A stretch of 50,031 nucleotides of DNA from positions 1-50,031 of the forward strand of contig JADYYH010000107.1 of NCBI GenBank assembly GCA_020853775.1. The letters run 5' to 3'. This document shows, piece after piece, positions 1 to 50,031 of the stretch. Both the position numbers and the translations under genes were made by a program. This DNA is from Nitrospira sp. GTDB taxonomy: Bacteria > Nitrospirota > Nitrospiria > Nitrospirales > Nitrospiraceae. The notes below the pieces were generated by a model that worked only from the letters and a program-made list of their open reading frames with translations, did no database searches and was not told the DNA's origin. Every line of letters begins with the position of its first letter. The first letter of the stretch is position 1.

Positions 1-349
1 ATGAAACACCTCGATAGAAAACGGCGACTCCGTTTCTGCGACTTCTCCACTCCGGACTATGATGCCGCAGCTATTGGAATCCCTGTGTCGGAGCTCAGCA
101 CCGTCATTCATGCCCAATGGGAAGATGGGACCGTGATCACAGGGGGTCGAGGTATTTCGCGCGATCTGGCAGGCTGTCGGCCTGAGGCTGCTCACCCAAA
201 TTAGCCGGCTACCTGTACTCGATCCGCTTGTGAGAACAGCTTATGCCTGGTTTGCGAAAAACCGACTCTGGCTCACCGGCCGCAAGGTCTGCACTTTAAA
301 TCAGTGCCGAAACGAATCTGTCGCGAACGCGACGCATCCGCCCACCTAA
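1..349 (+). pseudogene. DCC/DUF393-family protein, 5'-truncated by window edge and frameshifted
   Basis: Frame 1 from position 1 reads a DCC/DUF393-type middle section (RRLRFCDFSTPDYDAA, then a Val-Ile-His-Ala-Gln-Trp-Glu-Asp-Gly strand) and closes at 204. At the G5 run 142-146 the family-like sequence jumps to frame 2: VEVFRAIWQAVGL, then a region ending AYAWFAKNRLWLTGRK, with the stop at 347-349. Removing one G restores a single reading frame. The Cys-x-x-Cys N-terminus expected of this thiol-oxidoreductase-like family lies left of the window. Family assignment is from remembered motif shape. The shift is either a real homopolymer mutation or a sequencing error. Confidence 0.6.
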
Positions 350-734
350 CTGCACCACAGGGGACGGCGATGTCTCCACCGAGTGACCCTCGACCGGCGT
401 ACCCCCTCGTACTCCCGGTCATGCACACACCACAACCTGTGCCGTACTCCCGCACGCACTTCGTGTACGTCGCCGAGTGACGTCAGACAGCTCCGACACT
501 CCGCGCAATCCTCTTGATTTCATGAGGCAAGAATTGTCTGACAGAATGCGGCTCACCCCCTTTGTTCATGCACGCGACCTGGGCATTCGCCCAGCAGAAC
601 AGCCACGCTCGACTACGTACAGACATATAGGAAATAGGTGGTACCATTGTCCAGAACGTCGCCAGGGTGAATCTACGATTTGAGATCGTCTCACCTAGTG
701 AACCTCGCTCGATCCACCATTCATTCAGAGCGTC
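350..734. other. Intergenic stretch, no supported gene
   Basis: These 385 bases follow the broken DCC gene. A 68-codon plus-strand frame (477-683) exists but has no clear ribosome site, no recognisable domain and a composition (many Arg, Pro and Ser) typical of chance frames. No strong promoter or terminator hairpin was seen. Confidence 0.4.
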
Positions 735-1196
735 ATGACCTTACGCCTCGGCATCGCGTTATTCCTCATCATCGCCAGCTTGCTGGTCCTGGTGGGCTAC
801 GTGGGAGGCATCTCTTATTCGGACCTCATGCCGCGCACATTTTCTATCAAAGAATCGCCGGTCGAACCCCAGCAGAAGCCGGCTGGTCTGGTAATCAACC
901 TCCCACCCATCATCGCTCCTGTCGACGACGGTGAGCGGTTTTACTATGTTCAAGCAAACCTCGCCGTGGATATCGACCGTCCGGCAACCGGGACAGTGAT
1001 TAGAGATCGCCACGACACCATCGATCGATACATTATGGAGATGCTTCACAGTTATCCGATTCAAGACTTGCGAGCTCCCGGCCACTCCGTCACGTTGCGA
1101 AACGACCTCAAACGCACGGTCAACAAACTCCTCCCTAAAGGACAGGTCCGCAACGTTTACATCACCAGTTGGCTCATCACTCCGATCGGCTACTAA
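735..1196 (+). CDS. FliL-like membrane-anchored protein
   Basis: The 153-residue product has one N-terminal membrane segment (about residues 5-25, LGIALFLIIASLLVLVGYVG), then a linker and a domain with the FliL outline: NLPPIIAPVDDGERFYYVQANLAVDI, a helical part, and the closing GQVRNVYITSWLI strand. FliL proteins sit at the flagellar basal body and are anchored in the inner membrane. No flagellar gene is nearby, so this may be a FliL-domain relative with another job. The ribosome site before the ATG is weak (AGAG). The membrane topology is clear; the family call is moderate. Confidence 0.6.
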   Translation: MTLRLGIALFLIIASLLVLVGYVGGISYSDLMPRTFSIKESPVEPQQKPAGLVINLPPIIAPVDDGERFYYVQANLAVDIDRPATGTVIRDRHDTIDRYIMEMLHSYPIQDLRAPGHSVTLRNDLKRTVNKLLPKGQVRNVYITSWLITPIGY

Positions 1197-1469
1197 CCGC
1201 ACTGGGCAAACAATTCGCTCTCCTGAGATATCGCCGTCACCTGCCGTCCCCCCCTCGCAGTTCCCCAGAGCCAGTCAGGGATTTTCCTAGCTTAACAACG
1301 TCCTCCGGTTCCGGTACGTGATGTCCAGGCAATGTGCGCGAGAGGAACGTCCCCGATGTGCAGGGCGAGCGCCTTCAGCACAGCATCAACAAAGGGGGTG
1401 GACGCGGATTGATCGAGTGCAGGAAAGGGCGCGGGTCACCATGCCGACAGGATTCAGAAAGGCCGGATC

Positions 1470-1796
1470 ATGAGCATGGAGGAAAACAAAATTGAAACGA
1501 TCCGAAATTATCTATTGGACGCACTGCCCTGCTACGATGTGCGGGATGGCTCCCGCACACATGTCGATTGCACGCTAACCGTCTTTCACGGGATGGAGAT
1601 AATTTGCACCATTCAGATTCCTACGGCCTTACTGGATGACGACCACCCTTCCGTCGTTGAATTAGAACGTGCGTTGAAGCAGAATAATGTCGCCGCCTGG
1701 GTCTTGTCTGATCCCGTGGTCTATCTCCACCAGAACACCTTAGACCTCAGACCTCTCAACCCAGTAAGGGACTGGCCAACTCGTCTACCAGTGTAG
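1470..1796 (+). CDS. Hypothetical protein, 108 aa
   Basis: This is a soluble, acidic 108-residue protein with no signal peptide or membrane segment. It begins MSMEENKIETIRNYLLDALP and contains an alternating strand region (THVDCTLTVFHGMEIICTI) followed by a helix (SVVELERALKQNN). AAAGG lies upstream of the ATG, with a second in-frame ATG two codons on. I do not recognise the family. The even amino-acid composition and clear secondary-structure pattern make it a likely real gene. Confidence 0.55.
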   Translation: MSMEENKIETIRNYLLDALPCYDVRDGSRTHVDCTLTVFHGMEIICTIQIPTALLDDDHPSVVELERALKQNNVAAWVLSDPVVYLHQNTLDLRPLNPVRDWPTRLPV

Positions 1797-1959
1797 TCAC
1801 GCTCCGTACACAAGACCATGCCCAGCAAGCTGTATGACTCCGGCACGTCGTCGGCCAATGGTCCACGTATACGAAGGGCGACAGACATGCACGCGCACAG
1901 AAAGCCCAGAGCGTGCGCCTGCATCCGAGCGGAAAGAATGGATGACCGCCGCAGCAGGC

Positions 1960-2151
1960 TTACACGCTTCGGAAAGAGCTGACGATAGAACGAACACTGG
2001 GAAGCAGGAGAAACGACAACACACCGCCAACCGTGAGAACCAGCAAGAACAGGACAAGGGAGAGACTAAGCTTAATCAATGCACGGACGATGTAGAACAA
2101 GAAGACCACGCCAACCAGGAGGGCGATGAGAGAGGATATGTCCATATGCAT
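1960..2151 (-). CDS. Small hydrophobic membrane protein, 63 aa
   Basis: The frame encodes two consecutive hydrophobic stretches (about residues 5-22 and 27-50, SLSLVLFLLVLTVGGVLSFL) followed by a Ser/Arg/Val-rich tail. Two starts are possible, at residues 1 and 3 (Met-His-Met). No strong ribosome site is visible. The reverse strand carries only low-complexity frames across the same bases. It may be a small inner-membrane protein of unknown role. Confidence 0.4.
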   Translation of the reverse strand: MHMDISSLIALLVGVVFLFYIVRALIKLSLSLVLFLLVLTVGGVLSFLLLPSVRSIVSSFRSV

Positions 2152-2553
2152 GAAAAATAAATCTACGCGCTTGGTGGGCCTAGTTCAAGAGCAGCCGATT
2201 CAAAGACCATTCAGACGAGGGCTCAGCTATGGAGCGCACCGCGGTCACTCAGGCAAGGAAGCAGGGCTGTGCGGCGTGAAATTGGTCGAAACCGCTGTTC
2301 GAAAGCAGACTACGGAGACCATGCCTCATTTCGCGAAACAACAGGATTTACTGAGGCATTGGCTAGCGAATTACGATACATCCGACCATAAGAATAGATA
2401 TGGGCAGATGTCCACTTAATCGATACAGAGGCCGTTCAAGCCCTCCTCGATCGCCATTGGCTATTCTCCTTTCGGACAATAACTGTGTCGCAGCTAGAGC
2501 TATCGTTAACAAGTGAAATATCTTCCTGAGAATGGACCATGAGCCTGGCTGAT
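2152..2553. other. Intergenic stretch, nothing recognisable
   Basis: About 400 bases lie between the small membrane protein and the 3' end of the glycosyltransferase. Frames on both strands are short or overlap the glycosyltransferase antisense. No clear terminator, tRNA or repeat was found. Confidence 0.4.
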
Positions 2554-3441
2554 TCAGCCCGATCGCATCAATCGAGACAGACAACGCCATGCTGCTTTCA
2601 CACTCTTCCCTTCGCCGAGACTCAACCTCAGCCCTTGCAGCAAAACAGATCGCCCTTCGCAGCGCTGCCCGCGTTTGAGCAAATACTTTCCCTGGTCGGC
2701 CAAGTAGAACGCCATTTCTCGTTGGAGATAGAGTCGTTTCGCAGGGTCCTCGCCGAAACGCGCCATGAGTTTGTTGATGAGGAGTGGACGATGACCCAGC
2801 GCAATATCTGCCGGTTTCGTTTCGCGATTGCGGTGATAGGTCAAGGGTTCGGCAATGCCGACGATGGTCGTGGTCGCAGCGAGCCTGGTCCACAGTTCAT
2901 GATCGTCCATTCCGGCGGAATTGAACTGCTCATCGAATCCGCCCACCGCTTCGAGCACCGCCTTGCGGATGAGCGTCGCCGACGGTGTCGGCACAAAACC
3001 TTGGACGAACAATCGGGCAAACTCTTGCTGCGGCTGAGAGGCTGGTCCGATTTCGTTCATGGAACGCCCCGCACGATCGATATGCGCCACGTCCGTGACC
3101 ACCATGCCGACTGCTGGTTGCTGCTCAAGAACCGCCACTTGCTTCGCCAGCTTTTCAGGCTCCCACAAGTCGTCATGATCCATGAGCGCGATATAGCGGC
3201 CGCGCGAAGCGGTGATGCCGCGATTTCTGGCCTGGGCCACGCCGCCGTTGGGTTGCAGGATGTAGCGAACCCGTTCACCGAAGGCGGATACCAGTTCCCC
3301 AGATCCATCCGTCGAACCATCGTCGATGACAACGATCTCATAGTCGCGATAAGTTTGCGCCAAGACGCTCTGGACGGTGTCTCTGATAACATCCCGCGCA
3401 TTGTAGAGCGGAATCACGACGCTGACGATCGGCTCAGCCAT
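2554..3441 (-). CDS. Family 2 glycosyltransferase
   Basis: The 295-residue protein starts with the GT-A nucleotide-sugar fold: VSVVIPLYNARDVIRDTVQS, then YEIVVIDDGSTDGS, the NGGVAQARNRGI loop and the metal-binding DHDDLWEPEKL (a DxD-type motif near residue 90). These features define family GT2, which transfers a sugar from an activated donor to polysaccharide, lipid or protein acceptors at the inner face of the membrane. It lies 3 bp downstream of a methyltransferase gene on the same strand, so both are probably one transcript for surface-glycan work. Donor and acceptor cannot be told from sequence. Confidence 0.9.
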   Translation of the reverse strand: MAEPIVSVVIPLYNARDVIRDTVQSVLAQTYRDYEIVVIDDGSTDGSGELVSAFGERVRYILQPNGGVAQARNRGITASRGRYIALMDHDDLWEPEKLAKQVAVLEQQPAVGMVVTDVAHIDRAGRSMNEIGPASQPQQEFARLFVQGFVPTPSATLIRKAVLEAVGGFDEQFNSAGMDDHELWTRLAATTTIVGIAEPLTYHRNRETKPADIALGHRPLLINKLMARFGEDPAKRLYLQREMAFYLADQGKYLLKRGQRCEGRSVLLQGLRLSLGEGKSVKAAWRCLSRLMRSG

Positions 3442-3444
3442 TCG

Positions 3445-4008
3445 TTACGGTTTGACCGCCTCCAAAATGACCGTCATTTCCTCGCACACATTCCAGAAAT
3501 ATCGCCGGCAACGTTTCTGAAAATAAGCCGGCAAATACTTGAACGGCTTCCGCATCATGAACTCGATCGACAGGGTGCGAAAATTGGTGTTGAGCCCATA
3601 ATAATTGGGCGACTTGAAGTACTCGAAACTTTCTTCCGTCATGAACCGGACATGGGTGGGATCGATAAAGGCTTTGCGCGATGTGAAGTAGGGCGTCTTG
3701 ATATAGACCCGCGCGCCAGGCGCGCAGACTCGATAGAGATCCACCATAAACGTGATTAAGTCGCGCATATGCTCTATGGAATGAATCGAGTAGGCGGCGG
3801 CAACACTGTTGTCATGGAAGGGAAGCCCGCGCTCGAAATCGCAGACGACGTCGACGCCCGGCAACACCCGCTGATCGACTCCCACCGTGCCCAACTGCTT
3901 GAGTGACCCGCAACCGATATCCAGCACGATCCCCGCGCGAAGCGCCTCGGTCACTTCAGGAGGAACGGGTCGATCAAACCAGAACCGCTCAGTGGAGCCG
4001 GCCGTCAT
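3445..4008 (-). CDS. SAM-dependent methyltransferase (class I, type 11-like)
   Basis: The 187-residue protein has a SAM-binding motif I (IVLDIGCGSLKQLG, about residues 27-40), an acidic motif II (VDVVCDFERG) and the post-motif SIHSIEHM typical of type-11 methyltransferases. It is short for the fold but complete. Its stop lies 3 bp before the glycosyltransferase start, which suggests co-transcription and a substrate in the same glycan or lipid pathway. No good ribosome site precedes the ATG. Confidence 0.8.
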   Translation of the reverse strand: MTAGSTERFWFDRPVPPEVTEALRAGIVLDIGCGSLKQLGTVGVDQRVLPGVDVVCDFERGLPFHDNSVAAAYSIHSIEHMRDLITFMVDLYRVCAPGARVYIKTPYFTSRKAFIDPTHVRFMTEESFEYFKSPNYYGLNTNFRTLSIEFMMRKPFKYLPAYFQKRCRRYFWNVCEEMTVILEAVKP

Positions 4009-4086
4009 CTAAATGACGACCACGTGGCACAGGGCAGAATAGACATGGCTACCACGATAGAGGGAGTAGGTCGAATGAGCTGTGTA

Positions 4087-4173
4087 TGGTGCCGAAGCCG
4101 GGAGTTGAACCCGGATACCCTTACGGGCGCTGGTACCTGAAACCAGTGCGTCTGCCAGTTCCGCCACTTCGGC
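4087..4173 (-). tRNA. tRNA-Leu (anticodon CAG)
   Basis: On the minus strand the 7-bp acceptor stem GCCGAAG pairs with CTTCGGC. The anticodon arm CTGGT-TTCAGGT-ACCAG gives anticodon CAG, followed by the long class II variable arm and a GTTCAACTC T-loop. The 3' CCA is encoded at 4087-4089. The molecule is 87 nt long. Confidence 0.95.
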
Positions 4174-4190
4174 CTAAGGAATAGAGGGGG

Positions 4191-4219
4191 ATTATCGCTG
4201 ATCGTTCCCAACCCGTCAA
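4191..4219 (-). promoter_or_regulatory. Sigma-70-type promoter of tRNA-Leu
   Basis: The minus strand carries TTGACG (4219-4214), a 17-bp spacer and GATAAT (4196-4191), placed 18 bp upstream of the mature tRNA 5' end at 4173. Each box has five of six consensus bases. Confidence 0.65.
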
Positions 4220-4262
4220 GGTGAGCGAGGGGAAAATCTGCAAGGGCCAGGTCCTGCGAGAG

Positions 4263-5738
4263 TCACACGAGACGAGAGAGGCCGTCGTCAAGACTCCAGG
4301 CACCCTGCGGGGTCACTTCCCGTAGATCGCCGCTGAGCACAATGCGTTCGCGCACCAGTCCCGCCGCAGCCAGGAGAAAGGGGCTCGGAATACGAGGAGC
4401 TTCTTGCGCGATCAGCACATCGAACCGCACCTTTTGAAACAACGGATCCGCCGCCACTCGCGCCGCCGTGGTGATGATCACCCGCCGGTTCTGCACAAAC
4501 GCCTGCCGGTTCGTATTTTCTTCCGCCGCCAGGAGCTCACGGATCTTTTTCGTGCCCCCGAGATGAATGACGTCTTCTTTCAGTTCGGCAAATTCCGGCT
4601 TGAGCTCCTTTGGAACCGTCGCTTCGGGAATCAGCTCCTCGATCCGCTTCTTGGCGATATCGACCTCTTGGCGAAGTCCTGCGCTATACCGCTCGTAAAT
4701 CACTTTGTATTCGCGAAGGGATTCGACATTTTTTCCCATGGCCTGCATGGACAGGCGCTTCCAAATCGGCAGCTGTTCATACTGCGCCAGCGTGGCGTCG
4801 ATGTCTTTGATCTTCGCCTGGTAGTCGCTCAATTGCGTCACCAAGCGCCATTCCAGAAGGCGTACCTCATCCAAATCTTTCTGCTTTTGAGCCTTGTAGG
4901 CAAGGATCGGGGTGAGTTCCCGAAACCGGTCGTACTTCTTGCGCAACGCCGCCTTGTCTGACCGCGACTTGGCATAGAACTGATGCATCTGCGCCTCAAA
5001 TCCCAGATCAGGAAGGGGAATGCCTGCGCTTTCTTTGCTGGTCGCCAGTTCGTACCGACTCAGCCAACTCTTGAAGGTGAGTCCGGCTGCCTTCATGGCC
5101 CGCGCGGCCACCAGGGTGATCAGATCGGCGTTCTGATGATCCGGGGTGACGAGGAGAATACGCTTATTGGCTCGAATCAGCTCCACAACCAATGTCGCCA
5201 CTTTTTGCCGGCGCGCGGTCTCATCCTCCTGCCAGAGGGGCGTCAATACAGAGGTCGGGGTCACGGCTGCGAGCGTGGCGCGGTCCCCGGATTGGCCGGC
5301 GTCGATAATGGGAAGCAGACGTTCCGCCGGACCCAGCGTATACGAAGCGCCCGCCTTACTCATTTCGGCCAATCGATGACTGATCGTCAGAGCCAATCCG
5401 CTGGAGTCCGGCACCAGCGTGGCATGCGGAACCACCTCGCCGATCGCATCGAACACCTGAAGCACCAGACGCTCGCCCTCCTGGAACAAGACGATGCCTT
5501 CCGTCGGTTCCGTCTCCTCGCCCAGCAACAGGCTGGCAGCAAGATCGGCACCGATCCGTACCTCGGGCGGAAGGAAAAATTCATACAGATGCAGGTTCCC
5601 GATTGTCTGGAGCAACCGCCCGCGTACGAGCGCGACGGCTTGATCGCGCCCCTGGTCCGCGCTGTGCGCGGCGTCACGTTCGAGCGTCGCAGCCAGTTGA
5701 TCGAGAAGGTCCGGCAATGTGCCGGGCATGGCGGTCAT
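4263..5738 (-). CDS. Degenerate superfamily 1 (DNA2/NAM7-like) helicase-related protein with coiled coil
   Basis: The start at 5738 (MTAMPGTL) is preferred over the upstream ATG at 5792 because AGGAG lies about 10 bases before it. The 491-residue product resembles the RecA-like core of DNA2/NAM7 helicases: RILLVTPDHQNADLI follows the place where the ATP loop should be, and FDVLIAQEAPR with VLSGDLREVTP mirrors Walker B and motif III. No Walker A (GxGKT) is present, and the usual DE of Walker B is QE. A long charged helical stretch (about residues 230-390) looks like a coiled coil. It is probably an inactive or structural relative; its role is unknown. Confidence 0.55.
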   Translation of the reverse strand: MTAMPGTLPDLLDQLAATLERDAAHSADQGRDQAVALVRGRLLQTIGNLHLYEFFLPPEVRIGADLAASLLLGEETEPTEGIVLFQEGERLVLQVFDAIGEVVPHATLVPDSSGLALTISHRLAEMSKAGASYTLGPAERLLPIIDAGQSGDRATLAAVTPTSVLTPLWQEDETARRQKVATLVVELIRANKRILLVTPDHQNADLITLVAARAMKAAGLTFKSWLSRYELATSKESAGIPLPDLGFEAQMHQFYAKSRSDKAALRKKYDRFRELTPILAYKAQKQKDLDEVRLLEWRLVTQLSDYQAKIKDIDATLAQYEQLPIWKRLSMQAMGKNVESLREYKVIYERYSAGLRQEVDIAKKRIEELIPEATVPKELKPEFAELKEDVIHLGGTKKIRELLAAEENTNRQAFVQNRRVIITTAARVAADPLFQKVRFDVLIAQEAPRIPSPFLLAAAGLVRERIVLSGDLREVTPQGAWSLDDGLSRLV

Positions 5739-5965
5739 GATGGGTCTTGCTCCTGCATTTCGTTGGGGCGCATTCGTGACAGGCCGGCCCATGAAACAGG
5801 GAGCGTATCTTAAAGAGTCGGGAAAGACCCTGTCCAGCAGCGATCAGACATTCCGGTGTTCCAAACCTTGAAAATCCAGCGAGGGAACGGTCATCCGTTG
5901 CGCACAGCCGTATGCTTCCCCGTCCCGGGCCGCGAAGAAAACCCCGCTCGACCGGTCCGGATCAA

Positions 5966-5994
5966 TTGACTTTTGCACAGCCCGCCAGTATGCT
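5966..5994 (+). promoter_or_regulatory. Sigma-70-type promoter of rplI
   Basis: TTGACT (5966-5971), a 17-bp spacer and TATGCT (5989-5994) stand about 30 bp before the rplI ATG. The predicted transcript starts near 6001 and carries the GAAGGAG ribosome site. Confidence 0.65.
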
Positions 5995-6024
5995 TTTTCC
6001 CTTTCCAACAGAAGGAGTTGCAGT

Positions 6025-6510
6025 ATGAAGGTGATTCTCCAGGAAACACTCGAGGGCGTGGGCGACCTCGGCGATCTGTTAGACGTCTCCAACGGGTTTG
6101 CCCGGAACTATTTGTTGCCTCGCAAGAAGGCCGTTGAGGCGAACAGCCGGAATATCAAAGAATTCGAACATGCCAAGCGCGCGGCCGCTGAAAAGGCCAA
6201 GAAGGAAAAGCAAGATATCGAAGCGCATGGCAAGAAGATCTCAGCCGTGTCGATCACCATTGCCGCGCAGGTCGGCAAGGATGACAAGATGTTCGGATCT
6301 GTGACCGCCAAGGATATTGCGGAAGGTTTGGCCGAACAGGGATTCACCGTCGACCGTCGCAAGATCCAATTGGCTCAGCCGATTAAGGAACTGGGCACCT
6401 TCGCCATCGCGATCAAGTTGCCGCGCGAAGTGACCGCGACGATTGCGGTGCACGTGGTGAAGAAACAGGAAGAGACGGAAGCAGCCGAAGAAGCCGCTCC
6501 CACGGCCTAG
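6025..6510 (+). CDS. rplI: 50S ribosomal protein L9
   Basis: The 161-residue protein opens with the L9 signature MKVILQETLEGVGDLGDLLDV and NGFARNYLLPR, followed by the long charged connecting helix (about 45-75) and the C-terminal RNA-binding domain (FGSVTAKDIAEGL). L9 binds 23S rRNA at the L1-stalk base. The tail is acidic and Ala-rich. GAAGGAG precedes the ATG. The usual partners rpsF and rpsR are absent here; instead glyA follows after 54 bp, so rplI probably heads a glyA-nrdR transcript. Confidence 0.97.
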   Translation: MKVILQETLEGVGDLGDLLDVSNGFARNYLLPRKKAVEANSRNIKEFEHAKRAAAEKAKKEKQDIEAHGKKISAVSITIAAQVGKDDKMFGSVTAKDIAEGLAEQGFTVDRRKIQLAQPIKELGTFAIAIKLPREVTATIAVHVVKKQEETEAAEEAAPTA

Positions 6511-6564
6511 CTTGAGCGATCATGCGTGATCGCCGCTGAACCAGAGGCCACGCCCGGAGGAAGC

Positions 6565-7842
6565 ATGCAGGATTTGATCGGTTCGTTGGACGCGTTGAAA
6601 TCGACCGACCCTCAGACGTATGACGCCATCGTCGCCGAAGAGCAGCGGCAGCGCGAGAAGTTGCTGCTGATCGCCTCGGAGAATTTTGCCAGTCCCGCCG
6701 TCCTGGCCGCCCAGGGCAGCGTGATGACCAATAAATACGCCGAAGGGTATCCCGGCAAACGCTATTATGGCGGCTGCCAGCATGTCGATACGGTCGAAAG
6801 CCTCGCGATCGACCGTGCCAAACAAATCTTCGGCGCCGAACATGTCAACGTGCAGCCGCACTCGGGATCGCAGGCGAATATGGCGGCCTACCTCGCGGTA
6901 CTCAAACCCGGAGACACGATCCTCGGACTCGATTTAGCCCAGGGCGGACACCTCACACACGGCAGCAAGGTGAACTTTTCCGGCATCATTTTCCGGGCCT
7001 TTTCGTATGGTGTCGATCGCCAGACGGAAACCATCGACTACGCGGCGGTCCGCAAGATCGCCGAAGAATGCCGCCCGCGCATGTTGGTCGTCGGGGCCAG
7101 CGCCTACGCCCGGACTCTGGACTTCCCGAAGTTCCAAGACATCGCCAAGTCGGTCGGGGCGTATCTGTTGGTTGATATCGCCCACATCGCCGGTTTGATT
7201 GCCGCCGGGTTGCATCCCAATCCCGTTCCCTACGCCGACTTTGTCACGACGACGACCCATAAAACGCTGCGAGGCCCTCGCGGCGGCGTGACCATGTGCA
7301 AGGCCGAACATGCGAAAGCCGTCGATAAGATCATTTTCCCGGGCCTGCAAGGCGGCCCGCTCATGCATGTGATTGCCGCCAAAGCCGTCGCATTCAAGGA
7401 AGCGATGTCTCCGGCGTTCAAGCGTTATCAGCAGCAAGTGCTCGCCAATGCCCGCACGCTGGCGCAAGGGTTGGTCGATCGTGGCTACAAGATCGTGTCG
7501 GGAGGGACGGATACGCACTTGATGTTGGTGAATCTGACCAACAAGGGCATCACGGGCAAAGAAGCCGACGCCGCGCTGGACGCCGCCGGAATCATCGTCA
7601 ACAAAAACGCCATCCCCTACGACGAAAAGCCACCGGCCGTAGCAAGCGGCATCCGGATCGGCAGCCCCATTGTATCCACGCGCGGCATGCGCGAAGCGGA
7701 GATGCGCGAAATTGTGGCGTTGATCGATCGCGTGCTGCAGCATCCCCAGGACCAACAAGTACAGGCCGAGGTACGGGCGCAAGCCAAAACGTTGTGCAAC
7801 CGTTTCCCGATCTTTCATGCCTACGATTCGTCTCCCGCTTAG
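6565..7842 (+). CDS. glyA: Serine hydroxymethyltransferase
   Basis: The start at 6565 (MQDLIGSLD) follows a GGAGG site and is preferred to the in-frame GTG at 6526. The 425-residue enzyme carries the whole SHMT pattern: [13 protein letters not shown] near the N-terminus, [16 protein letters not shown], and the PLP-lysine motif [14 protein letters not shown]. It interconverts serine and glycine with tetrahydrofolate as the one-carbon carrier, in the cytoplasm. It lies between rplI and nrdR, 15 bp from the latter. Confidence 0.97.
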
Positions 7843-7857
7843 GCAGGACGGCCGCCT

Positions 7858-8322
7858 GTGAAATGTCCTTTCTGCGACGATGTCGAAGACAAAGTCGTTG
7901 ATTCACGGATGGCCAAAGAAGGCGAGGTCATCCGCCGGCGGCGTGAATGTCTCTCGTGCAAACGCCGTTACACCACCTACGAACGTGTCGAAGAAACCAT
8001 GCCCGCCGTGGTCAAAAAAGACGGGCGCCGGGAACCATTCGATCGAAGCAAGATCGTGTCCGGGCTTAAAAAGGCCTGCGAGAAGCGACCGATCAGCACC
8101 GCGACCATCGAAACCGTCACCGACCGCATTGAAAAACGCATCCAGGACATGGGCGAAACCGAGATCGTCAGCACCGCCGTCGGCGAAGAAGTCATGAAAG
8201 AGCTGTCTCAACTCGATCAGGTGGCCTACGTTCGATTCGCCTCGGTGTATCGCGAGTTTAAAGACATCGATCAGTTCATGGATGAAATCAAATCCCTGGC
8301 CCAGCAGCGCCGGGAGCGTTAG
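7858..8322 (+). CDS. nrdR: Transcriptional repressor NrdR
   Basis: The 154-residue protein starts at GTG with [16 protein letters not shown] and the second Cys pair [13 protein letters not shown], forming the zinc ribbon, followed by the ATP-cone ([16 protein letters not shown]). NrdR senses ATP/dATP and represses ribonucleotide reductase genes. The length matches the family. It is 15 bp after glyA, a common arrangement. Confidence 0.96.
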
Positions 8323-8428
8323 GCCCTCCCCTTCTCCTCGCTGTTCCGGATCAGAGTTCGCGTTGATAGACCAGGCAGGATGGACGGCAACAGAGGAGAA
8401 CCGCCGTCCTTCGGAACGTCTGACTGAT

Positions 8429-9550
8429 ATGGCCACCACCAACACATCACGAGAACGACGCACCAGCAAACGCCCCACAAAACGGCGATCACCGGGCGCC
8501 ACGCACGTCGTCATCATCGGCGCGGGCCGCGGGGGCACGGCCTTGATGGAAATTTTCGCCAACGACCCGCTGGTGCGCATCGTCGGCGTCGCCGATATCA
8601 GCCCTGAAGCGCCGGGTTTGGGACTCGCCAGACGCCTTCATATCCGCGTCACACGCAATTATCGGCAACTGCTCAAGATGGAGCCGGTCGATCTGGTGAT
8701 CGATGTGTCGGGCAACCCCGAGGTCGGCGAATACCTCCAGGACATACGCCGCATGGGCGTATCGGTGATCGGCGGCGCCAGCGCCAAGTTCATGTGGCAA
8801 CTCATCGAAGCCCGTATCCGCGCCACGGCCGAGATTGAAAAAGCCTTGAACAAATACCAGTCGTTGTACCGGCTCTACGTGAAGGAGACCGGCGCGGCCG
8901 TAACGGAAGAGCGCACCCGCATCGCCTGCGAGATTCACGACGGCCTGGTGCAGAGCCTCGCCGGCGTCAATTTCAAGCTGGAGCTTTCACAAGAGCTGCT
9001 GCGCAAAAATCCGCAAGCCAGCTTGGCCACCATCCGGGAGTCCAAAGCGCAACTGAAGCTCGCTATTCAAGAAGCGCGGCAGGTCATCTTCAATCTGCGT
9101 CCGCTCCACTACGATAAAATGGAGCTCATCCCGGCGCTCACCAACTATCTGAAGTCCTACGAAACGCAGTACCATATCAAGACCGCCTTTTCCGTGACCG
9201 GAGACGAGACGATCCTGTTCCCGCGCACGAAGATTTTTTTATTCCGGATCGTCCAAGAGGCCTTGAGCAACGTGCAGAAGCACGCCAAGGCCCGTCGGGT
9301 GTCGGTTCAACTCGACATTCGCCTCGACTTGTTACAAGTGACCATTTCCGATAACGGGATCGGGTTCAACATGGACGCCGTGCTCCGCGATCCTGAAAAA
9401 TGGGATCACTTCGGCATTCGTGGCATCCTGGAACGAGCACGACTGGTGGGCGGAGAAGCCACGATCGATTCGAAAAAGGGACGCGGCACGCGGATCGTGT
9501 TGCGCATCCCGTTAGCCGACAAGGAGACGATTCGTCATGGAAAAAATTAA
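8429..9550 (+). CDS. Sensor histidine kinase with N-terminal NAD(P)-type Rossmann domain
   Basis: From ATG 8429 the product has 373 residues; an open frame extends upstream into nrdR, and no clear ribosome site fixes the start. Residues 25-125 form a Rossmann fold (VVIIGAGRGGTALMEIF, VGVADIS, VDLVIDVSG) as in NAD(P)-dependent dehydrogenases. A short helix leads to a HisKA_3 dimerisation domain with phospho-acceptor His170 (RIACEIHDGLVQSL) and an HATPase_c domain (EALSNVQKHAKA, DNGIGF, GIRGILERARLVGG). There are no membrane segments, so it is a cytoplasmic sensor, perhaps of nicotinamide nucleotide or redox state. The response regulator overlaps its 3' end by 14 bp. Confidence 0.85.
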   Translation: MATTNTSRERRTSKRPTKRRSPGATHVVIIGAGRGGTALMEIFANDPLVRIVGVADISPEAPGLGLARRLHIRVTRNYRQLLKMEPVDLVIDVSGNPEVGEYLQDIRRMGVSVIGGASAKFMWQLIEARIRATAEIEKALNKYQSLYRLYVKETGAAVTEERTRIACEIHDGLVQSLAGVNFKLELSQELLRKNPQASLATIRESKAQLKLAIQEARQVIFNLRPLHYDKMELIPALTNYLKSYETQYHIKTAFSVTGDETILFPRTKIFLFRIVQEALSNVQKHAKARRVSVQLDIRLDLLQVTISDNGIGFNMDAVLRDPEKWDHFGIRGILERARLVGGEATIDSKKGRGTRIVLRIPLADKETIRHGKN

Positions 9551-10208
9551 GGTCCTGATCGCTGATGACCACCGCGTAGTTCGTGAAGGCCTGGCAGCCA
9601 TCCTGAAGACCAAGGAAGACATCAACGTCGTCGGCGAAGCCCAGGACGGTGTCGAAGCCGTGGAAAAAACCAAGACTCTGATGCCGGATGTGATCCTCAT
9701 GGATGTCAGCATGCCGCGTATGGGCGGCATTGAAGCCACGCGGCAAATCAAACGCGAATTCCCGCATATGGGAATCGTCGCGCTGACCATGTATGAAGAG
9801 CAGCAATATATCTTCGATCTCGTACGGGCCGGGGCGACGGGCTATTTGCTCAAAGACTCCGAATCGTCCCAAATTGTGGCGGCAATCCGGGCCATTTACC
9901 GCGGGGAATCGCTCATCCATCCTTCGGTCGCCAGCAAGATCCTGGCCGAGTTCTCACTCATGTCTCAGAAAAAAGGCAAAAAGCCGGCGTGGGTGGAACA
10001 TGACCTCACCGAACGAGAAATCACCGTCCTGCGTTTGGTTGCAGACGGCAAAACGAATAAGGAAATTGCCAACAGCCTCGACCTCAGTGAAAAGACGGTC
10101 AAGAACCACGTCCGCAACATCTTTCATAAACTTCAGGTGTATGACCGCACACAAGCCGCGATTTTGGCGATTCGAAAGGGCCTCATTGAATTAGAGCCCA
10201 GACCATGA
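9537..10208 (+). CDS. NarL/LuxR-family response regulator
   Basis: The receiver domain (residues 1-120) has the acidic pair in VLIADDHRVVREG, phospho-acceptor Asp56 (PDVILMDVSMPRMGG) and the conserved Lys in YLLKD. A C-terminal LuxR helix-turn-helix (LTEREITVLRLVADGKTNKEIA, about 152-215) binds DNA. It overlaps the kinase gene by 14 bp, so the two are translationally coupled and form a cognate pair. Target genes are not visible here; lpxC lies next on the same strand but has its own promoter. Confidence 0.93.
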   Translation: MEKIKVLIADDHRVVREGLAAILKTKEDINVVGEAQDGVEAVEKTKTLMPDVILMDVSMPRMGGIEATRQIKREFPHMGIVALTMYEEQQYIFDLVRAGATGYLLKDSESSQIVAAIRAIYRGESLIHPSVASKILAEFSLMSQKKGKKPAWVEHDLTEREITVLRLVADGKTNKEIANSLDLSEKTVKNHVRNIFHKLQVYDRTQAAILAIRKGLIELEPRP

Positions 10209-10446
10209 CGGGAGGCGCCAGGTATCCCAAACAATCAGGCACCCTCCGTGAAGAGCGCACCGGCCTCTCGGGCTTTGTCGGCCACATCCCTTCCAGGACA
10301 CAGCTGATAACTCGTTGAAAACGTGTTGCTTTCGTAGTTTCTTCGTTTTGGAAAAAGATACAATTGTGTTTTTTTAGCAACAATGCCTATTCTCCAATTT
10401 CATTCCATATTGTTTACACATCAATGACTTATATATTTTCACCATA

Positions 10447-10463
10447 TTGGCACAAGCATTGCT
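10447..10463 (+). promoter_or_regulatory. Sigma-54 (-24/-12) promoter of lpxC
   Basis: TTGGCACAAGCATTGCT matches the RpoN consensus TGGCAC-N5-TTGC. The GG and GC dinucleotides are exactly 10 bp apart. Transcription would begin near 10474, leaving a short leader with the AAGGAGG ribosome site just before the lpxC GTG. The 200 bp upstream are AT-rich and could hold activator sites. Confidence 0.7.
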
Positions 10464-10496
10464 AGGAGTAGTGCTGGATTTTACGAAGGAGGCACC

Positions 10497-11423
10497 GTGC
10501 GGTTTCAGCAAACGATCGGCTCACCCGTTTCATGTTCAGGCGTCGGGCTCCATTCAGGCCAGCCGGTCACACTGACACTTCGCCCGGCTCCTCCAAACAC
10601 CGGTATTGCGTTCATTTATCGGCATGGATCGGAAGAAACGCTCATCCCTGCTTCGATCTCGAATAAAGTCCCGACGGAACTCTGCACAGCCATCAACGTC
10701 AACGGACACCAGGTCAAAACGATCGAACACCTCCTTGCCGCTTTGGTGGGGATGGAAGTCGACAATGTCTACGCAGAAGTGAATGCGGGGGAAGTACCCG
10801 TACTGGACGGAAGTTCAAGCCCGTTTGTTCGCTTGATCCGCGCGGCTGGGGTCATCCCGCAAACCAGGCGGCAATCGTATGTCAAGATCATGCAGCCCAT
10901 CGAAGTGGTGGACGGATCGAAACGGGTGAGAATCGAACCTTCGTCAACGCCGAAGATCACCTACTCCATCCATTACGATCACCCCCTGATCCAAACGCAG
11001 TCTTACACGCACACCTGCTCCGCCCAAGCGTTTGAACAGGACATCGCGCAAGCACGCACATTCGGCTTTCTCCACGAAGTCGAAGCGCTGTGGTCCAGAG
11101 GACTCGGAAAAGGCGGGACGCTGGATAACACTATCGTGCTGTCCAAAGAAGGCGTCGTGAATGAATCCGGCTTACGCTTCTCGAACGAATTTGTCCGGCA
11201 CAAGGTACTGGACCTCATCGGTGACATCGCGCTGCTCGGCTTTCCGTTTATCGGGCACATTGTAGCCGAACGGTCAGGTCACGCCATGCACACGAAGCTC
11301 GTCGAACAAATCCTCCTTCAGCGCGATAAATGGGCCCTGATCACCGGGGAACACGCGGTTGCCGCATCAGAATCGCGCGCCTCCCTCGGACTACTTCGCC
11401 CCACGCCTTCTCTCGCAATCTAA
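10497..11423 (+). CDS. lpxC: UDP-3-O-acyl-N-acetylglucosamine deacetylase
   Basis: The GTG start is fixed by AAGGAGG six bases upstream. The 308-residue enzyme has the LpxC marks: SCSGVGLHSG near the N-terminus, zinc ligand His78 in KTIEHLLAAL, zinc ligands His235 and Asp239 in HKVLDLIGD, and GHxM-type SGHAMHTKL. It catalyses the committed step of lipid A synthesis in the cytoplasm, which shows a Gram-negative envelope. It stands alone rather than in the usual cell-division cluster, behind a sigma-54 promoter. Confidence 0.97.
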   Translation: MRFQQTIGSPVSCSGVGLHSGQPVTLTLRPAPPNTGIAFIYRHGSEETLIPASISNKVPTELCTAINVNGHQVKTIEHLLAALVGMEVDNVYAEVNAGEVPVLDGSSSPFVRLIRAAGVIPQTRRQSYVKIMQPIEVVDGSKRVRIEPSSTPKITYSIHYDHPLIQTQSYTHTCSAQAFEQDIAQARTFGFLHEVEALWSRGLGKGGTLDNTIVLSKEGVVNESGLRFSNEFVRHKVLDLIGDIALLGFPFIGHIVAERSGHAMHTKLVEQILLQRDKWALITGEHAVAASESRASLGLLRPTPSLAI

Positions 11424-11497
11424 CTCTATCTAGCACCTATCCGCACAACGCTTGCGATTCACCAGCTATCGCCCGTGATCGCGGCCTGTTCGGGCAT

Positions 11498-11536
11498 AAA
11501 AAAAACGCCGGGGGCAAGTGGCCTTACCCCCGGCGT
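11498..11536 (-). terminator. Rho-independent terminator
   Basis: A perfect 10-bp stem (ACGCCGGGGG with CCCCCGGCGT, loop 12) is followed on the minus strand by eight T. It lies 18 bp after the stop of the Lys/Ala micro-ORF. On the plus strand the same stem has no T tract but may also slow lpxC transcripts arriving from the other side. Confidence 0.85.
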
Positions 11537-11553
11537 GCAAATCCTGGCAGGAC

Positions 11554-11610
11554 TTACTTCTTCTTCGCTGCCTTCTTCGCTGGTTTCTTCGCTGCCTTCT
11601 TCGTTGCCAA
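11554..11610 (-). CDS. 18-residue Lys/Ala-rich histone H1-like micro-protein
   Basis: A TTG codon at 11610 is preceded by an almost full anti-Shine-Dalgarno complement (GGGAGGTGA) at normal spacing. It opens an 18-codon frame, MATKKAAKKPAKKAAKKK, ending in TAA. The repeats resemble the KAAKK tails of bacterial histone H1-like and AlgP/HupB-type proteins, which bind DNA or RNA by charge. The frame lies 52 bp after the HARE-HTH gene and is followed at once by a strong terminator, so it appears to be the last gene of that unit. It is too short for most gene finders. Expression is unproven. Confidence 0.6.
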   Translation of the reverse strand: MATKKAAKKPAKKAAKKK

Positions 11611-11662
11611 GACTCTCACCTCCCTTCACACATTAAAGTTGATATGAACTTCCTCGGCCCAC

Positions 11663-12175
11663 TTACACTACCGCGGTCAATTCCTGCTGTGTCGTGACTG
11701 CAAACGTATTGGGTCCGACTTTTTGGAAACGCTTATCGCGCTTCAATGACGTCGCCACGGAGGTCAGCGGCGTCTTCCCCTTGATCTGCAATCCTCCCTC
11801 GAGCAAACGCTGCAACAATTCTTTCGCATGCATCGGCCGGCTGGCTTCCTTGAGAATCTGGTAGGCGGCTTCAGGCACGCTCTTGCCCACATACTTACTT
11901 TTTCCAAGCAAAATCTCGCGCGACTGGTCCGTGACATCCGTCACCGGAAGCGGGCGAACACCTTTTTCGTCGGTGATAATCTGACTGGAGAGGCTGGCCA
12001 GCTTGGCCTTATCTGCTTCCACACGATAGAGCGTTTCAGCAAGTTCCAGATACTTCTTGATCATTGCGATTTCATCGTCGAGCCGACGTCGCTTCTTCTC
12101 AAGTTCCTGGTAGCGATTCCGGTAGGCGCTGATCCGTTGCTCCAGCCCTACCAGGATGTCGGTCAATTCTTCCAC
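11663..12175 (-). CDS. HARE-HTH domain protein with N-terminal coiled coil
   Basis: An open frame reaches 12286, but a consensus promoter (12204-12232) lies inside that extension, so the real start is the GTG at 12175, with GAGGA 7 bases before it. The 170-residue product has a charged coiled coil (residues 5-60, EQRISAYRNRYQELEKKRRRLDDE) and a C-terminal HARE-HTH/winged-helix (about 105-165: SVPEAAYQILKEASRPMHAKELL, then LTSVATSLKRDKRFQKVGPNTFAV). HARE-HTH domains occur in RNA polymerase delta, restriction enzymes and eukaryotic chromatin factors and are thought to bind DNA. The neighbouring H1-like peptide fits a nucleoid or transcription role. Confidence 0.75.
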   Translation of the reverse strand: MEELTDILVGLEQRISAYRNRYQELEKKRRRLDDEIAMIKKYLELAETLYRVEADKAKLASLSSQIITDEKGVRPLPVTDVTDQSREILLGKSKYVGKSVPEAAYQILKEASRPMHAKELLQRLLEGGLQIKGKTPLTSVATSLKRDKRFQKVGPNTFAVTTQQELTAVV

Positions 12176-12190
12176 AAGCAAGTCCTCAAT

Positions 12191-12215
12191 AAAGCATACT
12201 TGCTTTATAGCAAGT
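12191..12215. promoter_or_regulatory. Overlapping palindromes on the HARE-HTH promoter
   Basis: ACTTGCTTTATAGCAAGT (12198-12215) has perfect 7-bp arms around the -10 box. AAAGCATACTTGCTTT (12191-12206) has 6-bp arms over the transcription start. A repressor bound here would block the promoter; autoregulation by the HARE-HTH protein is one possibility. Confidence 0.55.
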
Positions 12216-12232
12216 GATTTAAAATCTGTCAA
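12204..12232 (-). promoter_or_regulatory. Consensus sigma-70 promoter of the HARE-HTH gene
   Basis: The minus strand reads TTGACA (12232-12227), a 17-bp spacer and TATAAA (12209-12204). Transcription would start near 12197, about 22 bases before the GTG at 12175, which rules out the upstream ATG at 12286. Confidence 0.8.
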
Positions 12233-12303
12233 GTGACTGAAAATAACTATTTGATCGTACTCCGCGCACATACAAGCAGAGTACACTCAATGCCTATCCA
12301 AGC

Positions 12304-12322
12304 CTTGTTCTGCAAGAACAAG
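12304..12322. promoter_or_regulatory. Perfect palindrome between HARE-HTH and IMPase genes
   Basis: CTTGTTCTGCAAGAACAAG has 8-bp perfect arms and a 3-bp centre, followed by an AT-rich run. It lies between the divergent HARE promoter and the suhB-like gene. It could be an operator; a hairpin terminator is less likely because no transcribed gene ends here. Confidence 0.4.
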
Positions 12323-12424
12323 CTTTTATTAAATTCAATATTTTCAGCAATTTAAGTTGCACTCTCGAAATGGGGAAGGGTTTTTTGCCTCACTTTCCAT
12401 TACTCATGCTAGGATACAGCGTCT

Positions 12425-13246
12425 ATGCATACGTCGCATGCACTCTCATCAGAAGAATTGGACCGCTATTTGGCCACGGCCATTCAGGCGGCGGAAGCAG
12501 CGGGCCAAGTCCTCCTTGAGCACGCCCGAACAGGCTTCCGGATCGATCACAAGGCCGCCATCAATCTCGTAACGGATGCGGATCGGCAGGCCGAGGAATG
12601 TATCGTGCGCACCATTCTTTCGGCCCATCCCACGCACCGGATTTTAGCCGAGGAGCGCGGGCGGGACGGGGCCACGGAGTCGCCGTACCAATGGATCATC
12701 GATCCACTCGACGGCACGACCAACTTCGCGCACGGCTTCCCTTTTTATTCGGTCTCGATCGGGTTGGAATATCATGGCGACTGCATCGTGGGCGTCGTCC
12801 TGGACCCGACTCGGCAGGAACTGTTCACGGCTGCAGCCGGCCAAGGGGCCTACCTCAATGGTGAACGCCTCCACGTGTCGACCAATGCGTCCCTCGATAG
12901 GTCCCTGCTCGTGACCGGATTTGCATATGACATTCGCGAGACGACGAACAACAATCTGGACCATTTTTCCCGGATCTCACTGCGTGCTCAAGGCGTGCGA
13001 CGCACCGGCTCAGCCGCACTGGATCTCAGTTATGTGGCATCGGGACGGTTTGACGGGTATTGGGAAGTGAAACTCAGCCCCTGGGATATGGCGGCGGGAA
13101 TCGTCATCGTGCGTGAAGCGGGCGGTCTGGTAAGCGGCTTTCAGAAAAACACATTTTCGCTGTACGGACAGGAACTCGTGGCCACGAATGGCCGCATTCA
13201 CCATCAGCTGCTCGACGTGATCCACCAACGCTCCGATAAGCCCTGA
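12425..13246 (+). CDS. suhB: Inositol monophosphatase family protein
   Basis: The 273-residue protein has the family's metal-binding motifs: EE in ILAEERG (residues 76-77), WIIDPLDGTTNFAHG with Asp93 and Asp96, and the C-terminal SPWDMAAGIVIVREAGG. These phosphatases remove phosphate from inositol-1-phosphate or related compounds with Mg2+; the SuhB branch can also act in rRNA transcription. AGGA precedes the ATG by about nine bases. The symbol is by family and the substrate is not determined. Confidence 0.88.
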   Translation: MHTSHALSSEELDRYLATAIQAAEAAGQVLLEHARTGFRIDHKAAINLVTDADRQAEECIVRTILSAHPTHRILAEERGRDGATESPYQWIIDPLDGTTNFAHGFPFYSVSIGLEYHGDCIVGVVLDPTRQELFTAAAGQGAYLNGERLHVSTNASLDRSLLVTGFAYDIRETTNNNLDHFSRISLRAQGVRRTGSAALDLSYVASGRFDGYWEVKLSPWDMAAGIVIVREAGGLVSGFQKNTFSLYGQELVATNGRIHHQLLDVIHQRSDKP

Positions 13247-13373
13247 CCGCTTCAGTTCTGGTATCGACCCGGCCATTGCGGCCAGCCTTCTCGTCACTCC
13301 TCCCATGTACAGTGCGATATTTGATGCGGTATCATGCCCTTCCCCTATGTACGGTCAAAGGAGTGCACCCAGT

Positions 13374-13643
13374 ATGGCAAGCCAAGTTCCTCCGCAGAAA
13401 CCAGCCGCCCCTTCCGCCAACACCCAGGACGTGTGGGATGTCGAGCTCCTGCATGTGCATGTCTCACGCAAGGGACAACTCGTCAACGCTGAATGGGCGC
13501 TGCATCCTCAGATCAAAGCGGATTTGAGTGCGGATGAGTGGAAAGAACTCGGCGAGTTGATGAACAAGGTGACCACCATCGTGGGACACCGTTTTTCCCA
13601 GGCCCTCAATGAGGCCGAACCGACACCGCCCGGAAACGCATAA
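13374..13643 (+). CDS. Hypothetical protein, 89 aa
   Basis: The start at 13374 (MASQVPPQ) is chosen for the AAAGGAG site nine bases before it, although the frame opens at 13305. A Pro/Ala-rich N-terminus is followed by a compact region (VWDVELLHVHVSRKGQLVNAEWALHPQIK) and a helix (SADEWKELGELMNKVTTIVG). It has no signal or membrane segment and the family is unknown. It precedes the AhpD-like gene by 87 bp on the same strand. Confidence 0.6.
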   Translation: MASQVPPQKPAAPSANTQDVWDVELLHVHVSRKGQLVNAEWALHPQIKADLSADEWKELGELMNKVTTIVGHRFSQALNEAEPTPPGNA

Positions 13644-13730
13644 CCGCTTCTCGCCAGCACAGACCGCTTGCACACATGCCCGCCGGCGTACGCGCGAGCA
13701 CAATCAGCCCCCTAACCAGCGAGGTGATCC

Positions 13731-14063
13731 GTGGACTGCTATTACCATTCGAAGGATCTCGGCAAATTCGGAGAGATGGGCAAGGGCAATCCTGCCTTGT
13801 GGGACAAGTTCATGAGTTATTACAGCGCCGTGTTTGCGGATGGAGCACTCACGGAACGGGAGAAGGCCCTGATTGCACTGGGAGTGGCCCAGGCGGTGCA
13901 GTGTCCTTACTGCATCGATGCCTATACTCAGGCCTGCCTGGAAAAAGGATCGAACATCGAAGAGATGACGGAAGCCGTCCACGTGGCCTGCGCCATCCGC
14001 GGCGGTGCCTCGCTGGTACATGGTGTCCAGATGCGGAACGTGGCGGAGAAACTGTCGATGTGA
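13731..14063 (+). CDS. AhpD-like carboxymuconolactone decarboxylase family protein
   Basis: The GTG start has GAGGTGA upstream. The 110-residue protein carries the AhpD-type redox motif CPYCIDAY (CxxC) after an ALTEREKALIALGVAQAVQ helix, and ends with IRGGASLVHGVQMRN. This pattern is close to the peroxidase-like proteins found beside arsenosugar-type radical SAM genes, as I recall them. It probably acts as a small thiol peroxidase or reductase. A radical SAM gene lies next door but is convergent. Confidence 0.8.
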   Translation: MDCYYHSKDLGKFGEMGKGNPALWDKFMSYYSAVFADGALTEREKALIALGVAQAVQCPYCIDAYTQACLEKGSNIEEMTEAVHVACAIRGGASLVHGVQMRNVAEKLSM

Positions 14064-14238
14064 TCGTTCGGCCGCGACTCGGCTCCAGCTGAAGCATGGC
14101 AGCCGATCAGACCAGCAGAATAATCAAAGAGGCCGCCAGAGGAGGCCGCGGTAAACGCAGGATCGGGTCGTACGGGATCTGTAGGTTGATCTCTACGCGA
14201 AGCGAGAAGAGAGCTCGCGGCCTGTGTCATGATCCCGC

Positions 14239-16101
14239 TCAGTGGTAGGGGTGTTCGGGGATGGCCAGCGTGAAGTACTTGCCGCGCTCTTCATACAGAA
14301 TGCGACGACTCGTCAAGATGCTCAGCGCTTCAGATAGGTCGTCTTCCGAGCAGGCCATCCCAGGTTTCGCCTCGCTCAGCGCCGCGCGAATTTGATCCCG
14401 GCTCTTCGCAGCCTCATTACACGCTTCGATAATGCCCGCCGCAGGCCAGTCATACCGTCGTCTCGTCGGCATCTCCGGATCACGCCCGTCATAAATGGTC
14501 ACGTAATCCATGGCCTTCGAGTAGTACAAGAACGGCCTGTCGTTGCTGCGCGCCCGCCGCTGCCATTCCTCCACCAAGCCGATCAATTCCTGATAGACCT
14601 GCGGATCCACCGGCCAGTCGTCGAGTTCGTATTCGAAATCGTAGGCGATCTTCCCCAGATCGACGCACGCCGCATCATACACATATTCATAGGCTGTCCC
14701 AGGACCAGTGATACGCACGCCGTACTCATGCGGTCGCGTAAAGTAGGGACTGAACCGCTGCAACCAGAACTTCCCGGTCGCCTCCGGCGCTTGCAAATGA
14801 AAGAGGGACGGCAGGAGATCGATCTGCCGGCGATAGTCTTCGTTCGTTTCACCGGGAAACCCCAGCAGAATGTTCCAGGAGATCGCCACGCGGTAATAAC
14901 AACTCCACTTGAGGCAGATGATGTTCTGCATGGGCGTGACGCCCTTGTCCATCGCTTTCAGCTGCGAGAGACTGAGGCTTTCCAGTCCTGGCTGCATGCA
15001 CTTCACGCCCCCCACGGCCAGGGTACGGATCTGACTCTTCTGCAAATTGCTCTTGGTCTCGATGAACACATCCAGGTCGCAATGCTCGGCAGCGAACCGT
15101 CCGAACAGGTTGTCGACATATTTCATGTCGATGATGTTATCCACGAGGCGAAAGCGGGTCGTATCGTAGCGGCTCGACAAATACGCCATCTCTTGCGCGA
15201 CCTGCTCCGGTGATTTCGCCCGAAACTTCATGCTTTGCGCATTCAGCCCGCAAAACGTGCAATGGTGTTTCTCGCCCCACCAGCAACCGCGAGAGCCTTC
15301 ATAAAGGAGAATACGATCCAGGCCGCGAGAGGCTTCAGTGCCAAGTTCCGCCAGCAGGTGATAGTAGTCGTCGTAGTCGGGTGGTCCGGTCTGGGCAAAG
15401 TCGGTGAACAGGGCCGTATTCGGCTCAAGCCTGGCCTCGCCATGTTCTCGATAGATGACACCTTTCGGGCAAGGCCCGCTCGAGCCATGCAATACGTAAT
15501 CGACCAGGGCCGGGAACGTGACCTCTCCCTCGCCGACGACCACATAGTCAATGAACGGAAACGCTCGAAAATATTCCAGCCCCATCTCGCCATCAAAGTT
15601 GGCGCCACCGAACACGATCTTTACGTCCGGATACAGATCCTTGATCAGCTTGGCCATCGTCAGGCTGGCGACATTTTGATCAAAGGTAGACGTAAACCCG
15701 ACGAGCGTGTATTGGCCCCAATCGATCCCGGTCATCGCGGCGGTCAGGAATTGCGGCGCCGTGCGCGTCGCCATGTCTTCAAAAAACGATACCGGTTGAC
15801 CGCTTTCCCGGGCAATCTGCTCGAACACCGGCTTAAACACGCGCGGATACTCCGCCCGCTTGGGATTGCCACGAAACAGCAGGTAGGAGAAGAGCCATTC
15901 GCCGAACAACGCCCGTTTTTCACAAATCGATTCGTAGAGAGGGATCCCGATCTTGTGGGCGAACTGCACATTCAAATGATGACAATCGACGGCGACGCCC
16001 TTGGCTTTTAAGAGCGCAGACAGCGTCCCCAGTTGAATGGACGGGTATTTCGAAAAACTGAAGGGCATGTTGACGAGCGCCACCCGGACCTTGTCACTCA
16101 T
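14239..16101 (-). CDS. RiPP-maturation-type B12-binding radical SAM protein (C-methyltransferase family 1-like)
   Basis: The 620-residue protein opens with a B12-binding-like region (MPFSFSKYPSIQLGTLSALLKAKG through VVVGEGEVTFPALVDY). A radical SAM domain follows, whose cluster ligands are in GSRGCWWGEKHHCTFCGLN, a C-x7-C-x2-C spacing typical of RiPP C-methyltransferases rather than the common C-x3-C-x2-C. LLGFPGETNEDY is the later SAM-domain turn. GAGGTG precedes the ATG. It follows a pterin dehydratase gene by 39 bp. No clear precursor peptide gene was identified, so the substrate is open. Confidence 0.8.
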   Translation of the reverse strand: MSDKVRVALVNMPFSFSKYPSIQLGTLSALLKAKGVAVDCHHLNVQFAHKIGIPLYESICEKRALFGEWLFSYLLFRGNPKRAEYPRVFKPVFEQIARESGQPVSFFEDMATRTAPQFLTAAMTGIDWGQYTLVGFTSTFDQNVASLTMAKLIKDLYPDVKIVFGGANFDGEMGLEYFRAFPFIDYVVVGEGEVTFPALVDYVLHGSSGPCPKGVIYREHGEARLEPNTALFTDFAQTGPPDYDDYYHLLAELGTEASRGLDRILLYEGSRGCWWGEKHHCTFCGLNAQSMKFRAKSPEQVAQEMAYLSSRYDTTRFRLVDNIIDMKYVDNLFGRFAAEHCDLDVFIETKSNLQKSQIRTLAVGGVKCMQPGLESLSLSQLKAMDKGVTPMQNIICLKWSCYYRVAISWNILLGFPGETNEDYRRQIDLLPSLFHLQAPEATGKFWLQRFSPYFTRPHEYGVRITGPGTAYEYVYDAACVDLGKIAYDFEYELDDWPVDPQVYQELIGLVEEWQRRARSNDRPFLYYSKAMDYVTIYDGRDPEMPTRRRYDWPAAGIIEACNEAAKSRDQIRAALSEAKPGMACSEDDLSEALSILTSRRILYEERGKYFTLAIPEHPYH

Positions 16102-16140
16102 GAGCCACCTCGACGATCTTCGCGTCGTGCCTCACCATGA

Positions 16141-16491
16141 TCAACCGGCAACGGCCCGAAAGAGTTCGAACTCACGATCGGCCTTGGCAGCCAAATAAAA
16201 ATCGCTCTCGGTGAGCCCGTTGATCTTGTGCGTCCAGATTTCCACTTTGCATTTTCCCCAGGCCACGTAGAGATCCGGGTGATGCCCTTCGGCCTCCGCC
16301 ACCGCGCCCACTTTGCTGGCGAAGGCGAGAGATTGCGCAAAATCCTTGAACGTGAAGAGTCGTTCGAGATGCCCTTCCTGACTCAAGGCCCACCCACGGC
16401 CAAGCTCCGTCAACAGGGTTTCTATGCGATCGGCGGGGAGGGGAGGAACCCCACCCCGGCAGGGAATACATTTATTGTCAGCTAAACTCAT
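16141..16491 (-). CDS. phhB: 4a-hydroxytetrahydrobiopterin dehydratase (pterin carbinolamine dehydratase)
   Basis: The 116-residue protein has the PCD core: LERLFTFKDFAQSLAFASKVGAVAEAEGHHPDLYVAWGKCKVEIWTH, with the catalytic EGHHPD-x-x-V histidines and a C-terminal LTESDFYLAAKAD. It dehydrates 4a-hydroxy-tetrahydropterin; in bacteria without phenylalanine hydroxylase it often acts in pterin or molybdopterin salvage. AAGGAG precedes the ATG. A CIPC motif near the N-terminus is extra. It is likely co-transcribed with the radical SAM gene. Confidence 0.88.
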   Translation of the reverse strand: MSLADNKCIPCRGGVPPLPADRIETLLTELGRGWALSQEGHLERLFTFKDFAQSLAFASKVGAVAEAEGHHPDLYVAWGKCKVEIWTHKINGLTESDFYLAAKADREFELFRAVAG

Positions 16492-16575
16492 AGCAGCTCC
16501 TTCTCAGCGAAACTCGGCTTCAGTTTCTGCAAGAACGGCTATTCTACGGGCCGCTCGTTGTGTCCCGCAACCGCC

Positions 16576-17064
16576 TCACCGGCCGGAGGGTTGCGCAACA
16601 CGATACGGGCTTGTCTCCGCATGGCCTCGCTCAAAAAAGAGGCCGCGATTGATATCCCCAACGCTGACCATGCCCACCAACGCGCCTTTGTCGACGACCG
16701 GGATCCGTCGGAAATTCTTGACGCCCATATAGGAGGCGGCCTCCAGCACCGGGGTACGCGGGGACACCGTCAGCGGATTTAAGCTCATCACCTCTTCGAC
16801 GCGCTGCGTGAGCACATCGGCATACCCTTCCTCCATCTCCACGAAATCACGGCTGTGCACGTTGTCGTGAATGTACTCGCCATAGTTGGGATAGAGGGGA
16901 ATCAACACATCGCGCAAGGTCACCATGCCGATCAACACATCGCCGTCCTCCACGACGGGAATGGCGCCGCAATGGCGGCTGAGCATCTTCGTCACCACGG
17001 AACGGACGGATTCATTGCGCTTGGCCGTCACCACACCGGTAGACATGACTTCTTGAACAAGCAT
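16576..17064 (-). CDS. Two-CBS-domain protein
   Basis: This 162-residue protein is almost entirely a pair of CBS domains. The first begins VQEVMSTGVVTAKRNESV and ends LIGMVTLRDVLIPLY. The second begins VEEVMSLNPLTVSPRTPVLEAA and ends LVGMVSVGDINRGL. CBS pairs bind adenosine nucleotides and regulate partner proteins. AAGGAGG lies just before the ATG. A stand-alone CBS protein gives little clue to its partner. Confidence 0.88.
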   Translation of the reverse strand: MLVQEVMSTGVVTAKRNESVRSVVTKMLSRHCGAIPVVEDGDVLIGMVTLRDVLIPLYPNYGEYIHDNVHSRDFVEMEEGYADVLTQRVEEVMSLNPLTVSPRTPVLEAASYMGVKNFRRIPVVDKGALVGMVSVGDINRGLFFERGHAETSPYRVAQPSGR

Positions 17065-17323
17065 GGTAGCCTCCTTTTTTCAGCAGGGTGACTCGTGAAT
17101 ACATCACCGACAGAAAATCCAGGCGCCGTCTTCGGCGCGCAGGTGTCGCTCCTCGCCTGATGAGTACGGATCGTGCAGACATCCACACATCCCGATCGCT
17201 GTAACCGCCTTTGCAGAGATATGCAAAATATGGTAGGGAAGTGCGGGTAGAAAAGAAACCCCCTCGCGGCCTTGTCACGGCTGAGCGGGGAGAACCCTTC
17301 AGACCTTCTCACGCGAGGTCGCT

Positions 17324-17998
17324 ATCGATTCCGTCCTACGCATCGGTCATCGCGGAGCCGCCGGCCACGCTCCCGAAAATACTCTCGCCGCGATTTGGAA
17401 AGCTCGATCCTTTCACGCAGATTTTGTGGAGATCGACCTGCGCGAAACCAGCGACGGACATCTCGTGTTGCTGCATGACGAAACCATTGATCGCACCACC
17501 AACAAATCAGGCAACCTCGCCGAAATGTCGTTGGAGCAGGTTCAACGATTGGACGCGGGCAATTGGCAACGCATCCCGACACTCGAAGAAGCGCTGGATA
17601 TCTCCGGAAAGGCCATCGGGGTCATTCTCGAATTGAAGGTCGAAGGCATCGGCAACGAGGCCTGCGCGATCGTCAAACGCGTCGGGTTTTCCAATTCGCT
17701 CATCTATGCCTCATTTCTGATCGACGAACTCTATCGCGTGCAGCAGGCGGATCCCGCCGCGCAGATCATGGTGTTGCTGCATCGCCATCTCCCGCGAGAC
17801 CCTGTTGCGGATGTGCTCACCCTCAACGCCTCTCATGTCGGCTTGCACTATTCGACTGTTACGCCCGCGTTGCTCCAGACCTACCACGACTTGGGACGGC
17901 ACGTGTTCGTCTACACCGTCAACGATTGGACAGACATCCGGCGTATGCGGGAATTGGGCGTGGACGGCATTGTGTCAGACTATCCGGATCGCATCTGA
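17324..17998 (+). CDS. Glycerophosphodiester phosphodiesterase with no canonical start codon
   Basis: The frame holds the whole GDPD core: RIGHRGAAGHAPENTLAAI (catalytic His-Arg), VEIDLRETSDG (Glu/Asp metal ligands), LLHDETIDRTTN, and a closing VDGIVSDYPDRI. These enzymes hydrolyse glycerophosphodiesters to glycerol-3-phosphate and an alcohol. Between the upstream in-frame TGA (17282-17284) and the first GTG (17426) there is no ATG, GTG or TTG, yet GHRG lies well before that GTG. ATC at 17324, with GAGGT upstream, would give a normal-length 224-residue protein. A sequence error or a rare start codon are the alternatives. Confidence 0.75.
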   Translation: MDSVLRIGHRGAAGHAPENTLAAIWKARSFHADFVEIDLRETSDGHLVLLHDETIDRTTNKSGNLAEMSLEQVQRLDAGNWQRIPTLEEALDISGKAIGVILELKVEGIGNEACAIVKRVGFSNSLIYASFLIDELYRVQQADPAAQIMVLLHRHLPRDPVADVLTLNASHVGLHYSTVTPALLQTYHDLGRHVFVYTVNDWTDIRRMRELGVDGIVSDYPDRI

Positions 17999-18252
17999 TC
18001 GGTACGCCGACGGGCTCCCACAAACCAGCACCGCGCGTCTCGACCATCAGCAGACTGCTGACACGGCGCGTCCCCGGCTTTGCGAATTTGTGACTGGATC
18101 ACCCCTTCGACAACTGCGCCAGGCGCCGCCTCGAACCATACGGTGAACCAGCACACGTTCCGTAGCCTCGTCACAGATGAAAGGATGAGATCAGGCGTGA
18201 GGCCGAGGCAAGAAGAGAGCAATACGGTCAACTACGATCTTGGCTAAAAATG

Positions 18253-18309
18253 CCACGGGCGACCCTACACTGCGGTGGGAGGTCGCCCGTGGTTGGCGCT
18301 TGGGACGCC
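18253..18309 (-). repeat. Stem-loop unit, copy 1
   Basis: A perfect 12-bp stem (CCACGGGCGACC at 18253-18264 with GGTCGCCCGTGG at 18281-18292, 16-nt loop) is followed by the 15-mer GGCGCTTGGGACGCC (18295-18309). Read on the minus strand, the long stem is followed by CATTTTTAG, which could act as a terminator. Confidence 0.6.
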
Positions 18310-18762
18310 TAATGTCACATAGGTTGTCCGTCAGACAGGACCCGTTCGAGCAGATGGATGATCAGGATGGTCGTCGGGGGAAGTTATTCCCAGGATTCTG
18401 GTGTGCCTCGTGCCTCGCTTCAATCCTTCGTTCTGCAGTGGCTCTGTATCCTTAATCGGATAGTGTCATGAGACACAAGCCAGGGAAGGATCGGTCAGCA
18501 CGACCGACGATCAGCCCGCCCTCAACTCTGCGGGCCGCTGTAGTCCGGCGGCGTAAGTTCTTCCATGCGTGAACCTCCCCGGTTGAGGAGTGGCGAGGTC
18601 TCCCGAACAGGCGCGCACTGTCCATCGCCTCGTCACGGTTAACACAGATCGTGAAGCTTACAATTTCCCTCTTACGCTCGTTAGAAAACTCTGTCAACAA
18701 GAAAATCGGCCCTAGGCACTTTTCCTCATGATTGCCGTCTTCTGTGCGGGCCCCATACAACA

Positions 18763-18809
18763 CGGGCTCCCGTGCCTGACGGGAGCCCGCGTGTGGCGCT
18801 TAGGACGCC
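18763..18809 (-). repeat. Stem-loop unit, copy 2
   Basis: A perfect 11-bp stem (CGGGCTCCCGT at 18763-18773 with ACGGGAGCCCG at 18779-18789, 5-nt loop) is followed by GGCGCTTAGGACGCC (18795-18809), which differs from copy 1 at one base and starts exactly 500 bp after it. No T tract is present. Confidence 0.6.
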
Positions 18810-19353
18810 GATCGCTTTGTGTATGTATGCGGCCCGCACAAGACCCGCCGAGTTGAGCAGAACAGACGCCTCTCGCCGGAGGATTCGCGGTCGCGACCGG
18901 CCTCGGTGACCGCTTTAAGATCGTCAACCACGCCCTCCACTCGGTGGCATGACGCCGAGACGCGCCTTGGCGCATCGTGGAATGCCTTGTGGCATGTGCG
19001 GCGGAGAACTGGCTGGCAAAAGCCGCCGAGAAGGCTGACTTCAACTCGACAGGCCGTACAGGCTAGGTGGAGTGGTATCGGTCATCGTCTACCCTCCTCT
19101 CTGTTCCGGGAATGTGTGGAAGATCTAGATGGCAGCCGCGCGGTCTGTCCGGTCTTCCACGTGGGACAAGGGACATTCGGGCCGCCCATCCTATCTACGC
19201 CCCTCAAAAAATCTTGTCAACAGGGGGAATGCCCAGGTCCCCGATTTTCTAAACTCGTCTGCCGCCGCACGACCCGCCAGCAGGATGCTGCCGAACACCA
19301 CCGCCATGGCCGCACCCCGCATGGCCCGCGCCTTTCGACGCAGACGCGCCGGA

Positions 19354-20232
19354 TTATTGTCCGCCCTGTGGTTGCGACTGCTGTTTCTTCATCGCCTCGC
19401 CCAGCTGCTTCATCAACTCTTTCATCTCTGCCGGCTGCTCGTCTCCTCCTGGAGTCTCGCCGGTTTTGCCACGCGCAGCCTTTCGCTTCTTCATCTCCTC
19501 GATCATCTTCGAGACATTCGCCCCGCCTTCTGTCTTCTGCTCGCGCATGGCCTTCATCCGTTCTTGAAAGCCCGACATGTCGTGCTTCGCCCAGTCGGCG
19601 GGAAACGCAAACAGGCTCGCGTCCAAAGTTTTCTTCTCGATACTGGCGACTTCCATACGGACCGATTCCTTACCCGCCTCATCATATTGGATGCTCCGAA
19701 GGCCGAAGCCTCCTTCTTCCACCAATTGCTTGACCCACGATGGCTGAGAGGAGCGTCGAGCTTCCTTGGGATCGATCCAGAACGTCGCGGCCTTTCCGAA
19801 ACCTTTTGCCACACACAGTTCACTCTTGGCCCGATGGTGCTCCTTGTCGGTGATCCGCCACACCTCGCAGGAATATCCGGCAATCTTCTCGGTCTTGCCG
19901 ATACGCTCAACACTCTGCGTGTCGAGCAACTCCTTCAGATGGTCACCGCGATCCCCCTCCAGACTGATCTCCATGTACGACTTCTGTCCCGGCAGGCCCA
20001 TCTGCATCATCCGGGTTTTGCCGTCAAACAGCATGACTTGCGCCTGGCCATCCATCCGGGACATTTCCATACGGCCCCGATCGCCTTTGAGATACCATGT
20101 CATGGTGCCCGATGTGTCGGTATCCACATGACTGCTGTTCATCCGGATCACGCCTTCAAAATCTCCCGCGTAGGCCGGAAGGGCCGTCAGGCTCAGGACG
20201 AGACCGATGAATAGAGCCCGTTTGATTTGCAT
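19354..20232 (-). CDS. Exported DUF4412-type protein
   Basis: The start at 20232 (MQIKRALFIGLVLSLTALPAYA) gives a clean Sec signal peptide and has GAGGAGCG upstream, unlike the ATG at 20262. The 292-residue product looks like a DUF4412 protein: a beta-rich DFEGVIRMNS start, GRMEMSRMDGQAQVMLFDGKT, IAGYSCEVWRITD, and a Lys/Glu/Gln-rich low-complexity tail. It probably acts in the periplasm. Its function is unknown. It follows the PPK2 gene by 96 bp on the same strand. Confidence 0.7.
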   Translation of the reverse strand: MQIKRALFIGLVLSLTALPAYAGDFEGVIRMNSSHVDTDTSGTMTWYLKGDRGRMEMSRMDGQAQVMLFDGKTRMMQMGLPGQKSYMEISLEGDRGDHLKELLDTQSVERIGKTEKIAGYSCEVWRITDKEHHRAKSELCVAKGFGKAATFWIDPKEARRSSQPSWVKQLVEEGGFGLRSIQYDEAGKESVRMEVASIEKKTLDASLFAFPADWAKHDMSGFQERMKAMREQKTEGGANVSKMIEEMKKRKAARGKTGETPGGDEQPAEMKELMKQLGEAMKKQQSQPQGGQ

Positions 20233-20328
20233 ACTCGACGCTCCTCGTTCAGGTAGACACACGACGCCGGCTCGCCAGCGTAGTCGAGCCCGGCGGACGA
20301 AGCCAGATGACTCCGACCGGCACGACCG

Positions 20329-21147
20329 TCAGTCGATGGTGAGCTGGTCGAAGTGCACGCCTTTAGGAGCCGGCGGGGTAGAGAGCTTCATTTCCTCAAG
20401 CACCTGCACCACCAGCTCGGCCACTACCAGATTTCGATACCATTTTCGATTCGCGGGCACCACGTACCAGGGAGCCTGAGCGGTGCTGGTCGCCGCAATG
20501 ACCTCCTGGAAGGCCGTCATATACTGGTCCCACAACGTACGTTCTTCCAGATCCCCGGAATTCCACTTCCAGCGTTTTTCGGGATCGCGAATACGGGCCT
20601 CCAGTCGCGCCTTCTGTTCGTCTTTCGAGATGTGAAGAAAACACTTCAGAATCGCGGTGTCATTCTCGGTCAGCAGCTCCTCAAATTCCTTGATCTGGTT
20701 GAAACGGCGCTTCGCGACCTTATCCGAGATCCACCCATGCACACGCGTCACCAACACATCTTCATAGTGCGACCGGTTAAAGATTCCAATCTCTCCCTTG
20801 GCAGGCGCCTTGTGATGCACGCGCCAAAGGAAATCGTGCGAGAGCTCTTCGGAAGACGGCGATTTAAAAGACACCACTCGACAGCCCTGCGGATTCACCC
20901 CGGACATCACGCTTCGAATCGTGCCGTCCTTGCCGCTGGTATCCATGCCCTGCAGCACGATCAGCAACGACCGCGTGCCATTGGCATAGAGCCGCTCCTG
21001 CAATTGATCGAGTGTCGCGATGAATTCGGCCGCAGCCGCTTTCGCTTTGGCCTTTCCATCTTCGTTCTTTTTATACGCCCCCGTGTCGTCGGGGTCGAAC
21101 CGCGTGAGTGTGAGCCGACACTCAGGCTTGATGCGATAGGCATTCAT
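20329..21147 (-). CDS. ppk2: PPK2-family polyphosphate kinase
   Basis: The start at 21147 (MNAYRIKPE) has GGGAGG upstream and is preferred to 21198. The 272-residue enzyme carries the PPK2 Walker A (VLQGMDTSGKDGT, about 65-75), the VNPQGCRVVSFKSPS loop, the Walker B-like GIFNRSHYEDVLVTRVH, and the PWYVVPANRKWYRNL end. PPK2 enzymes move phosphate between polyphosphate and nucleotides, usually making NTPs or NDPs from polyphosphate. Length and motifs fit a single-domain class I or III enzyme. Confidence 0.93.
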   Translation of the reverse strand: MNAYRIKPECRLTLTRFDPDDTGAYKKNEDGKAKAKAAAAEFIATLDQLQERLYANGTRSLLIVLQGMDTSGKDGTIRSVMSGVNPQGCRVVSFKSPSSEELSHDFLWRVHHKAPAKGEIGIFNRSHYEDVLVTRVHGWISDKVAKRRFNQIKEFEELLTENDTAILKCFLHISKDEQKARLEARIRDPEKRWKWNSGDLEERTLWDQYMTAFQEVIAATSTAQAPWYVVPANRKWYRNLVVAELVVQVLEEMKLSTPPAPKGVHFDQLTID

Positions 21148-21462
21148 CTCGTCCCTCCCACAATGATGTCTCCCGAGGACGACCGGACAGGCACACACTA
21201 TTCAGTTCATTTAGAGAAGCCCACTCCTCAGACGATACGCCGACAGGACGGAGAAACCAAGGGAGCGGAAGGACCATACCCCGATAAACGACCAGCCGCA
21301 TCACTCCAGGCGGACGGTGATGACGTGCGGCTCCATCGGCGATGAAATGAATCGCCTTCCAGGACAGGCGAAAAATTTCTTCCGGCCCATCCATTGATTG
21401 AACCCGACGCGGCCTTATGTGATAAACACACGACTCACTGTTCAATCAAGGAGGCGTCCGTC
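21148..21462. other. Intergenic between divergent ppk2 and macro-domain genes
   Basis: About 315 bases separate the divergent ppk2 and macro-domain genes. Promoters for both must lie here. A weak candidate for the plus strand is TTGAAC ... TGATAA near 21397-21424. No hairpin or gene was found. Confidence 0.35.
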
Positions 21463-21948
21463 ATGCTCAAGGAAGTGACCGGAGACATTCTCTTATCCAC
21501 CGCCGGGGCGATCGCGCACGGCATTGCGCCCCATGATAATTTCAAGCAGGGCTTGGCGTTGGCGCTTCGTGAGCAGTGGCCGGGGATGTACAAAGATTTT
21601 CGCCATTATTGTCAGACCTACAATCCAAAACCGGGCGGCGCCTGGGCGTGGAAGGGTCCGAACTCTCCCGTCATTATCAACTTGTTTACACAAGAGCCGC
21701 CGGCCAGCGATCAGGATCGGCCGGGCAAAGCCACCTTGCCCAACGTCAACCATGCGCTCCAGGCCCTGAAAAATGAACTTCAGGAACATCAGGTGAAAAG
21801 TCTGGCCCTGCCGCGTTTAGCCACAGGAGTGGGCGGCTTGGAATGGGAGAAGGTCTACCCCTTGCTCCAACAGGCTCTGAAAGAGCTGAACATTCCCGTT
21901 TATGTCTACGGACTGTACAAAAAAGGGGTGGCGGCGCAGGAGGCCTAG
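21463..21948 (+). CDS. Macro-domain protein (ALC1-like)
   Basis: The start at 21463 (MLKEVTGDIL) is set by AAGGAGG. The 161-residue protein is a single macro domain: VTGDILLSTAGAIAHGIAPHDNFKQGLALALRE near the N-terminus, INLFTQEPP, and the loop LPRLATGVGGLEWEKVYPLL. These domains bind or hydrolyse ADP-ribose linked to proteins or nucleic acid. The AIAHGIAPHDNFKQGLA pattern is ALC1-like. No partner ADP-ribosyltransferase is adjacent. Confidence 0.87.
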   Translation: MLKEVTGDILLSTAGAIAHGIAPHDNFKQGLALALREQWPGMYKDFRHYCQTYNPKPGGAWAWKGPNSPVIINLFTQEPPASDQDRPGKATLPNVNHALQALKNELQEHQVKSLALPRLATGVGGLEWEKVYPLLQQALKELNIPVYVYGLYKKGVAAQEA

Positions 21949-22024
21949 CAGCGTGTTGACAAACCCTACGCCGCCCCCAGAAAAGGATTGGTGCGTAAGG
22001 TGACTGATCGGATCTGGACGCCCT

Positions 22025-22220
22025 GCAGGCTGTTCAGAAAGGTCGTCCAGCAAGGCCGCAGCGAGGTCCGCGACGCGAAGAAGAATGAGCGTCACGTCTG
22101 CGGAGGGGCGCGAGTCAGTGAGCGCCCAGTGTCCCAGAGGCGAATCGTACTCCTGCCGTACGGTGAGTCTCGTCGTGATGCGAGAACGCCGCTGGACGGC
22201 TCTTTGCGCATCCTGCTAGG
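22025..22220. repeat. Palindromic repeat, copy B
   Basis: Arms beginning GCTGTTCAGAAAGGTCGTCC (left) and, read backwards from 22220, CCTAGCAGGATGCGCAAAGA (right) face each other across about 196 bp with an imperfect palindromic middle. Both are related to the repeat at 40820-40937. The otsB stop codon (22216-22218) lies within the right arm. Confidence 0.6.
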
Positions 22221-22989
22221 CTGAGACGGCCCTGGCACGCGCCTCTGTCAGATACTGTAGCAACTGCCCGATCTGCGACTGCCGCGTAAGGTACCACTGC
22301 GCGGCGGTCGCCGCCTTCTTCCCCACACGCACGGAGACAATGCGCTCATCCGGAAGCGAAAACACGTCCTCATCGGTATCGTCATCGCCGACATATAAGG
22401 CGCCCGACGTCTTCAACTGGTGCATCAGCTCCAACATCGCAGACCCCTTATGGAGATTGCCGGAGGGGATGGCATTCACCACGGCTTTGCCCAACACGAG
22501 CCTTGGCGCAGGCGCCAACATCGACACGGTATGAAAGATCGCCTCACGCGCAACCTGCGGTGAGCAAGCCTGCCGATAGTGAAAGGTGACCGAATAGGTT
22601 TTGTCCTCCACCACCACGCCCGCTCGCGTCAGATTCCGCTCGTCCTTGGAGATCGTCTTCAACCAGGCGCGGCAGCAATCTTGAGCCTGGTGCATGACAC
22701 GCTCCGACGTATGCAACCCTTCGAGCCCGTGATTGCCGATCAGATGGGCGGGAATGCCGTCCACCCGCGGACTGAGGTCGGCAAGTGAGCGCCCAGAAAT
22801 GACCGCCGTCGGCGCCGTCACTGCCAGAGCGTGCAAGGCATCGCGAATGGGGTGGGTGAGAACGGCGGCATGCCGGTCCTGAACGATTCGCGCCAGCGTG
22901 CCGTCGAAATCGAAGGCAAACAACGCTTCGGCCTGACCGGCCAGCCGATCGAGGACACGCTTGCCTGCAGTGCTGAGCACGTCCTGCAT
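22216..22989 (-). CDS. otsB: Trehalose-6-phosphate phosphatase
   Basis: From Met at 22989 (MQDVLSTAG) the product has 257 residues; the longer open frame to 23193 lies inside otsA and is unlikely. It has the HAD motif FAFDFDGTLARI, the ISGRSLADLSPRV loop, GNHGLEG and the C-terminal GDDDTDEDVF. It removes phosphate from trehalose-6-phosphate to give trehalose. It starts 8 bp after otsA. Its stop codon lies in a palindromic repeat. Confidence 0.92.
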   Translation of the reverse strand: MQDVLSTAGKRVLDRLAGQAEALFAFDFDGTLARIVQDRHAAVLTHPIRDALHALAVTAPTAVISGRSLADLSPRVDGIPAHLIGNHGLEGLHTSERVMHQAQDCCRAWLKTISKDERNLTRAGVVVEDKTYSVTFHYRQACSPQVAREAIFHTVSMLAPAPRLVLGKAVVNAIPSGNLHKGSAMLELMHQLKTSGALYVGDDDTDEDVFSLPDERIVSVRVGKKAATAAQWYLTRQSQIGQLLQYLTEARARAVSA

Positions 22990-22997
22990 CGGTGCGA

Positions 22998-25229
22998 TTA
23001 CCGCCCCCGTCCCGAAGCCTGTCCCACTTGCTTCATCACGCGAATACGGCGGCGCATCCGGGCCGCATCCATCAGCATACGACCGGCCCACCGGTACACA
23101 TTGAACTCCTGAATCAGCCCGCGCATGCTCCGCATACGGGCGCGCTGTTCCTTCGGGGGCATGGAGAGCGCCATGTGCAACGCCGCCGCACACTGGTCGA
23201 TATCGTAGGGATTCACCACCAACGCTTCCGGCAGCTCCTGCGCCGCTCCAGTGAACTGGCTGAGGATCAGCACACCTTGTTCGTCGTCGCGGGCCGCGAT
23301 GAATTCCTTCGCCACCAGATTCATGCCGTCATGCAGGCTCGTGACGAAGCAGAGCTCGGAGGCCCGGTAATACTCATACACATCCGGCGGCTCATGATGC
23401 TTCACCTTCAGCACGATCGGCTCATACCCTTCGCGACCGAACCGTTTATTGATGCGCTCCGCCAAGGCATACACCTGATCGTGAAAATGTTGATACTGAT
23501 CGATGATCGTCCGGCTCGGCGCCGCGATCTGAATGAAGGAAAACTTGCCGACCCACTCGGGCTGCAGCTCGAACAATCGTTCCACGGCGAGAAATCGCTC
23601 GATGATGCCTTTGGTGTAGTCCAAGCGGTCGACGCCGATCCCGACCAGCCGATCCGGTCCCATCGCATGACGCTCGCGGATATGCACCCGGCAGTCCGGC
23701 ACCGGCCGTTGATTCTCCAACCAGCGCGAAGGCCATTCGATGGAAATCGGATAGGGGTTCACCGCCGTGAGGCGCCCACCGTAGGAGACGGTTGATGAGT
23801 CACGGTCGATGCGCGCTTCCAGGATGCGATCGATGCAGGAGAGGAAATGGTTGCCATGCTCGCGGGTGTGGAATCCGACGATGCTGCTGCCGAGCAAGCC
23901 TTCCAGAATCTCCTGCCTCCACGGGCAGATGCCGTAGCTCTCGGAGTTGGGCCAGGGAATATGCCAGAACATGATGATGGTGGCGTTCGGCAGCTTCTCG
24001 CGCACCATCTTCGGGAGCAAGGCAAAGTGGTAATCCTGCACGAGGACGACCGGATCATCCGTCTTCGCCTCTTCCACCACCGCCTGGGCGAATCGTGCGT
24101 TCACGGCCACATACTGCTCCCAGTCCGAGGTCCTGAACGTCGGACGGACATGCGCGTTGTGGCAGAGCGGCCAGAGGCCCTCGTTGGAAAAGCCGTAGTA
24201 AAATCCCGACTCCTCATCGGGCGACAACCAAATCCGTCGAATATCGTACGAGGGATGGTCCGGCGGAACCCGCACATGATCCCGGCTATCCACGACTTCC
24301 CTGTCGGCCGAGCCATTACCGTGGGCGATCCACACACCTGAGCAGGCCCGCATCACCGGCTCGAGGGCGGACACCAGCCCGCTGGCCGGCAGTTGTACCT
24401 CGATCTTCTGTCCCCGTCGATTGTGGATGTAGGGCTGACGATTGGAGACAATCAGAATCTCGTCGCCCGAGAGATGCTCATGCAGAATGGTTTTGAGGCT
24501 AGCCGGGCTCCAGGTGATCTGGCTTTCATCGCGCATTCGTCGATCGGCTTCCAATTCCCGCACCAGCGCATGGAGATCCTGCGCCACCGGGTGCAGTTCG
24601 GACGAATGCGCCTGACTGGCTTCAGCCGGCAGTCCCTTGCTGGTCAACATCGCCCGCACCCCGGCCACCCAACCTCGCCAGCTGAGCTGCGCCACGAGCA
24701 CCGTCACCGCGGAAATCAGTCCGGCAAGGCCGACGAACAAATAGAAGATGTACCACTTGGTGTCCGTGCTGCGCTGGTGCACAAAACTCATATCGTGGAC
24801 CAGCATCAGACGGCCCTGAACTTTCCCCCCCGACCGAATGGTCGCGACCACCACGTGCAGCGGTCCTTGCGCAAAGTCCACCACTTCCGAAGAGCCCGGC
24901 GCCAGGTGCGCCAGACTTTCGCAGGACAGTTGGTCGGGATAGGTCAGCGTCTGATAGAGCAGACGCTGCTGCGTATCGCAGAAACCCAGCGCATAGAGCC
25001 GCTCGTCCTGAATGACTTTGTGAAAGTAGGCAAAGATCTTCGTGCGTGAACGCGACACGACCAGGTCCGCCAACGGCACTTCCATCGTGCTGGCCAGCAA
25101 TTTGGACCGGCTTTCGAGGTCGCGCGTGAACCACTTCAGCGTGAGCGAATCGACCAGGGGGACGACGCTATACGCCACGACTCCCAAAACCAGCAAGAGG
25201 GGAAGGATAAACCGGAGGGACAGCCGCAT
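22998..25229 (-). CDS. otsA: Trehalose-6-phosphate synthase fused to an N-terminal membrane sensor-like module
   Basis: The 743-residue protein has two parts. Residues 1-235 are a sensor-like module: a membrane helix (4-26), a roughly 130-residue periplasmic segment ([24 protein letters not shown] onward), a second membrane helix (about 158-181) and a HAMP-like linker. Residues 255-720 are a GT20 trehalose-6-phosphate synthase ([53 protein letters not shown]). Ordinary OtsA is soluble and about 470 residues. The fusion places synthesis at the inner face of the membrane, perhaps under control of an external signal. It is in an operon with otsB. Confidence 0.92.
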
Positions 25230-25267
25230 CTTTGCTCCTACAGTTTACTTTGAGATCAAAATCTCTT

Positions 25268-27064
25268 ATGGTCGGAAGCATGTACCCTTACGGACTCATC
25301 GGCAACTGCCACGTCTCCGCCCATATTCATGAAAGTGGGTCTGTGGACTGGCTCTGTCTGCCAAGACCGGATAGCGACCCGGTCTTCGGTCGAATCCTCG
25401 ATCCGGAGGGAGGGCACTTTTCCATATCAAGCCCTACCAGCTCCGCTCAAGTCAAGACAACGCAACGCTACCTCCCCAATACAAATATCCTGGTGACCGA
25501 GGTCTCCACGTCCAAGGGCGACACCTTCAGGATCACGGACTTCTGCCCGCGCTTCGAACAATACGGCCGCGTCTACCGTCCCGCCGCCCTCTTTCGCATC
25601 GTCGAACCGCTGGCCGGCACTCCCTCCATCCGCGTGAGCTGCCGCCCGGTCACGGGATGGGGAAAGGAATACGCACGAGGCATGCGCGGCAACAGCCACG
25701 TCCGATACGACATCCGCGGGGAGTACCTCCGGTTGTTGACCAACATGCCCCTGACCTATTTGTACGAGGAGCGCCCCTTCGCCCTGACTGAGAAAACGTA
25801 CTTTGCGCTCACCTGGGGCCTGGGCATCGAAGACGATCTCGCCAAGGTCAGTCACGAGTTCCTCGACCAGACGACCCGCTACTGGCGCATGTGGGTGAAG
25901 CATTGTTCCATCCCGGTGTTGCATCAGGAAGAAGTGATCCGTTCAGCCCTGGCCCTCAAACTGCACTGCTATGAAGACACCGGCGCCATCCTGGCCGCCT
26001 TGACCACCAGCCTCCCCGAAGAGCCGGGTGGGCCGCGGAACTGGGACTATCGCTACTGCTGGTTGCGCGACGCTTATTTTTCGCTCACCGCCTTCCACAA
26101 CCTCGGGCACTTCGAGGAGATGGAAGGGTTTCTCAAATTTCTCCTCAACATCGCCTACACGCATGAACATTCCCGGGAACGGCTCGCCCCGGTTTATACA
26201 TTGAGCCAGGATCTTCCGTTACCCGAAACCGAACATGCCAATTGGGCCGGCTTCTGCGGCAGCGCGCCGGTGCGCAATCACAATCAGGCCGCCGAACATA
26301 TCCAAAACGATGTCTACGGCGAACTGGTCCTCGCGCTGACCCCGATCTTCTCCGACAATCGTTTCTACGATCTGCGGACCAAAGATCAGGAACAACTCGT
26401 GGCCAATCTGGCCCGGCTGTGCGACCGCACCATCGCCCAGCCGGATGCGGGGCTGTGGGAAATTCGCAACGGCTGGCAGGAACACTCATTTTCAAATCTG
26501 ATGTGCTGGGCCGGACTCGATCGGGCGCACCGGATGCACAAGGCCGGATTTTTGCCCTCGCTCACGTTCGACCTCGATGCGGCGCGCACGCGCGCTGCAC
26601 AGGCGCTGCTGGCCGCCTCAAAAGACGGCTCGCTGCGCAATGGCCCCAAAGACGACACCTACGACGCCTCGCTGGCCCAGGCGGCAATTCTCGGCTTTCC
26701 AAACCGGGAGGTGTGCGAAGCCACGATGCAGAGCATCGCGCGCGCGCTGGCCGTGCAAGCCGGAGGGAAGGAAACCGGCTTCTACTTCCGCTACCTGCGC
26801 ACCGACGATTTCGGCCGGCCGCAATCCAGCTTTGTCATCTGTTCCTTCTGGGTCGTCCAGGGACTCGCGCGGCTCGGACGAATGGCGGAAGCGCAGCAGA
26901 TCATGGCGCAGGTGCTCACCGGCGCGAACCATCTCGGGCTCTTCTCCGAACATTTTGTGCCAGAGACACGCACCCAGCTTGGAAACTTTCCTCAAGCCTA
27001 TTCCCATGTCGGCCTAATCAATGCCGCCTTCGCCGTCAGTCCCTCCTGGACCACGGTGCTCTAG
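25268..27064 (+). CDS. Glycoside hydrolase family 15 protein (glucoamylase or trehalase type)
   Basis: The 598-residue protein (start at 25268 or 25280) has the GH15 pattern: YGLIGNCHVSAHIHESGSVDWLCLPR at the N-terminus, the catalytic-domain hallmark GGPRNWDYRYCWLRDAYFSL, and the closing LGNFPQAYSHVGLINAA. Bacterial enzymes of this type cleave alpha-linked glucose, and several next to otsAB are trehalases. It diverges from otsA with a gap of only 38 bp, so the promoters reach into the genes. The context suggests it balances the trehalose made by OtsA and OtsB. The TAG stop is the first part of a palindromic repeat arm. Confidence 0.88.
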   Translation: MVGSMYPYGLIGNCHVSAHIHESGSVDWLCLPRPDSDPVFGRILDPEGGHFSISSPTSSAQVKTTQRYLPNTNILVTEVSTSKGDTFRITDFCPRFEQYGRVYRPAALFRIVEPLAGTPSIRVSCRPVTGWGKEYARGMRGNSHVRYDIRGEYLRLLTNMPLTYLYEERPFALTEKTYFALTWGLGIEDDLAKVSHEFLDQTTRYWRMWVKHCSIPVLHQEEVIRSALALKLHCYEDTGAILAALTTSLPEEPGGPRNWDYRYCWLRDAYFSLTAFHNLGHFEEMEGFLKFLLNIAYTHEHSRERLAPVYTLSQDLPLPETEHANWAGFCGSAPVRNHNQAAEHIQNDVYGELVLALTPIFSDNRFYDLRTKDQEQLVANLARLCDRTIAQPDAGLWEIRNGWQEHSFSNLMCWAGLDRAHRMHKAGFLPSLTFDLDAARTRAAQALLAASKDGSLRNGPKDDTYDASLAQAAILGFPNREVCEATMQSIARALAVQAGGKETGFYFRYLRTDDFGRPQSSFVICSFWVVQGLARLGRMAEAQQIMAQVLTGANHLGLFSEHFVPETRTQLGNFPQAYSHVGLINAAFAVSPSWTTVL

Positions 27065-27102
27065 CAGGATGCGGAAAAAGTCCGCCGGCGGCGTTCTCGC
27101 CT
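27062..27102. repeat. Palindromic repeat, half copy C
   Basis: TAGCAGGATGCGGAAAAAGT and the following GGCGGCGTTCTCGC match the left arm of the family (compare 40820 and the reverse of 22220). The opposite arm was not found. The first three bases are the stop codon of the GH15 gene. Confidence 0.55.
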
Positions 27103-27459
27103 CGATCAGCGCCTGCCTGTCACGTTGATGTAAGCGAGGCTGTTCTCGCCAAGCCCGCGTAAATGAAACCGCTGGTAGGCACCGTACACACCTGGGCGGA
27201 ACGGTCGCGCGGGTCTCTCGCAGAGAAGTTGCGGGACGAGCCCTGGCGGCTCCGGTCACCTCACAGCATTCTCAGTGACTGCCGGCAAGAAGATTGGGTT
27301 CCTAGAAGGGTCGGCTCAATGCTGCCTCAGCGAGTCGGAACCCTTGACCCGAAACCATTCGTGCGGTTCCGGGTCAAGCGAGGGGTGGATGAGGGGCTAG
27401 GACAATAGCGACATAACGTTTCCGGCGATCATCCGGTCGAGGAAGTGGCTTTCCATGCA
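27065..27459. other. Intergenic stretch with one long hairpin
   Basis: Apart from the half repeat C and a hairpin at 27343-27378 (CTTGACCCGAAACC with GGTTCCGGGTCAAG, one mismatch, no T tract), nothing gene-like was found. Confidence 0.45.
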
Positions 27460-27891
27460 TTACTGAGGCATGGGGTTCCCGACCTTGATAGCACCCGGCA
27501 AAATTTTCTTGGTGCCGGCAAGCGCCGTATCCACACGTACGTTGTAGTTCACGACGGCGGCTTTCTTGAAGCAGAGCGATGCCGATTCATTGGACTTCAA
27601 CACAACGACTTCGCGAACCGAGCCCATCCAGTTACTAAATTCTCTCTCGCACGCGAGGTCCTCGGCTTTCAGGTTCGGAATTTCGATTTGCGCCTCTTGT
27701 TTCCGCAAATTGATCCATCGGATTTCATCTCCCGGTTGGATCAGAAGATTTTCTGTCGAGAGCGCTTCCTCAATCTTGACGTCATGGACCGCCGCCGTTC
27801 GACTGCTGGGGGGCAAGCTCGTGCAGCCATACTGTCCTATGCCTATTGCGAACACGACCGCCAGAGCCCAGAGACTTTTCCTGCAGATCAT
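27460..27891 (-). CDS. Small lipoprotein with cupredoxin-like domain
   Basis: The 143-residue protein has a lipobox-type signal (AVVFAIGIGQYGC, Cys about residue 23) and then a beta-rich region with the plastocyanin-like frame: VKIEEALSTENLLIQPGDEIRWINL and a later AVVNYNVRV strand. The usual copper ligands are not clear: one Cys lies in SLCFKK but no matching His cluster is seen. GAAGGAGG precedes the ATG. It is likely anchored to a membrane on the periplasmic side. The cupredoxin call is tentative. Confidence 0.65.
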   Translation of the reverse strand: MICRKSLWALAVVFAIGIGQYGCTSLPPSSRTAAVHDVKIEEALSTENLLIQPGDEIRWINLRKQEAQIEIPNLKAEDLACEREFSNWMGSVREVVVLKSNESASLCFKKAAVVNYNVRVDTALAGTKKILPGAIKVGNPMPQ

Positions 27892-28381
27892 ATGGAACCT
27901 CCTTCAATGAAGAATTTTTGTCTCGCCCTCAGCACAGCATACTGCATGATACTTAGCTCGTAGCGTCAATGCAACGTGCCTGAGGTCTAGCAGATCGTAG
28001 AATTACATCAACCTACGTTAGGGAAGGTCTGCTTCATTCGAGTGGCGCTGAGCAATCTGTTTCTCGGCCGGTCACCAGGGGAATCTGGTGGGCATCCGCT
28101 GGTTCACAAAATCGGACGTCATCACCATCGTTCTGGTCATCTCCGGTAAGCGGGCACAACCCATGGCCAGACGCACCCTTCTCTCCCAAACAACGTGCTC
28201 TTGACAGATTTCCTCATTCCTGCAAAACGTGATGGCAACGAAGGACTCCCGGGATCTGGGCGAAAAGCTGTACGCCGCCGCTCCCGTTTCCCACTCTTTG
28301 GAGTCTACGCGCCGCACTATACCAGGTGCGAGATGCCGGGTGCCAATGCCGCCTCAGTAGTTTTTGACGGCGATCATGCGC
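27892..28381. other. 490-bp intergenic stretch
   Basis: This lies upstream of the lipoprotein and downstream of the nitrobindin-like gene. Frames are short and biased. No terminator, RNA gene or repeat was seen. Confidence 0.4.
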
Positions 28382-28945
28382 TCATCCAACCCGCGTCACT
28401 CGATTCGTGTCGGTATGGTGAAAAAGATCGCTCCGGCCTTTCATCTTCAGCTGCGTGTCTTCGCGATAACTGAAGCTGTCGGGGCCGTGCACCGTGATCG
28501 TGAGTTCATACCGAACCGTTTTGAACTCACGATCCAGAAACTTGTTCGAACAGATGCCATACGTATCCGACCCGGCATCCGCCGAAATCTGAAACGACGT
28601 CGCATCCGGTTCCACAGTACCGCCGGCCAGCACCGTCACACCGCGTGGCACGATGAAACAACGGAGCACTTGTTTTGCGGCCGCATCCCACAGCCAGTAG
28701 CCGGTTTCTTCATGAAACGGCGCCCCATCGCTCAACCGCCAGGCCACGGTCGCATAACGAAGGCCATAGAGCTGTTGTTCATGATTGTTGACCGGACCGA
28801 ACGGCTCGAAGGTCAACCGCTCGCGATAGGCATTATGTTCCGTGCCTCGATCATCGGAAGGCGCTACATCCGCGCCCTTATCGCCCTCCCACACACCGGC
28901 TAACGCCGCCAACGGACCGAGATACTTCAACAGATCGTCACTCAT
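28382..28945 (-). CDS. Nitrobindin-like beta-barrel (FABP/THAP4-type) protein
   Basis: The 187-residue protein has the heme-binding barrel outline: LGPLAALAGVWEGDKGADV, then YRERLTFEPFGP, HEETGYWLWDAAAKQVLRCFIVPRG and a run of strands. Such proteins bind haem in a shallow pocket and may handle NO or nitrite-derived species. The proximal His typical of nitrobindin was not confirmed. It lies between the lipoprotein and the restriction locus and has no obvious operon partner. Confidence 0.65.
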   Translation of the reverse strand: MSDDLLKYLGPLAALAGVWEGDKGADVAPSDDRGTEHNAYRERLTFEPFGPVNNHEQQLYGLRYATVAWRLSDGAPFHEETGYWLWDAAAKQVLRCFIVPRGVTVLAGGTVEPDATSFQISADAGSDTYGICSNKFLDREFKTVRYELTITVHGPDSFSYREDTQLKMKGRSDLFHHTDTNRVTRVG

Positions 28946-29111
28946 GTCATCGTTCCTCCCTGTCGTTGAATATCGCCGCCAGGAGAGTGCCTGACGGACC
29001 AGACCGGAGGCTCTTGTACCAGAAGTCGGGAGGGCGACTCAAATTGAAACAAACCGAAGGCTGTCGAGGGGAACGGTTGGCGCGCGAAGGCTGCGGAACG
29101 TGGACTTCACT

Positions 29112-30572
29112 CTACTTTCTTTGCAGCCCGGCGGCCACATCCCTGAAGGAGGCTAAGGCCGCCTCCAGATGCTCAATGATTTCCTGCTGCAACACATCGG
29201 GCAGGGGAAGGTCATCCAGATTGTCCAGGCTCTCGTCCTTGAGCCAAAAGATATCCAGACTCGCCTTATCCCGCGCCATCAAGTCTTGATAGTTGAAGTA
29301 CTTGAAACGCTCTGTTTCGCTGCGCTCATGCCTGTTTTCCGGGTTATAGCAGGCGATGAAGTCCTGCAGATCGTCAGGTTTCAGCGGCCGGGTCTTCAGA
29401 GTGAAATGCTTGTTGGTCCGCAGATCGTAGAACCACACTCCCGCAGTATGAATCCGGCCATCCTTCGGCTTGGCATCGAAAAACACCACGTTCGCCTTCA
29501 CCCCTTGCGCGTAAAACATACCGGTCGGCAGACGCAGAATGGTATGCACGTCGCACGTCTCCAGCAGCTTGCGGCGGATTTTCTCGCCGGCGCCACCTTC
29601 AAACAGCACATTATCCGGCAACACTACAGCTGCTTTGCCGTCTACTTTCAGCATGCTGACAATGTGCTGCAGGAAATTGAGCTGCTTGTTCGAGGTGGTT
29701 TCCCAGAAGTCCTGACGCTCATAGGTCAGCGCGTCTTTGTCTTCTTCACCTTCCTCGTTGGTGATCGTCATGCTGCTCTTCTTGCCGAAGGGCGGATTGG
29801 CCAACACATAGTCCACCCTCTGCTTGGGCTCCGCAATCAATGCATCTGAGCGCTCGACGGAAGGCTCGCCGCCCAGCTCACCGATGTTGTGCAGAAACAG
29901 GTTCATCAAGCACATGCGGCGCGTGTTCGGCACAATCTCGTTCCCGTGGAAGGTCTTGTCTCGCAGAAACTCCTTTTGGCGTTTGTTCAGCGCGGCCCCT
30001 GGGCGAGTCAACCAGTTGTAGGCGCCGAGAAAAAACCCGCCCGTGCCACAGGCGGGATCGGCAATCGTCTTCATCGGTTCTGGCCGGACACAGGCCACCA
30101 TCACTTCGATCAACGCGCGCGGCGTGAAATACTGGCCGGCGCCGCTTTTGGTGTCTTCCGCGTTTTTCTGCAGCAGCCCCTCATACAAATCGCCCTTGGT
30201 GTCGGCATCGAGGCTGATCCAGTTCTCCGCGTCGATCAGCTGCACCAAGCGCGACAGCTTGGCCGGATCCTGAATCTTATTCTGCGCTTTGAAGAAGATC
30301 GCGCCGAGCATCCCTGGCTCCTGACCCAGCCTATGGAGCATGGCCAGGTACTGCGCTTCCAGCGGCTCACCTGTTTTCGCTCTGAGGCTGGCCCAGTCGT
30401 AGCCCTTGGGAATGTGCGTATCGCGCTTGTAGGGTTCCTGCGCATATTCATGCGCCAGCTTCAGGAACAGCAGATAGGTGAGCTGCTCAAGGTAGTCGCC
30501 GTAACTGACCCCGTCATCGCGCAGGGTATGACAGAAGTTCCAGACTTTTTGGACTAAGGTAGAGGTGTTCAT
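29112..30572 (-). CDS. hsdM: Type I restriction enzyme, methyltransferase subunit
   Basis: The 486-residue subunit has the HsdM N-terminal helical domain (residues 5-130), the SAM motif ADPACGTGGFFLGAY (about 171-185) and the adenine N6-methyltransferase motif NPPF (259-262). It methylates the recognition sequence together with HsdS. It is the last gene of the hsdR-hsdS-fic-hsdM set but is separated from fic by 268 bp. No strong ribosome site precedes the ATG. Confidence 0.96.
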   Translation of the reverse strand: MNTSTLVQKVWNFCHTLRDDGVSYGDYLEQLTYLLFLKLAHEYAQEPYKRDTHIPKGYDWASLRAKTGEPLEAQYLAMLHRLGQEPGMLGAIFFKAQNKIQDPAKLSRLVQLIDAENWISLDADTKGDLYEGLLQKNAEDTKSGAGQYFTPRALIEVMVACVRPEPMKTIADPACGTGGFFLGAYNWLTRPGAALNKRQKEFLRDKTFHGNEIVPNTRRMCLMNLFLHNIGELGGEPSVERSDALIAEPKQRVDYVLANPPFGKKSSMTITNEEGEEDKDALTYERQDFWETTSNKQLNFLQHIVSMLKVDGKAAVVLPDNVLFEGGAGEKIRRKLLETCDVHTILRLPTGMFYAQGVKANVVFFDAKPKDGRIHTAGVWFYDLRTNKHFTLKTRPLKPDDLQDFIACYNPENRHERSETERFKYFNYQDLMARDKASLDIFWLKDESLDNLDDLPLPDVLQQEIIEHLEAALASFRDVAAGLQRK

Positions 30573-30840
30573 CGCTGTATGGATGTAATGAGGAGGCCAC
30601 GCTAAGCTAACTCAGGGGTTTACACCAGCCCAGATAATAACCGTCCCATTAAGTCACTGTTTTAATTGATATTTATACCATTATTCAGTTTATTATCCGG
30701 CGCCTCAAATAATAAACCCACCTATTGAGCATCTTGTAACCGGCTCTAGTTGCGTCCGATCCACCATACATAAACACCTCTTTCGTCCGACAATATTAAT
30801 ATTTCGAGACTCAAAATAGTTTATGTATGTCTGCTCGGAC
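30573..30840. promoter_or_regulatory. AT-rich spacer with inverted repeat before hsdM
   Basis: The 268-bp gap between fic and hsdM is AT-rich and holds TTTATTAT ... ATAATAAA (30689-30716), perfect 8-bp arms 12 bp apart. TATAAA occurs just downstream on the minus strand. It may carry a separate promoter and operator for hsdM. No gene was found inside it. Confidence 0.45.
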
Positions 30841-31944
30841 TCAAAGCACCTGCCGGCCTTCAGCACAATTGAGCAAGTCTCGGAACGCGAGCACGGCAGA
30901 CCGGCGGCCACTGCTTTCCCGCAGCACCTGCAAAATGCCTGCGTCCCGCAAACTGCGCAAGAAAGGAAGGGCCGACTGTTTTGGAATGCCGGACCGCTGC
31001 ACAAAATCGCCCGACTGGAAAATAGGCCGATCAAACAACGTATCGAGCACAACGATCGCATGCTGGGAACGGGTCAATTCGGCGATGCGACGCTTCATCT
31101 CGTCATAGAGAGCCAAGGTAGCACGCACACGCTCGGTATTCGTCAACGCTTGCCCAGCCACGGCATCCAGAAAAAATGCGATCCAGCCACTCCAATCGCC
31201 TTCCCGACTAATGGCTTGTAAGCGCGCATAGTATTCCTCGCGATGCCGTTCGAGATAATCGCTCAAATAGAACATCGGGCTACCCAAAGCGCGTTTTTGA
31301 TACAAGAACAGCGGGATCAAGAGGCGGCCGATACGGCCATTGCCGTCTTGAAACGGGTGAATCAACTCAAACTGCGCATGCACCACAGCGCACTGCACGA
31401 GCACATCCACATCGCTGACGGCGAGGTAGGCTTCCCAGGCCTGCAGATAGTCCAACAATTGTAACGGTGAGGGCGGCACGAAGCTGGCTTGCTCAATGGA
31501 GCACCCTGCGCTGCCGATCCAGTTTTGTTCACGACGAAACTCTCCTGGCGTGCGGTTGGCCCCTCGCACACCATCCATGAGCACCGTGTGCATCTGTCGC
31601 AAGAGATTCAAACTGAGCGGGCGTTGCGCCACAGCCTCAACAGCCATCAGCAGGGTCTTGCGATAGTTGACGATCTCTTGAATGTCGCGTGTTTTCTCCG
31701 CGTCGAAATCCAACCCGGCCTCATACTCCAGCACCTCATCCACCGTGGCCTGCGTGCCCTCAATTTTCGAGGACAACACCGCTTCGCGCCGGGTGAGTGG
31801 AGACAGCATGACGGCTGGATTGACGACCGATTGGAGGAGGCCATCATAACGCGCAAGCGCCGCATTCGCCGGGCCGACCTTGGGCAGCAACCGCGCCAAA
31901 TCAAGATCGCGCACCGGCAACGCACTCGGCAGGTACGGATTCAT
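30841..31944 (-). CDS. fic: Fic-family protein encoded within a type I restriction operon
   Basis: The 367-residue protein has the Fic catalytic motif HPFQDGNGRIGR (His196) and an N-terminal inhibitory-helix motif SSKIEG (residues 58-63), making it a class II self-inhibited Fic, plus a C-terminal winged-helix region (about 300-345). Fic enzymes usually transfer AMP to a hydroxyl of a target protein. Its ATG overlaps the hsdS stop as ATGA, so it is translated with HsdS. Its role may be toxin-like or regulatory; the target is unknown. Confidence 0.93.
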   Translation of the reverse strand: MNPYLPSALPVRDLDLARLLPKVGPANAALARYDGLLQSVVNPAVMLSPLTRREAVLSSKIEGTQATVDEVLEYEAGLDFDAEKTRDIQEIVNYRKTLLMAVEAVAQRPLSLNLLRQMHTVLMDGVRGANRTPGEFRREQNWIGSAGCSIEQASFVPPSPLQLLDYLQAWEAYLAVSDVDVLVQCAVVHAQFELIHPFQDGNGRIGRLLIPLFLYQKRALGSPMFYLSDYLERHREEYYARLQAISREGDWSGWIAFFLDAVAGQALTNTERVRATLALYDEMKRRIAELTRSQHAIVVLDTLFDRPIFQSGDFVQRSGIPKQSALPFLRSLRDAGILQVLRESSGRRSAVLAFRDLLNCAEGRQVL

Positions 31945-33488
31945 GCAGACTCCCTTGTATGCAGTCGAGCACGTGATGTTTTTGGTACCGCGGCCCGTTC
32001 GGCGCGGATGCGCGCCAGCAGCACACTGGCCGGTTCGTCGTTCGCGTCTTGCTGCACCAGTTGGCCGGAGAAAGCGGCCTTGAGGATATTCTTACGTTGG
32101 GCGGAGGATTGTTTCAGCAAAAGATCGCATGGGATCTCCACATCTTGTATCGCATGCCATGCACGCTCAAGTCGCTTGATGATCTCACCCTGCTCATCGT
32201 CTGACGGCAATGGAATACAAACTGACTCAATCTGGTCGAAGCTCAGATGTGGACGCCCTGCGCCGTAGTTCATCTCGCGGAACTGACGCTGCCCATGGCC
32301 GTGACTGTTCAGAACGGCATTGATGTATTCGGACAATCCTGCCTGCACGAGCCGAAGAAGGGCCACACTCTGGCAGACAAAGTGTGCTGTTACGGGCTCA
32401 TGCATACGACACGCCTGGCCTGTGTGTGCCCCGACAATCGTGACAAGCAAGTCGTTCTCCCGAACTTCCGAGCGAGCACGATCACGGTGATCCACAGGTG
32501 GATCAACGTACTGTCGAAATGCGAAATCGGGTCGCCATGGACGTACATTCTGCGCCATGACGAAAATACAGCTACCACGGTCATAGTATGGAGCCCAATC
32601 TCGTGACCCGCTGGTCAATTCGTCCAGCAACTGCCCGAGCGAAGCCCATACCCAGCCCACCGGCAGCTTGGGCAGATTGGTGGTGTCCGGCTGCACCGGC
32701 TCGGGATATTTTTTCTGCCAGTCCTTGGGTGGGGTTTTGCCTTGCTCATTGAATTTGGCGAGTTGTTTGGCCTCCCAGCGTGTGCGACGTTCGGTCAGGA
32801 TGCGCTCAAGCAGTTGCGCGCCAGTTTCGGTTGGTGGGTTCTTGGCGCGCCAGTCGGCCGTGAGGCTGCCTTCAACAGCCGCCTTCAAGAGCGTTTGACG
32901 ATATTGCACGAGTTTCTTCTGGGCGGCCTTGAGTTCGGCGACGCCAGCATCGAGGTCGGAGAGCAGCTCCTCCAGTTTCTCGACAATGCGGGTTTGTTCT
33001 TCAGAAGGTGCAACCGGAATCTCCGTATCAGATAACCAACTGGCAGACACGCGCAGCTGACCAGCACTCCCAGTCATATGTTGTCGCGCGAATCGACGAA
33101 ACCCAGTCTGGGAGAGAAAGTGGGCCAGCCAAGCTGCTCGAATTCCATCCTGGGCCCGCAAAACATGAAATTCAGTTGATCCGAATGCAATATGATTAGA
33201 CAACGCAGGAACGACGGCCACCTTCCCGTTTTCCATGCATGGTGTGATCTTGGCAAACAGAACGTCGTCTGACAGAAACGGCGTGTAGCCCTTCTGGACC
33301 TCACCCAGTGGTCGCATCTGGGAAACATTCATACCGCCAAACTCTGCTTCAACCGCGCTCATTGGCACAAAATGAACGAACTCATCGACTGCGCCAGGTA
33401 ATGGACAGAAAGAACGAGGGTTAACATCTGCGATGTGTGAAATCGGGGCCATCAGCCAACTTCTCGGCAGCTTCTCCGGCTCACTCAC
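31941..33488 (-). CDS. hsdS: Type I restriction enzyme, specificity subunit
   Basis: The 515-residue protein starts at a GTG overlapping the hsdR stop (GTGA). It has two target-recognition domains (about 15-170 and 275-440), separated by a helical conserved region with LVQYRQTLLKAAVEGSLTAD, and a second such helix before the C-terminus (ILKAAFSGQLVQQD). It sets the DNA sequence recognised by the whole complex. The half-site sequences cannot be read from the protein alone. Confidence 0.93.
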   Translation of the reverse strand: MSEPEKLPRSWLMAPISHIADVNPRSFCPLPGAVDEFVHFVPMSAVEAEFGGMNVSQMRPLGEVQKGYTPFLSDDVLFAKITPCMENGKVAVVPALSNHIAFGSTEFHVLRAQDGIRAAWLAHFLSQTGFRRFARQHMTGSAGQLRVSASWLSDTEIPVAPSEEQTRIVEKLEELLSDLDAGVAELKAAQKKLVQYRQTLLKAAVEGSLTADWRAKNPPTETGAQLLERILTERRTRWEAKQLAKFNEQGKTPPKDWQKKYPEPVQPDTTNLPKLPVGWVWASLGQLLDELTSGSRDWAPYYDRGSCIFVMAQNVRPWRPDFAFRQYVDPPVDHRDRARSEVRENDLLVTIVGAHTGQACRMHEPVTAHFVCQSVALLRLVQAGLSEYINAVLNSHGHGQRQFREMNYGAGRPHLSFDQIESVCIPLPSDDEQGEIIKRLERAWHAIQDVEIPCDLLLKQSSAQRKNILKAAFSGQLVQQDANDEPASVLLARIRAERAAVPKTSRARLHTRESA

Positions 33489-36259
33489 ACCACCAACTCC
33501 TCATTCATCTCCTTCATCAGCTCATCCAGCTCATTGCCGAACAGGCCCCACACCTTCTGCAGGCCACCCTTGTCGGCCAGCTCGGCGTAATCGAAATCCT
33601 CGCGGCTGATGCTGCAACTGCCTGCGGTATGGTCCTTCATAAGGCGGAGCCATTCGGTCTGTTCGGCGCTAAACGCCGTGCCGCGTTGGGCGTTGTGGCG
33701 AAAGATCCATTCCTGAAAGCGTTTATCCACCTGTTCGCTAAAGGGTTTGAGTTCGCTGTCCATGCTCAGCGCAAAACGCACCAGCGAGACCAGATCGGTG
33801 AGCTGGCGTCGGCTCGTCGCGCCCTTCACCTGACTGGCCTGCACGCGGGCATAAGCGCTCCAGAGCCGCTCGGTGGTGAGCATCAACGGTGGCTTGCATA
33901 ACTGTTCGTGCAAATCTTCGATCATCTGGAAGGTGAGGAGACGGCGCTGGTAAGGCTGCTGGTAAAAAAAGCTCAACGCAACGATGTCGTCCTTGTGCCG
34001 GGCAATGTACTCGGTAAAGGTCTGGATCGCGGCCTTGGCCTGGTTGTCGGCCTGCTCGCTGAACCCTGAGAACGTCACCTGGTCGAGATTGATGTGGTCA
34101 ATGATCTGCTCACGCTCGCGCCGCGCGGCTTCAATTTCATTGCGCAGGTCCGGCTTATCGAACGGCACGCAGGCCGAGGTCACCCGTTCGGCACGGGCGG
34201 CTTCGAGTTCGTCCGGCAAGAGCGTGTCTTCGGTGCGGGTGATGCCCTTGGCCTTGGCGGTCGCCAACGCCGTCGCCACGATGGCATCGGGGTTGAGCGC
34301 GCCGATCAGGGCCTTACCCAGGCCACCAACAGATATGCCGCCGGAGACCTGCTTGATACGCGCCTGTGCCTTCTCGTCCAGTTGTTTGGCCAGACGCACC
34401 AGGCGGTTGGCGAGTGACAGCACCGTGTCTTCGTCACGGTGGCCCAGAGCCACGCCCTGCAAGAGATCCTTGAGCGGAATGCTCGGTTTCTTCTCCAGCG
34501 GGCGGCTCTCGGTCTTGAGCGACTTCTCCACGCCCACGGCATCGATCAGCACGAAGCGGGTCTTGGCGCCGTCGGCGCTGTTGCTGACGCGCTTGAGGCT
34601 GTCGCCGTCGAGCGCGCGCACGCCGCGCCCTTTCATCTGTTCATAGTAGCCCTTACTGCGCACATCCCGCATGAACAGCAGCACTTCCAGCGGTTTGACA
34701 TCGGTGCCGGTGGCGATCATGTCCACGGTAACGGCGATGCGCGGATGGTAGTCGTTGCGAAAGCCGGCCAGCACGCCGTCGGCATCCTTTTCGCTATAGG
34801 TCACCTTGCGGCAGAAGGCATTCCCTTGCCCGTACACCTCACGCACGATGTTGATGATGTCGTCGGCATGGCTGTCGGTTTTGGCAAAGATCAGGGTCTT
34901 GGGCGTTTCCTTGCGAGTCGGGAAGATCTGCGTTTCCACGGCGGTTTTCATGGCCTGAACGACATGACGAATCTGGCTGGGGTTGACCACGGAACGGTCC
35001 AGCTCCTTGCCGCTGTAGACGGTGTCCTCCTCGACTTCGGCCCAGCGTTTCTTGCGGGTTTGCCGGTCGCGGTGATCCACCCATTCCTTAGCCTTGACCT
35101 TGTCACCCTTCCGGGTGACCTCGGTTTCGATCTCGTACACGTCGTAGCCCACGTTGACGCCGTCGGCCACCGATTGCTCGTAGGTGTACTCGGCCACGAT
35201 GTTCTCGTTGAAGAAGCCGAACGTGCGTTGATCGGGTGTGGCGGTAAGGCCGATCAGGTAGGCATCGAAATAGTCGAGCACCTGTTTCCACAGGTTGTAG
35301 ATGCTGCGGTGGCATTCGTCGATGATGAAATCGAAGGTCTCCACCGGCACCGCCGGATTGTAGCGCACGAACTTTTCCTGCTTGGCAGTCTGTTGCACTT
35401 CGTTGAGCGACAGATCCTCCGCCGACTCATCGATCGGCTCGCCGGATAAAATCGAATACATGCGTTGGATGGTGCTGATGCACACCTGCGCATGCGGATC
35501 GATGGTGGAGGAGGCCAGCCGCTGGACGTTGTACAGCTCGGTGAACTTGCGCGCGTCATCGGGCGGCTGGTAGGCCATGAATTCCTGGTGCGCCTGCTTG
35601 CCGAGGTTGCGGGTATCGACCAGAAATAAGATGCGTGTGGCCCCACCGAATTTGAGCAACCGATACACCGAGGTAATCGCGGTGAAGGTTTTACCCGCGC
35701 CGGTGGCCATGTGAATGAGGGCACGCGGCTTGTTCAGCCTCAAGGATTCTTCCAACCCTTTGACGGCGCTGATCTGGCATTCACGCAAATTGTGCTCAGG
35801 AAGCCCCGGCATCTGCTCCGCCAACCGACGACGCAGAGTGTGCGGTTGAGCCCGATGAGCGCCCAAGGTTTCAGGTTCAAAGAAATGGAAAAGTTCCCGC
35901 GAACGCGGGTTGGGGTCAGCACCGTCCGTAAAGCGGATGATCTGCCCGGTGGCTTCGAACAGGAAGCGTAGTGGGCTGTTGTCTTTGCGCCATTTAAGGT
36001 CGGCGTTCGCGTACCGCTCGGTTTGGCGTTCAGTGACGGTAATGTTTTCGCCCGCACTGTCCTTCTTGGCTTCGATGACCCCGACGGCCTGGCGATTCAC
36101 AAACAACACGTAATCGGCCGCGCCTGTATCGGTAGGATACTCGCGCACGGCCACGCCCACGCCGGCCGACAGATTGAGCTGGTTCATATCCTGTACAAGC
36201 CAACCAGCCTGTTCGAGCTTACGATCGATATGTTGGCGTGCCTTGGCTTCCGGAGTCAT
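33485..36259 (-). CDS. hsdR: Type I restriction enzyme, endonuclease/translocase subunit
   Basis: The 924-residue subunit has an N-terminal PD-(D/E)xK nuclease (Asp49, then Glu63-x-Lys65 in VIEAKK), the helicase motor with Walker A MATGAGKT (184-191), DECH (314-317) and GLTATP, and a C-terminal HsdR region of the EcoEI-like type. It moves DNA and cuts when unmethylated sites are met. GAGGA precedes the ATG. It is the first gene of the operon, which ends in fic and, after a gap, hsdM. Confidence 0.95.
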   Translation of the reverse strand: MTPEAKARQHIDRKLEQAGWLVQDMNQLNLSAGVGVAVREYPTDTGAADYVLFVNRQAVGVIEAKKDSAGENITVTERQTERYANADLKWRKDNSPLRFLFEATGQIIRFTDGADPNPRSRELFHFFEPETLGAHRAQPHTLRRRLAEQMPGLPEHNLRECQISAVKGLEESLRLNKPRALIHMATGAGKTFTAITSVYRLLKFGGATRILFLVDTRNLGKQAHQEFMAYQPPDDARKFTELYNVQRLASSTIDPHAQVCISTIQRMYSILSGEPIDESAEDLSLNEVQQTAKQEKFVRYNPAVPVETFDFIIDECHRSIYNLWKQVLDYFDAYLIGLTATPDQRTFGFFNENIVAEYTYEQSVADGVNVGYDVYEIETEVTRKGDKVKAKEWVDHRDRQTRKKRWAEVEEDTVYSGKELDRSVVNPSQIRHVVQAMKTAVETQIFPTRKETPKTLIFAKTDSHADDIINIVREVYGQGNAFCRKVTYSEKDADGVLAGFRNDYHPRIAVTVDMIATGTDVKPLEVLLFMRDVRSKGYYEQMKGRGVRALDGDSLKRVSNSADGAKTRFVLIDAVGVEKSLKTESRPLEKKPSIPLKDLLQGVALGHRDEDTVLSLANRLVRLAKQLDEKAQARIKQVSGGISVGGLGKALIGALNPDAIVATALATAKAKGITRTEDTLLPDELEAARAERVTSACVPFDKPDLRNEIEAARREREQIIDHINLDQVTFSGFSEQADNQAKAAIQTFTEYIARHKDDIVALSFFYQQPYQRRLLTFQMIEDLHEQLCKPPLMLTTERLWSAYARVQASQVKGATSRRQLTDLVSLVRFALSMDSELKPFSEQVDKRFQEWIFRHNAQRGTAFSAEQTEWLRLMKDHTAGSCSISREDFDYAELADKGGLQKVWGLFGNELDELMKEMNEELVV

Positions 36260-36547
36260 AGGACGTCTTCCTCATTGAATGGCACTCAGCCCTCTCGTTG
36301 TCACGTCGCCCCAAACCGGCGCCAGTCTACCAGAGCGACAGCCGCGCAACTAGGGTCACAGAAGACGCGACGTTCCGGAGGCGGCAGTCTGGAGACAATT
36401 GGTGCCGTTGTGCTTGGACGTGGAGGAGAGTGTCGGAAAAAGAAAAACGGCCTGGAGCACATCCTGTGCTCGGGACTTTGGTGGCGAATGCTTGACCGTG
36501 ATCTGACGGCCCTCAAATTAATGTGAATCGGTGCGGGTCGGTGCCTG
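36260..36547. other. 288-bp spacer upstream of hsdR
   Basis: This spacer lies between the ParE-like toxin gene and hsdR, both minus strand. It must hold the hsdR promoter unless the toxin-antitoxin transcript reads through. No strong consensus promoter or terminator was identified. Confidence 0.35.
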
Positions 36548-36889
36548 TCACGCGCCGAGCAGACGGTTTGCCAGCAAGGACTGCATATCCCGCCGGCCAT
36601 CGACGATGAGGTAGATCACGACTTGCCTGCCCATGACTCGGTAAATCAGTCGGTAGGGATTGAACTGCGTCTGGCGGTATTCCTTGATACCCAGTACCGC
36701 AAGTTCTTTTGGGTAGCTGCCACGCTCTGGAAACCGGGCCAGCCCCTCGACAGCCTCCATCAACCGGTCTAGCACGTCGTTGGCATTGGCCCTGCCATCG
36801 AATTCGGCAATGTAGTCGTAGATGGACTCCAGGTCCCGCTCGGCGCCCTGAGTCAGCAGAACCTCATAGCGCTTGGGTCTGCCGGCCAT
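36548..36889 (-). CDS. parE: ParE/RelE-family toxin
   Basis: The 113-residue protein has the ParE/RelE fold outline: YEVLLTQGAERDLESIYDYIAEFDG, FPERGSYPKEL, EYRQTQFNPYRLIYRVMGRQVVIYLIVDGRRDMQSLL. Such toxins block gyrase or cut mRNA on the ribosome. Its ATG shares one base with the antitoxin stop, the usual tight linkage. The gene name is a family label; the target is not known. Confidence 0.88.
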   Translation of the reverse strand: MAGRPKRYEVLLTQGAERDLESIYDYIAEFDGRANANDVLDRLMEAVEGLARFPERGSYPKELAVLGIKEYRQTQFNPYRLIYRVMGRQVVIYLIVDGRRDMQSLLANRLLGA

Positions 36890-37164
36890 CAGGCCGTCGC
36901 TCGCTTGGCACGCAGACGCGCCACCACGCCGGCCACAGGCTTAACCCGACCTGCCGTCAAGTCCCGGTTACCAAGGGCCAGAACCTTGAGCAAGGCCAGG
37001 GTCTCCTGAGTTTCTTCGAACGACGCCACATCCTGCAGCACAGCCTTCGCTTCCCCGTTTTGCGTAATGATCAACGGTTCTCGCTGCTCAGCAATATGCG
37101 TCAACACTTCCGCAGCATTGGCCTTAAGGTAGCTGATGGGCTTGACGTGTGAAGAATAGCGCAT
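36889..37164 (-). CDS. Phd/YefM-family antitoxin
   Basis: The 91-residue protein opens like Phd/YefM antitoxins (VKPISYLKANAAEVLTHIAEQREPLIITQNGEAKAVLQDV) and ends in a basic, likely toxin-wrapping tail. CAGGAG precedes the ATG. It is the first gene of the pair and probably represses the pair's own promoter through the phased repeats just upstream. Confidence 0.88.
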   Translation of the reverse strand: MRYSSHVKPISYLKANAAEVLTHIAEQREPLIITQNGEAKAVLQDVASFEETQETLALLKVLALGNRDLTAGRVKPVAGVVARLRAKRATA

Positions 37165-37199
37165 CGCGTGGCTCCTGGTGATTCAATATGGACTGAATA

Positions 37200-37216
37200 T
37201 AGTCTTAATTTAGTCT
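37200..37216. promoter_or_regulatory. Two phased repeats upstream of the antitoxin gene
   Basis: TAGTCT occurs at 37200-37205 and 37211-37216, 11 bp apart, next to an AATATGGACTGAATATAG stretch with short inverted arms. The site overlaps the stop codon of the MFS gene (37210-37212). Likely operator for the antitoxin. Confidence 0.4.
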
Positions 37217-38652
37217 GAGCACAATCGCCGCTTGATTCCCGGTTCCTCTGCCAGCACCGGCCGTATATCGGCAGCCCGACTCCCTATAGCCATGACGAGC
37301 GCGACGAGGATGAGCGCTCCTGCGACGGCGAACGTGATCTGCATTCCAGTTGCGACGGCCTCCGGAGGAGCCGTGGTGATGTCGCTCGTGGCCGATGCAA
37401 AGGTGAACAGGGCACCCATGACGGAGGCCCCGGTGAGCAGCCCCAGATTGCGCGACAGGTTGAGCAACCCGGAGATGACACCCCGCTGATCTGAAGGAAT
37501 GTCCGTCATGACCACCATATTGTTGGCCGTCTGGAAGAACGCATACCCGACGGTGAGGACGACGATGGGGAGGATGTAGCCGGCGATCCCCGCAGTGGCT
37601 GGCATCGCGGACAGCAACACACACCCGGCCGCGATCCCGATGAGTCCCGTGCGAGTCATGCGGTGGGCACCCACGTCGTCCACCAAGCGACCGGCCGGCA
37701 CCCCGGCCACCGCAGCGAAGAGTGGACCGATCGACAACACCAATCCCAACCAGCCCGCACTGAGCCCAAGTGTTTGCGAGAGATAGAATGGCCCGACCAC
37801 CAGTGTTGCCATCATCACGGTCGAGACGAGCAGGCTCATGGTGAGGCTCGTGCTCAATGAGGCATTGCGGAACAGCGCCAATCGGACCAACGGAGACTCG
37901 GCCCGCCTCTCGACGACGATGAAGAGACCGATGCCGAGCAGAGCCGCGACCAGCAGACCGATGTTGCGAGAGCCGAACTGACCTCGTCCAACCGTCATCG
38001 CCAGCGCATAGGCCGCGAGCGTCGTCGCCAGCACGAGAGTCCCCACAACATCGAAGCTGGGCTGATTGGCCTGCTGCGGATTCGCATCGACGGGGAGGTA
38101 GCGATGGATGAGCAGCAGAATGGTGAGGCCCAACGGCACATTGATGAGAAAAATCGCCGGCCAGCCAAACGCGGCGATCAACCAGCCCCCGAGGGAAGGG
38201 CCCAGCGCGGTACCGGCCGCCGACATGGTCCCGAGCAGCCCCATCGCACGGCCGACCCTGGCTTGGGGAACCGTCTGACCGACGAAGGCCATGGTGAGGG
38301 CCATCATGATGGCAGCTCCCAGTCCCTGTGCCGCCCGGGCGGCGATGAGAAGCCACAACGTGGGTGCGCCTCCGCAGAGAGCGGACGCCACGACGAACAA
38401 GATGACGCCTGCGATCAGCAGTCGCCGACGTCCCATGATGTCGCCGAGCCGTCCCACGCTGACCACCATCGTCGTCACCACCAGAAGATAGGCGAGCACG
38501 ACCCATTGCACCTGCTGAAAGGATGCGCCGAAGGCCTGCGCCAACATCGGCAAACTCACATTGGCAATGCTCGTCCCAATGGAGGACAACAGCACCGACA
38601 ATGAGAGGGCGACGAGGCCCCCTCGAACTGACACGATCCGCAGCTTCTCCAC
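37210..38652 (-). CDS. MFS drug-efflux-type transporter (DHA2-like)
   Basis: The GTG at 38652 is chosen because AAAGGAAGG precedes it; the frame extends to 38703. The 480-residue protein has about 14 hydrophobic segments and the MFS motif A loop (VGRLGDIMGRRRLLIAG), motif C-like GTALGPSLGGWLI, and a mid-protein repeat of the fold. DHA2 transporters export drugs or metabolites using the proton gradient. It starts three bases after the TPMT-like stop, so both are one operon. Confidence 0.85.
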   Translation of the reverse strand: MEKLRIVSVRGGLVALSLSVLLSSIGTSIANVSLPMLAQAFGASFQQVQWVVLAYLLVVTTMVVSVGRLGDIMGRRRLLIAGVILFVVASALCGGAPTLWLLIAARAAQGLGAAIMMALTMAFVGQTVPQARVGRAMGLLGTMSAAGTALGPSLGGWLIAAFGWPAIFLINVPLGLTILLLIHRYLPVDANPQQANQPSFDVVGTLVLATTLAAYALAMTVGRGQFGSRNIGLLVAALLGIGLFIVVERRAESPLVRLALFRNASLSTSLTMSLLVSTVMMATLVVGPFYLSQTLGLSAGWLGLVLSIGPLFAAVAGVPAGRLVDDVGAHRMTRTGLIGIAAGCVLLSAMPATAGIAGYILPIVVLTVGYAFFQTANNMVVMTDIPSDQRGVISGLLNLSRNLGLLTGASVMGALFTFASATSDITTAPPEAVATGMQITFAVAGALILVALVMAIGSRAADIRPVLAEEPGIKRRLCSD

Positions 38653-38654
38653 AG

Positions 38655-39299
38655 CTAACGCCTTCCTTTCGTCAGCACGTACACACGCTCCGTGGCCGGG
38701 CAACGTCCTTTGAGGCCGCCCGGGACATCAAGGCTGGCCAGGACGGTGATGTCATACCGCTGACCGTAATGCTGTTGGATCTCTTCGGTCGTGACGGAGA
38801 ACGGCGGGCCTTCCATCGCCTGTTGGTCATACTCAAAAGAAATAAGCAGTTGCGGCGCCTGCGCCGTGAGGCTGGCGAGGTGGGCGGTGTACCGGGCACG
38901 CATCTGCTGCGGCAGAGCGACCAAGGCTGCGCGGTCATAGACGGCGTCGACCGGGCCTAGCCGCTCCGGCGTCACGTTGAAGATGTCTCCCACGAAGATG
39001 TCGAGCTGCGGAGCATGGTAGTGATCGAGGGCGCCGACGTTCGTGATTGTCGGTGTGACGTTCAGTTCCACGAACAATTCTTCGATGGCCAGGGCGCTCA
39101 ATTCGGCCCCCGCCACCTGAAAGCCGCGCGACAACAACCACCCGATATCGAGAGTCTTGCCGCAAAGCGGCAGAAACACACGACTACCTTTCGGCAGGGA
39201 CAGCTCGTCGAGATACTGCACCAGCAACGGGTTCGCTTCACTCTTGTGAAACCCGATTTCGTGACTCGCCCACCGGTCATGCCAAAACTTCGCGTCCAT
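38655..39299 (-). CDS. Thiopurine S-methyltransferase (TPMT)-family methyltransferase
   Basis: The ATG at 39299 follows GGAGGG; the longer frame to 39704 overlaps the divergent LysR gene. The 214-residue protein has the TPMT beginning MDAKFWHDRWASHEIGFHKSEANPLL, SAM motif FLPLCGKTLDIGWLL, and DAVYDRAALVALPQQMR. Bacterial TPMTs methylate thiols, selenium or tellurium compounds. With the MFS pump behind it, a detoxify-and-export pair is plausible. Confidence 0.88.
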   Translation of the reverse strand: MDAKFWHDRWASHEIGFHKSEANPLLVQYLDELSLPKGSRVFLPLCGKTLDIGWLLSRGFQVAGAELSALAIEELFVELNVTPTITNVGALDHYHAPQLDIFVGDIFNVTPERLGPVDAVYDRAALVALPQQMRARYTAHLASLTAQAPQLLISFEYDQQAMEGPPFSVTTEEIQQHYGQRYDITVLASLDVPGGLKGRCPATERVYVLTKGRR

Positions 39300-39438
39300 C
39301 CTCTGTGCCCTCCGTAAAATGAACCGTACCGATGTCGCCATCTTACGCCGCTCCACAACCTGGCGGAAGACGCATAGGCTGCATGGTATTCGTGCATACG
39401 ACGCCATCTCACGATTGAAGCGTGGTATCATCCCCCCC

Positions 39439-40377
39439 ATGGCGAGACCGGACCTCAATCTGCTGGTGACCCTCGATGTGTTGTTGGCGGAAGGCAGCGT
39501 GGCCCGCGCCGGGCACCGGCTGCGGCTGAGCCCCTCCGCGATGAGTCGGGCACTTGCCCGATTACGCGCGACAACCGGCGATCCACTGTTGGTCAGAGCC
39601 GGTCGCGGTCTCGTCCCGACACCTCGGGCGCTTGAATTGCGTGAACGAGTCATCCACCTGGTGCAGGACGTCAGAGCGGTCTTACGCCCTGCGGAGCAGC
39701 TCAAGCTCGATCAGCTCGTGCAGACGTTCACGTTGCGGACCAGCGAAGGGTTTGTGGAGAACTTCGGAGCGGCGCTGATTGCCCGAGTCGGCGTGGACGC
39801 ACCGGGCGTGCGGCTGCGGTTTGTGCAGAAGCCCGACAAAGACAGTGCGCCGCTCCGCACAGGGACTGTTGATCTGGAAACGGACGTCGTGGAGGCCACG
39901 ACCGCCCAAGAGTTGCGTGTGCAAGCCCTGTTCAACGACCGATATATCGGTGTCGTGCGAGCCGGACACGCACTCGCCAAGGGCAGGATCACGCCTCGCC
40001 GCTATGCGGCCGGCAAACACATCTGCGTCTCGCGGCAGGGAATTGAACAAGGCCCAGTCGATGAGACCTTAGCGCCATTAGGCTTGGAGCGGGAGCTGGC
40101 CACGATTGTCGGGGGTTTTGCGACGGCTCTCGCGCTGGCTCGCGCCTCGGACCTTATCGCCACCGTTCCCGAGCGACACACCGGCATCTTGCGAACCGGC
40201 ATGTATAGCTTTGCCCTTCCCGTTTCGACGCCGGAGTTCACCGTGTCGTTGCTGTGGCACCCGCGACTGGACGCCGATCTTGCCCATCGCTGGTTACGCG
40301 GTTGCGTCCGGGAAGTCTGTACGGAGCACCTCGAAGGGGCGAAACGTTCAGGCAAGAAAAAAGGGCTCGGAGAGTAA
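39439..40377 (+). CDS. LysR-family transcriptional regulator
   Basis: The ATG at 39439 (MARPDLNLLVTLDVLL) is the family-typical start. The 312-residue protein has an N-terminal helix-turn-helix (AGHRLRLSPSAMSRALARLR) and a substrate-binding domain that begins near FTLRTSEGFVENFG. It diverges from the TPMT-MFS operon with a 139-bp gap, the common arrangement in which a LysR protein controls its neighbour. The inducer is unknown. The stop lies within a strong hairpin. Confidence 0.88.
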   Translation: MARPDLNLLVTLDVLLAEGSVARAGHRLRLSPSAMSRALARLRATTGDPLLVRAGRGLVPTPRALELRERVIHLVQDVRAVLRPAEQLKLDQLVQTFTLRTSEGFVENFGAALIARVGVDAPGVRLRFVQKPDKDSAPLRTGTVDLETDVVEATTAQELRVQALFNDRYIGVVRAGHALAKGRITPRRYAAGKHICVSRQGIEQGPVDETLAPLGLERELATIVGGFATALALARASDLIATVPERHTGILRTGMYSFALPVSTPEFTVSLLWHPRLDADLAHRWLRGCVREVCTEHLEGAKRSGKKKGLGE

Positions 40378-40384
40378 CTCCGAG
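40354..40384. terminator. Hairpin terminator shared by lysR and tmRNA
   Basis: AAAAAAGGGCTCGGAG-AGTAA-CTCCGAGCCCTT forms a perfect 10-bp stem. The A tract on the left becomes a T tract on the minus strand, so it ends minus-strand transcripts (tmRNA) well; on the plus strand only two T follow. The lysR stop is in the loop. Confidence 0.65.
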
Positions 40385-40460
40385 CCCTTGATGAAGGTCA
40401 CTCACTCGAGGTGACGTATCCCCGCGCACATTTGAGGCGCGGGGTCGCGCAAGCGAGGTT

Positions 40461-40811
40461 TGGTGGAGGCGAGGGGAGTTGAACCCCTGTCCGAAGATCG
40501 TCGGCACATCGCATCTACATGTGTAGCCGATTCTTTACGCTTCGCAGCGACCCACGCCTATCGGCCGGCTTAGAATCGCCGCTAGCCCAGTATTGTCTCG
40601 CCCCCCGCCGCTGAGCACCGGCGTGGGACCAGCCCGCTGCATCGCGCCATTCCACCCCCGCGGGCCTCAGATGGAACGACGTCTCAGCCTAAATTAGGCT
40701 GCGAGTGCCAGTTCTTGGTTGGCAGTTGCGTTTTTCCCGGAATTTTACGAGTTCCCGAGATCTCGACATGCAACGATGGCGTCAATATCCCCGTCGAAAC
40801 CGGTCGCCCCC
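40461..40811 (-). ncRNA. ssrA: Transfer-messenger RNA (tmRNA)
   Basis: The 5' end GGGGGCGACC pairs with the 3' end CGCCTCC before an encoded ACCA. The T-arm GGGGTTCAACTCCCC is intact. The tag frame, from resume codon GCA at 40729 to TAA at 40694, gives ATANQELALAA, ending in the protease signal ALAA. The RNA is 351 nt long and of the one-piece type. It rescues stalled ribosomes. Confidence 0.96.
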
Positions 40812-40819
40812 TTTCAGTC

Positions 40820-40937
40820 GGATGTTGAAAAAGGCTTCTGGCTACGTTCTCGCTTTGCTCAACACCTCGACGTACTGAGCAGTACGCCTCGGCGTCTCGC
40901 TTGCTGCAGCCTTGCCAGAAGACCTTTTTGAACATCC
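40820..40937. repeat. 118-bp palindromic repeat, copy A
   Basis: The element begins GGATGTTGAAAAAGGCTTC and ends with its imperfect complement, AAGACCTTTTTGAACATCC. The core CGTACTGAGCAGTACG (40871-40886) is a perfect palindrome. It is the most complete copy of the family also seen at 22025-22220 and 27062. It stands eight bases upstream of the mature tmRNA 5' end. Confidence 0.7.
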
Positions 40938-40993
40938 TCAAGATCTCTGACTCAGCCATACGCCATCAGCCATGCGCTCTTTCCTAGATGCTC

Positions 40994-40999
40994 ATCATA
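40994..40999 (-). promoter_or_regulatory. Possible tmRNA -10 box
   Basis: TATGAT on the minus strand (in GGTATGATGAG) is the best -10 candidate upstream of the palindromic repeat. No -35 at good spacing was found, so confidence is low. Confidence 0.3.
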
Positions 41000-41081
41000 C
41001 CGCACAGGTCAAGGGGAAACCAGCCCGGAGTTATTCCACGCCCCGAAACCCATGCCTCTCCGACGGCACCCAGACCATTGG

Positions 41082-41123
41082 TTGACAATTACCAAGACTG
41101 CACATTGACAATACATTGACAAT
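41082..41123. promoter_or_regulatory. Three phased TTGACAAT octamers
   Basis: TTGACAAT occurs at 41082-41089, 41105-41112 and 41116-41123, with spacings of 23 and 11 bp (about two and one helical turns). They stand just before the GTG of the HTH-ATPase-STAS gene. The regular phasing suggests a multi-site operator rather than simple -35 boxes. Confidence 0.6.
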
Positions 41124-41139
41124 GTGACACCGTCCTTGC

Positions 41140-42231
41140 GTGAACCCCAAGCAAAAAATCATGGCATTTCTCTCACGCAGAGCCTCGGCTACGGGGGGAG
41201 AGCTCCGCGAACACCTCCGTCTCAGTCGACAGGCTTTGAGTCTGCACCTGCGAAACCTGCTCGAAACACGTCAGATCGTCCGATCGGGAACGACCCGGGG
41301 CGCTCGCTATAGCCTGGAGGGAAAGGCCGAGAAACCGGCCACGATCGCCAGGCTGCTCCCCCTCCGCGGCTGCGATGAAGATCGCGTATGGAACCAGCTT
41401 GCGGTGCAACTCAACCTTGCGCGAGTACTGAGGCCTAATGTGTTGGCCATCGTTCGATATGCCTTTACGGAAATGCTCAACAACGCGATCGATCATTCAC
41501 AAGCGGAACGTTGTTCCATACGGTTCACCGTGACGCCAAGTTTAGTCAGCTTTGACATCCGCGATGCCGGTATCGGCCTGTTCCATTCCATCGCGAACAA
41601 GCATGGCCTGCCTGACGAAGAGACCGCCTTAGTCGAACTGCTGAAAGGCAAAACCACCACGATGCCGGAGGCGCATGCGGGGGAGGGGATCTTTTTTACC
41701 TCCCGCATCGGTGACGACTTCACCGTGCGCTCTCATCGCATCCAGATGGAATGGAAGCGCGCCAAGCAGGATGTCTTCGTGTCTCAACAGCGGAACCTCG
41801 CCGGAACAGCCGTCCACTTCACCGTTCACCGCAGCGCCAAGCACAAACTGGAGGATGTGTTCGGCGAGTTTGCCCCGGCGGAATATGACTTTCAGTTCCA
41901 GAAAACCAGAGTGTTCGTGAAACTCCTTCGGCACGATTACGTCTCTCGGTCAGAGGCGAAACGTCTGCTGGCCAATCTGGAAAAGTTCGGAGAAATCAGC
42001 CTCGACTTTCGTGACGTACGATCCGTGGGACAGGGATTTGCCGACGAAGTGTTTCGGGTCTTTACCACTCGCCATCCCGGCATCGTCATCCACCCCGAGC
42101 ACGCCAGTCCTGCCGTTCTGGCCATGATCAAACATGTCCGCTCCGCAACCCCACCTCAGCAGCTGTTGGGGAATCACAGAGGGGACAAGGGAAAGCCAGA
42201 GAAGAAGCAGAGGTATCTCACTACTCACTGA
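41140..42231 (+). CDS. HTH - histidine-kinase-like ATPase - STAS-like (DUF4325) protein
   Basis: The 363-residue protein has an N-terminal winged-helix (TGGELREHLRLSRQALSLHLRNLLETRQIV, 17-65), an HATPase_c domain without a phospho-accepting His box (EMLNNAIDHSQ, DIRDAGIGLF, GEGIFFTSRIGDDF, about 105-230), and a C-terminal STAS-like DUF4325 domain (SLDFRDVRSVGQGFADEVFRVF, about 265-335). This joins in one chain parts that are usually separate in anti-sigma/anti-anti-sigma switches. The GTG start has no clear ribosome site, so translation may be leaderless. Three phased octamers lie just upstream. Confidence 0.8.
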   Translation: MNPKQKIMAFLSRRASATGGELREHLRLSRQALSLHLRNLLETRQIVRSGTTRGARYSLEGKAEKPATIARLLPLRGCDEDRVWNQLAVQLNLARVLRPNVLAIVRYAFTEMLNNAIDHSQAERCSIRFTVTPSLVSFDIRDAGIGLFHSIANKHGLPDEETALVELLKGKTTTMPEAHAGEGIFFTSRIGDDFTVRSHRIQMEWKRAKQDVFVSQQRNLAGTAVHFTVHRSAKHKLEDVFGEFAPAEYDFQFQKTRVFVKLLRHDYVSRSEAKRLLANLEKFGEISLDFRDVRSVGQGFADEVFRVFTTRHPGIVIHPEHASPAVLAMIKHVRSATPPQQLLGNHRGDKGKPEKKQRYLTTH

Positions 42232-42240
42232 CCGGCGCGA

Positions 42241-42891
42241 TTACGGCAGCGGCGTGAAGGTCCAGATCCATCCCTGGTCCTGCTGCGTCAACACCTGTCC
42301 CTTCGGCACCGGCCCAGCCAACAATTCCGGCGGCACGGTCACGAGTAGCTGTTCCTCGCGAACCTGCCCCTGCACGGAATGGGTGCCTTTGCAGCCGCCT
42401 CCGCCGACGTATTCATCCATATCCGGCGTTCTCCGTTCACCGACCAGACCGAACATCGATCCGATTACGGTGATGCTCTTCAGATCAAAATGTTCATAGG
42501 CGCCCTTGAGAATCGGAGCCGGGCAGACCGCCGAGCCATCACGAAGATGGTCCACCTTCGTCGGAATATTCGGCAGCACCTTGGGTTGCGCTCCCTCTTC
42601 CAGCGGCCAAGTAAATTCGAATTCGACCTGCTCCGTCACGTCGGCGACGGCAGACCCGCCGATAAACTGTTTGTCGCGATGAAAGACGCCCACCACCTTG
42701 TACTTCGCACCGGCGGCCTTCTGACGCGATGCACCCTTCATCAGCCATGCTGCGGCGTGATCCCCGGCTGTCCTGATCTCCGCCCATGCCCCCGCCTCCG
42801 TTCCTCCGGACAGCAGCACAACCCCTACGATGAGCAGAATTCCCGAATATGCCAGGCGCGCCTTTCTATTGATGCCGGAATACCCTCTCAT
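42241..42891 (-). CDS. Exported hypothetical protein, 216 aa
   Basis: The protein has a basic start and a hydrophobic signal segment (LAYSGILLIVGVVLLSGGTEAGAWA), then a soluble region with two short Cys-containing parts (SAVCPAPIL and GGGGCKGTH). It is probably periplasmic. I do not recognise the family. It starts 4 bp after the stop of the DedA-rhodanese gene and is probably in the same transcript. Confidence 0.65.
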   Translation of the reverse strand: MRGYSGINRKARLAYSGILLIVGVVLLSGGTEAGAWAEIRTAGDHAAAWLMKGASRQKAAGAKYKVVGVFHRDKQFIGGSAVADVTEQVEFEFTWPLEEGAQPKVLPNIPTKVDHLRDGSAVCPAPILKGAYEHFDLKSITVIGSMFGLVGERRTPDMDEYVGGGGCKGTHSVQGQVREEQLLVTVPPELLAGPVPKGQVLTQQDQGWIWTFTPLP

Positions 42892-42895
42892 GGGC

Positions 42896-43846
42896 TCATC
42901 CCCCCAGTTCGATATTCACCCGTCGCTCCACGGGATACTTCCGCTCGCGCCAGGCGTCGAGGCCACCTTCGAGCGGGCGCACACGGTGGATGCCTTTCTT
43001 CTTGAGCAAAAAAGCCGTCCTAGCGCTGGAGACTTCGTTCGGGCAGGTGCAGTAGAGCACGATGTCGCGGTCGCGCGGAATTTCCTGATGCCGATGCTCG
43101 ATCTCTTCCAAGGTAAAGTTGATGGCGCCGGGAATGGTGTCCGGATCGAGTTGCAGAGACAGGGGATGCCGCACATCCACCACGCTGATCGCCTCGCCCG
43201 CATCCAGTCGCTGTTTGAGTTCGTCCACGGAAATTTTCGCCATGCGCAGGTGTCGCAGGAACTTCTGTCGGTGATAGAACTTGTAGCCGACGAACCCTGC
43301 CAAGCCGACCGACAGCAATGCGAGCAGCAGCCCGCCCGCTTGATCGGACAGACCGACCAACTGTTCCAACTGATTGCTGAACAGGGCGCCGACTCCGGCA
43401 CTGACTCCGGCCCAGATCAACGTGCCCACGACGTCGTACAACGCGAATGTCGCCGCGGCCATGCCGACAATTCCGGCCAGCGGCGGGGCCACCGTGTTGA
43501 AGCCGGGAATGAACTTGGCCAGCAACAGTCCACGTGGCCCGTATCGGTGAAACATATTTTCCGTATCCCTGACACAAGAATCCGGCTCCAGCGACAGGCG
43601 ACAGAGCAATCCCAGCACCCTGCCGCCCTTGATGCGACCGAGATAGTACCAGGCGAGATCCGGGGGGAGTGAGGCGGCAACCGGCACCAGCAGGGCGGTC
43701 GCAAGACTCATTTTCCCGCCTGCCACGAGCGCGCCCGCCGCGATGAGAAGAGGAATCGCCGGAATCGGAAACCCGATCTGCTCGATGAAGATCACCCAGA
43801 ACAGAACCGAGGCGCCGTGATCGGCAAGAAATTGGAAGGTGTTCAT
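42896..43846 (-). CDS. DedA-family membrane protein fused to a rhodanese domain
   Basis: Residues 1-190 are a DedA/VTT membrane domain (VIFIEQIGFPIPAIPLLIAAGALVAGG, FIPGFNTVAPPLAGIVGM). Residues 205-305 are a rhodanese domain with VVDVRHPLSLQLDPDTIPGAINFTLEEIE and an active-site loop LYCTCPNEVSSAR (Cys266/Cys268). DedA proteins handle lipid carriers such as C55-P; rhodaneses move sulfane sulfur. The fusion suggests a sulfur or redox step at the membrane. It lies between the exported protein and the large MFS gene, all on the minus strand. Confidence 0.9.
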   Translation of the reverse strand: MNTFQFLADHGASVLFWVIFIEQIGFPIPAIPLLIAAGALVAGGKMSLATALLVPVAASLPPDLAWYYLGRIKGGRVLGLLCRLSLEPDSCVRDTENMFHRYGPRGLLLAKFIPGFNTVAPPLAGIVGMAAATFALYDVVGTLIWAGVSAGVGALFSNQLEQLVGLSDQAGGLLLALLSVGLAGFVGYKFYHRQKFLRHLRMAKISVDELKQRLDAGEAISVVDVRHPLSLQLDPDTIPGAINFTLEEIEHRHQEIPRDRDIVLYCTCPNEVSSARTAFLLKKKGIHRVRPLEGGLDAWRERKYPVERRVNIELGG

Positions 43847-43866
43847 AGCGATGTCCTTCCGGTCGC

Positions 43867-45492
43867 TCAGGCGCTACGAAAACGCGAGAACCGCGCAAAC
43901 AGAATCGCGGCGAAGGGGAGCGCGAGACCGAGCAGCGTCTGCACGATCAGCAACATCCCCAGTCGGCTGTAATCGTCGGGTGTCTGAAGCATGTTGGTGC
44001 CGGGGTCACGCACCTCCCGCGTAATCACAAACAGCTCGTTGAGATATTTCGTTCCGAGTTGGCTGAGCGACAACGCGAGATTGGTGAAGGAGGCCATCAC
44101 GGCAAAATAGGTGGCCTTCAAATTCGCCGGCGCGGAGTTCGCGATCCAGGCCAGCATAGGGATCATGGAGATCTGGCCGAGCGGCGATTCCAACGCGGTA
44201 TTCACCAGCGCGATAAACCGCGCATCGACCAGGCCGCCGGTCAAGGCCGCCGTCCACTCATGAAGCCCGTAATACATACTGACGACGGGCAAGCCTAAGA
44301 CAAACGCCGCCACGGTGAGAAAGCCGACCACGTAAGCAATGGACCGTTCCGCCATAAACCGGCGGAACAGAAACATGCCTGCGAGCGTGAGGGCGCTGCC
44401 GATAAGCGACAGCACCGACAGGAACTGTTGATCGAATTTCAGCTTGTCGATCATCCACCAGGTTGCGCCTTCGCCGGGGCCGGGGACCGCGCGAAACACG
44501 AAGACCACGAGAGCGGTTCCCACCAGCACATGCCTGGCGTCGGGAGCCAGTTCGCGGGTCAGACGCACCATCAAAACCGAAACGATGGCCATCGACCCGG
44601 CGAACACGATTTCTTCACTGAACGGAAAGTCTGCCACCCCTACAGTCAGGGTAAAGAGCACGAAGGCCAGACTGCCCCCGAGAATCCACCAATTGGGCTT
44701 GGTCGGTTCAGCGGCTCGGTCCATCAGCGCTGCAACCTGGCCGGGCGTCATGCCCTGACGGAGAAGCCGCCGCTGCGCTCGCACTCGAAGGATCCACGCG
44801 GTGATCACACCCAGCACCGAGACAGCCGGTATCACCAACGCCATCAAATAGACCTGCTGATAGATCTCGGCAACCTGTTCTTTCGGCAGACTCTCCACAC
44901 CAGTAAACAGATACAGATTGATGAGCGCCACCAGAATGCCGCCGCTGATGATGGCCACACGCCCGAGCGTCTGCATCGTGGTATGCATGAGTTTGAGCCT
45001 GGCTTCATCGATAGGCGCGCCTCGTTCATCGACCCTCGGCACGGCCTCGACCGTCATGGCATCCGCCACCGTGTCTTGAATCACATAGCCGATCGGCGCC
45101 AACAACACACTCAACACGTACCACACCTCGGCCGGCATCACGGCAATCATCGCCTCGCGGTGACCGATCAGACCGACCATGATCAACAGACTTGCGGCAA
45201 TCACCCCCGCGCCGACATACACCAGCAGACTTTTCCAGCGCCACAACAAATCGACCAGATGGCCGAACGGCATTTTGAGCGCCCAGGGGATGCCGGCCCA
45301 GAATCCCAACGCCGCGAGGAAGGCTGCGGACAGGCCCAGATAGTCTTTGACGAAAAACGTGCCCACAATGCCGGTGAGCCCGGAAATTCCCGCTGCCATG
45401 TAGACCATGAGCGGGGGCAAATAGGAGAGCTGGAAGTCGCGCGCGAGTTCCAGAATATTGCGGTCGATCCAGCGGGAGGCAGCAGCAATCAC
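43867..45492 (-). CDS. Large MFS transporter (folate-biopterin/BT1-like)
   Basis: From GTG at 45492 the product has 541 residues and about 12-14 membrane segments. It begins MIAAASRWIDRNILELARDFQLSYLPPLMVYMAAGISGLTG, and PFGHLVDLLWRWKSLLVYVG resembles a family loop. The frame opens further up at 45606 without a ribosome site. Just upstream lies an 11-codon frame with a strong site whose TGA overlaps this GTG, so translation may be coupled, or a one-base shift may separate the true N-terminus. Substrate unknown. Confidence 0.75.
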   Translation of the reverse strand: MIAAASRWIDRNILELARDFQLSYLPPLMVYMAAGISGLTGIVGTFFVKDYLGLSAAFLAALGFWAGIPWALKMPFGHLVDLLWRWKSLLVYVGAGVIAASLLIMVGLIGHREAMIAVMPAEVWYVLSVLLAPIGYVIQDTVADAMTVEAVPRVDERGAPIDEARLKLMHTTMQTLGRVAIISGGILVALINLYLFTGVESLPKEQVAEIYQQVYLMALVIPAVSVLGVITAWILRVRAQRRLLRQGMTPGQVAALMDRAAEPTKPNWWILGGSLAFVLFTLTVGVADFPFSEEIVFAGSMAIVSVLMVRLTRELAPDARHVLVGTALVVFVFRAVPGPGEGATWWMIDKLKFDQQFLSVLSLIGSALTLAGMFLFRRFMAERSIAYVVGFLTVAAFVLGLPVVSMYYGLHEWTAALTGGLVDARFIALVNTALESPLGQISMIPMLAWIANSAPANLKATYFAVMASFTNLALSLSQLGTKYLNELFVITREVRDPGTNMLQTPDDYSRLGMLLIVQTLLGLALPFAAILFARFSRFRSA

Positions 45493-45524
45493 GAATGGGT
45501 ATCCAGAGACGGCGATGAACTCAT
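45489..45524 (-). CDS. 11-residue leader peptide or frameshifted start of the MFS gene
   Basis: ATG at 45524 has GGGAG seven bases upstream and opens MSSSPSLDTHS, ending in TGA at 45489. The TGA overlaps the GTG start of the MFS frame (GTGA). It may be a coupling leader, or the true N-terminus cut off by a sequencing shift. Confidence 0.45.
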   Translation of the reverse strand: MSSSPSLDTHS

Positions 45525-45587
45525 GTTCTTCTCCCTCTCTGTTACCCGTACGGGACCACCATTTGCAAGCAGCCCGAAGAGCCGGAT

Positions 45588-45621
45588 GGAACGGCCGGAG
45601 CCTCACGACCCCGGCCGTTCC
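45588..45621. terminator. Hairpin after the peroxidase gene
   Basis: GGAACGGCCGG pairs perfectly with CCGGCCGTTCC over a 12-nt loop, 18 bp after the peroxidase stop (minus strand). No T tract follows, so it may be a weak or factor-dependent terminator. Confidence 0.45.
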
Positions 45622-45639
45622 GATCAGCGAACGTACGGC

Positions 45640-46713
45640 TTACTTCGGAAACGCGACGGGCGCAGCCACGTGCTGCCACCCTTCGCCGTTGAGCGCCCGT
45701 AAGAACGCCACCAGATCCTGCTGCTCCGGTTCGGTCAGTTCGAGCGGGATCACGGTATTATCGAGATGTAGATTCTTGATACCGCCCTGGTTATAGAACC
45801 GGACCACATCTTCGAGCGTCGCAAACCGTCCATCGTGCATGTACGGCGCGGACCGCGAAATCTCCCGCAAGGTCGGCGTCTTGAACGCCCCGATATCCTC
45901 GGGATTTTTGGTCACCATGTACCGCCCCAGATCGACGGTGTTGGTGTCCCACCCGATACCGAGGTTATGGTATTTCTCATCGGAGAAGTTGAACCCGGAG
46001 TGGCATCGTGTGCAGCGCGCCTTGCCGCGGAACAATTCGAGGCCCCGCTGCGCGGAAGCCGACAGGGCCGTCTCATCGCCCCCCATGTCGAACCGGTCCG
46101 CCGGGCTGTTTCCCGACAAGAGCGTCCGTTGAAAACTCGCAATCGCCCGGCCCACATCGACAGCCGTCACCTCACGGCCGCACACCTCCTGGAACAGTGC
46201 CCGATAGCCGTCGATCTGCTTGATCCTCGCCACCAGTTCATTGTGGTCCGTGAAACCATGCTCGACCGGGCTCACGAAGGGACCGATCGATTGATCCTCC
46301 AACGTGTCCGCCCGCCCATCCCAGAACTGTGACTTGCTGTAGACCCGGTTGATCGCCGTCGGAGCGCTCCGCCCGCCTTGCAAACGATTGATACCGGTCG
46401 AAACGGCCTGGCCGTCGGTGAAGGCCAGGCTGGGCATATGGCAATTGGCGCAGGCGATGGTCCCGTTCTTCGAGAGCCGCTTGTCGAAAAATAACCAGCG
46501 CCCCAACTCGATCTTGCGGGCCGTCTGAGGGTTGTCCGCGGGAATGTACCCCTTTGGATCCTCCAGGCCCAACGGCACCTCCTGCACAGCCGTACCCGCC
46601 GCCGGTTGCGGCACCGACGGCTCACCCATGACCATGGTGGCCGCCAAGCCGATCACCCCGACGGTCGCCACCACCACTGTACCGACCACCCACTTGATTC
46701 TCATCTTGCCCAT
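45640..46713 (-). CDS. ccpA: Dihaem cytochrome c peroxidase
   Basis: The start at 46713 (MGKMRIKWVVGT) follows GGGAGGAG. The 357-residue protein has an N-terminal hydrophobic export or anchor segment and two c-type haem sites, CANCH (88-92) and CTRCH (234-238), the pattern of bacterial dihaem peroxidases of the MauG/CCP family. In the periplasm these reduce H2O2 with electrons from cytochrome c. It follows the small lipoprotein gene and diverges from OxyR, which very probably controls it. Confidence 0.93.
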   Translation of the reverse strand: MGKMRIKWVVGTVVVATVGVIGLAATMVMGEPSVPQPAAGTAVQEVPLGLEDPKGYIPADNPQTARKIELGRWLFFDKRLSKNGTIACANCHMPSLAFTDGQAVSTGINRLQGGRSAPTAINRVYSKSQFWDGRADTLEDQSIGPFVSPVEHGFTDHNELVARIKQIDGYRALFQEVCGREVTAVDVGRAIASFQRTLLSGNSPADRFDMGGDETALSASAQRGLELFRGKARCTRCHSGFNFSDEKYHNLGIGWDTNTVDLGRYMVTKNPEDIGAFKTPTLREISRSAPYMHDGRFATLEDVVRFYNQGGIKNLHLDNTVIPLELTEPEQQDLVAFLRALNGEGWQHVAAPVAFPK

Positions 46714-46760
46714 GATCTCCTCCCTTGCTCCTTCTTCCTTCGATGCTCCTCCCGTACGGA

Positions 46761-46967
46761 TCATCGAAACCGCAGAGTCGTTCCAGGCCGATCCTGGCGC
46801 TCCATATGCCGTTCGACCTTTTGAATGAATTCTTCTTCCGACAGGGTCGTTTGCTGCCCTTCTGAGAAGGCCACGGTCTGATGACCGGTTGGCTTCGCCG
46901 GCGCCGCACACCCCTGCAACAAGACCACGACAATCCCCACACCCAGAGCCATCACCACCTGTCGCAT
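46761..46967 (-). CDS. Small lipoprotein upstream of the peroxidase
   Basis: From ATG 46967 (MRQVVMALGVGIVVVLLQGC) there is a clean lipobox with Cys20, preceded by AAGGAGGTG. The mature 49-residue part is charged (FSEGQQTTLSEEEFIQKVERHMERQDRPG) and looks helical. It is probably co-transcribed with the peroxidase and may help anchor or dock it. Family unknown. Confidence 0.75.
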   Translation of the reverse strand: MRQVVMALGVGIVVVLLQGCAAPAKPTGHQTVAFSEGQQTTLSEEEFIQKVERHMERQDRPGTTLRFR

Positions 46968-47044
46968 CACCCACCTCCTTGTGACATGGTTGCCTTGTTG
47001 CGAAGTCATACAGAGACGATACCGGTTGCCGAAGAATCAGTCCA

Positions 47045-47082
47045 ATTGATAGTCTATGGCATCACGATAAACTGAACTTATC
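47045..47082. promoter_or_regulatory. OxyR-like operator
   Basis: GATAAACTGAACTTATC (47066-47082) has perfect 5-bp arms with a 7-bp centre. An ATTG-N7-ATGG pair lies one 22-bp period upstream (47045-47059), as in four-site OxyR boxes. It sits between oxyR and the divergent peroxidase operon. Confidence 0.55.
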
Positions 47083-47099
47083 AACAGTGGAGGGGAGCC

Positions 47100-48014
47100 A
47101 TGACCCTGACGGAACTGCAGTACATCGTCGCGGTTTCGCGCGAACGTCATTTCGGACGGGCGGCGGACCGGGTGTTCGTCACCCAACCGGCCCTCAGCCT
47201 GGCCATCAAAAAACTGGAAGACGAATTGGGGGTGGCGATTTTCGAGCGACGCAAGAATCACGTCGAGCTCACGCCGCTCGGAGAGCAGATCGTCCATCAG
47301 GCTCAACGCGTGCTGGAGGAGGCGGATCAGATCAAACTGCTCGCTGCGCGGGGGAAGAACCAACTTGTGGGAGCCTTACGATTCGGGGTGATCGCGACGG
47401 TGGGCCCGTATCTCTTGCCGGACTTGATCCCACTGCTGCACAAACGCGCCCCCGGCATGCCGCTCGAAATCGAAGAAAATCTGACCGTCAATCTGACCGC
47501 CATGCTGAAGAGCGGCAAACTCGACGTCATCATGATCGCGTTGCCGTTCGATGAGCCGGGCATTCTCACCCGAGCCCTCTATGACGAACCATTCAAAGCC
47601 GTGGTGCCCGCCGACCATCGGCTGGCCAAACGATCAAAAATCGATTCGGCGCTCCTCAGCACGGAACGCGTGCTCTTACCGCACGCAGGACATTGTTTCC
47701 GCCAGCAAGTCCTGGAGAACTGCCCGGAGCTCAGCCGGTCGGATACGGAAAGTTTGCAGGGCAATTCGCTGGAAACGATCCGTCAGATGGTGGCCTCCGG
47801 ACTGGGCATCACCGTCATGCCCTGCAGCGCCGTCACGGCCAAACATCAGAACAAGCGACTGGCGGTCTTGGAGTTCATGAAGCCGGTGCCGGAACGTAGG
47901 ATTGCGCTGGCGTGGCGAAAGGGATTCACGAGGCCGTCGGTGATTCCGGTGATCCAGGATGCGGTCGGTGCGTTGAAAATTCCCGGACTCACGCCCATCA
48001 CCTCAGGATCATAA
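47100..48014 (+). CDS. oxyR: Hydrogen-peroxide-sensing regulator OxyR
   Basis: The 304-residue LysR-type protein has an N-terminal helix-turn-helix (GRAADRVFVTQPALSLAIKKLE) and a regulatory domain with the peroxide-reactive pair Cys199 and Cys208 (AGHCFRQQVLENCPE), the same spacing and numbers as in Escherichia coli OxyR. TGGAGGGG precedes the ATG. It diverges from the lipoprotein/peroxidase operon. It oxidises under peroxide to a disulfide form that activates targets. Confidence 0.93.
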   Translation: MTLTELQYIVAVSRERHFGRAADRVFVTQPALSLAIKKLEDELGVAIFERRKNHVELTPLGEQIVHQAQRVLEEADQIKLLAARGKNQLVGALRFGVIATVGPYLLPDLIPLLHKRAPGMPLEIEENLTVNLTAMLKSGKLDVIMIALPFDEPGILTRALYDEPFKAVVPADHRLAKRSKIDSALLSTERVLLPHAGHCFRQQVLENCPELSRSDTESLQGNSLETIRQMVASGLGITVMPCSAVTAKHQNKRLAVLEFMKPVPERRIALAWRKGFTRPSVIPVIQDAVGALKIPGLTPITSGS

Positions 48015-48039
48015 GCATCACAGGATGAAAGGAGGAAGA

Positions 48040-48390
48040 ATGGCCGAGTCACGAATCAGCACGCATGTGTTGGACATTGCGCAAGGCCGACCGGCGCAGG
48101 GCATGCCCGTCACGTTGGAAGGCCAGGGGTTGGCGAGAATCTGGACAGCGCTGGGCAAGAGCAGGACGGATATGGACGGCCGTAGCGACGACTTGTACCC
48201 TGCGAACCTGCGCCTTCAGGCCGGGATCTACCGCCTCACGTTTGAGGTCTCAACCTATTTTCGATCACAGAACGTGGCGACCTTTTACCCCGAGGTCGTC
48301 GTGATCTTCAGCCTGCGCGACGTCACGCAGCCGTATCACATTCCGCTGCTCCTGAGCCCCTTCGGCTACAGCACCTATCGAGGGAGTTGA
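48040..48390 (+). CDS. uraH: 5-hydroxyisourate hydrolase (transthyretin-like)
   Basis: The start at 48040 (MAESRISTHVLDI) follows AAAGGAGGAAG. The 116-residue protein has the HIUase pattern: STHVLDIAQGRPAQGMPVTLE with His9, TDMDGR, YHIPLLLSPFGYSTYRGS with His and the C-terminal YRGS. It hydrolyses 5-hydroxyisourate, the product of urate oxidation. It follows oxyR by 25 bp on the same strand. No uricase gene is near. Confidence 0.92.
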   Translation: MAESRISTHVLDIAQGRPAQGMPVTLEGQGLARIWTALGKSRTDMDGRSDDLYPANLRLQAGIYRLTFEVSTYFRSQNVATFYPEVVVIFSLRDVTQPYHIPLLLSPFGYSTYRGS

Positions 48391-48417
48391 GGGAAGATCG
48401 GCGGCACGCCCTGCCGG

Positions 48418-49098
48418 TTACTCTCGTGCCCCCGCCGACAGGAGAATGTCGGCGATGACTCTGTAGCCCTTCTGTCTGGCATGCCGGAGGGGCGTCACTC
48501 CGTCTCCGTCGGCAAGGTTGGGATCGGCCCCGGCAGCCACCAGCAAACCGACGATGGTCTGATGTGCCGGTCCGCCGTCACCGAGAATGATGGCCTCCAG
48601 CAAAGCCGTCCACCGCAGCCGGTTCACGTGATTCACGTCGATCTTCGTCTTCAGCAGTTCTTTCACCACTTCCACGTGGCCCCGCTCGCAGGCCGGGATC
48701 AAAGCGGTGCCTCCGTAGCGATTGTAGATCGTGACATCCGGATCGGCAGCCAACGTCATCCGTAAAATATCGAGATACCCGCTGGCCCCGGCCAACAGCA
48801 AGGGACTGTTTTGTATGGCATCCTGTGCATTCACATCGGAGCCGGCCTGAATCAACAACTTGGCGACCTCGACATGGTTCCGATAGGTTACAGCCATCAG
48901 GGCCGTGCGCCCCTGCGGATCACGAGCCCGGACGCCGGCTCCGTCTTTCAACAGCTGCCGCACAACCCCGACATCGTTGCGTTCTGCCGCCGCAATCAGA
49001 GCCTGGTCTCCGGTTCGATGACTCGGCTCCACGGCGGCCATGCCGACGCTCACCATGAAGAGCAGTCCGGTCCATGATAAAGCCAGCATCCAACCCAT
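48418..49098 (-). CDS. Exported ankyrin-repeat protein
   Basis: The 226-residue protein has a signal peptide (LALSWTGLLFMVSVGMAA) and about five to six ankyrin repeats (DPQGRTALMAVTYRNHVEVAKLLIQAG, and similar units through GDGVTPLRHARQKGYRVIADILLSAGA). Ankyrin repeats mediate protein binding. The location is periplasmic or outer membrane; the partner is unknown. The next gene upstream on the same strand is the ferredoxin-MBL gene. Confidence 0.87.
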   Translation of the reverse strand: MGWMLALSWTGLLFMVSVGMAAVEPSHRTGDQALIAAAERNDVGVVRQLLKDGAGVRARDPQGRTALMAVTYRNHVEVAKLLIQAGSDVNAQDAIQNSPLLLAGASGYLDILRMTLAADPDVTIYNRYGGTALIPACERGHVEVVKELLKTKIDVNHVNRLRWTALLEAIILGDGGPAHQTIVGLLVAAGADPNLADGDGVTPLRHARQKGYRVIADILLSAGARE

Positions 49099-49109
49099 CT
49101 GATTCTACC

Positions 49110-49973
49110 TCATTGTCGTCGCTCGACCAGATCGCGAACCGCCGCCTGCATTTCCGATCGCGGGAGATGCACACGTCCGCCATGACCGGCCAACACCCAT
49201 TCGAACGAATACTCCATCAGTTGCTCGATGGAACGGTGTAAGGCTGCTGCATTCCACACCAACTGCCTCGGCGAGGCGAGTTCCCTGACCTCAGGGTCCC
49301 ACCAGAGGTGATCGCCGGTAAACAGAAACCGGTCCCGGTACAGCAGACAGAGGCTGCCCGCCGTATGGCCGGGAACGGGGATGATACGGAAGTCCTTGCC
49401 GTACGAGCGAGGCTCCGATCCTTCAATGATCGCCTCCGCGTCGGGCATCGCATGGACATCCGCTCGATGGATGATCCGCCGGGCGCCGAACCGGCGCGCA
49501 TACCTGGCAGCGTCCGCCACATCGTCTTCATGGGTCAGAAAGATTTGTGCGAGGCCTCCCTTCCGATCGAAGGCATCGACAAGCGGCTTGAGATACCGCG
49601 GCGAATCGATCAGCCAGTTGCCGTCCGGATGCTGCACGAAGAAACTGTTCGCCCCGAACGACTTTTCCGAATTGAAGCCGCAGTAGTAGACGTTCCCTTC
49701 AATCGGAAGCGGGAAGTCGGCGTTCGCGGCACTCAAGAGGGTATGGTTTGTATGCTCGGCTCCGATCGACCCGGTCGGGCAGGCGAGCAACGCGCGATAG
49801 GCCTGCCTGATCTCCGGTTCAGTGGCCGGTTGATGCGTCACCGCAGAATATTCTCCCACCTCTTCGAAACTTGCCGGGGCCAGTTGACGGCAGGCATCAC
49901 AATCGATGCAGGTGGAATCGACATAGAAGTTGCCGGCTCGATTCGCATCCAATCGTTTACGCGCGTCAGCCAT
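49110..49973 (-). CDS. Ferredoxin-metallo-beta-lactamase-fold fusion
   Basis: Residues 15-70 hold a single 4Fe-4S ferredoxin domain (Cys22, 25, 28 and 65: CIDCDACRQ and CPTGSI). Residues 95-287 are an MBL fold, with GHTAGSLCLLYRDRFLFTGDHLWW and LAGHGGRV intact. The first metal motif, normally HxHxDH, reads HEDDVA, so only the first His is kept. The upstream gene's last codons overlap its start. It may be an electron-fed hydrolase or reductase; the substrate is unknown. Confidence 0.85.
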   Translation of the reverse strand: MADARKRLDANRAGNFYVDSTCIDCDACRQLAPASFEEVGEYSAVTHQPATEPEIRQAYRALLACPTGSIGAEHTNHTLLSAANADFPLPIEGNVYYCGFNSEKSFGANSFFVQHPDGNWLIDSPRYLKPLVDAFDRKGGLAQIFLTHEDDVADAARYARRFGARRIIHRADVHAMPDAEAIIEGSEPRSYGKDFRIIPVPGHTAGSLCLLYRDRFLFTGDHLWWDPEVRELASPRQLVWNAAALHRSIEQLMEYSFEWVLAGHGGRVHLPRSEMQAAVRDLVERRQ

Positions 49974-50031
49974 TCGGAGCTCGCTTGCCCGTAATCGTCA
50001 CCACGGGCAGAGGTGTCCGCACCACTTTCGC
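49966..50031 (-). CDS. 3' end of an upstream gene, partial
   Basis: A minus-strand frame runs unbroken from the window edge (AKVVRTPLPVVTITGKRAPNG) to a TGA that overlaps the MBL start by eight bases. The tail is too short to identify and could be a chance frame. Confidence 0.35.
   Translation of the reverse strand, partial: AKVVRTPLPVVTITGKRAPNG

Follow-up and report, generated by a model that had tools for sequence, protein, structure and literature searches.

What does an 18-residue basic peptide, encoded directly behind a HARE-HTH gene, do in Nitrospira, the main nitrite oxidisers? The original prediction, made on a 50,031-nt stretch of one Nitrospira genome (the window), was that the peptide is a detached basic tail and makes up, jointly with the HARE-HTH protein, a two-part nucleoid factor. 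An answer depends on whether the short frame is a gene, on whether it needs its neighbour, and on what its composition and history suggest about its role.

A short frame at the end of a compact unit

The unit lies wholly on the minus strand, spanning 12232 to 11498 from the −35 box to the T-run (Table 1), between a divergent suhB-like gene and the convergent lpxC. Promoter, HARE-HTH gene, 52-nt gap, 18-codon frame, Shine-Dalgarno site and terminator are all present as first described, the gap between the HARE-HTH stop and the peptide's TTG start being exactly 52 nt in the window; the first description gave this layout accurately, but lacked the strand and the TTG start. Conservation of the promoter spans 28 species in the genus. 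It is possible that the inverted repeat over its −10 box is an operator, and we list it as a candidate. GCAAG motifs recur at the promoter of relatives, in part even at loci without HARE-HTH. The source genome comprises 4.25 Mb in 121 contigs, and 28 genus-mates entered the set of relatives; the matches with names are Nitrospira species, among them Candidatus N. defluvii (FP929003, L091) and also N. moscoviensis (CP011801, L137).

Table 1. Positions of the features of the unit within the window
Feature	Position	Strand	Remarks
Promoter TTGACA-17-TATAAA	12204..12232	−	matches 11 of 12 sigma-70 consensus positions; spacer 17 nt
−35 box TTGACA	12232-12227	−
−10 box TATAAA	12209-12204	−
Inverted repeat ACTTGC-TATAAA-GCAAGT	12198..12215	−	spans the −10 box; identity 0.93-1.0 in the genus
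HARE-HTH gene	11663..12175	−	GTG start; 170 aa; PF05066 match
Shine-Dalgarno site GGGAGGTGA of the peptide ORF	11616..11624	−	column identity 0.98 in the genus
18-codon peptide ORF, MATKKAAKKPAKKAAKKK	11554..11610	−	TTG start; 9 Lys; conserved ORF
Hairpin	11505..11536	−	14-pair stem; compensatory changes
T-run after the hairpin	11498..11504	−	makes the hairpin an intrinsic terminator at the window locus

Half of the 18 residues of MATKKAAKKPAKKAAKKK are lysine, giving a charge of about +8.5 at pH 7, and the 12-mer form found in relatives, MATKKAAKKKKK, carries about +6.5. The peptide thus has the K/A/P-rich, low-complexity and highly charged character of H1-tail-like basic proteins. Among ORFs of 10-40 codons in the 50-kb window it is the only one with at least 45% lysine; 20 mononucleotide shuffles of the window yielded no such K-rich ORF, and the reversed sequence yielded one, without a Shine-Dalgarno site. 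In the whole 4.2-Mb genome there are just 37 cases of a GGAGGTGA placed 4-7 nt ahead of a start. Its standing as the sole K-rich ORF and these controls argue that the peptide ORF is not a product of chance, and its order-wide conservation decides the matter.

TTG usually weakens initiation. A GTG inside the Shine-Dalgarno site was considered as the start and rejected: in L026-L028 and L031 it is out of frame, and TTG is in frame there. Phylum-wide, the Shine-Dalgarno site takes the form AAGGAGGTGA or AAGGGGGTGA and is kept with a start codon a few nucleotides downstream. The frame does not have the position of a regulatory leader or uORF, being the last ORF before the hairpin, with convergent lpxC as the next gene. 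A literature search found no paper on such peptides in Nitrospira.

Conservation within the genus is nearly complete. Counting the window, 28 loci of the genus were compared, and in every one ORF, Shine-Dalgarno site and hairpin follow HARE-HTH at 51-56 nt (in L020 a contig end truncates the hairpin); the sole residue change over these loci is one Ala to Thr. More widely, a K-rich ORF accompanies 128 of 131 distinct HARE coding sequences, the other three loci being interrupted by N runs (L036, L038) or a contig end (L107). The HARE-peptide pair expected in relatives by the original prediction was indeed found at every HARE-bearing locus with readable downstream DNA, 130 distinct loci that all hold a co-directional K-rich ORF, and Shine-Dalgarno site and hairpin are conserved with the peptide as foreseen. 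A HARE gene without the peptide, the finding that would have told against the original prediction, was looked for among these loci and not seen; the reverse loss is repeated.

The substitutions themselves speak for a protein. As many as 25 different DNA sequences specify one and the same 12-mer, MATKKAAKKKKK, and two 12-mer sequences differ on average by 0.60, 0.53 and 3.63 at codon positions 1, 2 and 3 (all distinct 12-mers), which argues clearly for protein-level selection on the peptide ORF. Third-position-biased substitution, frame-preserving indels, and a conserved start and Shine-Dalgarno site also make translation of the ORF a strongly supported prediction. Within the window's genus there is a further constraint, on RNA or codon choice. 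Among Lys/Ala/Pro/Thr codons, synonymous variation is seen in 39 of 39 for HARE and 3 of 17 for the peptide (Fisher p 1e-10), and third-position identity is 0.61 in HARE versus 0.94 in the peptide, with 0.98 for the Shine-Dalgarno site; past the hairpin, identity of the non-coding DNA in the 28 genus species is mostly 0.31-0.52. These frozen synonymous sites could reflect codons optimised for heavy translation or a role at the RNA level.

The winged-helix neighbour and its replacement

The neighbour is a HARE-HTH protein by profile (PF05066, 52.8 bits against a cut-off of 25.9, over residues 102-163 of 172), and it consists of a coiled-coil part followed by the HARE-HTH domain. In the AlphaFold2 model (mean pLDDT 80; about 82-89 over residues 101-160) a long N-terminal helix (2-70) precedes a C-terminal winged helix. 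Foldseek's top matches are RNAP delta (8x6g_E), the Rok DNA-binding domain (5zuz) and Zalpha, with probabilities of 0.99-1.0 but E > 0.001, so they support the fold class only; model and matches together place the protein in the winged-helix fold. A PDB sequence search with the protein returned coiled-coil matches only. RNA polymerase delta (RpoE) and the Rok DNA-binding domain would thus share the modelled fold of the neighbour. Delta consists of an N-terminal HARE-HTH domain and an acidic tail, whereas the Nitrospira protein carries HARE at the C terminus, after the 70-residue helix; the domain order is reversed, and the delta model TIGR04567 (NCBIfam) scores 15.9 bits, below its cut-off of 42. 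The Nitrospira protein is most likely a transcription factor. It may control the operon to which it belongs by binding the inverted repeat at the −10 box.

The relatives do not bear out an obligate pair. Twelve genomes without an intact HARE-HTH gene retain peptide, Shine-Dalgarno site and hairpin in the suhB-lpxC slot. Intact HARE-HTH is missing from G029, G197, G225 and G374, all of genus g2, in which G336 and G402 still have the gene; it is also missing from G230, G278, G333, G187 and G360 (fragments in the last two), the gene is broken in G293, and it has a central deletion in G043 and G051. Because G029, G225 and G278 are single-contig assemblies, binning gaps cannot explain the absence there. 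On the lpxC tree, HARE presence needs eight changes, at least five of them forced by well-supported (starred) branches: HARE-HTH has been lost or broken independently at least five times with the peptide retained. Upstream of the peptide, seven of the 12 loci lacking intact HARE have a promoter-like site 227-559 nt from the Shine-Dalgarno site, of which five read TTGACW-17-TATAAA, that of G293 reads TTGACA-17-TACAAT, and that of G278 is weak (9 of 12 positions). In G228 (L261) the peptide gene has been relocated and adjoins neither HARE nor lpxC. The L261 peptide has 20 residues and an ATG start, and a different hairpin follows it.

Other families of the phylum have an lpxC-convergent peptide gene (13-127 aa) with AAGGNGGTGA behind an unrelated upstream gene. 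One such partner combines a winged helix of the ArsR type (HTH_5, 25.4 bits) with a second domain that we read as nucleotidyltransferase-like; the other is a helical protein with no Pfam match, which we read as HEPN-like. Partner genes of these two kinds precede the peptide in L243-L262, and possibly represent a housekeeping relative of MNT/HEPN modules. A fused form of the peptide was also sought and the idea rejected: a Lys-rich C-terminal tail occurs in 0 of 110 distinct HARE proteins. From the HARE losses, the missing fusions and the partner swaps, we propose that what endures at the locus is the peptide, and that the winged-helix gene beside it can be replaced.

Length, copy number and the transcript end

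The peptide varies in length. Across families and classes it has 11, 12, 16, 18, 27, 29, 35-71, 80, 113 or 127 residues, the shortest form in this order being MAKKKAAKKKK (11 residues), and length changes by whole codons through repeat gain or loss. At this one syntenic slot, Nitrospira-type genomes encode 11-18 aa, sister families 27-71, and other classes as many as 80-127. The likeness to H1 tails seen in the original prediction is borne out by these longer forms: homologues with 40-127 aa are H1-like K/A/P proteins of the usual kind, one of which matches Pfam HC2 at E 7e-8, below the cut-off. When lpxC flanks were picked irrespective of the peptide, nine of 19 carried the peptide ORF and 10 none, though these flanks are drawn from the better-scoring part of the lpxC list and 9/19 is no estimate of frequency in the phylum, whose sample is partial and contains many metagenome assemblies.

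Tandem K-rich mini-ORFs, each with its own full Shine-Dalgarno site, occur in L043 (two), L248 (two) and L265 (three), and these copies point to a dosage role. L255 also has two or three tandem mini-ORF copies with their own Shine-Dalgarno sites. In two members of family f3 (L039, L041) a second K/A-rich gene, with the same Shine-Dalgarno site and TTG start, lies some 470-500 nt beyond the HARE stop. In family f21 and some class members the peptide's Shine-Dalgarno site lies inside the HARE 3′ end. The TTG start is found about 10-20 nt past the HARE stop in L203-L208, L193, L196 and L197 (L206 is an exception, at 89 nt); because the ORF nearly abuts HARE in these loci, the Shine-Dalgarno site must sit in the last HARE codons.

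The hairpin is a terminator in the window. A stem of at least nine pairs is present in 128 of 137 related regions, but a T4 run follows it directly in only 42 of the 137, and elsewhere the main role of the hairpin may be to stabilise the 3′ end or to act as a barrier in both directions between the unit and convergent lpxC. Compensatory changes support 12 of 19 predicted pairs, nearly all of them within the hairpin, and a covariation check of the related regions gave no convincing RNA structure outside it; pairing of the Shine-Dalgarno site with the pyrimidines after the stop was rejected (four weak pairs, some broken in several sequences). The loop AAGGCCACTT occurs once in each of three Nitrospira genomes scanned, so the hairpin is locus-specific, and the idea of a common terminator was discarded. 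An Rfam search found nothing above threshold at the locus, a RAGATH-23 match being rejected as sub-threshold (19 of 92.6 bits).

A proposed free-standing polycation and its alternatives

We propose that the peptide is a free-standing, very short, H1-tail-like Lys/Ala polycation and that the upstream winged-helix gene is dispensable for its retention, a reading to which we give an even chance. The consensus promoter would yield a shared transcript of winged-helix gene and peptide ORF, closed by the hairpin, and the peptide would be translated from its near-perfect Shine-Dalgarno site. Its action would then rest on charge: it would bind DNA or RNA irrespective of sequence, and this may compact the nucleoid or supply counter-ions, roles that have been proposed for Hc2/Hc1, AlgP and H1 tails. 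By analogy with Hc2, AlgP or H1 tails, such DNA or RNA binding is our leading suggestion. A dose-dependent polycation fits better than a sequence-specific factor, given that the peptide is kept despite neighbour decay, tolerates a ten-fold range of length, keeps its K/A composition, and occurs in tandem copies with Shine-Dalgarno sites. Points against the proposal are the TTG start, the frozen synonymous sites within the genus and the lack of the ORF in 10 of the 19 lpxC flanks. More tentatively, at somewhat less than even chance, it may belong to a Nitrospirota-wide family of free, mini-protamine-like peptides, abundant polycations on chromosome or RNA that have no folded partner.

Known systems offer partial parallels. 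Chlamydial Hc2 (HctB, Pfam HC2) and Bordetella BpH1 are likewise Lys/Ala-rich, low-complexity and basic, and Hc2, a precedent for K/A/P-rich nucleic-acid binding, varies in repeat number, shifting its length by in-frame repeat gain and loss (PMC2848022), as the Nitrospirota series does. Hc2 is far longer, at 165-237 aa against 11-18 aa, and comes from a different locus and taxon; with the HC2 model (PF07382, Pfam cut-off 40), the longer relatives score 11.8 and 33.2 bits, the latter for a 68-aa phylum relative, and others give no match. The C-terminal KPAA domains of AlgP/AlgR3 and PhaF in Pseudomonas have H1-CTD-like K/P/A repeats, as in the peptide; these attach to DNA and have links to polyP or PHA granules (PMC9239181). 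In those proteins, however, the tail shares one chain with a folded domain, whereas the Nitrospira peptide has a gene to itself, preceded by a strong Shine-Dalgarno site.

The free-standing polycation has to be weighed against four alternatives. That the target is instead a non-DNA polyanion, such as polyphosphate granules, ribosomes or rRNA, or another acidic partner, we consider unlikely. Small basic peptides are known in ribosomes, and even the 12-mer's charge of about +6.5 is able to bind any polyanion. Moreover, AlgP, whose KPAA sequence is H1-like, is located on polyP granules and determines how far apart they lie (PMC9239181); against this, the locus has no specific link to a ppk or ribosomal gene. 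The two-part factor of the original prediction has on its side the strict co-occurrence and order at 130 of 130 readable intact-HARE loci, the placement of the Shine-Dalgarno site within the HARE 3′ end in f21 and some class members, which suggests coupled translation, and the different winged helix that occupies the same place in other classes. It now seems distinctly unlikely: HARE is absent or broken in 12 peptide-keeping genomes through at least five losses, none of the 110 HARE proteins bears the fused tail, and elsewhere in the phylum the partner has been swapped for unrelated families.

It is quite improbable, in our judgement, that the RNA matters and not the peptide, the transcript end with its Shine-Dalgarno site, Lys codons and hairpin serving as an sRNA or a translation-controlled 3′ element. 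Synonymous freezing within the genus would suit such an element, as would the hairpin with its compensatory changes and a loop unique to the locus in three Nitrospira genomes, and the frequent absence of the T-run indicates that the hairpin is not a terminator alone. Yet changes across the family fall at third positions and length shifts by whole codons, the hairpin sequence differs in other families with the peptide type retained, and neither an Rfam match nor convincing structure beyond the hairpin was found. Versions of 27-71 aa at the same slot in sister families could also mean that the 11-18-mer is a decaying remnant of a longer H1-like gene. This we hold to be very improbable, and conservation strongly disfavours it: Shine-Dalgarno site, start and coding sequence are near-invariant in 28 species while the flank beyond the hairpin is mostly at 0.31-0.52, the pattern of substitution points to protein-level selection, and the peptide is retained where the neighbouring gene decays.

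The peptide gene is present across Nitrospira and widely in the phylum, and is unannotated. If it is translated, as selection implies, then bacteria conserve here a gene no longer than 11-18 codons, with a product that amounts to scarcely more than an H1 basic tail, and an H1-like tail would be seen to function as a separate gene product; if the proposed free-standing role is true, it would rank among the shortest conserved free-standing bacterial genes, overlooked as annotation ignores such short ORFs. The locus shows how annotation cut-offs hide ancient genes. Not only do the loci without HARE-HTH provide natural knock-outs of the neighbouring regulator, the length series from 11 to 127 aa also provides a system for asking how much charge is needed.
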